DNA of 64,000 nucleotides, taken from Flavobacterium sp. NRK1. Its GTDB lineage: Bacteria > Bacteroidota > Bacteroidia > Flavobacteriales > Flavobacteriaceae. The stretch covers positions 1,829,930 through 1,893,929 of the forward strand of contig NZ_JAMXLA010000001.1 of assembly GCF_024054175.1 (NCBI RefSeq), in the 5' to 3' direction. The notes beneath the pieces are model-generated. The model had not been told where the DNA came from. It did not search any database and worked only from the letters and a program-made list of their open reading frames with translations. Position numbers and translations under genes: made by a program. Of the stretch, positions 1-64,000 are shown piece by piece (positions within the stretch are counted from its first letter, which is position 1; the number at the start of each line of letters is the position of its first letter).

Positions 1-1
1 C

Positions 2-1186
2 AAACTAAACTTTGGGCGCGATTATATTATACCTAAGCCTTTTGACCCCAGGCTTATAGCCGTTGTGGCTCCTGCTGTTGCTAAAGCGGCAATGGAAAGC
101 GGTGTTGCAAAAAATCCTATTCAGGATTGGGATAAATATGTTGAAGAACTCCTGGAGCGTTTGGGGAATGATAATAAAATGGTAAGATTGCTTACCAACA
201 GGGCAAAAACAGCTCCTAAAAGGATTGTATTTGCAGAAGCAGATCATCTGGATGTGCTTAAAGCAGCACAAATTGTTTTGGAAGAAGGTATAGGCAAGCC
301 TATACTATTAGGTAATCGTGAGATTATAAATGAACTTAAGGAAGAAATAGGCTTTGAGGCTGAAGTGGCAATTATTGATCCGAAAACTGATGAGGAGGAC
401 GGAAGAAGGCTGCGCTATGCTCAATCTTATTGGGAAACGAGACAGCGACGCGGTGTAAATTTACTGGATGCTCAGAAATGGATGAGGGAACGTAATTATT
501 TTGCGGCAATGATGGTAAATGAAGGTGAGGCTGATGCGATGCTTACAGGATATTCCAGAAGTTACCCTTCTACGGTTAAGCCAATCATTCAACTGATAGA
601 CAAAGCACCGGGAGTAAGCAAAATTGCTACTACCAACATGATGCTTACCAAACGCGGGCCAATGTTCCTTTCGGATACTGCTATAAACCCTAATCCTACT
701 GCTGAAGATATTGCTAAAATTGCACTTATGACAGCGCGCACTGTGCGAATGTTTGGTATGGAGCCTGTACTGGCAATGGTATCATTTTCAAACTTTGGTT
801 CTTCTACAGATCCGGGTGCAGTTAAAATGAGAGAAGCGGTTGCTTATCTGCATAAAAACTATCCTGACCTTATAGTAGATGGTGAAATTCAGGCAGATTT
901 TGCACTAAGCCCTGAAATGCTTAAAGATAAATTCCCGTTCTCTAAACTTGCGGGCAAAAAAGTGAATACACTTATTTTTCCTAATCTTGATGCCGCAAAT
1001 ATTACATATAAACTGCTTAAAGAACTTGACAGCGTTGTATCAATAGGTCCTATAATGCTGGGTATGGATAAACCGGTTCACGTTTTCCAGCTTGGTGCAA
1101 GCGTGGAAGAAATGGTAAATATGGCTGCTGTTGCAGTTGTTGATGCCCAGGAAAAAGAAAAACGTTTAAAAATGGTCAAAAAATAG
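2..1186 (+). CDS. maeB: NADP-dependent malic enzyme, C-terminal part (5' truncated by window edge)
   Basis: The frame is open from base 2, so the start codon lies outside the window; a GTG at 65 is internal. The first residues read FGRDYIIPKPFDPRL, the conserved end of the malic enzyme catalytic region. From about residue 65 the protein is a phosphotransacetylase-like domain (RIVFAEADHLDVLKAA, later GPMFLSDTAINPNPTAED). This two-part build is that of MaeB, which decarboxylates malate to pyruvate with NADP; in known MaeB proteins the PTA-like domain is a regulatory module that senses acetyl-CoA rather than an active transacetylase. The gene ends 57 bases before ruvA, and the order maeB-ruvA-sprA is familiar from flavobacteria. 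Confidence 0.93.
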   Translation, partial: KLNFGRDYIIPKPFDPRLIAVVAPAVAKAAMESGVAKNPIQDWDKYVEELLERLGNDNKMVRLLTNRAKTAPKRIVFAEADHLDVLKAAQIVLEEGIGKPILLGNREIINELKEEIGFEAEVAIIDPKTDEEDGRRLRYAQSYWETRQRRGVNLLDAQKWMRERNYFAAMMVNEGEADAMLTGYSRSYPSTVKPIIQLIDKAPGVSKIATTNMMLTKRGPMFLSDTAINPNPTAEDIAKIALMTARTVRMFGMEPVLAMVSFSNFGSSTDPGAVKMREAVAYLHKNYPDLIVDGEIQADFALSPEMLKDKFPFSKLAGKKVNTLIFPNLDAANITYKLLKELDSVVSIGPIMLGMDKPVHVFQLGASVEEMVNMAAVAVVDAQEKEKRLKMVKK

Positions 1187-1214
1187 TTTTTAGTGCAGGG
1201 TTAAAGAATTTTAT

Positions 1215-1222
1215 TATTTTTG
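1215..1222 (+). promoter_or_regulatory. Candidate -7 promoter box for ruvA-sprA
   Basis: TATTTTTG matches the Bacteroidota -7 consensus TAnnTTTG exactly and lies 21 bases before the ruvA ATG. No convincing TTTG box is seen about 20 bases upstream, so this is a half-match in an AT-rich gap. Confidence 0.4.
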
Positions 1223-1243
1223 GGAACGGCTTAAAAAAAATAT

Positions 1244-1825
1244 ATGATAGCACACCTTCAGGGGAGATTAGTAGAAAAGACACCAACCGATGTAGTTATA
1301 GACTGCAATGGTGTGGGATATCAGGTTAATATATCGCTGCATACATTTTCATTACTGCCCGAATCAGAAAATATAAAACTCTATACTTTTTTGCAGATAA
1401 AGGAAGATGCGCATACACTTTTTGGCTTTGCAGAAAAGGCAGAAAGAGAACTTTTTAAACTGCTTATATCTGTTTCGGGTGTAGGGGCAGGTACTGCCAG
1501 AACCATGCTTTCATCACTGGAACCCAAACATATTATCCACTCTATTGGTATGGGAGACGTGGGTACTATTCAGTCTATTAAAGGAATAGGGCTTAAAACT
1601 GCCCAAAGAGTAATACTTGATTTAAAGGATAAAGTGTTAAAACTATACGATTTGGAGGAAGTTTCCGCTTCAGACAACAATACAAATAAAGAAGAAGCGT
1701 TATCTGCCTTGGAGGTATTGGGCTTTAACAAGAAGTTGGCAGAAAAGGCGATCGAGAAAATTGTTAAAGAAAATCCATCGGCCAGCGTTGAGACAATTAT
1801 AAAACAAGCATTAAAAAATTTATAG
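1244..1825 (+). CDS. ruvA: Holliday junction branch migration protein RuvA
   Basis: RuvA tetramers bind the four-way junction and load the RuvB motor during recombinational repair. The 193 residues have the normal family length. They show the N-terminal OB fold (MIAHLQGRLVEKTPTDVVID), two helix-hairpin-helix motifs (LISVSGVGAGTARTML and IQSIKGIGLKTAQRVIL) and a C-terminal RuvB-binding helical domain from about residue 148 (EEALSALEVLGFNKKLAEKA). No ruvB or ruvC is nearby. The TAG stop is followed after three bases, in the same frame, by the TTG start of sprA. Confidence 0.97.
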   Translation: MIAHLQGRLVEKTPTDVVIDCNGVGYQVNISLHTFSLLPESENIKLYTFLQIKEDAHTLFGFAEKAERELFKLLISVSGVGAGTARTMLSSLEPKHIIHSIGMGDVGTIQSIKGIGLKTAQRVILDLKDKVLKLYDLEEVSASDNNTNKEEALSALEVLGFNKKLAEKAIEKIVKENPSASVETIIKQALKNL

Positions 1826-1828
1826 TCC

Positions 1829-4800
1829 TTGAAAACAGAATACTCTAAAGATTTTTGCAGTAATTTAAAATATGCCCTTTCCCTGGTATTTTTATTTTTT
1901 GGTGTTGCTATGCAGGCACAGGTGCCTGAAGATGATGAAGAGGTACGCGATACTATAAAAGGTTATAATACAGGTAAACTTGAAATACCTAACCCAAAAA
2001 GTGTAGTTGAGGCTTATACTTATGACCCTGTTACAAATCGATATATATATACCAATAAGGTTGATGGCTTTAGCATAAATTACCCTATAATACTTACACC
2101 TGAGCAATATCATGAATTAGTGTTAAGAGAGTCTATGCGTTCGTATTTTCAGGAAAAATCGAATGCTATAGATGGCAAAGGAACCGATGAGCAGCAAAAA
2201 AATCTTTTGCCCCGGTATTATGTAAATTCAAGCTTTTTTGAGACAATATTCGGTAGTAATACCATTGATATCAAGCCACAGGGATCCGTAGAGCTTGATC
2301 TCGGCGTTAGATATACTAAGCAGGATAACCCTTCTATTTCTCCGCGAAACAGGAGGACTTTTACCTTTGATTTTGACCAGCGTATATCTATGAGCCTTCA
2401 GGGTAAAGTGGGTACGAGGTTAAATGTAACGGCTAATTATGATACTGAATCTACATTTGCTTTTCAGAACCTTATAAAACTTGAATATACGCCTACTGAA
2501 GATGATATCTTACAGAAAATAGAAGTTGGTAACGTTAGCTTTCCTCTTTCCAATTCACTTATAAGGGGTGCACAGAGCCTATTTGGTGTTAAGGTTGCAA
2601 TGCAGTTTGGTAAAACTACCTTTACAGGTATATTTTCAGAGCAAAAATCGCAGACTAAAACTGTAACTTCCCAAGGGGGTGGAACAATTCAGGACTTCCA
2701 AATCTTCGGACTGGATTATGAATCTGACAGGCACTTTTTCCTTTCGCAGTATTTCAGGGCGCTTTATGATAAATCGCTTAAATATTATCCGCGTATTGAC
2801 AGCAGGGTGCAGATTACCCGTGTAGAAGTCTGGATAACAAACAGGCAAAACAGAATTAACGCAGCGGAAAATAATTCAAGAAATATTATAGCTATACAGG
2901 ATTTAGGAGAAGGCCGCCTTAGTAAAAATGGTGATCCGACCGGTGCTGATATTACACCCGAAGCTGTAGGTTTTTATGATGTACCGGGATTCTTTAGCAA
3001 TGAAGTAGGACCAAATGCCCCTCCGGATAATGCTAATAACCAGTTTGATCCTGAAAAGATAGGAAATGGCGGATGGCTTGCACCCAGTGTAAGAGAAATT
3101 GTTACGGTAAGTAATAATAGCTTTCTTAACGTAACTGCAAGTGAAGGCCGTGATTATTCTAAACTTGAAAATGCCAGAAAATTATCTTCAAGTGAATATA
3201 CACTTAATACGCAGTTAGGTTATATTTCCCTAAACCAAAAGCTTAATAATGATGAAGTTCTTGCTGTTGCTTATCAGTATACAATAGGTGATGAAGTGCA
3301 TCAGGTTGGTGAATTTGGTACCGATGGTGTAGCAGCTACTGTAGTTGACCCTAGTGGCAGTGATACAAATCCTCAGGGACAGGATATACCAAGTACACAG
3401 AGCCTTATGCTTAAGATGCTTAGAAGTAATCTTGTAAATGTTGATGAGCCGTCATGGGATTTGATGATGAAAAATATTTATCAGATACCGGGAGCATTCC
3501 AGCTTGATAAGGAAGATTTTAAGATGAATATCTTATATACAGATCCTTCTCCTCTAAACTATATTACCCCTGCAACAGATGCACAGGGCAATGTAATTGA
3601 TCCTTTACCGGAGCAGGACCCTAATTCTACAGACGATACCGCTGTGGCAAATACCCCTTTATTGAGAGTGTTTAGAGTTGACAGGCTTAACTATACTAAT
3701 GACCCGCAGGTTGACGGAGATGGTTTCTTTGATTTCTATCCGGGTATAACAGTAGATCCGCAATATGGTCGAATCATATTCACTACTGTAGAGCCTTTTG
3801 GTGAATTTTTATATGATAAATTAACCCCAGAGGGTGAAGTAGCACCTGACTATCATGATACACCTGAGTCCAGCTTTATAAGTGCCAACCAGCAAAAGTA
3901 TGTATATCGTAAAATGTACAAAAGTACACAGGCAGATGCATTACAAGACAGCCAAAAAAATAAATTCCAGTTACGCGGACGATTTAAATCTACAGGTGGT
4001 GACGGTATTTCACTAGGGGCGTTTAATGTTCCTCAGGGATCGGTTGTGGTAACTGCGGGTGGAAGGGTACTTGTTGAAGGGGTTGATTATACAGTAAACT
4101 ATCAGTTGGGGCGTGTACAGATATTAGATCCTTCACTTCAGGCTTCTAATACGCCAATAGAGGTTTCTGTTGAAAATAACTCGGTATTTGGTCAGCAAAC
4201 CAGGCGTTTTGCAGGATTTAATGTAGAACATAAATTCAATGATAAATTTTTGGTTGGTGCTACCTTATTAAATATGTCTGAAAGGCCATTTACTAATAAA
4301 ACCAACTATGGCCAGGAGTCGGTTAATAACACTATAATGGGTGTTAATGCTAACTTTTCTACAGAAGTGCCTTTCTTTACCCGTTTGGTAAACAAATTGC
4401 CAAACCTTGATACCGATGTTCCTTCTAATTTTTCTTTTAGGGGTGAGTTTGCTTATCTTAAACCCGGCGCTTCAAAAGCCGATCAGTTTAACGGTGAAGC
4501 AACTACTTATGTAGATGATTTTGAAGGTTCACAAACTAATATAGATATGCGCTCTGCATCAGGATGGACACTTTCAAGTGTGCCTTTAACAGCATTATCG
4601 GATGATGGCTCAGTACCTGTACCTGATGGTTTGGACTCAGGATACAACCGTGCGAAGTTATCATGGTATAGTATTGACCCTATATTCTATGCAGGAACTA
4701 CAAAGCCTGATGGAATAAGTGATGAAGATATATCGTCTAATAAAACAAGGCGTGTATATTATGAAGAGCTTTATCCGGTAACTGATGTTGCTCCCGGTCA

Positions 4801-7800
4801 GAGCCGTGTTGTAAATACGCTGGATCTTAGTTATTATCCTAAGGAAAGAGGGCCTTACAATTTTAATCCTCTTCTTCCTGCGCAGGATTTTACATTTACC
4901 GATACACAGGCTGAGGACAACTGGGCAGCTATAATGCGTTCAATAAATTCTACCAACTTTGAACAGACAAATGTAGAATATATTCAGTTTTGGGTAATGG
5001 ACCCATATGACGATGGTAATCAGGGCAATGCTGCATCTCCGGATAATACAGGTACATTAGAGATCAATCTTGGGGAACTTTCTGAAGATATATTAAAAGA
5101 TAACAGGAAGCAGTATGAAAACGGATTGCCTGAAGCTAATGGTAATGGTACTGTATTTTCTACTGTTTGGGGAGATGTTCCGGTATCGCAGTCACTTATT
5201 TATGCTTTTGATACTGATACAGCAAACCGTTCGGTACAGGATGTCGGTTTTGATGGATTAACTGATGATGAAGAACGTGTTAAATTTCAGGATCAAGGTT
5301 ATGGCGGACTGGATGACCCTTCCGCAGATAATTACCAATTCTATCTTTCTGCTACAGGGGGTATTCTTGACAGATATAAAAACTATAATGGAACACAGGG
5401 TAACTCTCCCGTAGATGTAGGAGACACCAACAGGGGATCTACCACGCAACCGGATACTGAAGATATCAATAGGGATAACACCATGAATACTATTGATGCT
5501 TATTATCAATATACAATTCCTATTCAGCCTAATGTGCAGCCCGGAGATGGATTTGTGGTTGATGTAAGGCCTTTTGATGTCACGCCGAGTTCTTCAAGTG
5601 GCGGAGTGGGAGACAAGTTAAAAGGAAGATGGCTGTTGTATAAAATACCTATAGATGCCGGGGTTGCTCAGGGAGGTATTAACAGTATACGTTCTATACG
5701 TTTCATGAGGCTTATGGTAAAAGGCTTTAAAGATGATATAACACTGCGTTTTGGAGCACTTGACCTTGTAAGGGGAGAGTGGAGGCGCTATGCCAATTCT
5801 CTTGATGCTAATGATCCGTATAACCCGGATCTGCCTAATAATGGAGAGCCTACAGGCTTTGATGTTGTTGCGCTTAATGTTCAGGAAAACGGCTCCCGTA
5901 CGCCAATACCTTATGTAACGCCTCCGGGAGTAAGAAGGGAACAGTTGTATAGTAACAATGCGGTTATTAATCAAAATGAGCAGGCATTATCTTTAAGGGT
6001 ATATCCTGAACCGACAAATAATGCAGATGGCGGACTTGAACCTAACGACTCACGTGCGGTGTTCAAGAATGTGAATGTTGACATGCGTCAGTTTAAAAAG
6101 CTAAGAATGTTCCTTCATGCTGAAGCTTTGCCAACAGATACATCTCCATTATTAAATAATGAGATGAAAGCATTTTTACGTTTTGGTAACGACTTTACTG
6201 ATAACTTCTATCAGGTAGAGATGAAGCTTAAAGTTACGCCAAATGGTTCTACAGATGCAGAATCTATATGGCCTGAAGAGAATGAAATATTGGTTACACT
6301 TGAAGCATTAACAAAACTAAAAATACGAAAGCTTCAGAACGAAGTTCCTACTGCCGATATTAATGGTATTACTTATGTAAATGCTCAGGATTTAGATGGG
6401 TCACTTAGCCCGGATATGGTTATTGGTATTAAAGGTAATCCTAACTTTGGTAATATAAGAACCTTGATGCTGGGTGTTAAAAATGCAACTGCGGAACCAG
6501 ATTCACCGGCCGGTACAAGAAATATAAGGGGTGAAGTGTGGTTTAATGAGCTACGTTTATCTGATATGGATAATAAAGGGGGTTATGCTGCAGTGGGTAG
6601 TATGGATACTAATTTTGCCGATTTTGCTACAGTTTCAGCTACAGGTAGAATTACTACTATCGGTTTTGGTACTGTAGATCAGAGTCCGAACGAAAGGAGC
6701 AGGGAAGATACCAGGCAATATAATATTGTTACCAATGTTAATATTGGTAAACTTTTGCCGAAAAAATGGGGTATTAATCTGCCATTTAACTATGGTATAG
6801 GTGAAGAAACAATTACGCCTGAATATGATCCTTTTCAACAGGATGTTAAGCTTGACCAGTTACTGGATGTTACTACTGATGAAGCTGAAAAAGAAAATCT
6901 TAGGAACAGGGCAATAGATTATACAAAAAGAAAAAGTATAAACTTTATTGGAGTTAAGAAGGAAAGAGGGGCAGAACAGAAAGCGCATGTATATGATCCT
7001 GAAAACTTAACACTTTCTTATTCGTTTAACCAGACCGAGCACCATGATTATGAGGTGGAAGATTTGCTTGACCAGCAGTTAAGAACAGCAGTAGATTATA
7101 ACTATGCATTTAAACCTAAGCCTATAGAGCCGCTTAAAAATGTTGGTTTTATGAAAAAAAGCCAGTATTGGAAACTGCTTCAGGATTTTAACTTTAATTA
7201 CCTGCCAACCAATATATCTTTTAGTACAAATATTATAAGGCAGTACAACAGGCAGCAGTTTAGAAATGTTGAAGTAGATGGTATTCCTATTAGTCCGTTG
7301 TACAGGAGAAATTATTTCTTTAATTATCAATATGGCTTTAACTATAATATTACCAAATCACTTAAACTTAATTATAGTGTTGCAACCAGTAATATAGTTA
7401 GAAATTATCTTGATGAGAGAGGTAAGCCCATTGAAGAATATACTATTTGGGAAGATTTCTGGAATACAGGAGAACCTAATACGCATACACAACAATATGT
7501 TGTAAATTATGATATTCCTATTAATAAAATACCTGTATTTAATTTTGTGAAGTCTACTTATACCTATTCGGGAAATTATAACTGGACCCGTTCGTCTGAT
7601 GCGTTTTCTACTGCAGAGCTTAACGGAACTATTTATGATCTGGGTAATACTATTCAGAACGCAAATTCACATAAGCTGAATACAACGCTTAATATGGATT
7701 TACTGTATAAGTATGTAGGCCTTACCGGTAAAAAGAAAAATAAGAATAATGCGCCTAAAGCTGCTCCTAAGCCGGGAGAAAAGATAACAGCAGCTCCTAA

Positions 7801-9232
7801 AACAAATTCAGATGGAAATGTGTTTCTTGATGGTCTTTTGGGAGTAGTAACCAGTGTAAAAAATATTCAGATAAATTATACAGAAACTAATGGTACTTCA
7901 TTACCGGGTTATCTGCCTTCTTTAGGTTTTTTTGGTACAAGCAAACCAACAATGGGCTTTATTTTCGGCAGCCAGGCAGATGTGAGGCAAGAGGCAGCAA
8001 GAAACGGGTATCTTACATTATATCCTGAATTTAATCAGAACTACACCGAAGTTAATACCAAACAGCTTAACCTTACAGCATCAGTAGATCTGTTTCCGGA
8101 CTTTAAGATCGAATTAATTGGAGACAGAACGTACTCTAAAAATCATTCTGAACAGTATGATGTGGATTTAAATACGGGAGTATATAATGCTCGCTCACCA
8201 TATGATTTTGGTAACTTCGTGATATCTACAATCCTGATAAAAACAGCTTTCAGCGCAAGTGATGTAAATGGTTCTGAAGCATTTGATCAGATGAGGGAAA
8301 ACCGACTTATAATTGCCGACAGACTTGCAACGGAGCGTTACGGAGCAGGTAATATACCGAGATATAATACCCCGAGCGATCCTGATGCAGGAAGTGACTT
8401 TAGTAAAGCTAATGCAGGATATCCGCTTGGATATGGACGTAATAGCCAGGCTGTCCTGCTTCCGGCATTTGTTTCTGCATACTCCGGCCAGGATGCCTCA
8501 AAAACATCTACAGGAGTATTTAAAGATATTCCGCTGCCTAACTGGACAGTAAAATATACAGGGCTTATGCGTTATAAGTTCTTTAAGGACAGATTTAAGC
8601 GTTTTTCTTTACAGCATAATTATACATCGCATTATAATGTGAACTCTTACCGATCTAATTTTGAAGTTACAAATCCGGATGTTGGCAGCAACGGGCGCGA
8701 TAATAATGGTGTAGGTAATTTTTATAATAAATATATTATATCAAATGTCAATTTATCTGAGCAGTTTAATCCGCTTATACGAGTTGATTTTGAGATGAAA
8801 AATTCAATTAAAATATTAGCTGAAATACGTAAAGACAGAACGCTTAATATGAGTTTTGATAATAACCTGCTTACTGAAGTTAAAGGAAATGAATATGTTA
8901 TAGGTCTTGGATATCGTATTAAAGATGTCATAATTAATTCAAGCCTTGCGGATAATCCAACCAATACTATTAAGAGTGATCTGAATTTTAAATGTGATTT
9001 TACTCTTAGAAAAAACGAAACTATTATACGTTACCTTGATTATGATAACAATCAGCTTGGAGGGGGTCAGAATATATGGTCTGTTAAATTTACAGCAGAT
9101 TATGCATTTAGTAAAAACCTGACTGCAATATTCTATTATGACCATTCTTTCTCTAAAGCAGTTATATCTACCTCTTATCCTATAACCAATATTCGTTCAG
9201 GATTTACGCTTAGATATAATTTCGGAAATTAA
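1829..9232 (+). CDS. sprA: Type IX secretion translocon / gliding motility protein SprA
   Basis: SprA is the giant outer-membrane barrel through which type IX secretion cargo, including gliding adhesins, leaves the periplasm; this function is known from Flavobacterium johnsoniae. The 2467 residues match the family's size of roughly 2400. A signal peptide is visible ([16 protein letters not shown], cut before VPEDDEE), then an N-terminal domain with the barrel-typical [20 protein letters not shown], several SprA-type segments, and a C-terminal strand ending in [13 protein letters not shown] Lys/Ala/Pro-rich stretch (about residues 1966-1997) interrupts the barrel. The start is a TTG three bases after the ruvA stop; no ATG in this frame precedes the signal peptide, and the first one (1907) falls inside it. 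No frameshift is seen over 7.4 kb. Confidence 0.96.
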
Positions 9233-9266
9233 TAAAAAAACATTTTACAATTATTTTTATAAAACA

Positions 9267-9274
9267 TACATTTG
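9267..9274 (+). promoter_or_regulatory. Candidate -7 promoter box for gcvH
   Basis: TACATTTG is an exact TAnnTTTG match, 16 bases before the gcvH ATG, giving a very short leader. The -33 TTTG element is not clear upstream. Confidence 0.45.
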
Positions 9275-9290
9275 CGTAAAACAAAGTAAT

Positions 9291-9671
9291 ATGAATATTC
9301 CAGCAAATTTAAAGTACACAAAAGACCACGAGTGGGTTAAAATAGATGGTGATGTAGCTACTGTAGGTATTACAGATTTCGCTCAGAAAGAATTGGGCGA
9401 TATTGTATATGTTGAGGTAGAAACTCTTGACCAGACTCTTGCTAAAGATGAAGTTTTTGGTACAGTAGAAGCTGTTAAAACAGTATCTGATCTTTTTCTT
9501 CCACTTTCAGGTGAAATTATTGAATTTAATGATTCTTTAGAAACTACTCCTGAAAAAGTAAATTCTGATCCTTACGGAGAAGGCTGGATGGTTAAAGTTA
9601 AAATTTCCGACGCTTCAGAAGAAAGCGGACTTTTGAGCAGTGACCAATACAAAGAACTTATAGGTGCGTAA
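9291..9671 (+). CDS. gcvH: Glycine cleavage system H protein
   Basis: GcvH carries the aminomethyl group between the P, T and L proteins of the glycine cleavage system on a lipoyl arm. The 126-residue length is typical. The sequence starts [16 protein letters not shown] and holds the lipoylation site [11 protein letters not shown], with Lys63 the modified residue. The C-terminal [12 protein letters not shown] is also conserved. The other glycine cleavage genes are not in the window. The last 8 bases overlap the GTG start of the next gene, implying coupled translation. Confidence 0.97.
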
Positions 9672-10038
9672 TAAATTTTTATTAGCGGCTATAACATGGA
9701 CGGTGCTTGTAGCATATCTATGTCTTACCAATGCAGCTAATATTCCAAAAGTTTCGTGGCTTCACATTCAGAATAAAGACAAAATAGTTCATTTTATGTT
9801 CTATTTTGTTTTTACTTTTTTATGGGTAAATGCATTAAAGCAAAGCAATAAGCTTACGCCTCAAAAAGTGAAAATATACATATTTATTGCAGCTTTTGTT
9901 TTTGGGGTTATTATTGAAATATGTCAAGGTATTATTGGAAAAGGAAGAAGTGCTGACATTATAGATGTGTTGGCTAATACATCCGGTAGTGCTTTAAGTA
10001 TTCTGATGATTTGGCTTTTAGAAAAAAGAAAAAAATAA
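9664..10038 (+). CDS. VanZ-like family membrane protein
   Basis: This 124-residue protein has about four membrane segments and the VanZ-family signature [16 protein letters not shown], with GVIIEICQG further on. VanZ from enterococci gives low-level teicoplanin resistance, but most family members have no known function, and resistance should not be inferred here. It starts with GTG overlapping the last codons of gcvH; no ATG fits before the first helix. A hairpin terminator follows the gene. Confidence 0.8.
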
Positions 10039-10043
10039 CAATG

Positions 10044-10077
10044 TCCCTTCCCGATTTACAGGAAGGGATTTTTATTT
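10044..10077 (+). terminator. Hairpin terminator after the VanZ-like gene
   Basis: TCCCTTCC pairs with GGAAGGGA (10044-10051 and 10061-10068) around a 9-base loop and is followed by TTTTTATTT. It ends one base before the first possible deoC start codon, so it may also act in the deoC leader. Confidence 0.75.
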
Positions 10078-10078
10078 A

Positions 10079-10831
10079 ATGTATATGGATATCAGGCAAT
10101 ATTTAGATTCTACGTATTTAAAAACCGCTCAGCAGGCCGGAGTGTCTGAAGATGAAAATCTTAAAATAGTAAAAAATACTATTGAAGAAGCTATCGCTCA
10201 GAATTTTAAATTAGTTATGATCCGTCCTGAAATGGTAACTATGGCCAGGAAAATAATAACGATTTCCGGATCTAAAGTAAATGTGGGAACTGTTATTGAT
10301 TTTCCTTTAGGACAGGGTAGTACTGAACAAAAACTTGCTGAAGCAGACAAGGCAATTAAAGATGGTGCAGATGATCTCGACTTTGTGCTCAACTATGAAG
10401 GCTTTAAGTCAGGATACATTAATGATGTAAGAAAACAGGTATTGGAATGTACACGTTTTTGTCTGCAGCATAACAAAACGGTTAAATGGATAATAGAAAT
10501 TGCAGCGCTAAATGATCATGAAATTGTTCAGCTAAGTGCACTGGTTAAAAATGTGATACTATCTAATTTTGAAGAAACCTTTTATTTATCTGTTTTTGTT
10601 AAATCGTCAACCGGATTTTACAAAACCCGCGACGGGATTCCTAATGGTGCTACGCTTTCCGGTATAAAATTGATGCTTGAAAATTCGTTCCCATTACCTG
10701 TAAAAGCGGCAGGAGGTGTTCGAACGATAGAAGAGGCGAAGCAGATGATAGCTTTAGGTGTAAAAAGAATTGGAACCTCCTCTGCAGGTGCTATTGTAAA
10801 TTGCTTTAATACAGGAGATGGGGGATATTAA
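10079..10831 (+). CDS. deoC: Deoxyribose-phosphate aldolase
   Basis: DeoC splits 2-deoxy-D-ribose 5-phosphate into glyceraldehyde 3-phosphate and acetaldehyde in deoxynucleoside breakdown. The TIM-barrel motifs are present: DDLDFVLNY with Asp101, the Schiff-base lysine in FVKSSTGF (Lys175), and PVKAAGGVRT (Lys209). The length of 250 residues is typical. Two ATG codons are available, at 10079 and 10085; the second gives MDIRQYLDSTYLK and is an equally good or better start because the first abuts the U-tract of the preceding terminator. Confidence 0.95.
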   Translation: MYMDIRQYLDSTYLKTAQQAGVSEDENLKIVKNTIEEAIAQNFKLVMIRPEMVTMARKIITISGSKVNVGTVIDFPLGQGSTEQKLAEADKAIKDGADDLDFVLNYEGFKSGYINDVRKQVLECTRFCLQHNKTVKWIIEIAALNDHEIVQLSALVKNVILSNFEETFYLSVFVKSSTGFYKTRDGIPNGATLSGIKLMLENSFPLPVKAAGGVRTIEEAKQMIALGVKRIGTSSAGAIVNCFNTGDGGY

Positions 10832-10837
10832 AAAAGT

Positions 10838-10867
10838 AAACCTTCCCAGTGGGAAGGTTTTCCTTTT
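10838..10867 (+). terminator. Hairpin terminator after deoC
   Basis: AAACCTTCCC and GGGAAGGTTT (10838-10847, 10851-10860) form a 10-bp stem with a 3-base loop, followed by TCCTTTT. Confidence 0.85.
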
Positions 10868-10911
10868 CATAGCAAATTTCGTAAGCGGATTTTATTTCTT
10901 TTTCATAGCAA
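10864..10911. repeat. Pair of 12-bp direct repeats
   Basis: TTTTCATAGCAA occurs at 10864-10875 and again at 10900-10911, 36 bases apart, in the non-coding gap between deoC and ctaB. No protein-binding family is recognised, and chance in AT-rich DNA is possible. Confidence 0.4.
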
Positions 10912-10949
10912 TGTTTCCCAACGAAATTTTTCTTTTTCTTAAAGCAACT

Positions 10950-10957
10950 TAACTTTG
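10950..10957 (+). promoter_or_regulatory. Candidate upstream -7 box (second ctaB promoter or orphan)
   Basis: TAACTTTG matches TAnnTTTG. It lies about 167 bases before the ctaB start with no reading frame of note after it, so it would make a long leader or a short RNA. The rest of the gap 10868-11071 shows no gene. Confidence 0.25.
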
Positions 10958-11071
10958 CGTAACACTTTTGGAAGTGATTACATTTATAAGATGCCAAAAG
11001 TTTAAAAAGGTTGCGTTGGGGATATGATATTTTTTAAAAATATTTTTAGGGCTTCTTTTTAAGGATATCAC

Positions 11072-11103
11072 TTTGAGTAAAAGTATTTTTTGGAGTATCT
11101 TTG
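11072..11103 (+). promoter_or_regulatory. Full Bacteroidota promoter for the oxidase cluster
   Basis: TTTG (11072-11075), 20 bases, then TATCTTTG (11096-11103) is a complete match to the TTTG/TAnnTTTG promoter. Predicted transcription starts about 7 bases further on, just before the ATG at 11124. It fixes the ctaB start, since a longer reading frame beginning at 11073 would start inside the promoter. Confidence 0.8.
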
Positions 11104-11123
11104 CGCAAGTTTTTAAAAACCCA

Positions 11124-12038
11124 ATGAAAATCATTTTGAATTCTCAACAAAATCAGATTTCCCTTAAATCACTTTTTGCGGATTTTACAGCAATCACAAA
11201 AGCCAGGCTGGCTATAAGTGTTGTTTTTTCTTCTGTGGCCGGTTACCTGCTTGGTTTTTCGGAAGAATATCCGTTTAGCTGGGCAACTCTAATACTTCTT
11301 ACTATAGGGGGCTACTGTATGGTAGGGGCATCAAATGTTTTTAATCAGATAATAGAAAAAGACCTTGATGCATTAATGGACAGGACTAAAAACCGTCCGG
11401 TACCTTCAGGGAAAATATCTGTAAAAAATGCATTTGCGCTTGGCACTCTGCTTACAATTTCAGGAATAGCTATTCTTTATAGTATAAATCCTAAAACGGC
11501 AATGTTTGGTGCAATTTCTATTTTTTTATATACCAGTGTATACACTCCTTTAAAAACAAAAACACCACTTGCAGTATTTGTTGGAGCTTTTCCGGGTGCT
11601 ATACCTTTTATGCTGGGATGGGTTGCTGCTACGGGTGACTTTGGAATTGAAGCAGGAACTTTATTCCTTATTCAGTTTTTCTGGCAGTTTCCTCATTTTT
11701 GGGCTATCGGCTGGTTTTTGTTTGACGATTATAAAAAAGCAGGCTTTTTTATGCTGCCTACAGGAAGAAAAGATAAAAAAACAGCATTGCAGACAATATT
11801 ATATACCGTGTGGCTTATTATAGCATCGTTATTGCCTGTAACGGGTTTTACGGGAGAGCTTAAATTAAGTATAGCTTCTGCAGTTGTAGTGTTTTTATTA
11901 GGGTTATGGATGCTGGTTTATGCAGTGAAATTATACAAAAAAATGGATGCGCCTGCGGCTAAAAAGCTAATGCTGGTAAGTGTTTCTTACATATCATTGC
12001 TGCAGGTAATTTATGTTTTAGATAAATTTATACGATAA
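11124..12038 (+). CDS. ctaB: Protoheme IX farnesyltransferase (heme O synthase)
   Basis: This UbiA-family membrane enzyme adds a farnesyl chain to heme B, making heme O for terminal oxidases. With the ATG at 11124 the protein has 304 residues, the usual length. The prenyl-diphosphate site is seen as NVFNQIIEKDLDALMDRTKN, followed by RPVPSG (Asp80, Asp82, Asp86), and the second conserved region as FWQFPHFWAIGW. About eight or nine membrane helices are expected. The start was chosen because a promoter occupies 11072-11103. It heads a run of oxidase genes and ends 5 bases before the first subunit III gene. Confidence 0.95.
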   Translation: MKIILNSQQNQISLKSLFADFTAITKARLAISVVFSSVAGYLLGFSEEYPFSWATLILLTIGGYCMVGASNVFNQIIEKDLDALMDRTKNRPVPSGKISVKNAFALGTLLTISGIAILYSINPKTAMFGAISIFLYTSVYTPLKTKTPLAVFVGAFPGAIPFMLGWVAATGDFGIEAGTLFLIQFFWQFPHFWAIGWFLFDDYKKAGFFMLPTGRKDKKTALQTILYTVWLIIASLLPVTGFTGELKLSIASAVVVFLLGLWMLVYAVKLYKKMDAPAAKKLMLVSVSYISLLQVIYVLDKFIR

Positions 12039-12043
12039 TATAT

Positions 12044-12622
12044 ATGGAAATGTCTCTTAAAGAGCATAACGAAAGGAATGCCAGATCTAAAAAAATGCTG
12101 TTATGGTTTGCCATGATAAGCATGTTCATGACGTTTGCAGGATTAACCAGTGCGTACGTTGTAAGTACATCAAGGCCGGACTGGCTTAAAGATTTTGTTT
12201 TGCCTGATGCTTTTATGATAAGTACGGCTATAATCATTTTTAGTAGTTTTACTTTTCATTTGGCTAAACAGGCTATTAAAAAAAATGACAGGCAGGCAAC
12301 TTCAATGTGGCTTTTGTTGACACTTGCATTGGGTATTGGTTTTGTGGTGGCTCAATTTTATGGCTTTGGAAAGGTTATAGAAAGCGGCTATTATTTTACC
12401 GGACCGGAGAGTACAGTTACTACATCTTTCCTGTATATTGTGGTAGTTGTGCACCTTGCACACTTGTTTGCAGGGCTTATTGTGCTGCTTACGGTAATTT
12501 ATAATCATTTTAAACAAAAATACAGTTCTTCTCAAACCCTTGGAATAGAGTTGGGTGCAATGTTTTGGCACTTTCTGGATATTTTATGGGTATATTTGTT
12601 TTTATTTTTCTATTTCTATTAA
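12044..12622 (+). CDS. Heme-copper oxidase subunit III (short form)
   Basis: This 192-residue polytopic protein has five predicted helices and the subunit III features LFAGLIVLLT and FWHFLDILWVYLFLFFYFY at its end. Subunit III is a non-catalytic integral subunit that stabilises the oxidase core. It directly follows ctaB and precedes a second, longer subunit III gene, a pairing common in flavobacterial oxidase clusters. An in-frame ATG at 12050 is an alternative start. Catalytic subunits I and II are not in the window. Confidence 0.88.
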   Translation: MEMSLKEHNERNARSKKMLLWFAMISMFMTFAGLTSAYVVSTSRPDWLKDFVLPDAFMISTAIIIFSSFTFHLAKQAIKKNDRQATSMWLLLTLALGIGFVVAQFYGFGKVIESGYYFTGPESTVTTSFLYIVVVVHLAHLFAGLIVLLTVIYNHFKQKYSSSQTLGIELGAMFWHFLDILWVYLFLFFYFY

Positions 12623-12636
12623 TAGAAAAAATAATG

Positions 12637-12644
12637 TAAATTTG
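12637..12644 (+). promoter_or_regulatory. Candidate internal -7 box before the long subunit III gene
   Basis: TAAATTTG matches TAnnTTTG, 25 bases before the ATG at 12670. No -33 TTTG is seen, so it is at best a secondary promoter. Confidence 0.35.
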
Positions 12645-12669
12645 GAAACTTTTTAACCAATAACTTTAT

Positions 12670-13659
12670 ATGGCAGCGACAGTTACTACAACAGCTACTA
12701 CTACAGGTAAAACATGGGGCGGAGGAAACGAGCCTATGGGAGCAAGTTATGGCAAATTAATGATGTGGTTTTTCATCATGTCTGATGCTCTTACTTTCTC
12801 AGGATTTCTTGCAGCTTACGGTTTTTCTAGATTTAAATTCATTGAAACCTGGCCAATAGCGGACGAGGTGTTTAACCACTTTCCGTTTATGCATGGTGTT
12901 GATGCGCCAATGTACTATGTGGCATTCATGACATTTATACTTATTTTTTCATCGGTTACGATGGTACTTGCGGTTGATGCAGGGCATCACCTTAAAAAAA
13001 CCAAAGTGGCTATATATATGCTGCTTACTATTGTGGGTGGTTTTATATTCCTTGGTTCTCAGGCTTGGGAATGGAAAAACTTCATAAAAGGTGAGTACGG
13101 TGCTGTTGAAACAAAAGGAGGAGCAATTCTTCAGTTTGTGAAACAGGGCGAAGATGGTAAATATGAGAGAGTTGCTTTAGCTGATTTTGCTGCACATTTA
13201 CCTACTGACCGTGTAAACAAAAAAAGGAGCAATGGTATATGGTATGAAGAAAGTTCTGCTTTACCAACATATTCAGTAGAAGAAGTAGTTGCAGGCTTAA
13301 AAGCACATCCTGAAGTTCTGGTAAGAACTGAAAAAATTATTAAGAAACATAAAGAGGTGCTTAACAGAGAGCAGTCTCTTAAAAAAATAGAAGATGCTGC
13401 GATTGTAGTAGAGGGTGCTAACCTTATAAGAAATGAATACGGGCATAAATTATTTGCTAATTTCTTTTTCTTTATCACAGGTTTCCACGGTTTCCACGTA
13501 TTCTCGGGTGTTATGATCAATGTGCTTATTTTCTTTAATGTGCTTTTAGGTACCTATGAGAAAAGAAGAAGCTATGAAATGGTTGAGAAAGTTGGTTTAT
13601 ACTGGCACTTTGTAGATTTAGTTTGGGTGTTTGTATTTACATTCTTCTATCTTGTTTAA
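12670..13659 (+). CDS. Heme-copper oxidase subunit III with large soluble insert
   Basis: The ends are clear subunit III: MMWFFIMSDALTFSGFLAAY near the start, FFFFITGFHGFHVFSG at about residues 265-280 and YWHFVDLVWVFVFTFFYLV at the end. Between helix ending QAWEW (about 135) and the FFFFITGFHG helix lies a hydrophilic stretch of about 120 residues (roughly 138-258) that ordinary subunit III proteins lack. It is rich in Lys and Glu and has no motif I recognise. The N-terminus is Thr/Ala-rich. It sits between the short subunit III and the subunit IV gene, so it belongs to the same enzyme. Confidence 0.92.
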   Translation: MAATVTTTATTTGKTWGGGNEPMGASYGKLMMWFFIMSDALTFSGFLAAYGFSRFKFIETWPIADEVFNHFPFMHGVDAPMYYVAFMTFILIFSSVTMVLAVDAGHHLKKTKVAIYMLLTIVGGFIFLGSQAWEWKNFIKGEYGAVETKGGAILQFVKQGEDGKYERVALADFAAHLPTDRVNKKRSNGIWYEESSALPTYSVEEVVAGLKAHPEVLVRTEKIIKKHKEVLNREQSLKKIEDAAIVVEGANLIRNEYGHKLFANFFFFITGFHGFHVFSGVMINVLIFFNVLLGTYEKRRSYEMVEKVGLYWHFVDLVWVFVFTFFYLV

Positions 13660-13678
13660 TTATTAAAAGAATTTTATC

Positions 13679-14032
13679 ATGGCACATTCTCACGAATCTA
13701 ATACAAAAAGAATCTGGACTGTTTTTGGATTATTATCTGTAATAACAATAGTAGAAGTTATATTAGGTATTCAAAAGCCAGCCTTTCTTCATGAAACGAA
13801 TTTATTCCAGATGAATTTATTGAACTGGATATTCATAATCCTTACAATTGTTAAAGCGTACTACATTATGTGGGCGTTCATGCACCTTGAAGGAGAAAAA
13901 AGCAGTTTAAGGTGGTCTATAGTGGCGCCGTTAGTATTCTTAATTATCTATTTAGTGTTCATCTTGCTGATAGAAGGTAATTATGTTTTCGACGTGTTTC
14001 AGGCATCTCACAATTATAAGTGGATTTTCTAA
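13679..14032 (+). CDS. Cytochrome c oxidase subunit IV family protein
   Basis: A 117-residue protein with three predicted helices and the conserved KAYYIMWAFMHLEGEKSSLRW of bacterial subunit IV (prokaryotic COX4). It follows subunit III by 19 bases and is the last structural oxidase gene before a strong terminator. The subunit is thought to help assembly or stability and is not catalytic. Confidence 0.9.
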   Translation: MAHSHESNTKRIWTVFGLLSVITIVEVILGIQKPAFLHETNLFQMNLLNWIFIILTIVKAYYIMWAFMHLEGEKSSLRWSIVAPLVFLIIYLVFILLIEGNYVFDVFQASHNYKWIF

Positions 14033-14050
14033 TAACACATTAATTATAAA

Positions 14051-14080
14051 AAAGGCGGTTTTTAAACCGCCTTTTTTTAA
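14051..14080 (+). terminator. Terminator after the oxidase structural genes
   Basis: AAAGGCGGTTT and AAACCGCCTTT (14051-14061, 14064-14074) form an 11-bp stem with a 2-base nominal loop and a T-tract. Confidence 0.9.
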
Positions 14081-14085
14081 TTTTG
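14078..14085 (+). promoter_or_regulatory. Candidate -7 box for the oxidase assembly genes
   Basis: TAATTTTG matches TAnnTTTG and follows the terminator directly, 25 bases before the ATG at 14111. The upstream -33 position falls in the terminator and has no TTTG. Confidence 0.4.
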
Positions 14086-14110
14086 TACCCGGAAATTATT
14101 TCCTTTTACT

Positions 14111-14779
14111 ATGAAAAGAAAACTTGTTCTTATACTCCTGCTTATATTGCCACTCTCGGCTTATATCTACTTTTCGCTTGCAAAGCATAATTCACTTTTT
14201 TTACCCGTAATTACCAAGAATGTAAATGAATTGCCTGCAGGTTCTACTTTTGACGGTAAACCCGTTACTCTTAAAGGGAACATAAGCATTGTTGGGTTTT
14301 TAGGAGATGACATTACTAAAAAGAAAGAGACCGTTTTTAATATTAATGAAAAAATTAATAATAAATATAAAGGTTTTAATGATTTTCAAATTGTAATGGT
14401 TATGCCGGAGGGAGAACAGGAAGAAGTAAAAAAAGTTATGGCAGACATAAAAGTTATGGCTGATATATCTAACTGGAAATTTTTATTTGTTAGCCCTGAA
14501 CAGATAGCTGAATTTTATAATTCTCTTAAAACCGAGAAGCCTTTAGATGCCGATAACGGCACATACAGTCTTTTTATTATTGATAAGGAGCGTAGTTTGC
14601 GAGGCCGTAACGGAAAAGATAAAAAAACGGGCAAGCATGAATTTAAAGATAGTTATGACTCATTTCAGGTTTCGGAAATGCATAATGAAATGACAGATGA
14701 TATAAAGATACTGCTTAGGGAATACAGGCTGGCATTAAAGAAGAATCACGGAGTGAAAGGAGTTAAGAGAGAAATATAG
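14111..14779 (+). CDS. Membrane-anchored protein of unknown function, next to SCO
   Basis: I do not recognise a named family. The 222-residue protein has one N-terminal membrane segment (LVLILLLILPLSAYIYFSLA) and a soluble part whose layout (GNISIVGFLGDD, FQIVMVMPEGE, YSLFIIDKERSLRGR) resembles a thioredoxin fold as in SCO proteins but without the CxxxC copper motif. It overlaps nothing and ends 2 bases before the SCO gene, so it is surely co-transcribed with it and probably helps oxidase assembly; that is inference. An 18-base tandem duplication (14432-14467) repeats KVMADI. Confidence 0.75.
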   Translation: MKRKLVLILLLILPLSAYIYFSLAKHNSLFLPVITKNVNELPAGSTFDGKPVTLKGNISIVGFLGDDITKKKETVFNINEKINNKYKGFNDFQIVMVMPEGEQEEVKKVMADIKVMADISNWKFLFVSPEQIAEFYNSLKTEKPLDADNGTYSLFIIDKERSLRGRNGKDKKTGKHEFKDSYDSFQVSEMHNEMTDDIKILLREYRLALKKNHGVKGVKREI

Positions 14780-14781
14780 TT

Positions 14782-15414
14782 ATGAAAAGTAAATCATACT
14801 CATATATAGGGATTTCATTTATCGTACTGATTTTTGGTATATGGGCTGTGCCAAAAATAGTTGCCAAATTTCAGAAATCAGATTTAGTGGAAATTGGTCC
14901 GGTACCTGAATTTAAATTAACCGACCAGAACGGAAAAACAATTACCGATAAAGATTATTTAGGGAAAGTTTATGTTGTAGAATTTTTCTTTAGTACCTGC
15001 CCTACAATTTGCCCTAAAATGAATCAGAATATGTTGTTGCTTCAGCAGGAATATTACGGTAATCCGGAGTTTGGTATAGCTTCTATAACTATTAATCCTG
15101 AATATGATACTCCTGAAGTTTTAAAAGCACATGCTGAACTTTTGGGGGCTAAACATTATAACTGGCATTTTTTAACAGGAGACAGGGATTATATTTTTAA
15201 TCTTGCTAAAAAAGGATTTAATCTTTATGCCGGAACTAATAAAGAGGCTGCCGGAGGATTTGAGCATTCCGGACTTTTTGCTCTTGTTGACAAGAATGGC
15301 AAAATAAGATGCAGAAGGGATGTGCAGGGTAATCCGATACTTTATTATGACGGATTGGAAGATACAGGTGTTAAAGCAATAAAAGAAGATATAAAAAAAT
15401 TACTGGAAGAATAA
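14782..15414 (+). CDS. SCO1/SenC-family copper chaperone
   Basis: SCO proteins deliver copper to the CuA site of cytochrome oxidase or keep its cysteines reduced. This 210-residue protein has an N-terminal membrane anchor (YIGISFIVLIFGIWAVPKIV) and a thioredoxin-like domain with the copper motif FSTCPTICPKM (Cys73, Cys77) and the distal histidine in EHSGLFALVD (His162). All three ligands are present. It lies between the unknown membrane protein and the DUF420 gene, with spacings of 2 bases each side. Confidence 0.94.
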   Translation: MKSKSYSYIGISFIVLIFGIWAVPKIVAKFQKSDLVEIGPVPEFKLTDQNGKTITDKDYLGKVYVVEFFFSTCPTICPKMNQNMLLLQQEYYGNPEFGIASITINPEYDTPEVLKAHAELLGAKHYNWHFLTGDRDYIFNLAKKGFNLYAGTNKEAAGGFEHSGLFALVDKNGKIRCRRDVQGNPILYYDGLEDTGVKAIKEDIKKLLEE

Positions 15415-15416
15415 TA

Positions 15417-16007
15417 ATGAAAAATTCGATTAATACGGTAGAAAAAAAATACAATGTTTGGATAGTGATCCTTTCAATAGCTATACCTGTTGTTGTGGCA
15501 CTGCTTTTTGGCGTTAACCTGAGAAAGCTTGGTTTTGACGTTCAGCCACTATCTTTTTTGCCGCCTATTTATGCAACTATTAACGGATTAACGGCTATAG
15601 TACTTTTTACAGCAGTATGGGCTATAAAAAATGGTAAACAGAAACTGCATGAAAATCTTATGAAGTTTGCTATAAGCCTTTCAGTTGCTTTTCTGACTAT
15701 GTATGTAGCATATCATATGACATCGGATTCTACAATTTTTGGTGATTCAGATCATAATGGTATGCTTGATGATATGGAGAAAGCCAGCTTAGGCCTGATA
15801 AGATATGGGTACTATTTTATATTGATTACTCATATAGCTTTATCGGTTATTATTATACCATTTGTATTATTAACTTATGTAAGAGCTTTATCAAAAAGTT
15901 TTATAAGACATAAAAAACTTGCAAGGATAACTTATCCTATGTGGCTTTATGTGGCTGTAACCGGTGTTATAGTGTACATAATGATCAGGCCATATTATGC
16001 TCATTAA
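15417..16007 (+). CDS. DUF420 membrane protein with EF-hand-like loop
   Basis: A 196-residue protein with about five helices that fits the DUF420 family; the Bacillus and Staphylococcus member CtaM is needed for heme A-type oxidase activity. Conserved features are PLSFLPPIYATINGLTA, KLHENLMKFAI and YYFILITHIALSVIIIPFVL. Between helices, residues 110-121 read DSDHNGMLDDME, a perfect EF-hand calcium loop pattern (Asp110, Asp112, Asn114, Asp118, Glu121). Neighbours SCO upstream and a small Cys-motif protein downstream support an oxidase-assembly role. Confidence 0.85.
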   Translation: MKNSINTVEKKYNVWIVILSIAIPVVVALLFGVNLRKLGFDVQPLSFLPPIYATINGLTAIVLFTAVWAIKNGKQKLHENLMKFAISLSVAFLTMYVAYHMTSDSTIFGDSDHNGMLDDMEKASLGLIRYGYYFILITHIALSVIIIPFVLLTYVRALSKSFIRHKKLARITYPMWLYVAVTGVIVYIMIRPYYAH

Positions 16008-16018
16008 TAACAAAAATT

Positions 16019-16261
16019 ATGAGATTAAATATAAAACAATTATGCTGTTTAATATTCATGTTGCTTTTCTCGGTAGCAGGACAGGCACAATGTGCTATGT
16101 GCCGTGCAGCTTTAGAAAGTAGTAATGGCACAATTAAAGGTGAAGCTGTAAATAACGGAATAGTTTATTTAATGATATTTCCTTACCTGCTTGTTGGCGT
16201 AGTGGGATATGCTGTATACAGATTAAGAAAAAAGAAAAAGGAAGCTGAGACAGAGCAATAG
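16019..16261 (+). CDS. Small exported membrane protein with CAMC motif
   Basis: The 80-residue protein begins at the ATG at 16019; a longer frame from 15941 lies inside the DUF420 gene and lacks a signal. It has a signal peptide (LIFMLLFSVAGQAQ), then at once CAMCRAALESS, then one membrane helix (LMIFPYLLVGVVGYAVY) and a Lys/Glu-rich tail. Small proteins with this layout are common beside oxidase assembly genes in Bacteroidota, but I know of no proven function. The CxxC placed right after the cleavage site suggests metal or thiol chemistry in the periplasm. Confidence 0.75.
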   Translation: MRLNIKQLCCLIFMLLFSVAGQAQCAMCRAALESSNGTIKGEAVNNGIVYLMIFPYLLVGVVGYAVYRLRKKKKEAETEQ

Positions 16262-16272
16262 TTCTTAATGGA

Positions 16273-16323
16273 AAATTATACATAAAAGCCACAAATTTAA
16301 TTTGTGGCTTTTATGTATAATTT
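16273..16323. terminator. Bidirectional terminator between convergent genes
   Basis: A perfect inverted repeat with 25-base arms around a single base (centre 16298) fills the gap between the CAMC gene (plus) and the DUF4403 gene (minus). The core GCCACAAATT/AATTTGTGGC is flanked by A/T tracts on both sides, so it can end transcripts from both directions. Confidence 0.85.
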
Positions 16324-16325
16324 AC

Positions 16326-17720
16326 TTATTTCATTCCGTCTATTTTAAGATTCATTTTTCCTGAACCTTTTATAAATGCTATAATAGCTTTATCTGTTAA
16401 TTCTACTTTATCAAATTCGAAATCATTTAAATTCCCGTTTACATATATTCCCGGCATAGGCGAATAATTGTTAAGATAAGGCTGCAGGCTTTTTTTGCCC
16501 TGGTCAAGGTTATCCTGAATTGAATAACGGCAATTATCTTGAATTTTTTTAAGTATATACCCTTCAGCCAGCCAGTTGGCAGTTTTCATTAAAATACTCT
16601 TTGTATTTAATACATAGTCCATCTTATCAAAAAAGATTTCTTTTGTAACTGCATTATAATTTGGATAGCCGGTAAGATATATAGTTCCGTTTATAGATCC
16701 TGTCATATCAAGCGCTATTACCATTTTACCATCTTTACTCCACAGGTCAACTTTTTGAACTGTAACTTTTTTCTTTCCACTGCCAAATTCCTGACCCTGA
16801 AAGTTTTTTGTAATCACTTTTGAAGCGCTCTCATAGGTAGAAACAGCTGCCACAACTGCTGTGACGTTATCAGGCATCTTTTTAACCGGTTTTAAGGCAA
16901 CTTCTTCCTTCTTAAAAGTGTTTTTAGGCTTTTGGCCTACCATTGTAAGCATAGTGCACTTAAGTCCCATTTCCAGAGTAACCTGCTTTTTAGATAGTAC
17001 AGCATCTGTTACATATAGTTCTACTGGATTTAGCTTAAACCATGTTTCATATTGTTCATTTGTTAAGAATGGGGTACTTATTTTTTCCAGTGCATCCAGC
17101 ACCTGTGGTTTAAAGTCCATAGTTTTGGTTATGGCATCGTCAAGTGTGTTTTCAATTTTAGATTTGAATAATTTAACTGCCGGATTTATCAGATAGGTAA
17201 TAGCTACTTTTTTGCCGGCTATGGTAACTGTAGGGCTTTCATTCCATTGCAAAGACTCAATAGTAGTATCTGTAGAAAGTTTCCAGTTTGTTAGTCCAAC
17301 TTTACTGGTAAAGGTAATTACAGCATCAAGATTTACTTCGCGTGTGTCATAAAGGCTCATTCCAAGAGCAGATGTGCCGTAGCGAATGTTGGCTTTTATT
17401 TTTATAGGGACAACAGATTGTAATTTTCCTTTTTGTTCAGAAAATTTTATGGGAGCTGTTTTCCATACCTGCATACTAATATCATCATCTTGTAAATTCT
17501 TGTCCTCATATACAAGACCTGATAATAATTTGTTTACCTGGGCTTCTATATCGGCAATAGTTATAGATACAGGAAGGTTAATGAAGGATGTTGTGCTTTG
17601 ATAAACCAAAGGCGAATCGTTGCCTGGTTCAGGTTTTAAAGCTTCTATCTTTTTGGTTGTAGAGCAGCCGGTTAATAATACTGAAAAGATCAGAATACCG
17701 GAAAGTAGTAAGGTTCTCAT
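16326..17720 (-). CDS. DUF4403 family lipoprotein
   Basis: The 464-residue protein has a lipoprotein signal (ILIFSVLLTGCSTTKK, lipid Cys19). The body matches the DUF4403 family as I know it: SSFINLPVSITIADIEAQVN-like N-terminus, long beta-rich repeats and conserved IKANIRYGTSALGM and VNGNLNDFEFDKVELTDKA. The family resembles lipid-binding BPI-like or tubular folds, but a function is not established. It is monocistronic, convergent with the oxidase genes and divergent from the tolC operon. Confidence 0.82.
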   Translation of the reverse strand: MRTLLLSGILIFSVLLTGCSTTKKIEALKPEPGNDSPLVYQSTTSFINLPVSITIADIEAQVNKLLSGLVYEDKNLQDDDISMQVWKTAPIKFSEQKGKLQSVVPIKIKANIRYGTSALGMSLYDTREVNLDAVITFTSKVGLTNWKLSTDTTIESLQWNESPTVTIAGKKVAITYLINPAVKLFKSKIENTLDDAITKTMDFKPQVLDALEKISTPFLTNEQYETWFKLNPVELYVTDAVLSKKQVTLEMGLKCTMLTMVGQKPKNTFKKEEVALKPVKKMPDNVTAVVAAVSTYESASKVITKNFQGQEFGSGKKKVTVQKVDLWSKDGKMVIALDMTGSINGTIYLTGYPNYNAVTKEIFFDKMDYVLNTKSILMKTANWLAEGYILKKIQDNCRYSIQDNLDQGKKSLQPYLNNYSPMPGIYVNGNLNDFEFDKVELTDKAIIAFIKGSGKMNLKIDGMK

Positions 17721-17750
17721 TTGTCGCGATATAAAAAATAACGCGACAAA
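17720..17750. repeat. Inverted repeat over the DUF4403 start region
   Basis: TTTGTCGCG (17720-17728) and CGCGACAAA (17742-17750) are 9-base inverted repeats with a 13-base spacer. They run from the last base of the start codon to the promoter -7 box, so this looks like an operator or a leader hairpin. Confidence 0.5.
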
Positions 17751-17754
17751 ATTA
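17747..17754 (-). promoter_or_regulatory. Candidate -7 box for the DUF4403 gene
   Basis: On the minus strand the sequence reads TAATTTTG, matching TAnnTTTG, 27 bases before the ATG. A TTTG on the same strand at 17770-17773 is only 15 bases away, shorter than the usual spacing. Confidence 0.45.
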
Positions 17755-17831
17755 GACTTTTATTTGTAACAAAATTAGCAGGAATTAGTCTAATAAAATA
17801 TATTTATTATGACTACGTTAGATAATTTAGG

Positions 17832-17839
17832 TAAATTTG
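17832..17839 (+). promoter_or_regulatory. Candidate -7 box for tolC-hlyD-tsaB
   Basis: TAAATTTG matches TAnnTTTG, 21 bases before the ATG at 17860. It lies inside the longer reading frame that begins at 17809 and so argues for the later start. Confidence 0.45.
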
Positions 17840-17859
17840 TAAACTCATCAATCAAATCT

Positions 17860-19302
17860 ATGAAAAACAAATTTTGCACGATTTTTTTTCTTGCAGCTAT
17901 GCTTTTTACTTTTTTGGCGAATGCCCAGGTTAAAAAGTGGACTCTTGAAGAATGTGTAAACTACGCAGTTGCAAACAATATTTCTATAAAGCTTACAGCT
18001 CTTGATGCTGAAACGGTAAATGTGGCTAAGAGCGATGCCTGGGGCGCATTTCTGCCTACTGCGAATTTACAGGGTTCTCATTCATGGAATATAGGTCTTA
18101 ACCAGAATATAACAACCGGTTTGCTTGAAAACCAAACTACACAATTTACATCGGTCGGATTAAATGTTGGGGTTGATATATATAACGGACTTCAAAATCA
18201 AAACAGATTAAGGAGGGCAAACCTTGCTATCATAGCTGCACAATATAAATTAACAAAAATGGAGGAAGATATAGCCTTGAATGTTGCTAATGCTTACCTG
18301 CAGATATTATTTAATAAAGAGAACCTTAAAGTACAGGAACAGCAGTTGGCTTATGATAATCAGCAAATGGAAAGGATAGAGCAGCTTGTTGAGGGAGGGG
18401 CCGTGCCGCGTGGAGATTTATTGGATATTAAAGCTACTATCGCAGCAGACAATCAAAAGAAAATTGCGGCTGAAAATGCGCTTCTTATATCTAAACTAAG
18501 TCTTGCACAATTAATGCAGCTTGAAGATTTTCAAAATTTTGATACCAAAGACAGTGACTATCCTGAAGACCAAAGCAATGTATTGCTTGAAACACCTTCT
18601 GCTATATATGCGAAAGCAAAAGAAACCAGAACAGAATTAAAAGCAGCTAAAGCAGATGTTGAAGTTGCCGAAAAAGATGTAAAAATAGCCAGGGGAGCAT
18701 ATCAGCCAAGGCTCAGTGGATTTTATAGTTTTACAACCCGTGCAGCATATTCTGATAAAGTTATTGGTGTTGCTCCTAATTCTGCAAATCCTGTATCGGT
18801 TATAGGCTATGTGGAAGGTACAAACCAAAATGTATTCCAGTATAATTATCAGCCTATACTCGGAAAACACGATCCTATTTTAGATCAGTTTAATGATAAT
18901 AAAGGTCATTCATTTGGTTTATCATTAAATATACCGATTCTTAACGGTTTTTCTACAAGAAATAATGTTGAAAGATCTAAGATAGATCTTGAGCGCACAC
19001 GTATTACATTGCAACAGAAAGAACTTGATCTGGAAAGAAATGTATATACAGCCTATACAGATGCTCAGGGAGCTCTAAAAGCTTATGATGCGGCCGTTTC
19101 TGCAGCTAATGCCAGGGAAGAATCATTAACTTATGCAAAGGAGCGATATGAAGTAGGCCTTATAAATGTATTTGATCTTAATCAGGCACAAACGCTTGCT
19201 GTAAATGCGCAATCGGAAGTATTGCGTACAAAATATGATTTTATATTTAAAGTAAAAATACTGGAGTTTTATTTCGGAATCCCAATCTACCAAAAACAAT
19301 AA
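17860..19302 (+). CDS. TolC family outer-membrane efflux protein
   Basis: Starting at 17860 gives 480 residues beginning with a clean signal peptide (KNKFCTIFFLAAMLFTFLANAQ is the hydrophobic stretch with cut before VKKW); starting at 17809 would put 17 extra residues before it. The mature part has the TolC repeat layout, WTLEECVNYAVANNISIK at the first repeat and ELDLERNVYTAYTDAQGAL in the second, with long coiled coils. TolC proteins form the outer-membrane duct of export machines. The membrane-fusion gene follows after 2 bases; no inner-membrane pump is adjacent. Confidence 0.93.
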   Translation: MKNKFCTIFFLAAMLFTFLANAQVKKWTLEECVNYAVANNISIKLTALDAETVNVAKSDAWGAFLPTANLQGSHSWNIGLNQNITTGLLENQTTQFTSVGLNVGVDIYNGLQNQNRLRRANLAIIAAQYKLTKMEEDIALNVANAYLQILFNKENLKVQEQQLAYDNQQMERIEQLVEGGAVPRGDLLDIKATIAADNQKKIAAENALLISKLSLAQLMQLEDFQNFDTKDSDYPEDQSNVLLETPSAIYAKAKETRTELKAAKADVEVAEKDVKIARGAYQPRLSGFYSFTTRAAYSDKVIGVAPNSANPVSVIGYVEGTNQNVFQYNYQPILGKHDPILDQFNDNKGHSFGLSLNIPILNGFSTRNNVERSKIDLERTRITLQQKELDLERNVYTAYTDAQGALKAYDAAVSAANAREESLTYAKERYEVGLINVFDLNQAQTLAVNAQSEVLRTKYDFIFKVKILEFYFGIPIYQKQ

Positions 19303-19304
19303 CC

Positions 19305-20603
19305 ATGTCAAAAAAAACAATTTATTATTTATTAGGCGGATTAATGCTTATTATAGTTCTGCTTGTAGTACTTAAACAAAAAGGAGTTATAGGTAATAAG
19401 GACGAAGGAAAAGAGGTTGAGACTGCTATTGTTAAAGAAATAAATCTGATAGAAACGGTTTCTGCCACAGGTAAAGTACAGCCAGAGGTGGAAGTGAAAA
19501 TATCATCTGAAGTTTCAGGTGAGATTATAGAATTACCTATAAAAGAAGGTCAGGCTATTAAAAAAGGTGATCTTTTAGTGCGTATTAATCCGGATTTATA
19601 TGAATCAGGTTTAAGCAGGACTGCTGCATCCTTATCAACAGCAAAAGCCGGCTTAAGCCAGTCTGAGGCACAACTTAAAGAAGCAAAAGCTAATTATGAG
19701 CGTAATAAGCGTTTGTTTGATAAAGGAGTAATATCTAAATCGGAATGGGATAAAATTATTTCGGCTTATGAGGTGGCAGTTGCTTCAAGGCAATCTGCCT
19801 ATTATAATGTTGCCAGTGCTAATGCAACAGTTACCGAAGCAAAAGATAATCTTAACAGAACAACAATTTATGCTCCTGTAGACGGAACTATTTCTAAGCT
19901 TGATGCAGAGCTTGGTGAAAGGGTGGTGGGAACACAACAAATGACAGGAACTGAAATATTAAGAGTTGCCAATCTTAATAATATGGAAGTAGAAGTTGAT
20001 GTAAATGAAAATGATATTGTTAAGATAGAAATAGGTGATGAGGCTAATATTGAAGTTGATGCTTACCTTAAAAAACAATTTAAAGGTGTTGTAACCAGTA
20101 TATCAAATTCTGCAAGCAGCGACCTTACTGCCGATCAGGTAACCAATTTTAAGGTTAAAGTGAGAATACTAAAAGAATCATATGAAGATATGACTAAGGG
20201 TAAACCTGCAAATTATTCTCCTTTCAGACCGGGAATGACTGCTACCGTTGATATTATTACAGAAAACAAGACTAATGTACTGGCAGTACCTATTAGTGCT
20301 GTTGTTGTAAAGGCTGATACTACAGCTGCAAAAAAAGATGTTCTTAAAGAGCTTGAAGAAAAAGAAAAAGAACTTAAAGAGGGTTCAACAACCAAAAAAT
20401 ATGAATGTGTATTCATAAAATCCGGAGATAAGGCTATACTTAGGCCAATTACTACAGGAATACAGGATGATACAAATATAGAGGTAGTAAAAGGGCTTAA
20501 AAAAGGAGAAGAAGTTATTACAGGGCCTTACAATCTTGTATCGAAAGAACTGAATCCTAATGATAAGGTTAGGACAAAACTTAAAGACAAGGATATTAAA
20601 TAA
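19305..20603 (+). CDS. HlyD/MacA-type periplasmic adaptor subunit
   Basis: The 432-residue protein has an N-terminal membrane anchor (YYLLGGLMLIIVLLVVL), a lipoyl-type half motif (VQPEVEVKISSEVSGEI with PIKEGQAIKKGDLLVRI), a coiled-coil hairpin at about 95-180 and a second lipoyl half (TIYAPVDGTISKLDAELGE). These adaptors join an inner-membrane ABC or RND pump to TolC. A Lys/Glu-rich insert lies near residues 345-365. It is coupled to tolC upstream and followed 4 bases later by tsaB. A MacB-like permease gene occurs about 40 kb away in the window. Confidence 0.92.
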   Translation: MSKKTIYYLLGGLMLIIVLLVVLKQKGVIGNKDEGKEVETAIVKEINLIETVSATGKVQPEVEVKISSEVSGEIIELPIKEGQAIKKGDLLVRINPDLYESGLSRTAASLSTAKAGLSQSEAQLKEAKANYERNKRLFDKGVISKSEWDKIISAYEVAVASRQSAYYNVASANATVTEAKDNLNRTTIYAPVDGTISKLDAELGERVVGTQQMTGTEILRVANLNNMEVEVDVNENDIVKIEIGDEANIEVDAYLKKQFKGVVTSISNSASSDLTADQVTNFKVKVRILKESYEDMTKGKPANYSPFRPGMTATVDIITENKTNVLAVPISAVVVKADTTAAKKDVLKELEEKEKELKEGSTTKKYECVFIKSGDKAILRPITTGIQDDTNIEVVKGLKKGEEVITGPYNLVSKELNPNDKVRTKLKDKDIK

Positions 20604-20607
20604 AAAG

Positions 20608-21267
20608 ATGGCTTTTATTTTAAATATTGAAACAGCTACAAAAAACTGCTCTGTCTGCCTTTCCAAAGATGGTGTTAGCGTGGCTGTTTCCGAATATGCA
20701 GGAGAGGGTTATACCCATGCTGAAAAGTTGCACGTATTTATAGAAGAGGTATTGCAAAAAGCAGCAATTACATATAAAGACCTGACTGCAGTGGCTGTTA
20801 GCATGGGGCCAGGATCTTATACGGGCTTACGGATAGGTGTCTCAGCAGCTAAAGGATTTTGTTACGCACTTAATATTCCATTAATTGCTATTGATACTCT
20901 TGAATTGCTTACCCGTAAATTAACAGTGCAGGAGGGTGTTATAATACCCATGATTGATGCCCGTCGAATGGAGGCTTATACTGCTGTTTTTAATAGGGAT
21001 TATCAAAGACTTCGTGAAACAAAAGCTGAGATCATTACTGACGATTCATTTAGTGAAATTGAAGGAACTATTCATCTTATTGGAGATGGTGCATTAAAAT
21101 GCAGGGAGGTATTGCCTTTTGGCAAATTCGTATATCATGAAGATATAATTTATCCTTCTGCACTTAAAATGGCTAAGTTGTCTTATGATAAATATAAAAT
21201 AAGCGACACTGTTGATGTCGCTTATTTTGAACCTTTTTATTTAAAAGACTTTATTACCGGAAAATAA
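20608..21267 (+). CDS. tsaB: tRNA threonylcarbamoyladenosine biosynthesis protein TsaB
   Basis: TsaB is the inactive paralogue of TsaD and works with TsaD and TsaE to make t6A at position 37 of ANN-decoding tRNAs. The protein of 219 residues starts FILNIETATKNCSVCLS, has the hallmark GPGSYTGLRIGVSAAKG and the following IDTLELL region. The ATG at 20608 was chosen because it lies just after the hlyD stop and starts the fold exactly; an earlier frame start at 20560 lies inside hlyD. The gene ends 2 bases from a convergent gene. Confidence 0.95.
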   Translation: MAFILNIETATKNCSVCLSKDGVSVAVSEYAGEGYTHAEKLHVFIEEVLQKAAITYKDLTAVAVSMGPGSYTGLRIGVSAAKGFCYALNIPLIAIDTLELLTRKLTVQEGVIIPMIDARRMEAYTAVFNRDYQRLRETKAEIITDDSFSEIEGTIHLIGDGALKCREVLPFGKFVYHEDIIYPSALKMAKLSYDKYKISDTVDVAYFEPFYLKDFITGK

Positions 21268-21269
21268 TA

Positions 21270-21947
21270 TTATAATATTCCGTCAAGATAGTTTCCTAGT
21301 TGCTCTAAGTCCGCTTCTTTGTCAAGATCAAGTTTATTCTTTTTAATGAAGCTTAGTATCTCCTTACTTTTTGCCGGAATAAGCTTGGCCAGATCTTTTT
21401 TGCTTGAAAAATATACAGCATCCTGTCCTTTTAAGCTAATGTAAAATTCGTCATTAACTTTTTTGTAGTTGGCAGGTTTGTAAGTCTGGTAACTGCTTGC
21501 AGGAAATACTTCCGGCTGAAGGTAGATTCTTTCTCTTTTAAAAATTTTTACATTTGGCTTATCGCTTACCAAGTTAAGATAGCCGTTTATTATTTCATCA
21601 TCATCAGTTTTATATTGTTGTAAAACATAAGTATCTCCTGTACTTGTGAAATTTACTGAAACATCTTTTTGCAAGGGTAAAATAGTATTTGTACCGTCCA
21701 AAGGATTGCTGATTTCGAATTTGTCAGAATAAGCATTGTAGCGGGCCAAAACAGTTTTATCTGAATTAGATAACCTGGCAGGCATATATTTTTCATTAAT
21801 GAACATTGAGCCTGTTGCAGGCTGGCTCTTTTCTTTCATTACATATATCTGGCCACTATGCACAGGTGTTTGTTGTACTTGAGCTGATGCTAAACCAGTG
21901 GTTAGGACAATGGCAGCAGCAGTAAAGATTAAATTTAAATTTTTCAT
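21270..21947 (-). CDS. Secreted protein of unknown function
   Basis: I do not recognise a family. The 225-residue protein has a clear signal peptide (LIFTAAAIVLTTGLASAQ) followed by a soluble, mixed beta region and a charged helical C-terminus (KKDLAKLIPAKSKEILSFIK, KKNKLDLDKEADLEQL). No cysteines or metal motifs stand out. It is a single gene convergent with tsaB, with no room for a terminator between. A periplasmic or surface location is expected. Confidence 0.75.
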   Translation of the reverse strand: MKNLNLIFTAAAIVLTTGLASAQVQQTPVHSGQIYVMKEKSQPATGSMFINEKYMPARLSNSDKTVLARYNAYSDKFEISNPLDGTNTILPLQKDVSVNFTSTGDTYVLQQYKTDDDEIINGYLNLVSDKPNVKIFKRERIYLQPEVFPASSYQTYKPANYKKVNDEFYISLKGQDAVYFSSKKDLAKLIPAKSKEILSFIKKNKLDLDKEADLEQLGNYLDGIL

Positions 21948-21989
21948 TTTTGGAAATTAATAGTTCTTATTGCAATTTTTTATAAGGGG

Positions 21990-21997
21990 CAAATATA
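21990..21997 (-). promoter_or_regulatory. Candidate -7 box for the secreted unknown gene
   Basis: On the minus strand TATATTTG matches TAnnTTTG, 42 bases before the ATG. No TTTG is found at the -33 distance. Confidence 0.4.
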
Positions 21998-22080
21998 CTT
22001 TTTTATAGTATAAAAGCTATATTTTCAGTTAATAAATAACCAAAAAACATGCCACTCCTTCAAACGGGATGAAACAAGAA

Positions 22081-22941
22081 TTATTGTAAAAGACTTTTAT
22101 TTTTGTCTCCGGCAATATGTATATCTCTCTGAGGGAATGGAATTTCTATTCCGGCTTCATCAAAAGCATTTTTTATGTTCTCATAAAAATCAGATACAAC
22201 TGTTCCGTAATTTTCACGCACGGTCCAGATAAATACCATAAGGTTAACAGAACTTTCTGCTAATTCTTTCACTTCAATATTAGAGGCTGGTTCTGTTAGT
22301 ATTTTTTTATCGGCGGCTATAACGCTGTAAATTATATTTTTTACCTGTTTAAGATCGCTGCTATAGCCAACACCCAATTGTATCTGTGCTCTGCGCAAAG
22401 GTTCCTGAGAAAAGTTTTTAATAGTATTATTAGATAATGTTCCGTTTGGTAAATAAACAACCTGATTGTTTGGAGTTATTATTCTGGTACTAAAAATCTG
22501 AATACTGTTCACGGTTCCAGCCTGCCCCTGTGCTTCTATATAATCGCCTACACGGAAGGGTTTAAATAATACTATAAGCAAACCACCTGCGAAATTAGAT
22601 AAAGAACCCTGTAATGAAAGGCCTACCGCGATTCCTATTGTGCCTAACAAGGCCATAAGTGAAGTAGTTTCTATACCCAGCTGGCCTATTATTGTTATAA
22701 CCAGGGTTGCTCTGAAAATCCAGGTACACACATCCAGAACGAATTTTAGGAATGTAGGATCCATTTCGCGGGATGTCATTAGGCGGGTCATAATCTTTCT
22801 GAAGACCTTAATAGCAACTATTCCTACTACTAATATAATGACGGCTCTTAAAAAACTGGGAATAAAGTTAACAATGGCTATTATCATCCAGTCGATATAA
22901 AAATCTAATTTTTCAGTATCAACAAAAAATAGGGGTATCAT
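22081..22941 (-). CDS. Small-conductance mechanosensitive channel (MscS family)
   Basis: MscS channels open under membrane tension and release solutes on osmotic downshock. The 286 residues hold three N-terminal helices, a pore helix (TIGIAVGLSLQGSLSNFAGG) and the MscS beta domain (KPFRVGDYIEAQGQAGTV, ITPNNQVVYLPNGTLSNNTI). The length equals that of E. coli MscS. Its ATG overlaps the TGA of the preceding DUF255 gene (ATGA), so the two are translated together. Confidence 0.95.
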   Translation of the reverse strand: MIPLFFVDTEKLDFYIDWMIIAIVNFIPSFLRAVIILVVGIVAIKVFRKIMTRLMTSREMDPTFLKFVLDVCTWIFRATLVITIIGQLGIETTSLMALLGTIGIAVGLSLQGSLSNFAGGLLIVLFKPFRVGDYIEAQGQAGTVNSIQIFSTRIITPNNQVVYLPNGTLSNNTIKNFSQEPLRRAQIQLGVGYSSDLKQVKNIIYSVIAADKKILTEPASNIEVKELAESSVNLMVFIWTVRENYGTVVSDFYENIKNAFDEAGIEIPFPQRDIHIAGDKNKSLLQ

Positions 22942-24959
22942 TTTGCTTGTAAATCGGTTAGGGTTTCCTCAATAGTTTTTTTAGGCAAATCGCATGTTCT
23001 GTTATGGCAAATGTAAAACAGAAGCTCGTTTTCTACAAAACGATCGTGTAAAAAAGGCAGGCTGCTTTCTGTATTGCTCCCCGCTATAATAACATGTGGG
23101 AGATATTGGCTGTTTATTTGTTTTATAGCTTCATCAGCATTGGGTCCGCATACCGCAAGCTCTTTATTTTTATTTGAGAGATCCAGCCATAAATTAAGCC
23201 AGTTTGAAAAAGCTGAAGGATAATCCAGATTTGGAATTATAAGATAAAGCATCTGTAATGCATTTTTTTCATAATATGTATTGTCAAAAAGAAGACTGAG
23301 CTTATACAATACATTTGCAATTACGGAATTTGATGCCGGGATAACATTATCTTCAGTTTCAAAATGAGCAGCTATAAGCTGTTCTTCTTTAGCAGATGTA
23401 TAAGCAAAAAACTGTTGTTTTTCATCATAAAAATTTTCCAGGCAATAGTCGGCAAGCTGCTTAGCATACATGAGCCACTTTTCTTCTAGCGTAGCTTCAT
23501 ACATGCTAATAAATGCTTCGGCAGTTAATGCATAATCTTCAAGAAAGCCTTTTATTTTTGCAGTACCATTTTTATAGGTGCGCCATAAATGCCCATCTGC
23601 ATGCCAAAGTTTGTCGCATATAAAAAGAGCGTTCCGTCTTGCGGCGTTTATATAGGTTTCGTTACCTGTGGCTTTATAAGCATCGGTATAGCCTTTTAAC
23701 ATAAGAGCATTCCATGAAGTAAGTATTTTGTCATCAAGCCGGGGCTTAGCTCTTTGTTCACGTATAGTATAAAGTAATTTTTCCCAATTGTGTTTTTTTA
23801 ATTTCAGAGTTTCGGTTGAAATAGAATTTGCTTCGGCAATATTTTCAAGAGAATCGTTCTGAATGAGTACAAAATAACCATTTTCCCAATATCCGAACTC
23901 ATTTATATTAAATAACTGTGCAAACAGGTCGAAATCCTCTTTAAGTATTTCTATTAACTGCTGTTTTTCCCAAACATAAAAAGCACCTTCTTCAAGATGG
24001 CCTTTTTCGTTAAGGCTGTCAGCATCTAAGGCGCTGTAAAAAGCGCCGCTGTCGTCTAAAAGTTCTTTGGTAAGAAATGAATGCGTTTTCTCTATTACTT
24101 CTTTGTAAAGCGGATTTTTGGTGCGTTTATATGCATCGGCATATAAACTCATAAGCTGTCCGTTATCATATAGCATTTTCTCAAAATGGGGTACATGCCA
24201 TTTCATATCTACAGAATAGCGTGAAAAGCCTCCATCTAGTGTATCAAAAAGACCTCCCCATGCCATGCGTGTCAGTGTAATGTCTACAAATTCTAATATA
24301 TCCTGTCTTTTTTCCTGAAAACCATAACGCTGCAGAAATAAAAAATTATTTGGCATCATGAATTTTGGAGCCCGGGCGTAGCCACCAAATTCCCAGTCAA
24401 AACTTTTAGCCCATTTTTCTACTATAGGAACAATGTTTTCAGGATTTGCGATTGCACCTGTAGTGTTTTGGCCAAGTAAAACTAATGACTGTATTCCGCC
24501 CAATAGTTTAGAGGCATATTCCTCCATTTTTTCCGGCTCGGTCTCATATAAATTCTGGAGTTGTTGTAAAGTATCTATCCAGTTGTTTTTTCTAAAATAA
24601 GTGCCTCCCCAAACGGGCCTGCCATCAGGCAGCAATACGGCATTCATTGGCCACCCTCCCTGACCTGTCATAATTTGAACCGCTTTCATATAAGTAGCAT
24701 CAACATCGGGGCGTTCCTCGCGATCTACCTTGATAGATATAAAATGCTTATTCATAATTGCAGCCACCTCTTCATCTTCAAAACTTTCATGCTCCATAAC
24801 ATGACACCAGTGGCATGCTGAATAACCTATGCTAACAATAATGAGTTTGTTTTCTTTACGGGCTTTATCAAGTGATGCCTCATTCCAGGCTTTCCAGTAT
24901 ATGGGGTTGTTGGCGTGTTGTAGTAAGTAAGGACTCGTTTCAAAATGCAGCTCGTTCAT
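22938..24959 (-). CDS. DUF255 thioredoxin-domain protein (YyaL/SPATA20-like)
   Basis: The 673 residues begin with the family signature: SPYLLQHANNPIYWKAWN, then a thioredoxin fold with IGYSACHWCHVMEHESF (Cys49, Cys52) and VDREERPDVDATYM. The remainder resembles an alpha/alpha-toroid glycoside-hydrolase or epimerase barrel (GGFSRYSVDMKWHVPHFEKM, LTSWNALMLKGYTDAYKATG). No signal peptide is seen, so it should be cytoplasmic. The biochemical role of the family is not settled. It overlaps the mscS gene by four bases. Confidence 0.92.
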   Translation of the reverse strand: MNELHFETSPYLLQHANNPIYWKAWNEASLDKARKENKLIIVSIGYSACHWCHVMEHESFEDEEVAAIMNKHFISIKVDREERPDVDATYMKAVQIMTGQGGWPMNAVLLPDGRPVWGGTYFRKNNWIDTLQQLQNLYETEPEKMEEYASKLLGGIQSLVLLGQNTTGAIANPENIVPIVEKWAKSFDWEFGGYARAPKFMMPNNFLFLQRYGFQEKRQDILEFVDITLTRMAWGGLFDTLDGGFSRYSVDMKWHVPHFEKMLYDNGQLMSLYADAYKRTKNPLYKEVIEKTHSFLTKELLDDSGAFYSALDADSLNEKGHLEEGAFYVWEKQQLIEILKEDFDLFAQLFNINEFGYWENGYFVLIQNDSLENIAEANSISTETLKLKKHNWEKLLYTIREQRAKPRLDDKILTSWNALMLKGYTDAYKATGNETYINAARRNALFICDKLWHADGHLWRTYKNGTAKIKGFLEDYALTAEAFISMYEATLEEKWLMYAKQLADYCLENFYDEKQQFFAYTSAKEEQLIAAHFETEDNVIPASNSVIANVLYKLSLLFDNTYYEKNALQMLYLIIPNLDYPSAFSNWLNLWLDLSNKNKELAVCGPNADEAIKQINSQYLPHVIIAGSNTESSLPFLHDRFVENELLFYICHNRTCDLPKKTIEETLTDLQAK

Positions 24960-25075
24960 GGCAAATTTTTTGAAGGGCTAAATTACTAAAACCCGAAAGG
25001 GGGACAAAGAGAATTAATAAAACAAAAACGAATTAATTTTCAATCTACAAAGGTGATAAGTCTTTAATTATTGTT

Positions 25076-25113
25076 GAGTTTAAGATGAAAGGATGTATTG
25101 AACTCTTAAACTC
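25076..25113. repeat. Hairpin-forming inverted repeat
   Basis: GAGTTTAAGA and TCTTAAACTC (25076-25085, 25104-25113) are perfect 10-base arms with an 18-base loop in the 172-base gap downstream of the minus-strand gene at 25132. There is no T-tract on either side, so it is a poor intrinsic terminator. Confidence 0.45.
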
Positions 25114-25131
25114 ATGAGATTTAGAAAAAAA

Positions 25132-26019
25132 TCAGTCGGTAAAAACTTCAATACTAAAAGAGGGAATAACAAAATACTTTTTTTTACCCCACATTCTATG
25201 TGTAGTTTTTAATGTCTTTTCCCAAATGTCATTAATGTTTTCCCACCCCTTGTTTGTGTATTTATGATTTGATAAAAATATTTTTTCCTTTGAATTAATA
25301 GTTTCAAATTCATTCATGTGCTGTTTGTCAAATGAATATTTACCCAACGCATCATAAACATCAATAACATCAATACCAATATATGCACCATCAGGCGGAA
25401 GTACGATACCGTACTGTGTCAAATCCACCTTGACCTCTCCTTCGTGAGCCGGTTTAAGCGTAAAAATTATATCCTGGTTTAATAACATTTCTCCGGGTTG
25501 AGAATGTTTTGTACTATCTTTTACGCTATACATAACTATGCGTATTTTATTTTCAACTATAGTTTTCTTTGTTGCAAACGAAAAAGATTTTAGGGTAACA
25601 GGTTTTTTAAAACGATTTTTAAAGTAAATGATGATTTCTACATCTTTAAGCATTCCCAGATATCTTCCTTTTTTACCTTTATATGCTATTGTTTCTACAG
25701 TCTTATTGGAAATGATAACTTCATTAAGTTCCGTTGCTTTTGGTTTTAAAACAACCGTAAATGATTTTACATTTTTATGTTCAATCGTTAAATCTTCATA
25801 ACCAATACTGGAAATTTTTATAAATTCATAATTTGTTGCAGGAAGCTCTGCTTTGCCATTTTCATCACATGATAATCCCCCAATGATTTTATTATTATCT
25901 AAGAGATAAATAGAAGTATAAGGTATGGGCAGACGGCTTAACTCATCTATTACATTAATGGTTTGTGAAAATATATTATGACTTATCAGCAGAAATAATA
26001 TGTAATAAAATTTTTTCAT
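25132..26019 (-). CDS. Exported protein with carboxypeptidase-D-like regulatory domain
   Basis: Using the ATG at 26019 the protein has 295 residues and opens with a signal peptide (FYYILFLLISHNIFSQ); the longer frame adds ten residues that spoil it. Residues 20-100 form a beta-sandwich of the carboxypeptidase regulatory-like type (PIPYTSIYLLDNNKIIGGLS, ENGKAELPA, ISSIGYEDLTIEHK). The rest is unrecognised beta-rich sequence. Such proteins are abundant and variable in flavobacteria. A terminator hairpin separates it from the gene upstream, whose arms overlap its probable promoter region. Confidence 0.75.
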   Translation of the reverse strand: MKKFYYILFLLISHNIFSQTINVIDELSRLPIPYTSIYLLDNNKIIGGLSCDENGKAELPATNYEFIKISSIGYEDLTIEHKNVKSFTVVLKPKATELNEVIISNKTVETIAYKGKKGRYLGMLKDVEIIIYFKNRFKKPVTLKSFSFATKKTIVENKIRIVMYSVKDSTKHSQPGEMLLNQDIIFTLKPAHEGEVKVDLTQYGIVLPPDGAYIGIDVIDVYDALGKYSFDKQHMNEFETINSKEKIFLSNHKYTNKGWENINDIWEKTLKTTHRMWGKKKYFVIPSFSIEVFTD

Positions 26020-26028
26020 AAAAAAGAA

Positions 26029-26054
26029 AGGGTTTGGTAAATATACCAAACCCT
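26029..26054 (-). terminator. Terminator of the lipoprotein gene 26066-26692
   Basis: AGGGTTTGGTA and TACCAAACCCT (26029-26039, 26044-26054) form an 11-bp stem with a 4-base loop; on the minus strand it is followed by TTCTTTTTT. Confidence 0.8.
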
Positions 26055-26065
26055 AAAGATATTAT

Positions 26066-26692
26066 TTAATCTACATGAACTGAAGGTCCGCAAGGCTCTC
26101 TTAACGGAGTAACGCCGTCTAATTCGTAGGTTGTTCTTGTGCTTACTGCCACACCAAAAGCATAATAATTTTGGTAAACCGATCTTGACCACTCACCATT
26201 TATTTCTTCACAAGGCCCCCTTTCATAATCGCCCCATCCAAAGAATTTTCCATTAGTTGCTACCGGTGAGCTTGGATTAAAAGGGTTTCTTGGGTAATTA
26301 GGATCCAGTGTTAAATCAAAACGTATAATAGATAACGTGTTATCTGCATTATATTCATATTGATCTACAATATCATTTGCCTCCTGATAATCCAGATAAA
26401 CTGTTCTTCTGTTTGAATCTGTAACAAAATAACCTGCTAATCCTTTATCACCTTCTACTCCTAAATATACTTCGCTAACATAGAATTCTTTATCTAAATC
26501 CTGATAAGTTCTTCCTTCAGCGATGTCATATTCACTGTTGTAAAGGTCGGTCATAACCCTGTCAAATTCAGGGTAAACTTCACGAGCAAGTTTTTTAATT
26601 GACCTGTCATTAGTTGCTGAAGTATCCATGTCTTCGTTACTACAGCTTAAAACAAAAAAGGCAATGCCTGCTAAAGCTAAAATTTTTTTCAT
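26066..26692 (-). CDS. Lipoprotein of unknown function
   Basis: The ATG at 26692 gives a 208-residue protein with a textbook lipoprotein signal (ILALAGIAFFVLSC, lipid Cys17). The longer start at 26722 would overlap the promoter box and is rejected. The mature part is acidic, beta-rich and ends with two cysteines (GPCEEINGEW and REPCGPSVHVD) that could pair. I recognise no family. It is transcribed alone, just downstream of two tRNA-Phe genes. Confidence 0.72.
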   Translation of the reverse strand: MKKILALAGIAFFVLSCSNEDMDTSATNDRSIKKLAREVYPEFDRVMTDLYNSEYDIAEGRTYQDLDKEFYVSEVYLGVEGDKGLAGYFVTDSNRRTVYLDYQEANDIVDQYEYNADNTLSIIRFDLTLDPNYPRNPFNPSSPVATNGKFFGWGDYERGPCEEINGEWSRSVYQNYYAFGVAVSTRTTYELDGVTPLREPCGPSVHVD

Positions 26693-26719
26693 AATGTTAA
26701 AATAATTAATTGGTTTTGC

Positions 26720-26727
26720 CAAATTTA
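26720..26727 (-). promoter_or_regulatory. Candidate -7 box for the lipoprotein gene
   Basis: On the minus strand TAAATTTG matches TAnnTTTG, 28 bases before the ATG at 26692, and supports that start. No -33 TTTG is evident. Confidence 0.45.
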
Positions 26728-26818
26728 ACAGTCTTTATAGTTAAAAACCTGTTAATTTAATGGTTAAAATCTTGTTAAATATTTTAACGGCTTTAAAATA
26801 AACGCTAATTCAATAGAA

Positions 26819-26845
26819 AAAGCCGGCTTAATTTAAGCCGGCTTT
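26819..26845 (-). terminator. Terminator after the distal tRNA-Phe gene
   Basis: A perfect inverted repeat with 13-base arms (AAAGCCGGCTTAA and its complement) around one base, followed on the minus strand by TTTCT. It starts 4 bases past the tRNA end. Confidence 0.8.
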
Positions 26846-26848
26846 CTG

Positions 26849-26921
26849 TGGTACCTCCAGGAATCGAACCAGGGACACATGGATTTTCAGTCCATTGCTC
26901 TACCAACTGAGCTAAGGTACC
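26849..26921 (-). tRNA. tRNA-Phe (GAA)
   Basis: The minus strand reads GGTACCTTAGCTCAGTTGGT at its 5' end and ends in AGGAGGTACCA; 73 bases, 7-bp acceptor stem GGTACCT/AGGTACC, T-loop GGTTCGATTCC. The anticodon GAA is at 26888-26886, nucleotides 34-36. CCA is not encoded. Confidence 0.97.
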
Positions 26922-26975
26922 ATTAAGTGCAATAACATTATTTCATTTTTGAAAGCGAAACCGCTTTTTGAATAA

Positions 26976-27003
26976 AAAAGCCCCTGAAATTTCAAGGGCT
27001 TTT
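26976..27003 (-). terminator. Hairpin between the two tRNA-Phe genes
   Basis: AAAAGCCC and GGGCTTTT (26976-26983, 26996-27003) with a nearly palindromic middle, followed on the minus strand by TTTATT. It begins right after the first-transcribed tRNA and could end or process that transcript. Confidence 0.7.
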
Positions 27004-27004
27004 G

Positions 27005-27077
27005 TGGTACCTCCAGGAATCGAACCAGGGACACATGGATTTTCAGTCCATTGCTCTACCAACTGAGCTAAGGTACC
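27005..27077 (-). tRNA. tRNA-Phe (GAA), second identical copy
   Basis: All 73 bases equal those of the copy at 26849-26921. The anticodon GAA is at 27044-27042. The copies are 83 bases apart and point the same way; this one is nearer to the promoter. Confidence 0.97.
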
Positions 27078-27093
27078 GTTGTTATTGCGGGTG

Positions 27094-27124
27094 CAAATAT
27101 AGAACCATTTTTATATTATCCAAA
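27094..27124 (-). promoter_or_regulatory. Full promoter for tRNA-Phe
   Basis: On the minus strand TTTG (27124-27121), 19 bases, then TATATTTG (27101-27094) matches the Bacteroidota promoter in both boxes. Transcription would begin about 10 bases before the tRNA at 27077. Confidence 0.8.
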
Positions 27125-27176
27125 ACAAAAGATAAAAAAAATCAATTACTATCTTTACCGCTTAAACAAAAGGGAA

Positions 27177-27911
27177 ATGCTTTTAGCTGTTGATATAGGA
27201 AATACAAAAATTAAAGCTGCTGTATTTGAGACTGCTGCACTAATTAATAAATTTATTTTTGATAAAAGCGAAGCATTAAAAGAATTTAAAAAAATTTTTA
27301 CTCAATATCCACATATCGATAAAAGTACGCTTTCAATGGTAGGGGAAGCCGAGGCTGAGTTGTTACAGTTACTGGATAGTAAAAGTGAATTGGTAATAAT
27401 AAATCATGATTCCCTGTTTCCGTTTAAAAATAAATATGCAACACCAAAAACTTTAGGTATAGACAGAATGGTTTTATCAGCTGGTGCTGTATTGCAATAT
27501 CCGGGTGTAAACCGCCTTGTTATAGATGCCGGTACCTGCATTACTTATGACTTTACAGATAGTGATGATAACTATTTGGGAGGGGCTATATCGCCGGGTT
27601 TACAATTAAGGTATAATGCTATGCATAATTTTACTGCAAAACTTCCGTTGTTATATCCTGAAATGCCTTCGCACTATATTGGTAACAGTACTGCCAACGC
27701 AATGCATTCAGGCGTTGTAAACGGTGTGTTGCACGAGTTAGAAGGTTTTGTTAAGCAGTATAATGAACAGTATCAGGAGCTAACAATAATATTAACGGGG
27801 GGCGATGCCGAATTTTTGGCTAAAAGATTAAAAAACACCATATTTGCCAATTCAAATTTCTTGTTAGAAAGCTTGAATCTTTTATATCTATATACGATCA
27901 CAAATGATTAA
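27177..27911 (+). CDS. coaX: Type III pantothenate kinase
   Basis: CoaX phosphorylates pantothenate, the first step of coenzyme A synthesis, and is not inhibited by CoA. The 244 residues carry the ASKHA-fold motifs: LAVDIGNTKIKAAVFE (Asp6), TLGIDRMVLSAGA, VIDAGTCITYDF and GGAISPGLQLRYNAM. A weak promoter-like TATCTTTA lies at 27151-27158, divergent from the tRNA-Phe promoter. The stop overlaps the start of the next gene by 8 bases, so coaX heads the envelope operon. Confidence 0.96.
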   Translation: MLLAVDIGNTKIKAAVFETAALINKFIFDKSEALKEFKKIFTQYPHIDKSTLSMVGEAEAELLQLLDSKSELVIINHDSLFPFKNKYATPKTLGIDRMVLSAGAVLQYPGVNRLVIDAGTCITYDFTDSDDNYLGGAISPGLQLRYNAMHNFTAKLPLLYPEMPSHYIGNSTANAMHSGVVNGVLHELEGFVKQYNEQYQELTIILTGGDAEFLAKRLKNTIFANSNFLLESLNLLYLYTITND

Positions 27912-29169
27912 AAAAATTATTGCAGGCATGTGCCTGATTTTCTCAACTGTTGCATTTTCGCAGGACAATAATGCATCTCCTTATTCATATTACGGCGTAG
28001 GTGATGTTAAGTTTAAAGGTACTGTAGAAAACAGGTCTATGGGTGGTTTAGGTATTTTACCGGACAGTACACATGTTAACCTTCAAAATCCGGCTTCATA
28101 CAATGCTCTACAATTTACCACTTATACTGTAGGTGCCAGCAATAAGAATACAAATTTTAAATCAGACTCAGGTACTGACAGTGCCGGAAGAACAACTTTT
28201 GATTATTTGGCCGTATCACTCCCTTTTAATAAAATTGGAGTAGCATTCGGTTTAATGCCTTACACGTCTGTAGGTTATAAAATACAGAACGAAAAAGTGA
28301 AAGATGAAATTAATTATTTAAGGCAATTTGAAGGAAGCGGAGGCATTAACAGGGCTTTTGCCGGAGTATCATACAGAATAACACCAAAATTCAGTGCTGG
28401 TGTTAATTTTCAGTACAATTTTGGTAACATTCAAACAAAATCCATCATAGGTTCTCAGGATGCAGGGATACAATACCCAACAAGAGAATTAAACTACTCT
28501 CATTATGGAGGTGTTTCATTTAATCTGGGTGCTACTTATAAAGGAAAAGTAAACGACAATATAGACTGGTATAGCAGTGTTACCTATACTCCAAAAAGTA
28601 AACTTAATAGTACTACCGATCGTAATTTTGCAGCTATAAGCCTTACAAGCAGCGGTAGTGAAGTTGTAATAGATGAACTTGATGAAAGACGTATAAGAGA
28701 AGATGTAGATATGCCTTCATTATTTACTATAGGAACAGGCTTCGGTCAGGCAAGAAAGTGGTTTGCAGGTGTTGAATACAGTACTCAAAGCAGTAATGCA
28801 ATGAGCAGCCGTTTTGATGCTGTTACAAATGCAGCATTTGAACCTTCTCATACAATATCATTAGGGGGATACTATATTCCTAAATATATGTCATTTACCA
28901 GCTATCTAAGCAGAATAACATACAGGGCGGGACTTAAATTCGAAAAAACAGGACTTGTTATAAATAATGAATCTATTAATGATTTTGCTTTTACCTTAGG
29001 AACAGGTCTTCCTCTTGGAGGTAATTTTGGAGTTTCTAACATTAATTTAGGGCTTGAAGTAGGGAAAAGAGGTACTACCAAAGCTAACCTTATTCAGGAA
29101 AACTATGTAAATATTATGATAAGCCTTTCGCTAAGCGATAGATGGTTTATCAAAAGAAGATACGATTAA
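27904..29169 (+). CDS. Outer-membrane beta-barrel protein (FadL/OmpP1-like)
   Basis: The 421 residues have a signal peptide (IIAGMCLIFSTVAFSQ), then SPYSYYGVGDVKFKG and SMGGLGILPD, an N-terminal pattern seen in FadL-type barrels of Bacteroidota, followed by many amphipathic strands (FSAGVNFQYNFGNIQTK, WFAGVEYSTQSSN) and a final strand ending NIMISLSLSDRWFIKRRYD. The ligand is unknown. It is translationally coupled to coaX and sits upstream of a TPR protein and lptC, so a link to envelope assembly is plausible. It is not likely to be PorV, because no porU is adjacent. Confidence 0.78.
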   Translation: MIKKIIAGMCLIFSTVAFSQDNNASPYSYYGVGDVKFKGTVENRSMGGLGILPDSTHVNLQNPASYNALQFTTYTVGASNKNTNFKSDSGTDSAGRTTFDYLAVSLPFNKIGVAFGLMPYTSVGYKIQNEKVKDEINYLRQFEGSGGINRAFAGVSYRITPKFSAGVNFQYNFGNIQTKSIIGSQDAGIQYPTRELNYSHYGGVSFNLGATYKGKVNDNIDWYSSVTYTPKSKLNSTTDRNFAAISLTSSGSEVVIDELDERRIREDVDMPSLFTIGTGFGQARKWFAGVEYSTQSSNAMSSRFDAVTNAAFEPSHTISLGGYYIPKYMSFTSYLSRITYRAGLKFEKTGLVINNESINDFAFTLGTGLPLGGNFGVSNINLGLEVGKRGTTKANLIQENYVNIMISLSLSDRWFIKRRYD

Positions 29170-29186
29170 TTTAAACTTTTCAGGTT

Positions 29187-30548
29187 ATGAAAACACTATG
29201 GGCTTTTTTTATATGTGTGTTAAGCCTTTCGGCAGCAGCACAGGTTACGTATAAATGCGAAGATAATTTTAAGGTGTTTGAGGGCAGGTATCTTATAAAA
29301 GAATATAATGATGCTTACAAGCTGCTTTCAGAACTTAGAGTAAAATGCCCAAAAGTAAATGAAAACCTTTATGTTTACGGAGAAGCAATACTTAAATATG
29401 AAATTGAAGTAGCACAGACTCCGGAGGAGAGAAAAGCAATGGTTGAAGATCTGGCAGCTCTTTATAACGAACAGTTTGTTAATTTTCCGTCAAGCGGGGC
29501 TGATGTAAAAAAAACACAGCTTCAGTTGGATAACAAGCTGATCACAACTTCAGAAGCTTATAAAGCATTTACCGCTTCTTTTAATAAAAACAGGCAGGCT
29601 TTTATGGATTTCAATTCTATCCTGGCTTATTTTTATATGGTTCTGGATGATTTTAAATCCGGAAAAGGTATGACTGATGAACAGTATTTTGAAAAGTATG
29701 GAGAAATAAGCACTCAGGTTGCTTTTGCTAAGAATAAAATTACCGAAGATAAACAAACTCTCCTGAAAAAAAAGGAAACAGCTATGCTGACTGATGTGGA
29801 AACTCAGTTTGTTGCAGATGCAGAATATATTATCGATGCATTGGATAATGTAGCTGAGGTTATTCAGAAACAAAGCAGGGATTATGTTTCCTGTGAAAAA
29901 CTGGAAGCTTACTATGGCAAAAGCTATGAAGATCATAAAAATGATTATAACTGGATTGATGCTATGGTAAATGCATTATATGATAAGAAATGTTTTAAAT
30001 CTGCACTACTGCAAAAAGGCGCGGTTGCTTTGCATACTATAAAGCCTACTAAAGATACTGCTTATCGCCTGGGCATGATCGGTTTAAAAACAGGCAATAA
30101 AGAAGATGCTTTAAAATACCTGGAGCAATCGGCATCAATGGAGGCAAATTCCGAAAGAAAATCGGATATTTATTATCAGATAGCTTCATCTCATAAAAAT
30201 ACAGATAAAGCGGTTGCTAAAAAATATGTTCAAAAAACTATAACCCTAAATCCTAAAAATGCGCAGGCATATCTTATGCTTGCCGAAATGTATGCAACTG
30301 TTCCTGCAAATGACGAATGCGGACTAAATAATTTTGAACGTAAAACACTTAATTACCTTGCTATTGACACTGCTAAAAAAGCTGAGGTTGCAGAGCCTAA
30401 ATATAAAGCAGCGGTAGCTGCTGCGGTTAAGCGATACGAAAAAAACCTCCCGTCTAAAGAAGAGGCAAAAGCAATGGGAAAAAGAAGGGGCGACGATATT
30501 ACCTTTGGCTGCTGGATAAACGAAAAAGTTACTTTACCTAAATTGTAA
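29187..30548 (+). CDS. Periplasmic TPR-repeat protein
   Basis: The 453 residues start with a signal peptide (LWAFFICVLSLSAAAQ) and are almost wholly helical. TPR-like units are visible near the C-terminus (TAYRLGMIGLKTGNKEDALKY, KAVAKKYVQKTITLNPKNAQAY). Three conserved-looking cysteines occur in YKCEDNFKVFEGR, RVKCPKVNENLY and DKKCFKSALL, which may form disulfides. TPR proteins bind partners; the neighbours are an outer-membrane barrel and lptC, so it may be a periplasmic assembly factor. Confidence 0.8.
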   Translation: MKTLWAFFICVLSLSAAAQVTYKCEDNFKVFEGRYLIKEYNDAYKLLSELRVKCPKVNENLYVYGEAILKYEIEVAQTPEERKAMVEDLAALYNEQFVNFPSSGADVKKTQLQLDNKLITTSEAYKAFTASFNKNRQAFMDFNSILAYFYMVLDDFKSGKGMTDEQYFEKYGEISTQVAFAKNKITEDKQTLLKKKETAMLTDVETQFVADAEYIIDALDNVAEVIQKQSRDYVSCEKLEAYYGKSYEDHKNDYNWIDAMVNALYDKKCFKSALLQKGAVALHTIKPTKDTAYRLGMIGLKTGNKEDALKYLEQSASMEANSERKSDIYYQIASSHKNTDKAVAKKYVQKTITLNPKNAQAYLMLAEMYATVPANDECGLNNFERKTLNYLAIDTAKKAEVAEPKYKAAVAAAVKRYEKNLPSKEEAKAMGKRRGDDITFGCWINEKVTLPKL

Positions 30549-30551
30549 TTA

Positions 30552-31103
30552 ATGAAACTGTATAGAGGCATAGGTATAATAATTATAGCTTTTACATTAT
30601 TGCTGTGCTCATGCGAAAGCAATTTTAAAGATGTGCAGCGCATTAACAGTGTTGCTTTTAGTCCATCGGGAGAAACCGAAAATATAAACTTAAAATATAC
30701 CGATTCTGGCAAGGTTAAAGCTATACTTGTGAGTCCGTTAATGCTGGATTTTTCTAATCTTGAATACGGATTTAATGAATTTCCAAAAGGGGTTCATGTA
30801 ACTTTGTTTGATGTTAATAATAAGAAAAGCTACGTTGAGGCAGACTACGCTATTACTTATGCAAAAACTGATATTATAGATTTGCAGGGTAATGTAAAAA
30901 TAACAAGCAGTGAAGGGCAGGTTCTGGAAACGCAGCAATTATATTATGATCAGAAGAATGAGTGGTTTTATACTGAAAAAAAATTTAAATTTACTGATGG
31001 GAAAGATAGCTATGTAGAGGGTCCCGGTGTAGATTTCAGTAAAGATTTTAAAGTGTTTAATGCCCAGCAGAATAACGGGCTTATTAGTAATGTTGAAGAA
31101 TAA
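30552..31103 (+). CDS. lptC: LPS export protein LptC (lipoprotein form)
   Basis: LptC is the periplasmic bridge that takes lipopolysaccharide from the LptBFG transporter to LptA. The 183 residues show the OstA/LptC beta-jellyroll pattern (YVEADYAITYAKTDIIDLQG, NVKITSSEGQVLETQQLYYD, VEGPGVDFSKDF). In place of the usual membrane helix there is a lipoprotein signal (IIAFTLLLCSC, lipid Cys21), as in many Bacteroidota. It begins 3 bases after the TPR gene. Other lpt genes are not in the window. Confidence 0.9.
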   Translation: MKLYRGIGIIIIAFTLLLCSCESNFKDVQRINSVAFSPSGETENINLKYTDSGKVKAILVSPLMLDFSNLEYGFNEFPKGVHVTLFDVNNKKSYVEADYAITYAKTDIIDLQGNVKITSSEGQVLETQQLYYDQKNEWFYTEKKFKFTDGKDSYVEGPGVDFSKDFKVFNAQQNNGLISNVEE

Positions 31104-31106
31104 ATA

Positions 31107-31298
31107 ATGAAGTATTTAAAAGTTGTATCTTACATATATCTGGCTGTTGCAGCCTTTTTTATTGTTGACGGTATTATAAATATGCAAAACGGGAAAAATT
31201 ATATTATAAGTTTTCTTTTTGCAGGCCTGGCAGTGTTTATGTTTTTCTTTAGGATGAGGTTTGCAAAAAAACAGCAGAATAGTGGGAAAGATACCTAG
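31107..31298 (+). CDS. Small two-helix membrane protein
   Basis: A 63-residue protein with two membrane helices (VVSYIYLAVAAFFIVDGIIN and IISFLFAGLAVFMFFFRM) joined by a short turn and a basic tail. It lies 3 bases after lptC and 7 bases before the CNNM gene, so it is part of the operon. No function is known to me. Confidence 0.7.
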   Translation: MKYLKVVSYIYLAVAAFFIVDGIINMQNGKNYIISFLFAGLAVFMFFFRMRFAKKQQNSGKDT

Positions 31299-31305
31299 AT
31301 AGTAT

Positions 31306-32571
31306 ATGGAAACAATAACGATAATATTATGTTTGCTCCTTTCGGCCTTTTTTTCAGGGATGGAAATAGCATATATTTCGTCTAATAAAGTTTATCTTGA
31401 GGTAGAGAAAAAACAATCTACCATTATTTCGAAAATCCTTACACGTTTAACAGAAAATCCTATTCAGTTTATTACTTCTATGCTTATAGGTAATACAATT
31501 GCTTTGGTATTGTATTCTTATTTTATTGGTAATGCTGTTATGCGGTGGTTTTTTTCTTCAGCAGATAATGTGCATGCTTTTTATAGCTTACTGCTTCAAA
31601 TTGCAATATCTGCTTTCATACTGTTGTTAACGGCAGAATTTATTCCAAAAATATTTTTTCAGGTATATGCAAATACTTTAATCAAGGTTTTTGCTTTGCC
31701 TGCGTATATGTTTTATTGCCTTTTCTTTTGGGTTTCAAAATTTATTATTGCTATCTCAGATTTTATATTGGTAAACATTCTCCGCACGCAGGGAGATACC
31801 CAAAAAGCTTTTTTTAGCCGTGGCGAATTAGGTACTTATATTACAGAACAGCTTAATGGGGCTGATGTTCAGGAAGAGGTGGATTCTGAAATACAAATAT
31901 TTCAGAATGCGCTGGAATTTTCTGATATGAAAGCCCGTGATATAATGACTCCGAGAACAGAAATTGCTGCAGTTGAAATAAATGATTCAATTTCAGAGTT
32001 AAGGGAGCTTTTTATAGAAACAGGGTATTCTAAAATAATTGTTTATCAGGGCTCAATAGATAATATTGTAGGCTATATTCATTCTTTTGAATTGTTTAAA
32101 AAGCCAAAATCAATTCTTTCAATAATGATAGCTATAGAATATGCCCCGGGAACTATATATATAAAAGAGCTTCTTAACGTGCTTACAAGAAAACGTAAAA
32201 GTATGGCTGTAATTCTGGATGAATACGGGGGTACGGCAGGTATAGTTACAGTTGAAGATATTATAGAAGAGCTTTTTGGTGAAATTGAAGATGAGCATGA
32301 TGAAGAAGAAGAACTTACAGAGGAGGTATTAGCGAACGGAGCTTATCTTTTCTCAGCAAGGCTTGATGTAGAATATATTAATGAAGAATATGATCTGAAT
32401 ATTCCGGAAAGTGATTCTTATGTTACACTTGGAGGCTTTATAGTTCATAATGCTAAAGAAATACCAAAGGCAGGAGAAAAACTTACTTTTGAAAACTTTG
32501 AGATTTTAATTGAACAGGCTTCAAATAAAAAGATAGAGCTTGTAAAAATTGAGCCTTTACAGGATAAATAA
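31306..32571 (+). CDS. CNNM/CBS-domain membrane protein (hemolysin C / CorC family)
   Basis: The 421 residues have a DUF21 (CNNM) transmembrane domain at about 1-175, two CBS domains at about 200-325 (DIMTPRTEIAAVEINDSISE, VILDEYGGTAGIVTVEDIIE) and a C-terminal CorC_HlyC domain (GAYLFSARLDVEYINEE). Related proteins act in magnesium efflux; the name hemolysin is historical. GldE of gliding bacteria has the same build, but gldE sits beside gldD, which is absent here. It follows the lptC group and may be read through to the PpiD gene. Confidence 0.92.
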   Translation: METITIILCLLLSAFFSGMEIAYISSNKVYLEVEKKQSTIISKILTRLTENPIQFITSMLIGNTIALVLYSYFIGNAVMRWFFSSADNVHAFYSLLLQIAISAFILLLTAEFIPKIFFQVYANTLIKVFALPAYMFYCLFFWVSKFIIAISDFILVNILRTQGDTQKAFFSRGELGTYITEQLNGADVQEEVDSEIQIFQNALEFSDMKARDIMTPRTEIAAVEINDSISELRELFIETGYSKIIVYQGSIDNIVGYIHSFELFKKPKSILSIMIAIEYAPGTIYIKELLNVLTRKRKSMAVILDEYGGTAGIVTVEDIIEELFGEIEDEHDEEEELTEEVLANGAYLFSARLDVEYINEEYDLNIPESDSYVTLGGFIVHNAKEIPKAGEKLTFENFEILIEQASNKKIELVKIEPLQDK

Positions 32572-32674
32572 AAAAAAATGCATCTTCCTGCGAAAATATA
32601 TCGCCACTACTTTTATTATTAAACAGATAATTGTATTTTCGCCCACTGATATAAAATTTTAACAAACAATAAAA

Positions 32675-34780
32675 ATGGCGGTTTTATCAAAAATTAGGCA
32701 GCGTTCGTTAGTTCTGATACTAGTTATAGGTCTATCATTACTGGCTTTTATAATAGCTGATATTATAAAAAGTGGCGGTTTTGGGGTTTCCCGAAACATA
32801 GGCAGCGTAAACGGTAAAGATATTCCTGTGCAGGATTTTTTACAAAAAGTAAATGATGTACAGGCAAGGCAACAGGGAATTAGCCCTACGCAGGCTGCAA
32901 ATGCTGTATGGAACCAGGAAGTTGATAATATTCTTTTTGAAGAAAGATATGAGAAATCAGGTTTGAGAGTAGGTAAAGATCACATCTTTAACGTATATGC
33001 TCAGGATCCGCAGGTTGCTCAAAATCCTCAGTTTCAGAATGCGCTTGGTAAATTTGACAAAGCTAAATTCAATGAGTTTTTAGTGAACATGAAAACTACA
33101 AATCCTGCTCAATGGCAAATGATTGAGAAAAATAAGGGGCTTGTAGAAAACGCAGCTAAAAAACAACTTTACCTGACAATGGTTAAAGCAGCATTTTTCG
33201 CTACAGACGCCGATGGTAAAGCAAAATACGAAGCTGAAGCAAACAAGGTTACTTTTGATTATGTATTTGTTCCTTACAGTACAATCAATGATGATCAGGT
33301 TAAAGTTTCTGATGAAGAGCTTACGGCTTACATGAAGAAAAACGAAAAGAAATATAAAGCGGAAGCATCCCGCGATCTTGAATATGTATTAATTGAAAAC
33401 AAACCGTCTGCTGCTGATGAAGCTGAGATGAAAAGTCAGATTAATGGTTTGCTAAGTCCGAGGGTGGAGTATAACGATGAGACTAAAAGCAATGATACTA
33501 TTCCGGGATTTGCGAAAGTTACTAATGTTGAAGAGTTTGTAAATAAAAATTCAGACATTAAATATGATTCAACTTATGTAACTAAAAAACAACTTCCTAT
33601 AGAATTTGCTGAGCAAATTTACAATCTTAACAAAGGAGAGGTTTTTGGGCCGTATGTAGATAACGGATATTACAAGCTTACAAGAATGATAGATAAAAAA
33701 GGAAATGCTACTGCAAAAGCAAGCCATATCCTTATTTCTTACAAAGGAAGTAAAGCTCCGGATCCTTCTATAACAAGAACTAAAGAGGAAGCTAAAGCTA
33801 AAGCTGATGACCTTTTAAAACAGGCTAAAGCTAATCCTGATAATTTTGCTGCATTGGCAATGGCTAATACAGATGATCCGGGTTCAAAAAATACAGGTGG
33901 TGAGTATGATAATATCACTCCTAACCAAATGGTTAAGCCTTTTAATGATTTTGTATTCAATAATCCTGTAGGTACTATAGGTGTTGTTGAGACAGAATTT
34001 GGTTACCATGTAATTAAAGTTACCGGTAAAAATGAAGCGGTACAGCTTGCTACTATTGCACAAAGAATTGAGCCGTCTGAGGCTACAACTGATGAGGTAT
34101 TTACCAAAGCCACAAAACTGGAAATGGATGCAGAAGAGAAATCATTTGCAGATCTTACTAAAGATTTGGGTTTAACTGTTGTTCCTGCAAACAAAATTAT
34201 GGCTAACGATGAAAATATTCAGGGGATAGGAAGTCAGAGAGCTATTGTTAAATGGGCTTTTTCTAAAGATGCTAAAGAAGGTGATGTTAAGAAATTTGAT
34301 ATCCCTCAGGGGCATGCAATCGTGAGAGTGAAAGCAATAAACAAAAAAGGACTTCTTTCAATGGAAGAAGCTAAAATTTCTGTATTGCCAATTCTTCGTG
34401 ACGAGAAAAAAGCGGAACTGATCAGAAAGAAGATGGAAGGTACAACTCTTGAGGCTGTAGCTCAAAAAACAGGTTCTACTGTTGCAAATGCAGTTGACGT
34501 TTCTCTTGCTAACCCTACAATTGCAAATGTGGGGCCGGAGCCAAAAGTCGTTGGTAAAGCATTCGGATTGGGTGAAGGAAAAACATCAGGACTTATAGAC
34601 GGTAAGCTGGGTGTATTTATGATAAAAACCAAAACTATTTCTAAAGCGGCTGCGTTGCCTAATTATACTGCCTTTACTGCCAGATTAAATGGTGAAGGAA
34701 GACAGCAGGTACAAGGAAGGCTTTCTGCTGCTCTTAAAGAAAATGCTGATATTGAAGATGACAGATCTAACTTCAATTAA
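32675..34780 (+). CDS. PpiD-like periplasmic peptidyl-prolyl isomerase / chaperone
   Basis: The 701 residues have one N-terminal membrane anchor (LVLILVIGLSLLAFIIADI), a SurA-N/PpiD-type chaperone region starting NIGSVNGKDIPVQDFLQKVN, and a parvulin rotamase domain at about 345-450 (KASHILISYKG, DDPGSKNTGGEYD, VETEFGYHVIKVTGK). PpiD proteins sit at the inner membrane and help newly exported outer-membrane proteins fold. A second PpiC-like segment may be present toward the end. A strong terminator follows, so this is the end of the operon that begins with coaX. Confidence 0.93.
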   Translation: MAVLSKIRQRSLVLILVIGLSLLAFIIADIIKSGGFGVSRNIGSVNGKDIPVQDFLQKVNDVQARQQGISPTQAANAVWNQEVDNILFEERYEKSGLRVGKDHIFNVYAQDPQVAQNPQFQNALGKFDKAKFNEFLVNMKTTNPAQWQMIEKNKGLVENAAKKQLYLTMVKAAFFATDADGKAKYEAEANKVTFDYVFVPYSTINDDQVKVSDEELTAYMKKNEKKYKAEASRDLEYVLIENKPSAADEAEMKSQINGLLSPRVEYNDETKSNDTIPGFAKVTNVEEFVNKNSDIKYDSTYVTKKQLPIEFAEQIYNLNKGEVFGPYVDNGYYKLTRMIDKKGNATAKASHILISYKGSKAPDPSITRTKEEAKAKADDLLKQAKANPDNFAALAMANTDDPGSKNTGGEYDNITPNQMVKPFNDFVFNNPVGTIGVVETEFGYHVIKVTGKNEAVQLATIAQRIEPSEATTDEVFTKATKLEMDAEEKSFADLTKDLGLTVVPANKIMANDENIQGIGSQRAIVKWAFSKDAKEGDVKKFDIPQGHAIVRVKAINKKGLLSMEEAKISVLPILRDEKKAELIRKKMEGTTLEAVAQKTGSTVANAVDVSLANPTIANVGPEPKVVGKAFGLGEGKTSGLIDGKLGVFMIKTKTISKAAALPNYTAFTARLNGEGRQQVQGRLSAALKENADIEDDRSNFN

Positions 34781-34800
34781 GAAATATAAACAAACAAAAG

Positions 34801-34830
34801 AAAAAGCCGGCTATTGCCGGCTTTTTCTTT
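34801..34830 (+). terminator. Terminator after the ppiD-like gene
   Basis: AAAAAGCCGGC and GCCGGCTTTTT (34801-34811, 34816-34826) form a perfect 11-bp stem with a TATT loop, followed by CTTTT. Confidence 0.9.
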
Positions 34831-34946
34831 TAAAATACTTTAGCAATATACTACACATAAGATCCGGCTTTATAAATCTAATGTAAATTAAGAGTTAATA
34901 ATTTGTTATTTATGAATTTGGTAAGAAATTCCTAAAATAAGCTTGC

Positions 34947-34954
34947 TATTTTTG
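34947..34954 (+). promoter_or_regulatory. Candidate -7 box for the GT9 gene
   Basis: TATTTTTG matches TAnnTTTG, 55 bases before the ATG. The nearest TTTG upstream (34917-34920) is 26 bases away, too far for the consensus. Confidence 0.35.
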
Positions 34955-35009
34955 CCGTAATGATAACTTTTGGTATAAAACAGATTTTTAAAAATTAAAT
35001 CAGGGAAGT

Positions 35010-36077
35010 ATGCTTAAACAAATTAATAAAGTAAGGAAAAGAATAATGAAAGGCCTTACTAAAAATGTTGGCAGATCCCGTGTTATTAAAAATCCGGGTA
35101 CTACTGTAATGATAAAAAGGGTGCTTATTGCAAGGCCTAACCACAGATTAGGCAATCTTTTACTCATTACACCACTTATCCAGGAACTTTCTAATACTTT
35201 TCCGGATTGTAAAATAGATCTTTTTGTAAAAGGAGGTTTAGCTCCAATTTTATTTAAGAATTACAAAAATGTTGACCGTATAATAAAACTGCCTAAAAAA
35301 CCTTTTAAAAAGCTTTTAAAGTATGGAAAGGTATGGGTTTCTTTAAAAAAATACAGGTACGATCTTGTAATTAATATTGATAGAGATTCTTCATCCGGCA
35401 GGCTTTCAACAAATTTCGTTACTTCAAAAAATAAATTTTTTGGGGAATATGTAGATGAACTTGCTAATAAATACAGTGATTACAGGCATATGGCAAAAAA
35501 TCCGGTTTATAATTTAAGGTATTTTTTAACTATGCTCGGATTTAATGAAAATAAGGATGCTGTTCCGTTATTAGACCTCAAACTTAAAGCAGCAGAACTT
35601 AGTGCAGGAAAGAAACTGCTTAAAAAACTTGTGCCCAACGATAAAAAAACTGTATCTGTTTTTACTTACGCCACAGGCAGTAAGTGCTACTCTGAAGAAT
35701 GGTGGGGTAAATATTATGACAGGCTTGTTGCAGAATTTCCTGATTATAATTTTGTAGAAATCCTGCCTGTTGAGAATATATCTAAAATAGGATTCAGGGC
35801 ACCGTCTTTTTATAGTAAAGATGTGAGGGAGATAGCTGCAGTGATCGCAAATACATCTGCTTTTATTGGTGCCGATAGCGGTATAATGCATTTGGCATCG
35901 TCATCATTAACGCCTACTATAGGTCTGTTTTCTGTAACCGATCCTCAAAAGTATGCACCCTATGGTAATTATAGTGTGGCAATTGATACTAATTGTGATA
36001 CAATAGATAAAAGCATTACAGTATTAAATACTATTCTTCTTAAAAATGATAAGCCGGGCAGTTTACAATATGCTTAG
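35010..36077 (+). CDS. Glycosyltransferase family 9 (heptosyltransferase-like)
   Basis: Family 9 enzymes transfer heptose or related sugars to the LPS core. The 355 residues contain the N-terminal RVLIARPNHRLGNLLLITPL, the middle VSVFTYATGSKCYSEEWWGKY and the nucleotide-sugar motif FIGADSGIMHLASSS. A basic 33-residue leader precedes the usual start; an internal ATG at about 35109 (MIKRVLIARP) is an alternative. It is monocistronic and convergent with the GHMP kinase gene 6 bases away. Confidence 0.88.
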   Translation: MLKQINKVRKRIMKGLTKNVGRSRVIKNPGTTVMIKRVLIARPNHRLGNLLLITPLIQELSNTFPDCKIDLFVKGGLAPILFKNYKNVDRIIKLPKKPFKKLLKYGKVWVSLKKYRYDLVINIDRDSSSGRLSTNFVTSKNKFFGEYVDELANKYSDYRHMAKNPVYNLRYFLTMLGFNENKDAVPLLDLKLKAAELSAGKKLLKKLVPNDKKTVSVFTYATGSKCYSEEWWGKYYDRLVAEFPDYNFVEILPVENISKIGFRAPSFYSKDVREIAAVIANTSAFIGADSGIMHLASSSLTPTIGLFSVTDPQKYAPYGNYSVAIDTNCDTIDKSITVLNTILLKNDKPGSLQYA

Positions 36078-36083
36078 GGTTTG

Positions 36084-37019
36084 CTATTCCTGTTTTTTTA
36101 AAATCATATCTGAATAGGGGATAACAGTTTCATACCCTTTCGATCTAAAATATTGAGTCGGGTTTTCTTCGCTTGCAGCCAGAATAAAATCACCACCCCA
36201 GGCACCAAGACTTTTTAAGGTTCCGTTAAAGTCTGGAAAAAGCTCTTCTTTAATAGTTTTCATTTGTAAAGGCTTGCTCATTAAATCTGAGTGTTTGTTA
36301 AGTAAAGTGCAAAATGTTTCGAAATTATTAGTTATTGATGCTTGTTCAATAATTGTATTTACCTGCTCGTTAAGTAATGGGATGTCTTTTGCATTTTCAC
36401 GGTATGCGGCAACAGAAGAACGTGTGTTCTGCTTTTTGTTCAGGTAGACAAAATATAATTTATCTAAGAAATCGGGGTTGAATTCTATTGACCTTACTTT
36501 TGGTTTATCTTCTGTTTTCTGAAAAATTATTGGAGTATTATATTGCGCGCATGCAATATCATAACCGCTTCCGCCAAAACTTTCCGCTAATAATTTATAA
36601 GCATCAATCTCAAACCATTGTGCAATATTATTGATAAGTGTAGAAGAACTTCCCAGTCCCCAGTTTCTGGAGAATGTTAACAGAGTAGATATAGAATATC
36701 CGTTGTTTTCCTGTAATATTGAAGGATTAAGTTTGTCAGCGATGTGAAGAATATTAATAAGGATATCTGTAACCTTGTTGCCGGTTTTCACCTCTTTTCG
36801 GATATTATCGGTCGTAAGCTTTGTTTCAAACCACAAACTTTTGTCGGCATCGTAGCTTTTCCACTCGATAAAATCGTTTTCCGTATTTTCAACATATAAA
36901 TATTGACCGTAAATTGTAGGTAAAGCAAAAGCCTCAGAGCCATCAATTACGGTGTACTCTCCAATTAAAAAGAGTTTACCATTACTGTAAAAAGTCTTCT
37001 TCAATTTTGCTTGGGTCAT
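36084..37019 (-). CDS. GHMP kinase, mevalonate-pathway type
   Basis: The 311 residues show the GHMP layout: KTFYSNGKLFLIGEYTVIDG at the start, the phosphate loop FSRNWGLGSSSTLINNIAQW, and GGSGYDIACAQYN. Mevalonate or phosphomevalonate kinase are the likely roles, because the neighbour encodes HMG-CoA reductase; the sequence alone does not separate them. The ATG lies inside the end of that gene, a 38-base overlap. No other start in this frame fits better. Confidence 0.85.
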   Translation of the reverse strand: MTQAKLKKTFYSNGKLFLIGEYTVIDGSEAFALPTIYGQYLYVENTENDFIEWKSYDADKSLWFETKLTTDNIRKEVKTGNKVTDILINILHIADKLNPSILQENNGYSISTLLTFSRNWGLGSSSTLINNIAQWFEIDAYKLLAESFGGSGYDIACAQYNTPIIFQKTEDKPKVRSIEFNPDFLDKLYFVYLNKKQNTRSSVAAYRENAKDIPLLNEQVNTIIEQASITNNFETFCTLLNKHSDLMSKPLQMKTIKEELFPDFNGTLKSLGAWGGDFILAASEENPTQYFRSKGYETVIPYSDMILKKQE

Positions 37020-38334
37020 TTTTACGTAAATCGGTTATATAATCAGCGACTGCCGAATGGCTTACTGTGTTTTTTTCAAAATGTTTTATAGCTTGTTTTT
37101 TTTCCGGGTCATTGGCCCCAAGCTGGTTAAGAATATTCATCAGGTGCATTTTCATGTGCCCCTGCTGTATTCCTGTTGTAGTAAGCGATCGCAAAGCTGC
37201 AAAATTCTGAGCTAAGCCTGCTACGGCTACGATCTGCATTAATTCCGGAGCTGAAGGCTTACCAAGCATTTCAAGACAGAATTTCACCAAAGGATGTAAA
37301 GTGGTTAGTCCGCCAACGGTACCTAATGCTAAAGGTATTTCCATCCAGAAAGTAAAAATGCCATTTTCTACTTTTGCGTGTGAAAGACTGCTGTATTGCC
37401 CGCTTTTTGAAGCATAAGCATGTACGCCTGCTTCTACAGCTCTGAAATCGTTACCTGTTGCAACCACAACGGCATCTATACCATTCATAATGCCTTTATT
37501 ATGTGTCACCGCTCTGAATGGTTCAATTTCAGCAATTTTTACTGCCGTAAGAAACTTATCTGCAAATGCAGCAGCACTAACGCTTGCATCTTCATGAAGC
37601 TCTTCAACCGGGCATGATACCTCTGCTCTTACAATACATCCCGGTACATAATTGGAAAGTATGCTCATTATTACCTCAATGTGTTTTTCATCTTCAGTAA
37701 ATGAATCCTCATTTAAAGTTGCTTCTTTTAATATTTTAGAGAAGCGTTCCAGACAGGAGTTTATAAAATTGGCACCCATGCTATCCTTTGTTTCAAAGGT
37801 AGCGTGGAGCTGGTAGTAATTTGCTAAATCTGCAGTTTTATCCCTCAATTCAATATCGAGAATGCCACCACCGCGTGCCTGCATGTTTTTTGTAAGATCC
37901 TGCGTTCCTTCAAAAAATAGCGCTTTGATTTTATTAAAAAAGGAAGACAATTTTCCAAAATCTCCATTGAAAATAAAATGTACCTGGCCTATTTTTTCTG
38001 TATTAATTACAGTAGCTTTAAAGCCGCCTCTTTTAGCCCAGAATTTTGCAGCTTTTGCGGCTGCAGCTACAACAGAGCTTTCCTCTACAGCCATTGGAAT
38101 TGTATATTCTCTTCCGTTAATAACAAAATTTGGTGCTATACCTAATGGCAGATAAAAGTTGGTTATGGTGTTTTCTATAAATTCATCGTGCAATTTCTGA
38201 AGGCTGGTATTAGTGTTCCAATAGTTTTTTAGCAGTGAAATAGCTTCCTCAGGTGCCGAAAAATATTCGTTGGCAATCCATTCAATCTTTTGTTCTTTGG
38301 AGAATTTAGAAAACCCTGCTATTGTTTTGCTCAT
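36982..38334 (-). CDS. Hydroxymethylglutaryl-CoA reductase, class II
   Basis: The enzyme reduces HMG-CoA to mevalonate (biosynthesis) or runs in reverse. Starting at 38334 it has 450 residues. The class II catalytic residues are visible: the glutamate in MAVEESSVVAAAA (Glu84/85), the lysine in HNKGIMNGIDAV, the aspartate in ATGNDFRAVEAG and the histidine in TGIQQGHMKMHL. Class II is often called degradative, but in flavobacteria it serves isoprenoid synthesis. A promoter box at 38364-38371 and the fold start rule out the longer frame from 38388. It overlaps the GHMP kinase gene. Confidence 0.94.
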   Translation of the reverse strand: MSKTIAGFSKFSKEQKIEWIANEYFSAPEEAISLLKNYWNTNTSLQKLHDEFIENTITNFYLPLGIAPNFVINGREYTIPMAVEESSVVAAAAKAAKFWAKRGGFKATVINTEKIGQVHFIFNGDFGKLSSFFNKIKALFFEGTQDLTKNMQARGGGILDIELRDKTADLANYYQLHATFETKDSMGANFINSCLERFSKILKEATLNEDSFTEDEKHIEVIMSILSNYVPGCIVRAEVSCPVEELHEDASVSAAAFADKFLTAVKIAEIEPFRAVTHNKGIMNGIDAVVVATGNDFRAVEAGVHAYASKSGQYSSLSHAKVENGIFTFWMEIPLALGTVGGLTTLHPLVKFCLEMLGKPSAPELMQIVAVAGLAQNFAALRSLTTTGIQQGHMKMHLMNILNQLGANDPEKKQAIKHFEKNTVSHSAVADYITDLRKNDPSKIEEDFLQ

Positions 38335-38363
38335 TTTCAGTTGCTTAAAATAATAATGAGGTG

Positions 38364-38371
38364 CAAAGATA
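38364..38371 (-). promoter_or_regulatory. Candidate -7 box for the HMG-CoA reductase gene
   Basis: On the minus strand TATCTTTG matches TAnnTTTG, 30 bases before the ATG at 38334. A -33 TTTG is not seen. Confidence 0.5.
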
Positions 38372-38497
38372 AGCTTTAGACAATGCATTTGCTAAAATTA
38401 TATTTTAGCTATTTTATCAATTCCTGCATTTAACAAAAAAAAGGACAGATTATTCATAAAAAATTACTAAAATTGGGAGTTTTTTATCAACTGCAAA

Positions 38498-40672
38498 ATG
38501 AAATACATTAAAAGGTTACTTTTCTTATTTATACTGGCAGTAATGCCGGTAGCTGCACAGCAAAAAATTACACTTGAACAAATATGGGGAGGAGCATTCA
38601 GGCCGGAGGTTATGGATGATCTTCAGGCAATGAAAAAGAGCAATCATTACACAGTGCTTAATGCTGACTGGAGTGCAGGTACTGCTACTTTAGACCTGTA
38701 TGATTTTGCTACTCTTAACAAAATAAGTACGCTTGTTGACTCTAAAAGTTTCAGGGAGCTGGAAAACGGTATAGACAGCTATACATTTAGCCCTGATGAA
38801 AAAAAGATATTACTGGCTACAAATTCCATTCAGATTTTCAGGCATTCTTTTATTGCTGACTTTTATATATATGATATAGCTGCTAAATCACTAACAAAAT
38901 TAGCAGATGGAAAAGTGCAGGAACCTACTTTTTCTGCGGATAACTCTAAAGTAGCGTATTCTTTTCAGAATAACCTTTATGTGTTTGATGTAGCTTCAAA
39001 AAATGCAGTACAAATAACTAAAGATGGTATAAGAAATTCTATAATTAATGGTATTACCGATTGGGTGTACGAAGAAGAGTTTGCATTTGTAAGGGCTTAT
39101 GACTGGAATAATACAGGAGATAAAATAGCATTTATTCGTTTTGACGAAACTGAAGTTCCGGAATTTTCAATGGATTTGTATAATACCGGATTATACCCAA
39201 GCCAGTATGTGTTTAAATATCCTAAAGCAGGAGAAAAAAATGCTTTGGTATCATTACATATATATGATGTAAAAACCGGTACTACAAAACAAATTAATCT
39301 GGGTAATTATAATGATTTTTATATACCGCGCATTAAGTGGACGAACGAGGCTCAAACGTTAAGTGTGCAGGTAATTAACAGGCATCAGAATGATCTTGAC
39401 CTTATTTTTGTGGATGCAGATAGTGGCGCCGCAAAAGTAGTACTTAATGAAAAAGACAAGGCATATATTGATATTACCGATAATCTAACTTTCTTAAAGG
39501 ATAATAGTTTTATATGGACAAGCGAAAAAGATGGTTATAACCATATTTATTTATATGCTAAAACGGGTAAGCTTATAAATCAGGTTACTAAAGGGCCGTG
39601 GGAAATGACTGCTTACTACGGATTTGATGAGAAAACGGGTAATATTTTCTATCAGTCAACCGAGGTAAGCTCTATTAACCGTGATGTTTACAGAATAAGC
39701 CTTAGCGGGAAAAATAAAGTCAGGCTTACACCTAATGCAGGAACTAATAACGCCACTTTTAGTCCAAATTTTGAATATTTTATAAATTCATATTCAAGTT
39801 CGGTAAACCCTCCTTCTTATTCGCTGCATAGTGCTAAAGACGGTAAGCAGATAAAATCTATAGTAAATAATGATGCTCTTAAAGAAAGACTTGCTGCATT
39901 TGATCTTCCGGTTAAAGAGTTTATGGTGCTGAATACTGAAAAAGGACAACAGCTTAATGCATGGATGATTAAACCAAAGGATTTTAATCCTAACAAAAAA
40001 TATCCTGTATTTATGTATCAGTACAGTGGTCCGGGATCTCAGCAGGTTAATAATGACTGGAACGGATATGACGATTACTGGTTTATGATGCTTGCTCAGC
40101 AAGGTTATATTGTTGCCTGTGTAGATGGTCGTGGTACTGGCTTTAAAGGTGCTGAGTTTAAGAAAGTAACTTATAAGGAACTTGGTAAATATGAAGTTGA
40201 AGACCAGATAGATGCTGCAAGGACCATAGGAAAGTACAGTTATGTAGATCCTTCAAGAATAGGTATATTTGGCTGGAGCTATGGCGGATTTATGTCGTCT
40301 AATTGTATTTTAAAAGGTAACGATGTATTTAAGATGGCTATTGCGGTTGCTCCGGTAACTAACTGGCGTTTTTATGACTCGGTTTATACAGAAAGGTATA
40401 TGCAAACCCCACAGGAAAATGCTTCGGGATATGATGATAATTCACCAATAAATCATGTAAGCAAGCTTAAGGGCTCTTATCTGTTAATTCATGGTTCGGC
40501 AGATGACAATGTACATTTGCAAAATACCATGCTTATGGTGGAAGCATTAGTACAAGCAAACAAACAATTTGACTGGGCTATTTATCCTGATAAAAATCAC
40601 GGTATTTATGGTGGCAAAACACGACTGCAGCTTTATACTAAAATGACTAACTTCATTAAAGAGAAATTATAA
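38498..40672 (+). CDS. Dipeptidyl peptidase IV (S9 family)
   Basis: The 724 residues have a signal peptide (RLLFLFILAVMPVAAQ), an eight-bladed propeller (DWVYEEEFAFVRAYDW is the DPP IV glutamate motif) and a C-terminal alpha/beta hydrolase. The nucleophile lies in GWSYGGFMSS (Ser594), the acid in IHGSADDNVHL and the histidine in DKNHGIYGG. DPP IV removes X-Pro dipeptides from peptide N-termini in the periplasm. Two peptide transporter genes follow, the first after 37 bases, so the group handles peptide uptake and use. Confidence 0.96.
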   Translation: MKYIKRLLFLFILAVMPVAAQQKITLEQIWGGAFRPEVMDDLQAMKKSNHYTVLNADWSAGTATLDLYDFATLNKISTLVDSKSFRELENGIDSYTFSPDEKKILLATNSIQIFRHSFIADFYIYDIAAKSLTKLADGKVQEPTFSADNSKVAYSFQNNLYVFDVASKNAVQITKDGIRNSIINGITDWVYEEEFAFVRAYDWNNTGDKIAFIRFDETEVPEFSMDLYNTGLYPSQYVFKYPKAGEKNALVSLHIYDVKTGTTKQINLGNYNDFYIPRIKWTNEAQTLSVQVINRHQNDLDLIFVDADSGAAKVVLNEKDKAYIDITDNLTFLKDNSFIWTSEKDGYNHIYLYAKTGKLINQVTKGPWEMTAYYGFDEKTGNIFYQSTEVSSINRDVYRISLSGKNKVRLTPNAGTNNATFSPNFEYFINSYSSSVNPPSYSLHSAKDGKQIKSIVNNDALKERLAAFDLPVKEFMVLNTEKGQQLNAWMIKPKDFNPNKKYPVFMYQYSGPGSQQVNNDWNGYDDYWFMMLAQQGYIVACVDGRGTGFKGAEFKKVTYKELGKYEVEDQIDAARTIGKYSYVDPSRIGIFGWSYGGFMSSNCILKGNDVFKMAIAVAPVTNWRFYDSVYTERYMQTPQENASGYDDNSPINHVSKLKGSYLLIHGSADDNVHLQNTMLMVEALVQANKQFDWAIYPDKNHGIYGGKTRLQLYTKMTNFIKEKL

Positions 40673-40709
40673 ATAATAATATCAATTACTAACAACTATT
40701 TAAAATCAC

Positions 40710-42440
40710 ATGATGACAGAAAATCAGGTTAAATCAGGACATCCGAAAGGGCTTTATGTTTTGTTTATCACAGAGATGTGGGAGCGCTTTAGTTACTATG
40801 GGATGCGTGCTCTTTTTATCCTTTTTATGACAAAAGCTTTATTATTCGATAAATCCCTGGGATCGCAAATTTATGGAAGTTATACAGGTTTAGTATACCT
40901 TACTCCACTTATTGGAGGGTACGTTGCAGATAGATATTGGGGAAACAGAAAATCCATCATCATTGGTGGTATTATAATGGCAATAGGTCAATTTTTCATG
41001 TTTTTATCTGGTAGTTTTTATCAAGAAGTAGGGTTTGCAAGTATAATGATGTACACTGGTCTTGGATTTCTTATTTTTGGGAACGGATTTTTTAAACCCA
41101 ATATTTCCACAATGGTTGGCCAGCTTTATCCCTTGGGAGATAAAAGAGTAGATTCTGCGTTTACGATATTCTATATGGGTATTAACCTTGGTGCTTTTAT
41201 TGCACCATTATTATGTGGTTTTTTTGGCGATACAGGTAATCCGGCAGATTTTAAATGGGGGTTTTTACTCGCTTGCTTAGGAATGATTATAAGTGTTATT
41301 TTCTTTGTCATACTTAAAAATAAATATATAGTTACTCCGGAAGGTGAACAGATTGGTGCAGCTCCCAATAGTTCGAGAGAAGCGAAAAAAGATGATGTGA
41401 TTTCCGTACCGGTTTCTAAAAAGACTCTTTTAACATGGGGTACTATATGGGTTTTACTTCTAATAGCGCTATATTTTGCATTGGATAAAGATCTTATAGG
41501 AGCTTTTATTTTTTCTCTTACACTTGCTGCTCCTGGTTATATAATATCTGATCCTGGATTAACAAAAATTGAAAGGCAAAGGATATGGGTAATATATATT
41601 GTGGCTTTCTTTGTTATATTTTTCTGGTCTGCATTTGAACAGGCTGGTGCCTCATTGACTTATTTCGCTGAAGAACAGACTAACAGAAAAATTTTTGGTA
41701 CAATTGTACCTGCTTCATATTTTCAATCTATTAATGCTATAGCAATTGTTGTTTTTGCTCCTATATTTGTTTGGTTATGGGGTGTACTTGGGCGTAAAAA
41801 CATGGAGCCGGCATCACCTTACAAGCAGGCAATAGGTTTATTTCTATTGGCAGTGGGGTATCTCGTAATTGCATTTGGCGTTAAAGGCCTAGAGCCAGGA
41901 GTTAAGGTAAGTATGATGTGGCTGGTAAGCTTATATACAATTCATACTCTTGGAGAGCTTTGTCTTTCTCCTATAGGGCTTTCCATGGTGAACAAACTTG
42001 CGCCAGTAAAATTTGCATCGCTGCTTATGGGTGTGTGGTTTCTAAGTACAGCAGCAGCAAACAAATTTGCGGGAACATTAAGTGAACTTTATCCGGAAGC
42101 CGTTGTTGCTGTTTCAGATGTTGAAAATGTGCAATCGTCTAAGGCACTTCAGTTATTTCCTGAAGGTTTTGAAAAAACCAATGCACCGGAAATTAATGGG
42201 CAAAAAGTTATTCCTTTTGAAAGAATAAATTTTTCTGCAGCGAAAGATGAAATGCTAAAGGATGAAATTATTAAGGAATTGACGCAAAGGCAAATAGAAA
42301 ATATTAAGAAATTTATGGGCTTTTCCATTGCAAACCTATACGACTTTTTTATGTTATTTGTAGGTATGGCCGGAGTGGCATCAGTAATATTATTTATACT
42401 TAGTAAAAAATTAATTAATATGATGCACGGGGTAAGATAA
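40710..42440 (+). CDS. POT-family proton-dependent oligopeptide transporter
   Basis: The 576 residues have 12-14 helices and POT signatures: TEMWERFSYYGMRALFILFM, the ExxER variant, GNGFFKPNISTMVGQLYP and FIVFFWSAFEQAG-like FFVIFFWSAFEQAG. These proteins import di- and tripeptides with protons. The gene follows the DPP IV gene and is followed by a terminator and a second POT gene. Confidence 0.95.
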   Translation: MMTENQVKSGHPKGLYVLFITEMWERFSYYGMRALFILFMTKALLFDKSLGSQIYGSYTGLVYLTPLIGGYVADRYWGNRKSIIIGGIIMAIGQFFMFLSGSFYQEVGFASIMMYTGLGFLIFGNGFFKPNISTMVGQLYPLGDKRVDSAFTIFYMGINLGAFIAPLLCGFFGDTGNPADFKWGFLLACLGMIISVIFFVILKNKYIVTPEGEQIGAAPNSSREAKKDDVISVPVSKKTLLTWGTIWVLLLIALYFALDKDLIGAFIFSLTLAAPGYIISDPGLTKIERQRIWVIYIVAFFVIFFWSAFEQAGASLTYFAEEQTNRKIFGTIVPASYFQSINAIAIVVFAPIFVWLWGVLGRKNMEPASPYKQAIGLFLLAVGYLVIAFGVKGLEPGVKVSMMWLVSLYTIHTLGELCLSPIGLSMVNKLAPVKFASLLMGVWFLSTAAANKFAGTLSELYPEAVVAVSDVENVQSSKALQLFPEGFEKTNAPEINGQKVIPFERINFSAAKDEMLKDEIIKELTQRQIENIKKFMGFSIANLYDFFMLFVGMAGVASVILFILSKKLINMMHGVR

Positions 42441-42466
42441 ATGTTTTATGAATAAAATATTTTGAT

Positions 42467-42494
42467 CAGAAAGCCATTTTACAATGGCTTTCTG
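42467..42494 (+). terminator. Terminator between the two POT genes
   Basis: CAGAAAGCCATT and AATGGCTTTCTG (42467-42478, 42483-42494) form a perfect 12-bp stem with a TTAC loop, followed by CTATTTT. Confidence 0.88.
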
Positions 42495-42532
42495 CTATTT
42501 TAATAGTATCTTGTCGCCTTTAAAATAAAAAA

Positions 42533-44404
42533 ATGGCTATAACTACTACAAATCAGGATTTTTTTAAATCAAACGTACTCGGTCATCCGGCTGGGCTTTT
42601 TGTATTGTTCTTTACAGAGATGTGGGAGCGTTTTTCTTATTATGGAATGCGTGCTCTTTTGGTACTGTTTTTAACAGCGTCTATTTTTGGAGATAGTCCA
42701 GGATGGGGTTGGCCCCAGGAACATGCATATGCATTATTTGGTTCATATACCGCTTTAGTGTATTTGTCTACTATGTTAGGGGGATATTTTGCTGATAAGA
42801 TGATAGGTTATCGCTGGGCGGTTATTGTAGGTGCTTTTTTAATGACATTGGGTCATGCTTGTATGGCTGTCGAGACTCCATTTTTTATTTATCTTGGATT
42901 AGCTTTCTTAGTTTTTGGTACTGGTTTTTTTAAACCTAATATGACTTCTATTATTTCTGAAATGTATAAAGATGTACCAGAGAAAAAAGATGGGGCATAT
43001 ACAATATTCTACATGGGTGTAAATGCTGGTGCTTTTTTTGGAATATTACTATGTGGGTATTTAGGAGAAAAAGTAGGCTGGAGTATCGGTTTTGGTTTAG
43101 CGGGTATTTTTATGTTTTTCGGACTTTTACAGTTCTATTTTTCCCAAAGTATTTTTGGTGATATAGGTTTAAAACCTAAAGCAGCTGAGGAACTTGCTTT
43201 AGCAAACTCGGATGCAATGGAAATTAATACAAATATAGCAGATCCAAAAGATGTAGAGTTTAAAAAAGATAATGATAAAAGAGTTCCATTTAAAGCTTGG
43301 CAATTATTAGTAATAGCAGCTTGTAGTATTTTAGGACTTACGTGGGTTATTAATGATCCTGTATCTAAAATATCTGAAGGGTCTGTAAATTTTCTTAAAG
43401 TTGGAGCATATGATTTTTCAAATTATGTAATTCTTGGAGCTTTATTGCTATTTTTTATACTCTTAGTGTATAGGTTAAATCGATACTCGCCTATTACCCG
43501 ACAAAAATTAATAGCTGTCACATTTTTTGCAACGCTAACATTTTGCTTTTTTGTAGTTTTTGAACAGGCTCCCGGCACGCTTACCATTTTTGCAAGAGAC
43601 TATACAGATAGGGTATTAACAGGAGGTGCTAGTCTTGCCTTTTTAATAGTAAATTCTCTAATTGCTTTAGTACCCTTGGCTATAATCACATGGGTACTTT
43701 ATTTACTTTTTAAGCAGACCTTTAAAAACTATGCTTTAGCTAACATCTTTCTAAGTATAAGTTTTGTAGTGATATGGATTATAACTTTATGGATGTTGAC
43801 AAATGATTTTTATACTGCAGGTTACCTTGAACTTTCTGATGATACACTTCAAATACTTAGGATAGATAAAGTTACAAAGAAGCTTACAGAGATTCCTGCA
43901 ACTTGGTTTAATGTTCTAAATTCATTATTTATTATTACACTTGCACCTCTATTTTCTAAATGGTGGGGAAGTAAATATAATCCTTCAGCAAATACCAAGT
44001 TTGGTATCGGTATGATTCTGCTCGGTCTTGGAATGGGCTTTATTGCTTATGGAGGTAGAAATATCGCTCCGGGAGTAGAATCTGCTTCTGTAGGCATATT
44101 TTGGCTGGTATTTGTATATTTATTTCATACTATGGGTGAGTTATGTATTTCTCCAGTTGGTCTTTCTTACGTGAGTAAGTTAGTTCCTGGCAGGATGATT
44201 GCATTTATGTTTGGAGTTTGGTATCTTGCTATAGCTATAGCTAATAAAGTAGCAGGAATTATAGGTGAAAAGTCTACAGACATAGCAAATGAAAAAGGTA
44301 TTGGTACTTTCTTTTTTATTATTATGATTGTTGCTGTGTCGGTAGGAATTGTCTCAATTTTACTTAATAAACCAATTAAAAAACTAATGCACGGCGTAAA
44401 ATAA
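42533..44404 (+). CDS. POT-family oligopeptide transporter, second paralogue
   Basis: The 623 residues share TEMWERFSYYGMRALLVLFL, GTGFFKPNMTSIISEMY and FVVFEQAPGTLTIFARDYTD with the neighbour but are longer, mostly through a cytoplasmic insert around residues 215-250 and extra helices in the middle. It is a clear paralogue of the upstream gene and likely transports a different range of peptides. A terminator precedes it, so it probably has its own promoter; none matches the consensus fully. Confidence 0.95.
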   Translation: MAITTTNQDFFKSNVLGHPAGLFVLFFTEMWERFSYYGMRALLVLFLTASIFGDSPGWGWPQEHAYALFGSYTALVYLSTMLGGYFADKMIGYRWAVIVGAFLMTLGHACMAVETPFFIYLGLAFLVFGTGFFKPNMTSIISEMYKDVPEKKDGAYTIFYMGVNAGAFFGILLCGYLGEKVGWSIGFGLAGIFMFFGLLQFYFSQSIFGDIGLKPKAAEELALANSDAMEINTNIADPKDVEFKKDNDKRVPFKAWQLLVIAACSILGLTWVINDPVSKISEGSVNFLKVGAYDFSNYVILGALLLFFILLVYRLNRYSPITRQKLIAVTFFATLTFCFFVVFEQAPGTLTIFARDYTDRVLTGGASLAFLIVNSLIALVPLAIITWVLYLLFKQTFKNYALANIFLSISFVVIWIITLWMLTNDFYTAGYLELSDDTLQILRIDKVTKKLTEIPATWFNVLNSLFIITLAPLFSKWWGSKYNPSANTKFGIGMILLGLGMGFIAYGGRNIAPGVESASVGIFWLVFVYLFHTMGELCISPVGLSYVSKLVPGRMIAFMFGVWYLAIAIANKVAGIIGEKSTDIANEKGIGTFFFIIMIVAVSVGIVSILLNKPIKKLMHGVK

Positions 44405-44449
44405 TTTTCGGCACTGTTTTTGAAAACTATCCGTAAACTTTAATTAAAT

Positions 44450-44911
44450 ATGAAAAAAATACTTTTGGCCCTGGTTATTACCCTTGGTGCTCTTACTGCA
44501 CAGGCTCAGGAAATTAAATGGATGAGCATGGATGAAGCTCTTGCTGCTCAAAAGAAGAAAGCAAAGCCTATTTTTATGGATGTATTTACTGATTGGTGCG
44601 GCCCATGCAAAATGCTTGATAAAAATACTTTTCATGATGCAGAGGTTGTAAAGTATATAAGTGAAAACTATTATGCTGTAAAGTTTAATGCAGAAAGTAA
44701 TTCTGAAATAAATTATAAAGGCAAAAAGTACACTAATCCGCAATACAATCCTGATCGTAAAGGGAGAAATGCAGTACACGAATTTGCTATGTTTTTAGGA
44801 ATAAGAGCATATCCTTCTATGATAGTATTTAATGCTAAAGGCGATGTTAAAGAGCCTATTGTAGGATATTATCAGCCTTCACAGTTACTGGAAGCACTTA
44901 AGTCTAAGTAA
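44450..44911 (+). CDS. Periplasmic thioredoxin-family protein (CGPC)
   Basis: The 153 residues have a signal peptide (ILLALVITLGALTAQAQ) and a thioredoxin fold with FTDWCGPCKMLDKNTF (Cys50, Cys53) and the cis-proline turn IRAYPSMIVFNAKGDV. It should be a periplasmic thiol reductase or oxidase. A 40-residue paralogue-like neighbour follows in the next gene. A terminator follows it. Confidence 0.9.
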   Translation: MKKILLALVITLGALTAQAQEIKWMSMDEALAAQKKKAKPIFMDVFTDWCGPCKMLDKNTFHDAEVVKYISENYYAVKFNAESNSEINYKGKKYTNPQYNPDRKGRNAVHEFAMFLGIRAYPSMIVFNAKGDVKEPIVGYYQPSQLLEALKSK

Positions 44912-44933
44912 TTATCTTAATTATATATAAAGT

Positions 44934-44968
44934 CCCTTTTCGCCTTTTTGTCGGAAAGGGCTTTTTTT
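44934..44968 (+). terminator. Terminator between the thioredoxin genes
   Basis: CCCTTTTCG and CGGAAAGGG (44934-44942, 44952-44960) pair with one G-U wobble around a 9-base loop, followed by CTTTTTTT. Confidence 0.8.
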
Positions 44969-45022
44969 GTTTAAGTAATATTATTTCTTTTCTTAAATTA
45001 GGCTCATTAAAATTTAGATAGC

Positions 45023-45490
45023 ATGAAAAAGATATTTATACTACTATTTATTGCTTTAGGTACTATAACACTGCAGGCACAGGAAACAGAATGGCATACT
45101 AATCTTAGTAAAGCGATTACTTTGTCTAATAAAACCCATAAACCTTTGTTTCTTTTCTTTACTGGAAGCGACTGGTGTGGTTGGTGCATGAAGCTTCAAA
45201 AAGAAGTTTTTAAAACTCCCGAATTTAAAAAATGGGCGAAAGAGAATGTTATTCTGGTAGAACTTGATTTTCCGAGAAGGACACCACAACCTGACGAACT
45301 TAAGCAGCAAAATGCTCAGTTAAATAACTTTTTTAAAGTAAGGGGCTATCCCACTGTATGGATCACTGATGTTGTAATGACCAGTGAAGGCAAGATTCAG
45401 TTTGCGCCACGAGGCAGCAGCGGCTATGTTGCCGGAGGGCCTTCGGCATGGCTTGAAGGGGCTAATAAAATAATGGTTAATAAAACATAA
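45023..45490 (+). CDS. Periplasmic thioredoxin-family protein (CGWC)
   Basis: The 155 residues have a signal peptide (IFILLFIALGTITLQAQ) and the active site TGSDWCGWCMKLQKEVF (Cys52, Cys55), then VRGYPTVWITD with the cis-proline. The CGWC site and the SAWLEGANKI C-terminus set it apart from its neighbour, with which it shares layout and signal peptide. It ends 9 bases before the convergent comEC gene. Confidence 0.9.
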   Translation: MKKIFILLFIALGTITLQAQETEWHTNLSKAITLSNKTHKPLFLFFTGSDWCGWCMKLQKEVFKTPEFKKWAKENVILVELDFPRRTPQPDELKQQNAQLNNFFKVRGYPTVWITDVVMTSEGKIQFAPRGSSGYVAGGPSAWLEGANKIMVNKT

Positions 45491-45499
45491 TAGTTATTG

Positions 45500-47542
45500 C
45501 TATTCAACAATTCTGTAAAATCCTTTTTCGGCTGTGGCATGAAAAGGGATTTTTTCTTTTCTGCACGTAGCCCGCCATTGACTTAGCTTAGTTTTATAGT
45601 TTGTGCCGTCTGCTATTACCTGTCTGGGTTTATATTGCTTTATAATACGCTCCAGGTTTATTTTTGCCGATTCGGTTAGTATTACTATGTCAGGTTTTAT
45701 ATTCTGTATAATGCAGTCCTTATCTATCAGGAGTATTTTTTTTCCGTTGAACCAAATTATATTTTGTTTTTTCTTTAAGTTTACCGGAAGATTAAAATTA
45801 TCTCTTGTATAATCACGCCCCAAATTACTGGCCGGCATTAGGCTGTCATCACTTATAAATGTAATAGAGTTGTTTTGTTTTAATGCAATGCTGGTATTTT
45901 TGTAATCATTAAAAACTATCAGTTCTTGATTAGTTCTTGTCTCCAAAACGGTTAATGTATATGTACATTGAAGAAGTAATATTGAGACTAAAAAGAAAAC
46001 TGTCCGTATAAAATTCTTTTTATAGATCCACAAACCAAAAAGAAATATAACTATATATAATGTACAGGTCAAAAGCAGCGTAAAAGGAATATCTTTTATA
46101 ATAAAGCTCTCAAAAGACGCTATCCAGGCTATAAACAAATTCATGAGCGTCACTACAAATCCTAACAGTTTTCCTAATAGTAATGTGGCATCTATCCATA
46201 TGAAATTTAATAATAGAACAATGAGCCCCAGTAGTAAGATTATATTTGATAATGGAATAACAATTAAGTTTGCCAACAGGAACAATAAAGGGAAACGTTT
46301 AAAATAAAACAATATTAAGGGAAGTACACCTACCTGAGCAGATAATGAAACTAATACTGTATCACGAAAATAATTTACAGCTTTGAATTTTGATGTTTTT
46401 AATTGTTGGTAAAAAGGCTCAAACCAGACAATTGCAAATACTGCCAAGTAACTAAGCTGAAAACCTGCATCAAAAATAAAACCGGGTTTCGCAACTAATA
46501 ATACAAGCATTGAAATTGCTATAGAATTATAAATTGGGGTTTGACGATTAAGATACTTTCCGATGCTTATGAAACTAAACATAATAACTGAACGCACTAC
46601 CGATGCAGACAGTCCGGTTATAAATGCAAATCCCCAAAGTAAAATAAGAATAGTTATAAGCTGTATAATCTTGCCTTTATTTTTTAAGCGTTTTAATGGT
46701 TTGAGTATATTTATTAAGGCGTAAAAAAGTACAGCGAAATGTAATCCGGATATTGCTAAAATGTGCATCACACCTGCATCTCTATAGCTATTGTTGGTTG
46801 CGGTATCAATATCCTGCCGCTGACCCAGCAAAAGTGCATTAAGTGTGTTTTGTAATGTAGTACTATAATTGTGTATTTTAAAACTATTTGAAAGTTTAAA
46901 TCGAAGTAAACCTAAATAATAATTGAAATTATATTTTCTTCCGGTTTTTATATAATTGCTTCTGAGTTGCAGTTGATAGAAAATATCCTGTTTTTCCATA
47001 TAAGCAGCATAATCAAACTGATTTGGATTTAAAGGTTTTGCTATAGCTGTAGGAGTGTCTGCAATGATAAATATATCACCTGGAAACAGGAGAGTTTTCA
47101 GACTGTCTTTTGCTGTTGTCAGTAAAATTTTTCCTCTTGTCTTTTTTTTGTTTACCGAAACAACTTCTAAATAATATTTTTCCTGATAATTATTAGGCTT
47201 TAAGCGTTCTAAAATAATACCTTTTATAACATTATCCGTGTTTTTTAAATAGTGGCTGTAATGTAGTTTGTTATTTGGGCTATAGTGCAATATTTGTATC
47301 AGCGAGCCCAGTGCAAGCATGAATGAAAATGCGGCAATACCAAAATAAGGTTTAGGTAAGAATGTTTTTTTAGAATGCCAATAAGCTATAATTAAAATAA
47401 TAAATGTAAAGGAACATACAATAAGAGATGTTTCAGGTGAGGGTTTAAAAAAATCCCCGATAATTATGCCTAAAGCTAAAAATAAGGTAAGGACTGCAAT
47501 AGGATATTTCAATGCCGGCAAACTGTCAGTATTGAAACGCAC
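45500..47542 (-). CDS. comEC: ComEC/Rec2 family DNA-uptake channel
   Basis: ComEC conducts single-stranded DNA across the inner membrane during natural transformation. The 680 residues show an N-terminal DUF4131-type region, the competence domain with GVMHILAISGLHFAVLFYAL and VRSVIMFSFISIGKYLNRQT, and about ten helices. The C-terminal 135 residues look like a metallo-beta-lactamase remnant (IVFNDYKNTSIALKQNN, DIVILTESAKINLERI) but lack the HxHxDH metal motif. Only one competence gene is visible, so competence cannot be inferred. Confidence 0.88.
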   Translation of the reverse strand: MRFNTDSLPALKYPIAVLTLFLALGIIIGDFFKPSPETSLIVCSFTFIILIIAYWHSKKTFLPKPYFGIAAFSFMLALGSLIQILHYSPNNKLHYSHYLKNTDNVIKGIILERLKPNNYQEKYYLEVVSVNKKKTRGKILLTTAKDSLKTLLFPGDIFIIADTPTAIAKPLNPNQFDYAAYMEKQDIFYQLQLRSNYIKTGRKYNFNYYLGLLRFKLSNSFKIHNYSTTLQNTLNALLLGQRQDIDTATNNSYRDAGVMHILAISGLHFAVLFYALINILKPLKRLKNKGKIIQLITILILLWGFAFITGLSASVVRSVIMFSFISIGKYLNRQTPIYNSIAISMLVLLVAKPGFIFDAGFQLSYLAVFAIVWFEPFYQQLKTSKFKAVNYFRDTVLVSLSAQVGVLPLILFYFKRFPLLFLLANLIVIPLSNIILLLGLIVLLLNFIWIDATLLLGKLLGFVVTLMNLFIAWIASFESFIIKDIPFTLLLTCTLYIVIFLFGLWIYKKNFIRTVFFLVSILLLQCTYTLTVLETRTNQELIVFNDYKNTSIALKQNNSITFISDDSLMPASNLGRDYTRDNFNLPVNLKKKQNIIWFNGKKILLIDKDCIIQNIKPDIVILTESAKINLERIIKQYKPRQVIADGTNYKTKLSQWRATCRKEKIPFHATAEKGFYRIVE

Positions 47543-47573
47543 TATAATAAAATTTAATTTAAATGGATTTTAA

Positions 47574-48332
47574 TTAATCTTCTATAACCCTGTTAGCCTG
47601 AACAAATGTTCTTTCATTGTAAGGCTCATTCATAGATGATATAATTACGCCTGAACTTGTAGATGCGTGAATGAATTTGATTTCGCCTTCAGGTGTAACT
47701 TCTGTAACCAATCCAACATGATTTATAACATTTCTGCGCCTATTATTATTAAAGAATAAAAGATCGCCTTTTCTTACTTCAGAAAGTTTTACTTCTTTTC
47801 CTGCTTTAGCCATGTCGTATGAACTTCTTGGCAGGGTAATGTCAAAAATCTGAAATGTTGCATATACCATTCCCGAACAATCCATTCCGGCTTTTGTAGT
47901 GCCGCCGCCTCTGTAACGAACACCTTCAAACTCCATAGCATTATTCACTATCTGCACAGCAAGATAATTTTCATTGGGAGCAGGAGTAAAGTCAGGATCA
48001 TCTTTATCTTCTAAGATAATTGCATGGCTTTTCTTTATAGGATTTGTTTTTACGGAAGGAGTTTCATATTTGTTAGGGCCTCCTTTGCTTAATTCTTTGC
48101 CGGATACCGGTTCGTAAGCTACTATCTCTTTATTATTGAGAGATGCCATTTCTTTAACTACAGCATCTTTATTTACTGTAGCCTTAGCACTGGTTTTTTT
48201 GGCTTCTTGTTTTTCAGTATAAGAATAAACTCCCTTTTTCTGGGCTTCTTTCTTTGAAGTGATAATTTGCGCTGAGGATTTCACGGAAATCATCAAAAGC
48301 AAAAACAGGGATATGGATGCGAGGTTTTTCAA
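47574..48332 (-). CDS. NlpC/P60 cell-wall endopeptidase (C40)
   Basis: These enzymes cleave cell-wall peptides. The 252 residues have a signal peptide (SISLFLLLMISVKSSAQ), a Lys-rich linker of about 90 residues, and a C-terminal NlpC/P60 domain with GGTTKAGMDCSGMVYATF (Cys152), INHVGLVTEV (His205) and FIHASTSSGV (His222). It is close to, but not overlapping, comEC and shares orientation with lpxB and surE. Confidence 0.93.
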   Translation of the reverse strand: MKNLASISLFLLLMISVKSSAQIITSKKEAQKKGVYSYTEKQEAKKTSAKATVNKDAVVKEMASLNNKEIVAYEPVSGKELSKGGPNKYETPSVKTNPIKKSHAIILEDKDDPDFTPAPNENYLAVQIVNNAMEFEGVRYRGGGTTKAGMDCSGMVYATFQIFDITLPRSSYDMAKAGKEVKLSEVRKGDLLFFNNNRRRNVINHVGLVTEVTPEGEIKFIHASTSSGVIISSMNEPYNERTFVQANRVIED

Positions 48333-48366
48333 ATCTTTATTGTTTCAAATTCAAATCGTGTTTTTA

Positions 48367-48374
48367 CAAATATA
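48367..48374 (-). promoter_or_regulatory. Candidate -7 box for the NlpC/P60 gene
   Basis: On the minus strand TATATTTG matches TAnnTTTG, 34 bases before the ATG. A TTTG at 48390-48393 is 15 bases upstream, shorter than consensus. Confidence 0.4.
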
Positions 48375-48404
48375 GAAAAATAATTTTATCAAAATTTTTA
48401 GAAT

Positions 48405-49517
48405 CTATGTTAAATGTTCAATAATTAATCCGGCTGTTTTTTGGCTTGCACCACCGCCTCCTAATTTTTCTTCCAGTAAATCATAGTCTTTCCGTAGCTT
48501 TTCACGATATTCAGGTGTTAATATTTTTTGTAATTCTACCTTTATATTTTTGGTGTTAAAATCATCCTGAATCAATTCTTTAACAATTTCTTTATCCAAT
48601 ATAAGATTTACCAAAGAAATATACTTAAGTGTTATAATTCTTTTAGCTATTTGATAAGATATCCAGTTTCCCTTGTAACATACTACTTCAGGCACTTTAA
48701 ATAAAGCGGTTTCCAGTGTGGCTGTACCTGAAGTAACTAAGGCTGCATATGCAATACTTAAAAGGTCATACGTTCTGTTAGAAATAAATTTCACATTGCT
48801 TTTCCCTAAAAACTGCTGGTAAAATGAATATTCCTGAGATGGTGCTCCTGCAATTACAAATTGATAATCCGGAAAATCATGTACTACCGAAAGCATTCTT
48901 GTAAGCATTTTGGCAATTTCCTGTTTTCTGCTGCCGGGTAAAAGTGCTATAACCGGTCTGTTGTCAAGATCGTGTTCTTTACGAAATTCAGCCTCATTGG
49001 TAGATTTTCGGTTGTGTATTGCATCAACTAACGGGTGTCCTACAAATTCAACCGGGAAATTATGTTTTTTCTCATAGAAATCTTTTTCAAAAGGTAGGAT
49101 AATATACATATGATCTACATCGCGCTTTATGGCTTTAATGCGGTTCTCTTTCCATGCCCATATTTGTGGTGAAATATAGTAGTGGGTTTTAATGCCTTGT
49201 TCTTTAGCCCACTTGGCAATACGCATATTAAATCCCGGGTAATCTATAAATATAATTACATCAGGACTGAAAGCGGCTATATCCTGCTTACAGAACTTTA
49301 TATTATTTAATATGGTTTTTAAATTTTGCACTACTTCTGCAAATCCCATGAAAGCCAGGTCACGATAATGTTTCACTAATGTACCGCCAACTCCCTGCAT
49401 AAGGTCGCCGCCCCAAAAACGTATCTCAGCTTCAGGATCCTCCTTTAAAAGCTCTTTCATTAGATTAGCTCCGTGCAGGTCACCTGATGCCTCGCCTGCT
49501 ATAATATAGTATTTCAT
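48405..49517 (-). CDS. lpxB: Lipid-A-disaccharide synthase
   Basis: LpxB joins UDP-diacylglucosamine and lipid X into the lipid A disaccharide. The 370 residues start YYIIAGEASGDLHGANLM and carry FIDYPGFNMRIAKWAKEQG, YYISPQIWAWKENRIKAIKR and ALLPGSRKQEIAKMLTRM, all typical of family GT19. It is 26 bases from surE, the usual flavobacterial order. It has its own candidate -7 box. Confidence 0.97.
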   Translation of the reverse strand: MKYYIIAGEASGDLHGANLMKELLKEDPEAEIRFWGGDLMQGVGGTLVKHYRDLAFMGFAEVVQNLKTILNNIKFCKQDIAAFSPDVIIFIDYPGFNMRIAKWAKEQGIKTHYYISPQIWAWKENRIKAIKRDVDHMYIILPFEKDFYEKKHNFPVEFVGHPLVDAIHNRKSTNEAEFRKEHDLDNRPVIALLPGSRKQEIAKMLTRMLSVVHDFPDYQFVIAGAPSQEYSFYQQFLGKSNVKFISNRTYDLLSIAYAALVTSGTATLETALFKVPEVVCYKGNWISYQIAKRIITLKYISLVNLILDKEIVKELIQDDFNTKNIKVELQKILTPEYREKLRKDYDLLEEKLGGGGASQKTAGLIIEHLT

Positions 49518-49534
49518 GCCTTTTATTTGTATGG

Positions 49535-49542
49535 CAAAGTTA
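49535..49542 (-). promoter_or_regulatory. Candidate -7 box for lpxB
   Basis: On the minus strand TAACTTTG matches TAnnTTTG, 18 bases before the lpxB ATG and just past the surE stop. No -33 box is seen; surE read-through is the alternative. Confidence 0.35.
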
Positions 49543-49543
49543 A

Positions 49544-50326
49544 TTATTTTGTAGTATTCAGTTTCCAGCCGTTTAATGTCTGAATAGCATGGTGCGCTGT
49601 AAGATCAAATTGTACAGGTACAACAGATATATAACCGTGTTCCAGAGCCCATTCGTCAGTATCTTCTCCTTTATCAAGATTAATGAATTCTCCTGTAAGC
49701 CAGTAATAATCTTTGCCCATAGGGGTCTGGCGTTTATCAAAACGCTCCTCCCATATAGCTTTTGCCTGACGACATACTTTAATACCCTTAATTTCCTTTT
49801 CTTTTAGTTTAGGGAAATTTACATTTAATATCACGCCTTCAGGAAGACCGTTTTGCAAAACTTCTTCGGTAATTTTCTTTACATAAGCCTTTACCTGTTC
49901 AAAATCCGCATTCCAGTTATAATCAAGAAGTGAAAAGCCAATTGCCGGTATGCCCTCTATTCCTGCTTCTACTGCAGCACTCATGGTGCCCGAATAAATA
50001 ACATTAATAGACGAATTGGAACCATGATTTATTCCGGAAACGCATAGGTCGGGTTTATGTTTCAGTATTTCGCTCACAGCAAATTTAACACAGTCTACAG
50101 GAGTGCCGCTGCAACTGTATTCCAGTTTTACATCAGGGTCAATATCTATCTTGTTTATTGATAGGGTGTTATTTATTGTGATAGCATGTCCTGTGGCAGA
50201 TTGCGGACTATCTGGAGCCACAACAACTACTTCTCCAATTTGCTTCATAACATCTATAAGCGCCCTAATACCAGGTGCCGAAATTCCGTCATCATTAGTA
50301 ACGAGTATTAAGGGTTTTTTCTTCAT
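49544..50326 (-). CDS. surE: 5'/3'-nucleotidase SurE
   Basis: SurE is a metal-dependent nucleotidase acting on nucleoside monophosphates. The 260 residues begin PLILVTNDDGISAPGIRAL with the metal-binding Asp pair (Asp12, Asp13), then APDSPQSATGHAITI and VSGINHGSNSSINVIYSGT. The gene is divergent from prc and followed by lpxB. Confidence 0.97.
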   Translation of the reverse strand: MKKKPLILVTNDDGISAPGIRALIDVMKQIGEVVVVAPDSPQSATGHAITINNTLSINKIDIDPDVKLEYSCSGTPVDCVKFAVSEILKHKPDLCVSGINHGSNSSINVIYSGTMSAAVEAGIEGIPAIGFSLLDYNWNADFEQVKAYVKKITEEVLQNGLPEGVILNVNFPKLKEKEIKGIKVCRQAKAIWEERFDKRQTPMGKDYYWLTGEFINLDKGEDTDEWALEHGYISVVPVQFDLTAHHAIQTLNGWKLNTTK

Positions 50327-50359
50327 TGTATAGAAAAATCAAAATAAGTATTGTACTTT

Positions 50360-50367
50360 TACGTTTG
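50360..50367 (+). promoter_or_regulatory. Candidate -7 box in the surE-prc gap
   Basis: TACGTTTG matches TAnnTTTG, 113 bases before the prc ATG. No -33 match is found. If used, it gives a leader of about 105 bases. Confidence 0.3.
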
Positions 50368-50480
50368 CTAAATTAAGCAATTTTAAGGTGTCGCCCCCAT
50401 TTACGGTTATTGGAGATAAAAATTTTAAAACAATGCATTTTGGCACGCTTTTTAATGTAATAGACTATACGATTATTTAA

Positions 50481-52682
50481 ATGAATGCCATTTTAAGCTA
50501 TATGAAAAGAAATTATAAGATATTAGCGTTTGTTGCCTTACTGGCAGTTGCGCTTTGGAGTTTTATACCCAAACAGGATATTGTTAAGAATGATCCGGAT
50601 AAAGACAGATTGCTTTTAGAATTAATGACATTTGTTATAGAAAAGGGGCATTATGATCCGGCTAAAATAGATGATACTTTCTCAAAAGGGGTTTATAAAA
50701 GCTATCTGGAGTCTTTAGACCCTTCTAAAAGATTTTTTATACAGTCTGATATTGATGAGTTTTCAAAATATGAAACCCAGATTGATGACATGATCAATAA
50801 TAAAGATCTTAGTTTCTTTGATCTTACTTACGCAAGATTGAAAAAAAGGATAAAAGAATCTGAAGGCTTTTACAAAGAAATTCTTGCGCAGCCGTTTGAT
50901 TTTAAAATAAACGAAGATTTTAATGTTGATTATGAAAAGATGCCTTATCCTAAAAATGATGATGAGCTGAGAAACCGATGGGAAAAGCAACTTAAACTTT
51001 CTGTGCTTTCTACAATTACAGATAAGCAAAAAATCCAGGAAACCCCTGCAGATAAAGCTAAGGGCGAAGAAGGTAAAACAGAGACTGAAGAAGTTAAGAA
51101 AAAAACTTTTGAAGAACTTGAAAAAGAAGCACGCGAATCTACACTAAAATCACTTAACGACTATTTTGGAATTATAGATGATCTTGACCGTGATGAATGG
51201 TTCAGCATTTATCTTAATGCCATAGCAGAACGTTTTGATCCGCATACTTTTTATTTTGCGCCTGATGATAAAGATAAGTTTGATACCAGTATGAGAGGTT
51301 CTCTTGAAGGTATTGGCGCAAGGCTGCAAAAGAAAGGCGATTATGTGGAAATATCTGAACTTATAATAGGTGGCCCGGCATGGAGAGGTAAAGAGCTTGA
51401 GCAGGGCGATATTATAATGAAGGTAGCACAGGGCAAAGAAGACCCTGTTGATATTGCAGGTTTACGCCTTGATGATACTGTTAAGAAAATTAAAGGTCCT
51501 AAAGGAACTGAAGTAAGGCTTACAGTAAAAAAAGTGGATGGTACTATAAAAGTTATTTCAATAATAAGAGAGGTAGTAGAGATCGAGGAGACCTATGCAA
51601 AATCAAGTGTTGTTAAGAAAGACGGCAAAACGTATGGCATAATAAATCTTCCTAAGTTTTATATTGACTTTGAAAATAAAGATAGCCGTGATGCTGCAAA
51701 AGATGTTGCAATTGAAGTGAAAAGACTTAAAGAGCAACATGTAGATGGTATAATCATGGACCTTAGGGATAATGGTGGAGGTTCACTTAAAACCGTTGTT
51801 GATATTACAGGATTATTTATTCCTCAGGGACCGGTTGTTCAGGTTAAATCTGCGGGTAAACAACAGGAAGTCTTATCTGATAGTGATTCGTCAGTTCTTT
51901 GGGATGGTCCGCTGGTAGTATTGGTTAATAACTTTTCGGCTTCGGCTTCAGAGATATTTGCTGCTGCAATTCAGGATTACCACAGAGGAGTTATTATGGG
52001 TAGTAAACACACTTATGGTAAAGGTACTGTTCAGAATCTTATAGATCTTAACCAATTTGTAAGGAATAATTCAATGGGCGATCTTGGGGCTCTTAAAACG
52101 ACTACACAAAAATTCTACAGAATTAATGGTGGTTCAACACAAAGAGAAGGTGTAGAAAGTGATATTGTTATGCCGGACAGATATTCTTATATAGATATGG
52201 GAGAACGCGATCAGGACAATGCCATGCCATGGGATAAAATTGAACCTGCACAATATAAACCTATAAAAAATAATTTTCAGAGTGTTATAGCCAATAGTAA
52301 AAGCAGAATGGCAAATAATCCGCAATTTAAATTAATGGACGAAAATGCCAAATGGGTTAATGAGAAAAAAGACAATACAACTTATAGCCTTAATATAGAT
52401 AAGTTTAAAGCTGAGGTTGAAAAAACTGAAGCGGCAGCTAAGAAATTTAAAGCGCTTAACGATTATAAAAATAATCTTAAATTTGACGCCCTTTCCTATG
52501 AAAAAGCAATTTTTGCTAAAGAGCCGGAACTGGCAGAGAAAAAGGAAAGATGGTTTGAAAGTCTGTCTAAAGATATTTATGTAGAAGAAGCACTAAATGT
52601 GCTGGATGATATGCAGCCTAAAACAGCTAAAGGCAATGCTGTTACGGTTAACAAAAAAGAAAAAATGGTTAAAACAAGATAA
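50481..52682 (+). CDS. prc: Carboxy-terminal processing (tail-specific) protease
   Basis: Prc cleaves periplasmic proteins at exposed C-termini. The 733 residues have one membrane anchor (ILAFVALLAVALWSF), an N-terminal helical region, a PDZ domain at about 265-355 (MRGSLEGIGARLQKKGDYVE, GPKGTEVRLTVKK), the S41 protease domain with NNFSASASEIFAAAIQDY (Ser488 the likely nucleophile) and YGKGTVQN (Lys514), and a C-terminal DUF3340-type region. Length matches E. coli Prc (682) with an insert rich in Lys/Glu near 190-215. An ATG at 50502 is an alternative start. Confidence 0.95.
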   Translation: MNAILSYMKRNYKILAFVALLAVALWSFIPKQDIVKNDPDKDRLLLELMTFVIEKGHYDPAKIDDTFSKGVYKSYLESLDPSKRFFIQSDIDEFSKYETQIDDMINNKDLSFFDLTYARLKKRIKESEGFYKEILAQPFDFKINEDFNVDYEKMPYPKNDDELRNRWEKQLKLSVLSTITDKQKIQETPADKAKGEEGKTETEEVKKKTFEELEKEARESTLKSLNDYFGIIDDLDRDEWFSIYLNAIAERFDPHTFYFAPDDKDKFDTSMRGSLEGIGARLQKKGDYVEISELIIGGPAWRGKELEQGDIIMKVAQGKEDPVDIAGLRLDDTVKKIKGPKGTEVRLTVKKVDGTIKVISIIREVVEIEETYAKSSVVKKDGKTYGIINLPKFYIDFENKDSRDAAKDVAIEVKRLKEQHVDGIIMDLRDNGGGSLKTVVDITGLFIPQGPVVQVKSAGKQQEVLSDSDSSVLWDGPLVVLVNNFSASASEIFAAAIQDYHRGVIMGSKHTYGKGTVQNLIDLNQFVRNNSMGDLGALKTTTQKFYRINGGSTQREGVESDIVMPDRYSYIDMGERDQDNAMPWDKIEPAQYKPIKNNFQSVIANSKSRMANNPQFKLMDENAKWVNEKKDNTTYSLNIDKFKAEVEKTEAAAKKFKALNDYKNNLKFDALSYEKAIFAKEPELAEKKERWFESLSKDIYVEEALNVLDDMQPKTAKGNAVTVNKKEKMVKTR

Positions 52683-52688
52683 GCCCTG

Positions 52689-53795
52689 ATGGATAAAACC
52701 AATCATTCGCTTACAGGCTTAGCGCTCCGGAAATTCAAAAAGAATTTTTGGGGCGTTTTAAGTTTTGTATTTATTGTAATTTTAGTTTTCATAGCGATTT
52801 TTGCTTATGTGCTTTCGCCCGATAAAACCCGCAATGCCAATTGGGGAGATCTGTCAATACATTCTAAATCGCCCGGATTTACAGTTAAAATGCTTACGTT
52901 GCCCGCTAAGCATAATGATAGTAGTTTTTCAGATTATTTTGTTGGTAAAACTTCAGTTTCTGCAAAAATACCAATACTCAAATATACTGTAACTGCTGAT
53001 AGCCTTACCTATTACGAATATACCGATGAACCGTCTTTCGCGGTAACAAAAACAATTCCGTTGTCTGCATTTGGTAAAAATAGTACGTCAAAGGAAATTC
53101 AGGAAAATTATATTAGTGAACAAACATTTATTCTCGGTACCGATAGTCAGGGGCGTGATATGCTAAGCCGTCTTATAATTGGCTCAAGAGTATCCATAGC
53201 AATTGGTTTTGTAGCAGTATTTATTTCTTTAATTGTAGGAATCTTTTTTGGAGCTATTGCAGGCTATTATGGAGGAAAAGTAGATGCTTTTGTAATGTGG
53301 CTGGTTAATATTATATGGTCTATACCTACATTACTATTGGTAATAGCCATAACGCTGGCTTTAGGTAAAGGCTTCTGGCAGGTTTTTGTTGCTGTGGGAT
53401 TAACTATGTGGGTTGAAGTAGCAAGAGTTGTCAGGGGGCAGGTAATAAGCCTTAAGCAAAGTCAGTTTGTTACTGCTGCGCGTGCTTTGGGATATAAAAA
53501 CAGCAGGATCATTTTCAATCATATATTGCCTAACAGTATGGCACCTGTAATTGTTATTTCAGCAGCTAATTTCGCTTCGGCAATATTAGTAGAAAGCGGA
53601 CTTAGCTTTTTAGGCCTTGGGGCACAGCCGCCAATACCAAGCTGGGGGGGTATGATTAAAGATCACTACAATTATATTATTCTCGGGAAACCTTATCTTG
53701 CTATGGCTCCGGGTATTGCAATGTTGTTGCTGGTGCTTGCCTTTATGATGATGGGTAACGCATTAAGAGATGCACTGGATGTAAAGAGTGAGTAA
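52689..53795 (+). CDS. DppC/OppC-type ABC transporter permease
   Basis: The 368 residues have an N-terminal helix (GVLSFVFIVILVFIAIFAYVL), a 100-residue extracytoplasmic stretch, then the BPD_transp_1 domain with the EAA loop AARALGYKNSRIIFNHILPN and final helices ALDVKSE. This is the permease type of peptide and nickel importers, paired with DppB, ATPases and a binding protein in known systems; none of those is nearby. It follows prc by 6 bases, so the two may be translated together. Confidence 0.92.
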   Translation: MDKTNHSLTGLALRKFKKNFWGVLSFVFIVILVFIAIFAYVLSPDKTRNANWGDLSIHSKSPGFTVKMLTLPAKHNDSSFSDYFVGKTSVSAKIPILKYTVTADSLTYYEYTDEPSFAVTKTIPLSAFGKNSTSKEIQENYISEQTFILGTDSQGRDMLSRLIIGSRVSIAIGFVAVFISLIVGIFFGAIAGYYGGKVDAFVMWLVNIIWSIPTLLLVIAITLALGKGFWQVFVAVGLTMWVEVARVVRGQVISLKQSQFVTAARALGYKNSRIIFNHILPNSMAPVIVISAANFASAILVESGLSFLGLGAQPPIPSWGGMIKDHYNYIILGKPYLAMAPGIAMLLLVLAFMMMGNALRDALDVKSE

Positions 53796-53819
53796 TTTTA
53801 TAATTAAAACTCCGATTTA

Positions 53820-55076
53820 CTACCACTCATTTACTTTATTAGCATCCATTTTAATAAATATAAATAGTAAAATGGTAAATGCCCAAAGGCTTGATCCTCC
53901 ATAGGAAAAGAATGGGAGGGGAACACCTATAGTTGGGAATAGTTTAATGAGCATTGTAATATTTACAAAAAAATGCATAAATAATATTGCAGCTACACAA
54001 TAGCCGTAGGTTCTGCTTAATTTAGACTTTTGACGTTCTGCCAAATAAATTATCCTGAGTAATAAAGTTACAAATAAGGCTATAACTACACAGGCGCCTA
54101 CAAAACCCCATTCTTCGCCAACCGTAGTAAAAATGTAATCCGTATGCTGTTCAGGTACAAATCCCCCTTTAGTTTGTGTACCTTCAAGGTAACCTTTACC
54201 GAACCAGCCACCCGAGCCAATGGCAATCATACTCTGGTTAAGGTTATAACCTTCTGCCTGCTGATTCACATCTTTGTTGAACAATACATTTATACGGTCT
54301 TTCTGATGTTCTTCCAGTACATTTTCATATACAAAATCCACCGAATAGACAAAGCCTGCTATCGCTACCAGAACCAAAGTTGAAAGTATAGGATTTCTAT
54401 GAGCTCTACGCGTGAGGAAAAAATGAATTAATATAATAATTAAAGCAAATAGTACTATAAAAAGCGGTTTTACCAATAATGCTAAAAGGAAAAGTACAAT
54501 AGCTATTGCACCGGTGGCTAAGTACCATCCAGGTAAACCTTCCCTGTATAGTACCAATGCAAGTGCTGCAAATATCATTGCGCTCCCTGCATCGGGCTGC
54601 ATCATTATAAGTAAAACAGGAAGGCCTAAAATAGCAAACGCTATAAGCTGATGGTTCGTGTTTTTAAGATTTATCTGTACATCACTTAAAAATTTAGAAA
54701 GCGCAAGTGCAGTACCTATTTTTGCAAATTCTGATGGTTGTAAGCTAAAGCCCCCAAACGAATACCAGTTGGTCTGGCCTTTAATGGTTTTACCTGCAAC
54801 AAAAAGTCCTGCAAGCAGAACAATGCCCAAACCATAAAAGATAAAAGCGTATTTGTCATATATTTTTGCATCTATAGTAAGCAATACTATAATTAGAGGA
54901 ATACTCAGTGCTATAAACATTATCTGCTTACCATATATCTGCCCAATATCAAATATCGATGTAGTTTCATTAGGCAGTGAAGCGGAATAAATAGTCATCC
55001 AGCCGGCCCCCACTAATAGTATATATAGCAGAATGGTAATCCAGTCGATATTGTTAGCTACGCTTTGATTCTTCAT
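53820..55076 (-). CDS. rodA: Rod shape-determining protein RodA (SEDS glycosyltransferase)
   Basis: RodA polymerises lipid II into glycan strands during cell elongation, partnering PBP2. The 418 residues have about ten helices and SEDS motifs: SLQPSEFAKIGTALALSKF, MQPDAGSAMIFAALA and FFSYGGSSLWAFTILLF. It ends the mreB cluster and lies 18 bases after mrdA. Confidence 0.96.
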   Translation of the reverse strand: MKNQSVANNIDWITILLYILLVGAGWMTIYSASLPNETTSIFDIGQIYGKQIMFIALSIPLIIVLLTIDAKIYDKYAFIFYGLGIVLLAGLFVAGKTIKGQTNWYSFGGFSLQPSEFAKIGTALALSKFLSDVQINLKNTNHQLIAFAILGLPVLLIMMQPDAGSAMIFAALALVLYREGLPGWYLATGAIAIVLFLLALLVKPLFIVLFALIIILIHFFLTRRAHRNPILSTLVLVAIAGFVYSVDFVYENVLEEHQKDRINVLFNKDVNQQAEGYNLNQSMIAIGSGGWFGKGYLEGTQTKGGFVPEQHTDYIFTTVGEEWGFVGACVVIALFVTLLLRIIYLAERQKSKLSRTYGYCVAAILFMHFFVNITMLIKLFPTIGVPLPFFSYGGSSLWAFTILLFIFIKMDANKVNEW

Positions 55077-55094
55077 TACCGGATAACGAACGTT

Positions 55095-56966
55095 TTAGGG
55101 TATATAATTTTCGTTAATCTTAAAAGGCTGACCGCTTATAGGTTTGTTATATTCATACTGAAGTCCTTTTGTCATCATTCTTTCTTCGCGTGCTTTTTGC
55201 GTCACTTCACCTTTTATGTATTTTTCAATCATAAGACTGGCAATAGGTCCTGCCCAGCGCGCACCCCAATAACCATTTTCCACAAATACTGCGATAGCAA
55301 TTTTCGGATCATTTCTTGGTGCAAAAGCAACAAATATAGAGTGGTCTGTAAGCTGTGTTTTTACACCGTTTATTTTTGTAAAATTTTCTGCAGTACCCGT
55401 TTTACCACAAATTTCTATACCTTCAACTTTTAAATGACTTGCAGTACCATAATTATACACGTCATATAATCCATCTATAACAGGTTTGAAATGTTGTTTG
55501 TCAATTGTAGTATAGTGTTTTGTTGTAAACTTTTTATCAATACTATTATGGCCTTTAATTTTTTTAATTACGTGGGGTGTATAAAACCAGCCTTCATTAG
55601 CTACGGTAGCCATCATGTTTGCAAGCTGTATGGGTGTCATTGCTACCTCTCCCTGGCCAATTGAGTTTGAAATTATAGTGGAGCTTCTCCAGCCGCCATT
55701 AGGGTAAAAACGTTTGTAAAATTTAGATGTTGGCACTCTGCCAGGCCTTCCAGGAGGCAAGTCGTAACCTAAAAAGTCGCCAAGTCCAAAACTTTTAAGA
55801 TGGTTTGCCCAGGCATCTACACCATATTGCGGTTTAGGATATTTATCTATTGTAAGCTTAAATACATTGGCAAAATAAGTATTACATGAATTGTAAATAC
55901 CATTATTTAATTGATGAGGGCCAAAACCGTGACATTTCATAAATGCACCACGCCCATAAGAAAAACCATGGTGGCACATAAATGTTGTATTAACGTCTAT
56001 AACTTCTTCCTGTAAACCTACAAGCCCGGTAAGTATTTTAAATGGTGATCCTGGAGGATACTCAGCTAATAATCCACGGTCATATAAAGGCATAGCAATA
56101 GTGTCATTATACATTTGTGTATAATTTTTAGATCGCTCACGGCCTACAAGAATGGCAGGATCATAGGATGGCGCTGTAACCAATGCCAGAATTTCTCCGG
56201 TTTTAGGTTCTATGGCTACTATTCCGCCACGTTTTTCAAACATAAGGGCTTCGCCATACTTTTGAAGTTCAGAATCAATGGTGAGAGTTATATCTTCCCC
56301 CTGAACGGCAATAGTATCATAAATACCTTCTTTAAAAGATCCTATTTCTCTGTTAAATCTGTCTTTCTGAATGTATTTTACACCTTTAACACCGCGTAAA
56401 ACTTCTTCATACATTTCCTCAACGCCCTGTTTTCCAATAAGGTCGCCACTTTTATAGTAAGGATTTTTTTTAATTATGGCATCGTTTACCTGTTGGATAT
56501 AACCAAAAATATTCGCGCCAACATCTACCTGATAATCACGTAACGAACGTTTTACAATATCAAATCCTTTAAAACGTCGTATCTTTTCCTGAAAAGCAGC
56601 AAATTCCCTTTTATTGAGCTGAGGCAAAAATACCGAGGGAAGCCTTGGGCTGTAAACATTGGCCTTTCTTAGTCTTTCAATAAAATATTCTTTAGTAACA
56701 CCAAGAAGAGAGCATATTTCAAGGGTGTCAATATCTTTCATCTCTTTTGGCGTAACCATGATGTCGTATGAAGGCTGGTTGGCAACCAGAAGCTTGCCAT
56801 TGCGATCATATATATAGCCTCTTTCCGGATAATCGTATTTTATTTTTATTGCATTATTGTCTGATTTCTTGATGTATGAGTCGTCAAGAATTTGCAAATA
56901 AAAAAGCCTTGCCACAATAATAACGGTTGCGACAATAATAACAGTTGGCAGTAAAATCTTTCTCAT
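55095..56966 (-). CDS. mrdA: Penicillin-binding protein 2
   Basis: PBP2 is the transpeptidase that cross-links new peptidoglycan in elongation. The 623 residues have an N-terminal membrane anchor, a dimerisation domain, and the catalytic motifs PGSPFKILTG (Ser307, Lys310), YNSCNTYF (Ser360, Asn362) and CGKTGTAEN (Lys522). Its ATG overlaps the mreD TGA by four bases. It is followed by rodA. Confidence 0.97.
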   Translation of the reverse strand: MRKILLPTVIIVATVIIVARLFYLQILDDSYIKKSDNNAIKIKYDYPERGYIYDRNGKLLVANQPSYDIMVTPKEMKDIDTLEICSLLGVTKEYFIERLRKANVYSPRLPSVFLPQLNKREFAAFQEKIRRFKGFDIVKRSLRDYQVDVGANIFGYIQQVNDAIIKKNPYYKSGDLIGKQGVEEMYEEVLRGVKGVKYIQKDRFNREIGSFKEGIYDTIAVQGEDITLTIDSELQKYGEALMFEKRGGIVAIEPKTGEILALVTAPSYDPAILVGRERSKNYTQMYNDTIAMPLYDRGLLAEYPPGSPFKILTGLVGLQEEVIDVNTTFMCHHGFSYGRGAFMKCHGFGPHQLNNGIYNSCNTYFANVFKLTIDKYPKPQYGVDAWANHLKSFGLGDFLGYDLPPGRPGRVPTSKFYKRFYPNGGWRSSTIISNSIGQGEVAMTPIQLANMMATVANEGWFYTPHVIKKIKGHNSIDKKFTTKHYTTIDKQHFKPVIDGLYDVYNYGTASHLKVEGIEICGKTGTAENFTKINGVKTQLTDHSIFVAFAPRNDPKIAIAVFVENGYWGARWAGPIASLMIEKYIKGEVTQKAREERMMTKGLQYEYNKPISGQPFKINENYIP

Positions 56967-57469
56967 TGTTTGCCCGGCTTAATTAAATAGATAATTATTA
57001 TACAAAGTATAAGTGTAAACAGTGTTGTAAGTAAAGTCCTTATAAGCACATCAATTATAAGGCTGAATTTAAATACCTCCAAAAGGTATAAAATTAAATG
57101 GTGAGTTACAACTGAAATTAGTATAAATGAAAATCTTTCGGGCGAAAGCCTGTCGTTTATTTTTACAGTTTGGTATTCATAACTAATACCAAATGAGAAC
57201 TTAAAGAATGTTGGCCTTAAATAGGCCAGTGTTACACAGGCTACTGCGTGAGAACCTCCGGAATTAAGAAACATATCCAGCGCCAGCCCGAGAAAGAAAG
57301 AGGATAGAAGCAGTCCGGCTTTACTGCCATTTACCGGATATAATAGTATGAATAGTATGTACGGATAAGGATTCAGAAAACCAAAGAGATTCAGCCTGCT
57401 GAATATAACTACCTGCAATAGCAGCAGGAATAGAAACCTGAATATGTTTACAATTACAGTACTACTCAT
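56963..57469 (-). CDS. mreD: Rod shape-determining protein MreD
   Basis: MreD is a five-helix membrane protein of the elongasome. The 168 residues are hydrophobic throughout and contain LFGFLNPYPYILFILLYP and SSFFLGLALDMFLNSGGSHA, the conserved MreD region. It overlaps mreC by 8 bases and mrdA by 4. Confidence 0.93.
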   Translation of the reverse strand: MSSTVIVNIFRFLFLLLLQVVIFSRLNLFGFLNPYPYILFILLYPVNGSKAGLLLSSFFLGLALDMFLNSGGSHAVACVTLAYLRPTFFKFSFGISYEYQTVKINDRLSPERFSFILISVVTHHLILYLLEVFKFSLIIDVLIRTLLTTLFTLILCIIIIYLIKPGKQ

Positions 57470-58292
57470 TGGTTTTTATTGTTTCTTCTTCCAGTTTAAT
57501 TATCTCGTCGCGGTCTTTATTTTCAATAATGTACACATGCCCTAGGCTTGTCATATCATTAAACAGCCTTACATTAAGAGTGTAATAATTAGTTTTTTTA
57601 TCTACATATACCTTGTCTATAGTGCCAATTGGTATATTTTCCGGAAATATTCTTGATTCTGCTCCTGTAACAATAGTATCGCCTTTTTGTACTGTTGCAA
57701 GTCGGGGAACATCTATAAGCTGGGCAAAACCTGTATTTTTTCCATCCCAGGTAAGGGTTCCAAAATGATTGTTTTTCTTAATCTTGGCATCTAGCCTGAA
57801 TTTAAGGTTAAGTATGCTTATAACAGTTGCGTAATTACCGGAAGTATTTTCTACTATACCTACAACACCAAGACTGCTTACAACACCCATATCAGGTTTC
57901 ACACCCTGATTGCGGCCACTGTTTATGGTAAAATAATTTTCGTGTACGCTGTAAGAATTGCGGATTACCTTAGATTGTATTACAGCAAAATTACCCATAG
58001 CTTCAGGTAATTGCACAGGAGGCTTGTTGGCTGTATCCTGAGTGTTAAAGAGTATTTGTTTTAAGCGCGCATTTTCTCCTGCAAGTGCCTCATTCTGCTC
58101 TTTGAGGCTAAGATATTCTTCTACATTATTTACCTGATTATATACATAACCTGAAATGGCATTTGCAGACGTTACAGCTTTACTTCTGTGATAAGAATGC
58201 GATTGTATAGTGAGCGTTAATGAAATGCCCAAAAGCAGCAAAAACAGTAGTAAAATACTGTTTTTAAATATAAAGTTAAATATTTGCTGCAT
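57462..58292 (-). CDS. mreC: Rod shape-determining protein MreC
   Basis: MreC is a bitopic scaffold linking MreB to PBP2. The 276 residues have an N-terminal helix (FKNSILLLFLLLLGISLTLT), a coiled coil (EEYLSLKEQNEALAGENARLK) and the beta domain (YFTINSGRNQGVKPDMGVVS, GVVGIVENTSGNYATVISIL). It lies 13 bases after mreB. Confidence 0.96.
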   Translation of the reverse strand: MQQIFNFIFKNSILLLFLLLLGISLTLTIQSHSYHRSKAVTSANAISGYVYNQVNNVEEYLSLKEQNEALAGENARLKQILFNTQDTANKPPVQLPEAMGNFAVIQSKVIRNSYSVHENYFTINSGRNQGVKPDMGVVSSLGVVGIVENTSGNYATVISILNLKFRLDAKIKKNNHFGTLTWDGKNTGFAQLIDVPRLATVQKGDTIVTGAESRIFPENIPIGTIDKVYVDKKTNYYTLNVRLFNDMTSLGHVYIIENKDRDEIIKLEEETIKTNE

Positions 58293-58305
58293 CTATTAGC
58301 TTTCT

Positions 58306-59334
58306 TTATTTGATGAGTATGCTTCTGAATTTTTGTATGTTTTTTAGTGCCATCCCCGTTCCTCTTACAACGGCTCTTAGCGGATCTTCTGCAATATATA
58401 CCGGCAGGTCAGTTTTTTGGGATATTCGTTTGTCCAGCCCTCTGAGCATCGATCCGCCACCTGCAAGATAAATACCAGTATTATAAATATCTGCTGCAAG
58501 CTCAGGCGGTGTTTGCGATAAGGTTTCCATTACCGCATCTTCTATACGCTGTATTGATTTGTCCAGGGCTTTTGCAATCTCACGATACGAAACATCTACC
58601 TGTTTTGGTTTACCTGTTAACAGGTCACGTCCCTGTACCGACATATCTTCAGGAGGAGTTTCAAGATCTTCTATTGCAGCTCCTATTGTAATTTTAATTT
58701 TTTCTGCTGTGCTTTCACCTACAAAAAGGTTGTGCTGGGTACGCATGTAGTAAACAATATCGTTAGTAAAAACGTCTCCTGCAATTTTAACCGATTTGTC
58801 GCAAACAATACCTCCTAATGCAATCACAGCAATTTCTGTAGTACCGCCACCTATATCTACAATCATATTACCTTTTGGCTGCATAATATCTACACCAATA
58901 CCTATTGCAGCAGCCATTGGCTCATGTATAAGGTAAACTTCTTTACCGTTTACTCTTTCAGCCGATTCTTTTACCGCACGCATCTCTACCTCAGTAATAC
59001 CTGAAGGTATGCATATAACCATGCGAAGAGCAGGGGTAAACAGTTTTTTCTTTAAGGCAGGTATACTTTTTATAAACATATTTATCATCTTTTCAGATGC
59101 ATCAAAGTCTGCAATAACCCCATCTTTAAGTGGTCGTATGGTTTTTATGTTTTCATGGGTTTTACCCTGCATCATATTAGCCTCTTTACCTACGGCAATT
59201 ATTTTGCCTGTCACACGGTCGCGTGCTACTATCGAGGGGCTGTCTATAACAACTTTATCGTTATGAATGATAAGGGTATTTGCGGTACCAAGGTCGATGG
59301 CTATGTCCTCGGTCATGAAATCAAAAAATCCCAT
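58306..59334 (-). CDS. mreB: Rod shape-determining protein MreB (bacterial actin)
   Basis: MreB polymerises on the inner membrane and directs wall synthesis. The 342 residues show the actin-fold phosphate loops DIAIDLGTANTLIIHNDK and MIVDIGGGTTEIAVIALGG, plus LIHEPMAAAIGIGVDIM and YLAGGGSMLRGLDKRI. It heads mreB-mreC-mreD-mrdA-rodA and has a candidate promoter at the end of purH. Confidence 0.98.
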   Translation of the reverse strand: MGFFDFMTEDIAIDLGTANTLIIHNDKVVIDSPSIVARDRVTGKIIAVGKEANMMQGKTHENIKTIRPLKDGVIADFDASEKMINMFIKSIPALKKKLFTPALRMVICIPSGITEVEMRAVKESAERVNGKEVYLIHEPMAAAIGIGVDIMQPKGNMIVDIGGGTTEIAVIALGGIVCDKSVKIAGDVFTNDIVYYMRTQHNLFVGESTAEKIKITIGAAIEDLETPPEDMSVQGRDLLTGKPKQVDVSYREIAKALDKSIQRIEDAVMETLSQTPPELAADIYNTGIYLAGGGSMLRGLDKRISQKTDLPVYIAEDPLRAVVRGTGMALKNIQKFRSILIK

Positions 59335-59380
59335 ACTGTTTTAGTGTATTAAGGTTTGGTATTTAAAAATGTTTGGCCTA

Positions 59381-59388
59381 CAAAAGTA
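59381..59388 (-). promoter_or_regulatory. Candidate -7 box for the mreB operon
   Basis: On the minus strand TACTTTTG matches TAnnTTTG, 47 bases before the mreB ATG. No -33 box is clear; it lies against the purH stop codon. Confidence 0.4.
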
Positions 59389-59395
59389 GTGAAAA

Positions 59396-60919
59396 TTAAT
59401 GTTTAAAATGACGGGTACCGGTAAATACCATGGCAACATTATTCTCGTTGCAATAGTTAATACTAAGTTCGTCTTTTATTGAGCCACCGGGCTGAATTAC
59501 CGCAGTGATTCCGGCATTTTTAGCAAGCTCAACACAATCCGGGAAAGGGAAAAATGCATCGCTGGCCATTACGGCGCCGTTTAAGTCGAAATTAAAAGAA
59601 ACTGCTTTTTCTACAGCCTGCCTTAAGGCGTCAACGCGGGAAGTCTGTCCTGTTCCCGATGCATATAGCTGTTTGTTTTTTGCAAATACAATCGTGTTAG
59701 ATTTTGTATGCTTGCAAATTTTGGAAGCAAAAAGCAAATCTTCAACTTCCTGAGTAGTAGGTGAAGTTACAGTAACGGTAGTTAAGTGTTCTTTATTGTC
59801 TGTAATATTATCTTTATCCTGAACTAAAAGTCCGTTAAGGCAGGTACGAACCTGTTTGGCAGGAAGTTCAACCTCATTTTGAACAAGTATAATTCTGTTT
59901 TTCTTTTCCTGAAGCACAGCAGCTGCATCATCATCATAAGCAGGAGCAATAACTACTTCGCAGAAAAGGCTGTTTATTTCATCGGCTGCCGCCTTGTCTA
60001 TTTTTGCGTTTGAAATAAGAACACCACCGAATGCAGAGGTAGGATCTCCCGCAAGTGCATCAAGGTAAGCCTGTTTTACAGTGTCTCTTGTAGCTATACC
60101 ACAAGCGTTGTTGTGTTTAAGTATAGCAAAAGTAGGACCGTCATTTTTAAATTCATTTATAAGGTTTACAGCAGCATCTACATCAAGCAGGTTGTTGTAT
60201 GAAAGCTCTTTACCATGAAGTTTAGTGAACATTTTGTCAAAATCTCCAAAGAAATATCCTTTTTGGTGAGGGTTTTCTCCATAACGAAGTACTTGTCCGT
60301 TGCTAACGCTTTCTTTGTAGAAAGTTTCATCTTCATTAAAGTAGTTAAAAATTGCAGTATCGTAGTGAGATGATGTATGGAAAGCTTTTGTTGCAAAATA
60401 TTTACGTTCTGCAAGTGTGGTTCCACCATTGTTTTTTGTAATTACCTCAAGAAAATCAGCATATTCATTTACCGATGCAACAATTACAGTATCCTTAAAG
60501 TTTTTTGCCGCTGCGCGGATGAGAGAAATCCCGCCTATGTCTATTTTTTCTATAATATCAGCTTCAGAAGCGCCTGAAGCAACAGTTTTTTCAAATGGAT
60601 ACAGGTCAACAATAACTACATCAATCTGTGGAATGTTGTATTCCTCCATTTGCTGTACGTCGCTTTCATTGTCCTGACGGTTAAGAATTCCGCCAAAAAC
60701 TTTTGGGTGAAGCGTTTTAACCCTTCCGCCAAGAATTGATGGGTAAGAAGTCACATCTTCAACTGGTACTACCGGTATCCCCAGGTCTTTTATAAAAGCT
60801 TCTGTACCGCCTGTAGAATAGAACGTTACGCCCTGCTCGTGCAGTTTTTTTACAATAGGCTCAAGACCCTCTTTGTCAAATACTGAAATTAGTGCCGATG
60901 AAATTTTTTTGATGCTCAT
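59396..60919 (-). CDS. purH: Bifunctional AICAR transformylase/IMP cyclohydrolase
   Basis: PurH does the last two steps of IMP synthesis. Using the ATG at 60919 gives 507 residues starting KKISSALISVFDKEGLEP; the longer frame from 60973 runs over the promoter. The N-terminal MGS-like cyclohydrolase domain spans about 1-190 (YSTGGTEAFIKDLGIPV, GGRVKTLHPKVFGGIL). The transformylase follows, with LRYGENPHQKGYFFGD, LKHNNACGIATRD and FTGTRHFKH at the end. It precedes mreB on the same strand. Confidence 0.97.
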   Translation of the reverse strand: MSIKKISSALISVFDKEGLEPIVKKLHEQGVTFYSTGGTEAFIKDLGIPVVPVEDVTSYPSILGGRVKTLHPKVFGGILNRQDNESDVQQMEEYNIPQIDVVIVDLYPFEKTVASGASEADIIEKIDIGGISLIRAAAKNFKDTVIVASVNEYADFLEVITKNNGGTTLAERKYFATKAFHTSSHYDTAIFNYFNEDETFYKESVSNGQVLRYGENPHQKGYFFGDFDKMFTKLHGKELSYNNLLDVDAAVNLINEFKNDGPTFAILKHNNACGIATRDTVKQAYLDALAGDPTSAFGGVLISNAKIDKAAADEINSLFCEVVIAPAYDDDAAAVLQEKKNRIILVQNEVELPAKQVRTCLNGLLVQDKDNITDNKEHLTTVTVTSPTTQEVEDLLFASKICKHTKSNTIVFAKNKQLYASGTGQTSRVDALRQAVEKAVSFNFDLNGAVMASDAFFPFPDCVELAKNAGITAVIQPGGSIKDELSINYCNENNVAMVFTGTRHFKH

Positions 60920-60942
60920 TTTTTTGTGTATAAATAAAGATG

Positions 60943-60974
60943 CAAAAGTAGGTATTGTATAGTTAACATTCAAA
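60943..60974 (-). promoter_or_regulatory. Full promoter for purH
   Basis: On the minus strand TTTG (60974-60971), 20 bases, then TACTTTTG (60950-60943) matches both boxes of the Bacteroidota promoter. Transcription would start near 60936, giving a leader of about 17 bases to the ATG at 60919. Confidence 0.78.
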
Positions 60975-61075
60975 AGCTGTGAACACTAAATTTTTAAGAA
61001 ATTAAAAATTTATTCAAATAGTCTCGCACCATTTAAAAAAAATGTGGAATTTTACAGAAGTCAATCAAAATAATC

Positions 61076-62323
61076 ATGCTTTTATACCTGCGTTTACTTA
61101 AAGAAAGCCTTTCTTTTGCCATGAATGCCCTTACAAATAACAAGTTGCGTACTTTTCTTTCGCTGCTTGGGGTTACTATTGGTATATTTTCCATTATTGC
61201 TGTACTGGCGGCTGTAGATTCACTTGACAGAAAAATCAAGAAGGATATGAGCAGCGTTGATAAGAACACAATGTATCTTAAACGTTTCTCATTTGGCCCC
61301 AGTGAAATACCACGATGGAAGAGGGAGCAGTTTCCTGATGTAAGTTATGACGAATATCAATATCTGAAAGATAATGTAACTTCTGTTGAGGCTATGGCTT
61401 TTCAGATATTTACTAAAAGCGAAACAGCAAAATATGAAGATAAATCTGCAAGCAATTTAAATGTGGTGCCGGTATCTTATGAATTTACAGATATACAAAG
61501 CCTTAAAATTGAGCACGGACGATTTTATAATGAGGCTGAATCAAATTCGGGTACCGCAGTAGCTGTTTTGGGTTATGAAACTGCCCAGTCGCTTTTTGGG
61601 GATGAAAATCCTATAGAAAAGAAAATAAGGCTGTATGGTCAAAAATTTACGGTTATTGGCGTTCTTGAAAAACAAGGTCAGGGTATGTTTGGAAGTAATG
61701 ATACAGCAGTTATTATTCCTGTAAATTTTCTTCGTAATATGTATGGCGATCATAATGATTTTATGACTCCTGTAATAATTATCAAACCAAAATCCGGCGA
61801 AGATCCGGAAGCTGTTAAAGCAGAAATTACTCAAAAGCTTCGGAACTACAGAGGTATAAAAGCCGGAGAAATAGATAATTTTATTATTGATATTCTTTCA
61901 GGGTTTACAGATCTTATAGATGATATTATTGGTAAAATGAATGTAATAGGCTGGATTATTAGTGCGTTTTCTCTTTTGGTTGGCGGTTTTGGGATAGCTA
62001 ATATAATGTTTGTGTCTGTAAAAGAGCGTACCAACCTTATCGGTATCCAAAAGGCCCTAGGAGCAAAAAACAGGTTTATATTATTTCAGTTTCTTTTTGA
62101 AGCTGTTATATTGTCATTAATAGGGGGTGTAGTAGGTATGCTTATGGTGTGGGGTATAGCAAAGATACTTACAAGTGTAATAGATTTTGAATTTATCCTT
62201 GGACTTTCAAATATAATAATAGGTACAGGACTTGCAGCTTTTATAGGTTTGCTTTCAGGGATACTCCCGGCCATATCTGCATCTAAACTCGATCCTGTTG
62301 AAGCAATACGAAGCGGTATGTAA
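61076..62323 (+). CDS. MacB/FtsX-like ABC transporter permease
   Basis: The 415 residues have an N-terminal helix (NKLRTFLSLLGVTIGIFSII), a large periplasmic domain with SLKIEHGRFYNEAESNSGTA and VAVLGYETAQSLFGDENP, and three C-terminal helices including SAFSLLVGGFGIANIMFVSV, followed by KERTNLIGIQKALGAKNR. This is the MacB permease fold without a fused ATPase, so a separate ATPase is needed. It may be the missing inner-membrane part for the TolC/HlyD pair at 17.9-20.6 kb, which is inference. The gene is monocistronic. Confidence 0.93.
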   Translation: MLLYLRLLKESLSFAMNALTNNKLRTFLSLLGVTIGIFSIIAVLAAVDSLDRKIKKDMSSVDKNTMYLKRFSFGPSEIPRWKREQFPDVSYDEYQYLKDNVTSVEAMAFQIFTKSETAKYEDKSASNLNVVPVSYEFTDIQSLKIEHGRFYNEAESNSGTAVAVLGYETAQSLFGDENPIEKKIRLYGQKFTVIGVLEKQGQGMFGSNDTAVIIPVNFLRNMYGDHNDFMTPVIIIKPKSGEDPEAVKAEITQKLRNYRGIKAGEIDNFIIDILSGFTDLIDDIIGKMNVIGWIISAFSLLVGGFGIANIMFVSVKERTNLIGIQKALGAKNRFILFQFLFEAVILSLIGGVVGMLMVWGIAKILTSVIDFEFILGLSNIIIGTGLAAFIGLLSGILPAISASKLDPVEAIRSGM

Positions 62324-62333
62324 TAAAAAAAAC

Positions 62334-62376
62334 GCGATACGTATTAAGCCCCCACTTTCAACGTACCGCATTTTTT
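62334..62376. terminator. Imperfect hairpin after the MacB-like gene
   Basis: GCGATACGT and ACGTACCGC (62334-62342, 62361-62369) pair with one mismatch (a G-U wobble on the minus strand) around an 18-base loop. A or T tracts flank both sides, so it may work in both directions. Confidence 0.5.
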
Positions 62377-62569
62377 AATAAAAACAATTTGCTGCTTTTT
62401 GTTTCATGGTTCAGCATGATTTTACAGCAGTTGTACCAAAAAAATAAAACACATAATTTTATTTTTCAATTGCAAATCTAAATTATTATTTACCTTAAAC
62501 CCTAATAATTAATATAGACAAAATACGGACAACGCCTGTTTTTAAAGGGTTTTTTGCAACAAAGTAATG
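62377..62569. other. Non-coding gap between convergent genes
   Basis: This AT-rich stretch holds no reading frame with family features, no RNA I recognise and no strong hairpin. It separates the MacB-like gene terminator from the palindrome at 62570-62591. Confidence 0.5.
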
Positions 62570-62591
62570 TTTTTTGAAACGTTTCAAAAAA
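62570..62591. repeat. 22-bp perfect palindrome with GAAACGTTTC core
   Basis: T6-GAAACGTTTC-A6 is a perfect palindrome centred between 62580 and 62581. The core resembles LacI/PurR-family operator cores. It lies 20 bases downstream of the regulator gene's stop, so a weak bidirectional terminator is the other option; as RNA it would have a small AACGTT loop. Confidence 0.45.
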
Positions 62592-62610
62592 ATGGGGAAG
62601 CTGTAAAATT

Positions 62611-64000
62611 TTATAAAGGCGTGTTTAAAAGTATATTTTCAAGTTCGCTTTCGGTCTCTATACCCATCTTCTTTTTTACCCGGTATTTTTTCTTTACAAT
62701 GCTTTCGGGAGTCACCTGCATTAGCATTGCCATATCTTTATAAGGAAGATTTAGTTTTAATAAAGAGCAGAAAAACAAATCATTTTTAGTTAATGCGGGA
62801 AAATTACTTTGAAGATTTTTCTGAAAATTTTCATAAGCTTCATTAAACCGCTTTCTAAAAAGGTTCCAGTAATCATCGTCGCTGGTTAAAGAACGGAGTT
62901 GATCTTTAACTTCTTCAATGTGCATATCTGCAGGACTCTCACTGCACAGTGCTACCAGGCGGCTAATGTTGCCTTCCAGCGTTGCAAGCGTTAGCATACC
63001 CGAAAAGAGTTCCTTTTTTTTAATTTCAAGATTTTCTTTATTTACCTTATTTAAGTTTTTAGTGTTTTCATATTCCTGCAACAACGATTCTTTTTTTTCT
63101 TTGGCAAAAACAAGGGCTTTATGACATCTTTTGTTTCTAAGGAAGAGAATGAATGCAAAGCCGATTAATATCAGTATGCAGCAAATTAGAGGGATGAGTT
63201 TATTTTTTTTATTATCAAATAACGTTTTCTTTAAAACAGTATTTTTCTGCTTAAGAGCTTTCTCTTTGCTTTGCTGATATTTTGTCTGATATTCATTCTG
63301 AAGTGTTAATGCAACCAGCTCATTGTCTGATTTATTTAGTGTATCTTTTAATTTCAGGCTGTTTTCAATAGAAACAAGAGCTTTGTCTTCATGATTTAAA
63401 TTTTGGTATGTTATTGCCTTCTGTGATTCAAAAAATGCCTTTTCAGAAAGATTTGCTTTTTCTAATAATATAGGTTTTTCTATTAAGGGTATTAACTTAG
63501 AGGCTTCTGTATATTTTTTTTGCAGGTTTAATAGCTCCATATACTCGGCTCCTATAAAAACTGTTCTTAGTGAATTGTTGGCGATAACTTTTTTAAAAGC
63601 ATAATTAAAGAGTTCTTCTGCTTTTGGTAAATTGTTTTTTTCAAACTCCATTTTTGCAAGTTTTGAATAAACTACTCCAATAAGCTCCTGATCATTAAAT
63701 TTTTCGAGGTTTACAATAGATTCATTAAATGCCTGTTTTGCGTCATTATATTTCCCCATTCTATTAAGGCAGTCACCATAATTTAATAATGTTATGGCAT
63801 AGTTCTTTATTATATTTCTCTCTTTATATGATTTAAGTATTTCCCTGTACAGATCTGCTGCAAAGTCAAGGTTTCCTGAATTTAAATAGGCATTTGCCAG
63901 GCTCAGTTTTATAGGGAGTATATAAAAAGTATCTTTTTTTCTTTCAAGTATTTCTATTGCTTTCAGCATATACTGTATAGCCTCTTCACTGCGTAAAAGT
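62611..64000 (-). CDS. Membrane-anchored TPR regulator with LuxR-like HTH (5' truncated)
   Basis: The frame is open to the right edge, with an in-frame codon run reading LRSEEAIQY before the first Met, so the N-terminus is missing. The visible 462 residues hold TPR-like units (SGNLDFAADLYREILKSY, MGKYNDAKQAFNESIVN), a single membrane helix (LICCILILIGFAFILFL, about 258-277), coiled coil and a C-terminal helix-turn-helix (LPYKDMAMLMQVTPESIVKK, KYRVKKKMG). This is a common Bacteroidota regulator class. Its DNA site and signal are unknown. Neighbour is the convergent MacB-like gene. Confidence 0.85.
   Translation of the reverse strand, partial: LLRSEEAIQYMLKAIEILERKKDTFYILPIKLSLANAYLNSGNLDFAADLYREILKSYKERNIIKNYAITLLNYGDCLNRMGKYNDAKQAFNESIVNLEKFNDQELIGVVYSKLAKMEFEKNNLPKAEELFNYAFKKVIANNSLRTVFIGAEYMELLNLQKKYTEASKLIPLIEKPILLEKANLSEKAFFESQKAITYQNLNHEDKALVSIENSLKLKDTLNKSDNELVALTLQNEYQTKYQQSKEKALKQKNTVLKKTLFDNKKNKLIPLICCILILIGFAFILFLRNKRCHKALVFAKEKKESLLQEYENTKNLNKVNKENLEIKKKELFSGMLTLATLEGNISRLVALCSESPADMHIEEVKDQLRSLTSDDDYWNLFRKRFNEAYENFQKNLQSNFPALTKNDLFFCSLLKLNLPYKDMAMLMQVTPESIVKKKYRVKKKMGIETESELENILLNTPL

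Follow-up and report, generated by a model that had tools for sequence, protein, structure and literature searches.

A TPR-solenoid protein encoded beside bamG as a candidate accessory factor, in the periplasm, of the BAM complex of Bacteroidota

The BAM complex of Bacteroidota, which includes the BamG subunit, was described in 2025 (PMC12611786, PMC12578637). In the parts of these two papers on which we draw, BamG sits behind BamA, anchors a surface lipoprotein canopy, and has an extended N-terminal tail that threads the lateral opening of its barrel. In Flavobacterium johnsoniae, the lineage that is the source of a reference BAM structure, BamG is reported to bind BamA and BamH and to be essential for outer-membrane protein insertion, and only BamD and BamP are reported to be periplasmic or partly so (PMC12611786). 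Both papers call BamG a homologue of FadL, and one of them compares it with the type IX secretion system shuttle PorV (PMC12611786, PMC12578637). Unlike the transporter FadL of Escherichia coli, BamG is described as belonging to BAM. BamG is also reported from other phyla. What is new here is the gene beside bamG, which goes unmentioned in the main texts of the two papers as searched.

The window is a 64,000-nucleotide stretch of the genome of Flavobacterium sp. NRK1, and the genes discussed here are listed in Table 1. A sequence-only reading of this DNA had described coaX, a barrel gene, a TPR protein gene, and lptC following one another with gaps or overlaps of 3 to 17 bases. This order is real: by their reading frames, coaX and bamG overlap by 8 bases, bamG and the TPR gene are separated by 17 bases, and the TPR gene and lptC are separated by 3. 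The tight run extends past lptC through the gene for a 63-amino-acid membrane protein and the CNNM gene to, after a further 103 bases, the peptidyl-prolyl isomerase (PPIase) gene. Using our own profile, we found the 63-amino-acid protein encoded 3' of lptC in all 30 loci of family f1, the family of the window, including the window itself. A promoter scan was uninformative (29 sites versus 30.7 in shuffled sequence). The best explanation of the cluster is an outer-membrane biogenesis operon centered on bamG.

Table 1. Features of the bamG gene run, in window coordinates
Feature	Position	Strand	Evidence
coaX (type III pantothenate kinase), which opens the run	27177..27911	+	NF009853 347.8 bits (cut-off 287); PF03309 137.2 bits
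bamG, 421 aa, BAM subunit of Bacteroidota that forms an outer-membrane barrel	27904..29169	+	NF053685; PDB BamG chains
TPR-solenoid protein, gene partner of bamG, 453 aa	29187..30548	+	weak TPR matches; AlphaFold2; alignment A1; gene-partner tests; cysteine pairs
lptC, LPS export ABC transporter periplasmic protein	30552..31103	+	TIGR04409 70 bits (cut-off 38); PF06835 40.7 bits (cut-off 21)
small membrane protein, 63 aa	31107..31298	+	own profile; no curated family above cut-off
CNNM/CorC-type transporter, GldE-like	31306..32571	+	PF01595 101 bits; TIGR03520 GldE 190.4 bits, below cut-off 376
SurA/PpiD-like peptidyl-prolyl isomerase	32675..34780	+	PF13616 129.5 bits; PF13623 SurA_N_2 104.8 bits
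possible terminator (hairpin with T-run) beyond the PPIase gene that closes the run	34795..34832	. (tool lists -)	17-pair stem, consensus match only

Based on its profile and chain matches, the window barrel is BamG. It scores 460.1 bits against NF053685, the NCBIfam model for BamG (cut-off 250), aligning with profile positions 2 to 397 of 397, and it matches all three solved BamG chains (Fjoh_1412 and Bt4367 among the proteins concerned) over nearly their full length: PDB 9n2d_B, named "Bam G," at an E value of 6.5e-116 over residues 1 to 420, 9hiv_F at 4.4e-38, and 9hjm_F at 5.9e-30. We saw nothing distinctive in the window barrel itself. The earlier label "FadL-like" holds as the fold class reported in the papers but not as a Pfam family, since no FadL/Toluene_X match appears among the barrel's Pfam matches up to an E value of 1. 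A role for the barrel in LPS export or lipid balance, which had also been proposed, does not fit a family that is reported to act in outer-membrane protein insertion in F. johnsoniae (PMC12611786).

The protein encoded next has an apparent signal peptide (by inspection), six cysteines after the signal, and a C-terminal CWI-type hairpin; the conserved C442-W443 hairpin is a feature of the set of relatives aligned. Its designation as a TPR protein is borne out by a predicted fold, though its own Pfam TPR matches are weak, the best (TPR_8) scoring 23.4 bits, just under the cut-off of 25.7. The AlphaFold2 model is a helical solenoid of 20 helices (pLDDT 92.5, pTM 0.81), and this model together with the TPR matches by sequence and fold places the protein in the TPR helical-hairpin solenoid architecture. 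We infer that it is exported and periplasmic. BamD, PorW/SprE, the N-terminal TPRs of Slam, YbgF, and CpoB share the TPR architecture, and the window protein matches none of their models at an E value of 0.001. Within the family, 4 of 35 members match PorW/SprE, 7 match YbgF, 2 match CpoB, 2 match Slam TPR, and 1 matches the BamD model TIGR03302 (E value, 4.4e-05); these are counts of matches and not of family membership. Fold searches yielded only generic TPR superhelices among the matches listed, and no specific relative.

The sequence-only reading had called the cysteines conserved-looking, which is correct for one pair. C378 and C442 are near-universal (121 and 122 of 124 relatives, a set that omits one protein shorter than 390 amino acids), but C236 and C269 are conserved in only 32 each and C24 and C54 in only 18 each. 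They occur as three all-or-none pairs: C24 and C54 are found together in 18 proteins and are both missing from 106, C236 and C269 are together in 32 and both missing from 92, and C378 and C442 are together in 121, both missing from 2, and represented by a single one in 1. This pattern suggests that the paired cysteines form disulfides.

In order to follow the TPR gene across the phylum, we built a profile of its family (A1) from 35 of 41 TPR matches, leaving out duplicates or near-duplicates (L001, L025, L031, L058, and L059) together with a fragment found in L079. Almost every member of A1 adjoins bamG, so that more distant relatives elsewhere could be missed, and A1 also scores artificial repeat TPR chains highly, so that a match alone is not specific. 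Among 296 Bacteroidota genomes, for each of which the best five candidates, ranked genome-wide and not by place, were fully scored, 129 have a match at an E value of ≤1e-10 and 121 have one at ≥140 bits. The 140-bit line was chosen after the scores had been seen and excludes eight genomes from the 121. Loci were read for four of these eight: in L204, L206, and L211 a bamG adjoins the TPR match, which is weaker or partial, and in L212 none does.

In 119 of the 121 strong-match genomes the gene immediately upstream of the TPR gene, in the same orientation, is a bamG, which links the TPR gene genetically to BAM. The pairing is found in 29 of 30 genomes in the window's class and in 90 of 91 outside it (4 plus 86 of 87 loci, read in two sets), with gaps of -181 to 283 bases in 86 of the non-class loci. 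A further set of 28 Flavobacterium TPR loci (L230, the same DNA as L033, is uncounted) has bamG upstream in 27, the remaining one being cut by a contig end. F. cerinum and F. rivuli (L032 and L034) share the gene order of the window. On a tree of 173 BamG rows, presence of the TPR gene requires at least 10 changes versus a mean of 42 in shuffles, indicating that the bamG-TPR pair is clustered by descent; the tree over-represents TPR-bearing rows, because the loci taken from outside the class were mostly ones with the TPR gene. In five genomes of family f4, the copy of bamG that was taken is the one with the highest score and may be a paralogue. The gene is also frequently absent: 85 of 121 Flavobacterium genomes (74 of 102 of high quality) have no TPR match, and we therefore regard the TPR protein as accessory. 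Second TPR copies at L203, L207 to L210, and L214 lie away from any bamG, and the idea that they are partners of BamG2 was rejected on that ground.

The proposal that the barrel and the TPR protein act with LPS export or outer-membrane lipid balance had rested on their place in an lptC operon. A conserved envelope-biogenesis cluster does exist: in the window's class, lptC follows bamG within 2.5 kb, with or without the TPR gene in between, at 62 of the 73 loci examined. These loci represent 72 of the 73 genomes of the class, with G292 entered twice and G041 left out for lack of coordinates. The case for the TPR protein as a partner of LptC is that its gene separates bamG from lptC in 24 of the 30 strong-match genomes of the class, that all 28 of the further Flavobacterium loci have lptC downstream, and that G238 keeps coaX, the TPR gene, and lptC with no bamG between. 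However, the TPR gene follows bamG and not lptC. Outside the class, bamG is next to 90 TPR genes and lptC is near 0 of 91 in the stretch read. Among the loci used to train the lptC profile are the non-class L002 to L030 (found by a Pfam model), which makes the success of the profile on those loci partly circular. Within the window's own genus, 15 of 18 genomes in the phylum sample keep bamG-lptC without the TPR gene, and five genomes of one class family have bamG-TPR without an adjoining lptC (in one of them, G037, the contig stops about 500 bases past the TPR gene). We found no link to LPS export itself for either protein. We consider an action with LptC very unlikely, and the earlier interpretation is supported only in part: by its gene neighborhood, the TPR protein looks like a widespread, often-missing companion of BamG, not of LPS export.

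Whether the TPR protein contacts BAM was approached through models and the published purifications. When BamG and the TPR protein were co-folded as one chain (38 paired alignment rows, with neighboring genes read through in frame), the model had a pLDDT of 87.1 and a pTM of 0.50, from a shallow alignment with the other subunits missing; it gives no confident relative placement, and direct docking is unsupported by it. In a comparison of BamG from genomes with and without the TPR gene, the most discriminating column (E291 in the window) only partly separates the two groups (0.75 versus 0 to 0.17), and there is no clear interface. The BamA purification from F. johnsoniae names BamD, BamG, BamH, BamM, and BamP (PMC12611786) and that from Bacteroides thetaiotaomicron names BamD, SurA, and BamG to BamK (PMC12578637), neither including such a TPR protein in the text consulted; "TPR" and "tetratricopeptide" have 0 occurrences in the two main texts. 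F. johnsoniae BamG is nearest to TPR-lacking rows (12 of 12 listed), so that F. johnsoniae probably lacks the gene. For the BamG of B. thetaiotaomicron the nearest row, L098 (70.8%), does bear the TPR gene, and here the silence of the purification may count against the TPR protein as a stable subunit. A literature search for BT4366 as the B. thetaiotaomicron TPR gene found nothing, and a search for five tags near Bt4367 found only PMC12578637, through Bt4367.

A parallel to the scattered occurrence of the TPR gene is provided by BamM and BamP, patchy and dispensable accessory BAM proteins of Flavobacterium/Flavobacteriaceae; BamM is reported as a surface lipoprotein with an FKBP fold, unlike the TPR solenoid (PMC12611786). 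Replacement of the TPR protein by BamM is ruled out as a rule, because the window genome carries a BamM relative (L218; 9n2d_D, E value of 7.5e-29) as well as the TPR protein.

Two other readings of the pairing deserve consideration. TPR solenoids commonly bind extended peptides, and a solenoid with such ligands could be a private chaperone, an assembly or stability factor dedicated to the BamG barrel itself, as opposed to a component or helper of BAM once it is complete. Its pairing with bamG across the phylum sample, the lack of confidence in a co-fold with mature BamG, and the lack of such a protein among the co-purifying proteins named in the text consulted (PMC12611786, PMC12578637) are all consistent with this. 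Yet many genomes have BamG without a TPR match, which indicates that BamG has no general need of the protein, and G238 keeps the TPR gene without an adjoining bamG; we judge the private chaperone unlikely. It is likewise improbable, in our estimation, that the gene is a co-inherited neighbor with an unrelated periplasmic role, for example in quality control or peptidoglycan, held in place by operon inertia. Such a neighbor would accord with the generic TPR fold, with the lack of a confident BamG contact in the co-fold, and with the second copies away from bamG, but adjacency to bamG persists while the other neighbors differ, there being no match to the coaX, lptC, CNNM, or PPIase profile in the 91 non-class loci (read about 4 kb on each side, with less than 3 kb downstream in 3 of 87).

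The reading to which we give about even chances is that the TPR protein is an unrecognized accessory factor that serves the BamG-type BAM complex in the periplasm. An exported TPR solenoid, probably stabilized by disulfides, would most likely work in the periplasm with the BamG-containing BAM complex, although both contact and mechanism are what we infer. It might help to bring client proteins to the periplasmic side of BAM or to keep them there, or it might help to assemble BamG into the complex. More tentatively, and at somewhat less than even chances, the protein may be an ancestral periplasmic component or helper of BamG-BAM, coupled to bamG phylum-wide, independently of lptC, and lost often, probably including in the F. 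johnsoniae lineage. The TPR gene partners an essential subunit, BamG, across the phylum sample and is a concrete candidate for a missing periplasmic factor in the assembly of outer-membrane proteins and surface lipoproteins.

Based on its sequence, we conclude that the barrel encoded in the window is BamG, an already known protein. It matches the BamG family model NF053685 at 460.1 bits over profile positions 2 to 397 of 397 (cutoff, 250). Solved BamG chains are matched too: that of F. johnsoniae (9n2d_B) with an E value of 6.5e-116, and also those of B. thetaiotaomicron and P. gingivalis (organism of origin of each chain according to PMC12611786 and PMC12578637). In these papers, both from 2025, BamG is described as a FadL-related outer membrane barrel that is bound behind BamA and holds the surface lipoprotein BamH (PMC12611786, PMC12578637), and depletion in F. 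johnsoniae indicates that it is essential for outer membrane protein insertion (PMC12611786). A Pfam search with the window barrel gave no FadL match. Across a sample of 296 Bacteroidota genomes, the BamG model matches 254 at E ≤ 0.001 and 115 over the strict cutoff.

All four reading frames of the coaX-bamG-TPR-lptC run are present in the window sequence, with coaX and bamG overlapping by 8 bases and the TPR gene separated from bamG by 17 bases and from lptC by 3; the tight gene run described in the sequence-only reading is a real operon. Beyond lptC it continues with the genes for a 63-amino-acid membrane protein and a CNNM transporter; the gene for a SurA-like PPIase starts 103 bases further on. 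The same order is common to Flavobacterium cerinum, Flavobacterium sp. AG291, and F. rivuli, whose barrels are 70%, 67%, and 61% identical to that of the window, respectively. In 30/30 loci of the window's family, lptC is followed by the small membrane protein and then by the CNNM (or PPIase) gene; five loci (L037, L049, L234, L237, and L240) have no CNNM gene between it and the PPIase.

Features of the bamG operon and its surroundings in the window
Feature	Positions	Strand	Remarks
tRNA-Phe (GAA) genes, tandem pair	26848-26921, 27004-27077	-	Just upstream of operon, opposite strand
coaX	27177-27911		
bamG	27904-29169	+	
TPR gene	29187-30548	+	453 amino acids
lptC	30552-31103		
63-amino-acid membrane protein gene	31107-31298		No curated family
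CNNM transporter gene	31306-32571		Product resembles gliding-associated GldE (190 bits, far under the cutoff of 376)
Hairpin with T-run	34795-34832		3' of SurA-like PPIase gene

A profile (A1) made from an alignment of 35 relatives of the TPR protein was run against the 296 genomes, with five candidates per genome scored in full. It matches 129 genomes at E ≤ 1e-10, 121 of them at ≥140 bits. When the neighborhoods in these 121 genomes were read, the TPR gene was immediately 3' of a bamG on the same strand in 119 (29/30 genomes of the window's class and 90/91 of the others). In one exception (genome G238, locus L202), coaX, the TPR gene, and lptC lie together with no bamG between them; this run continues with the CNNM and PPIase genes, and the sole BamG-model match of the genome is a long-branch copy on another contig. 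In the other (G270, L190), the contig ends 1.5 kb from the TPR gene, and a different contig carries the listed bamG. Another 35 matching Flavobacterium genomes gave 29 loci, 28 after removal of L230, which is the same DNA as L033; bamG is upstream of the TPR gene in 27 (the remaining locus is truncated at the end of its contig), and lptC is downstream in 28/28. Second TPR copies occur in L207 to L210 and in L091 (family f5): those in L207 to L210 are lipoprotein-like, with a cysteine after the signal peptide and no bamG nearby, while in L091 bamG is followed by a tandem pair of TPR genes.

The TPR gene was found in 36/121 Flavobacterium genomes (28/102 of high quality), and 44/61 genomes of the family of sampled genome G230 have a match, several of these being partial and lacking the C-terminal part. 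Among the class loci examined, no member of the bamG-bearing families f2, f3, f4, f9, and f10 has a TPR gene beside bamG. A BamG tree was built from 173 rows, of which 125 have a TPR gene next to bamG and 48 do not (the rows from outside the class being mainly TPR-bearing loci); on it the TPR label needs at least 10 changes, versus a mean of 42 in shuffles. Because bamG-adjacent TPR genes occur across lineages outside the class, the simplest reading is an old bamG-TPR pairing with repeated loss; the tree alone cannot separate gain from loss. The 36 TPR-bearing Flavobacterium genomes are 1.7 to 4.5 Mb, and the TPR-lacking ones listed, with 65 others outside the listing, include genomes of >5 Mb (see G358, G360, G362, and G369).

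The window TPR protein has, by inspection, an apparent signal peptide, and six further cysteines. Among 124 relatives, C378 is kept in 121, C442 in 122, P422 in 124, and W443 in 114. The cysteines come and go in pairs: 24/54 are both present in 18 and both absent in 106, 236/269 in 32 and 92, and 378/442 in 121 and 2, with a single cysteine in 1. Disulfides would give such a pattern, which fits an oxidizing periplasm, and the protein is probably periplasmic and disulfide bonded. AlphaFold2 confidently predicts (pLDDT, 92.5; pTM, 0.81) a solenoid of helices plus a short hairpin at the C terminus; structure searches returned generic TPR superhelices only, and family members match TPR-repeat models of many kinds.

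The sequence-only reading had proposed that the barrel and the TPR protein act with LPS export or outer membrane lipid balance. In the window's class, lptC lies within 2.5 kb after bamG in 62/73 loci, the TPR gene intervening in 24. Outside the class, lptC was found at 0/91 TPR loci (flanks of ~4 kb, with <3 kb downstream in 3/87), and five genomes of one class family (one cut by a contig end) have bamG-TPR without an adjoining lptC. That the TPR protein serves LPS export is highly improbable. In family f2 (L064 to L069), a profile built in this analysis places lptC directly after bamG in 6/6 loci; in genome scans, the Pfam LptC model was unmatched in 4/6 genomes.

The usual partner of the TPR gene is bamG, and that the TPR protein works with the BamG-type BAM complex is about as likely as not. 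A single-chain cofold of F. cerinum BamG and TPR protein (38 paired rows) is locally confident with a pTM of 0.50, and therefore no BamG-TPR placement is predicted. Passages on copurifying subunits in the main texts of PMC12611786 and PMC12578637 name no such protein, and "TPR" and "tetratricopeptide" have zero occurrences in these main texts. F. johnsoniae probably lacks the gene, judging from the nearest rows to its BamG, which are TPR lacking in 12/12 of those listed. For the BamG of B. thetaiotaomicron (Bt4367), the closest row (70.8%) carries the gene, so silence about the protein in that purification may count against a stable subunit. Among the matches listed for tetratricopeptide or TPR proteins with BamA, LptC, Bacteroidota, or Flavobacterium, no title or abstract beginning reports this link between a TPR protein and BamG. 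A private chaperone of BamG is a doubtful alternative, and a function unrelated to BamG, set against the adjacency in 119/121 genomes, is unlikely. A BamM relative and the TPR protein are both present in the window genome, so neither is a simple substitute for the other. The new part is the TPR protein, which we regard as a nonessential accessory whose gene is partnered with bamG across the sampled phylum.
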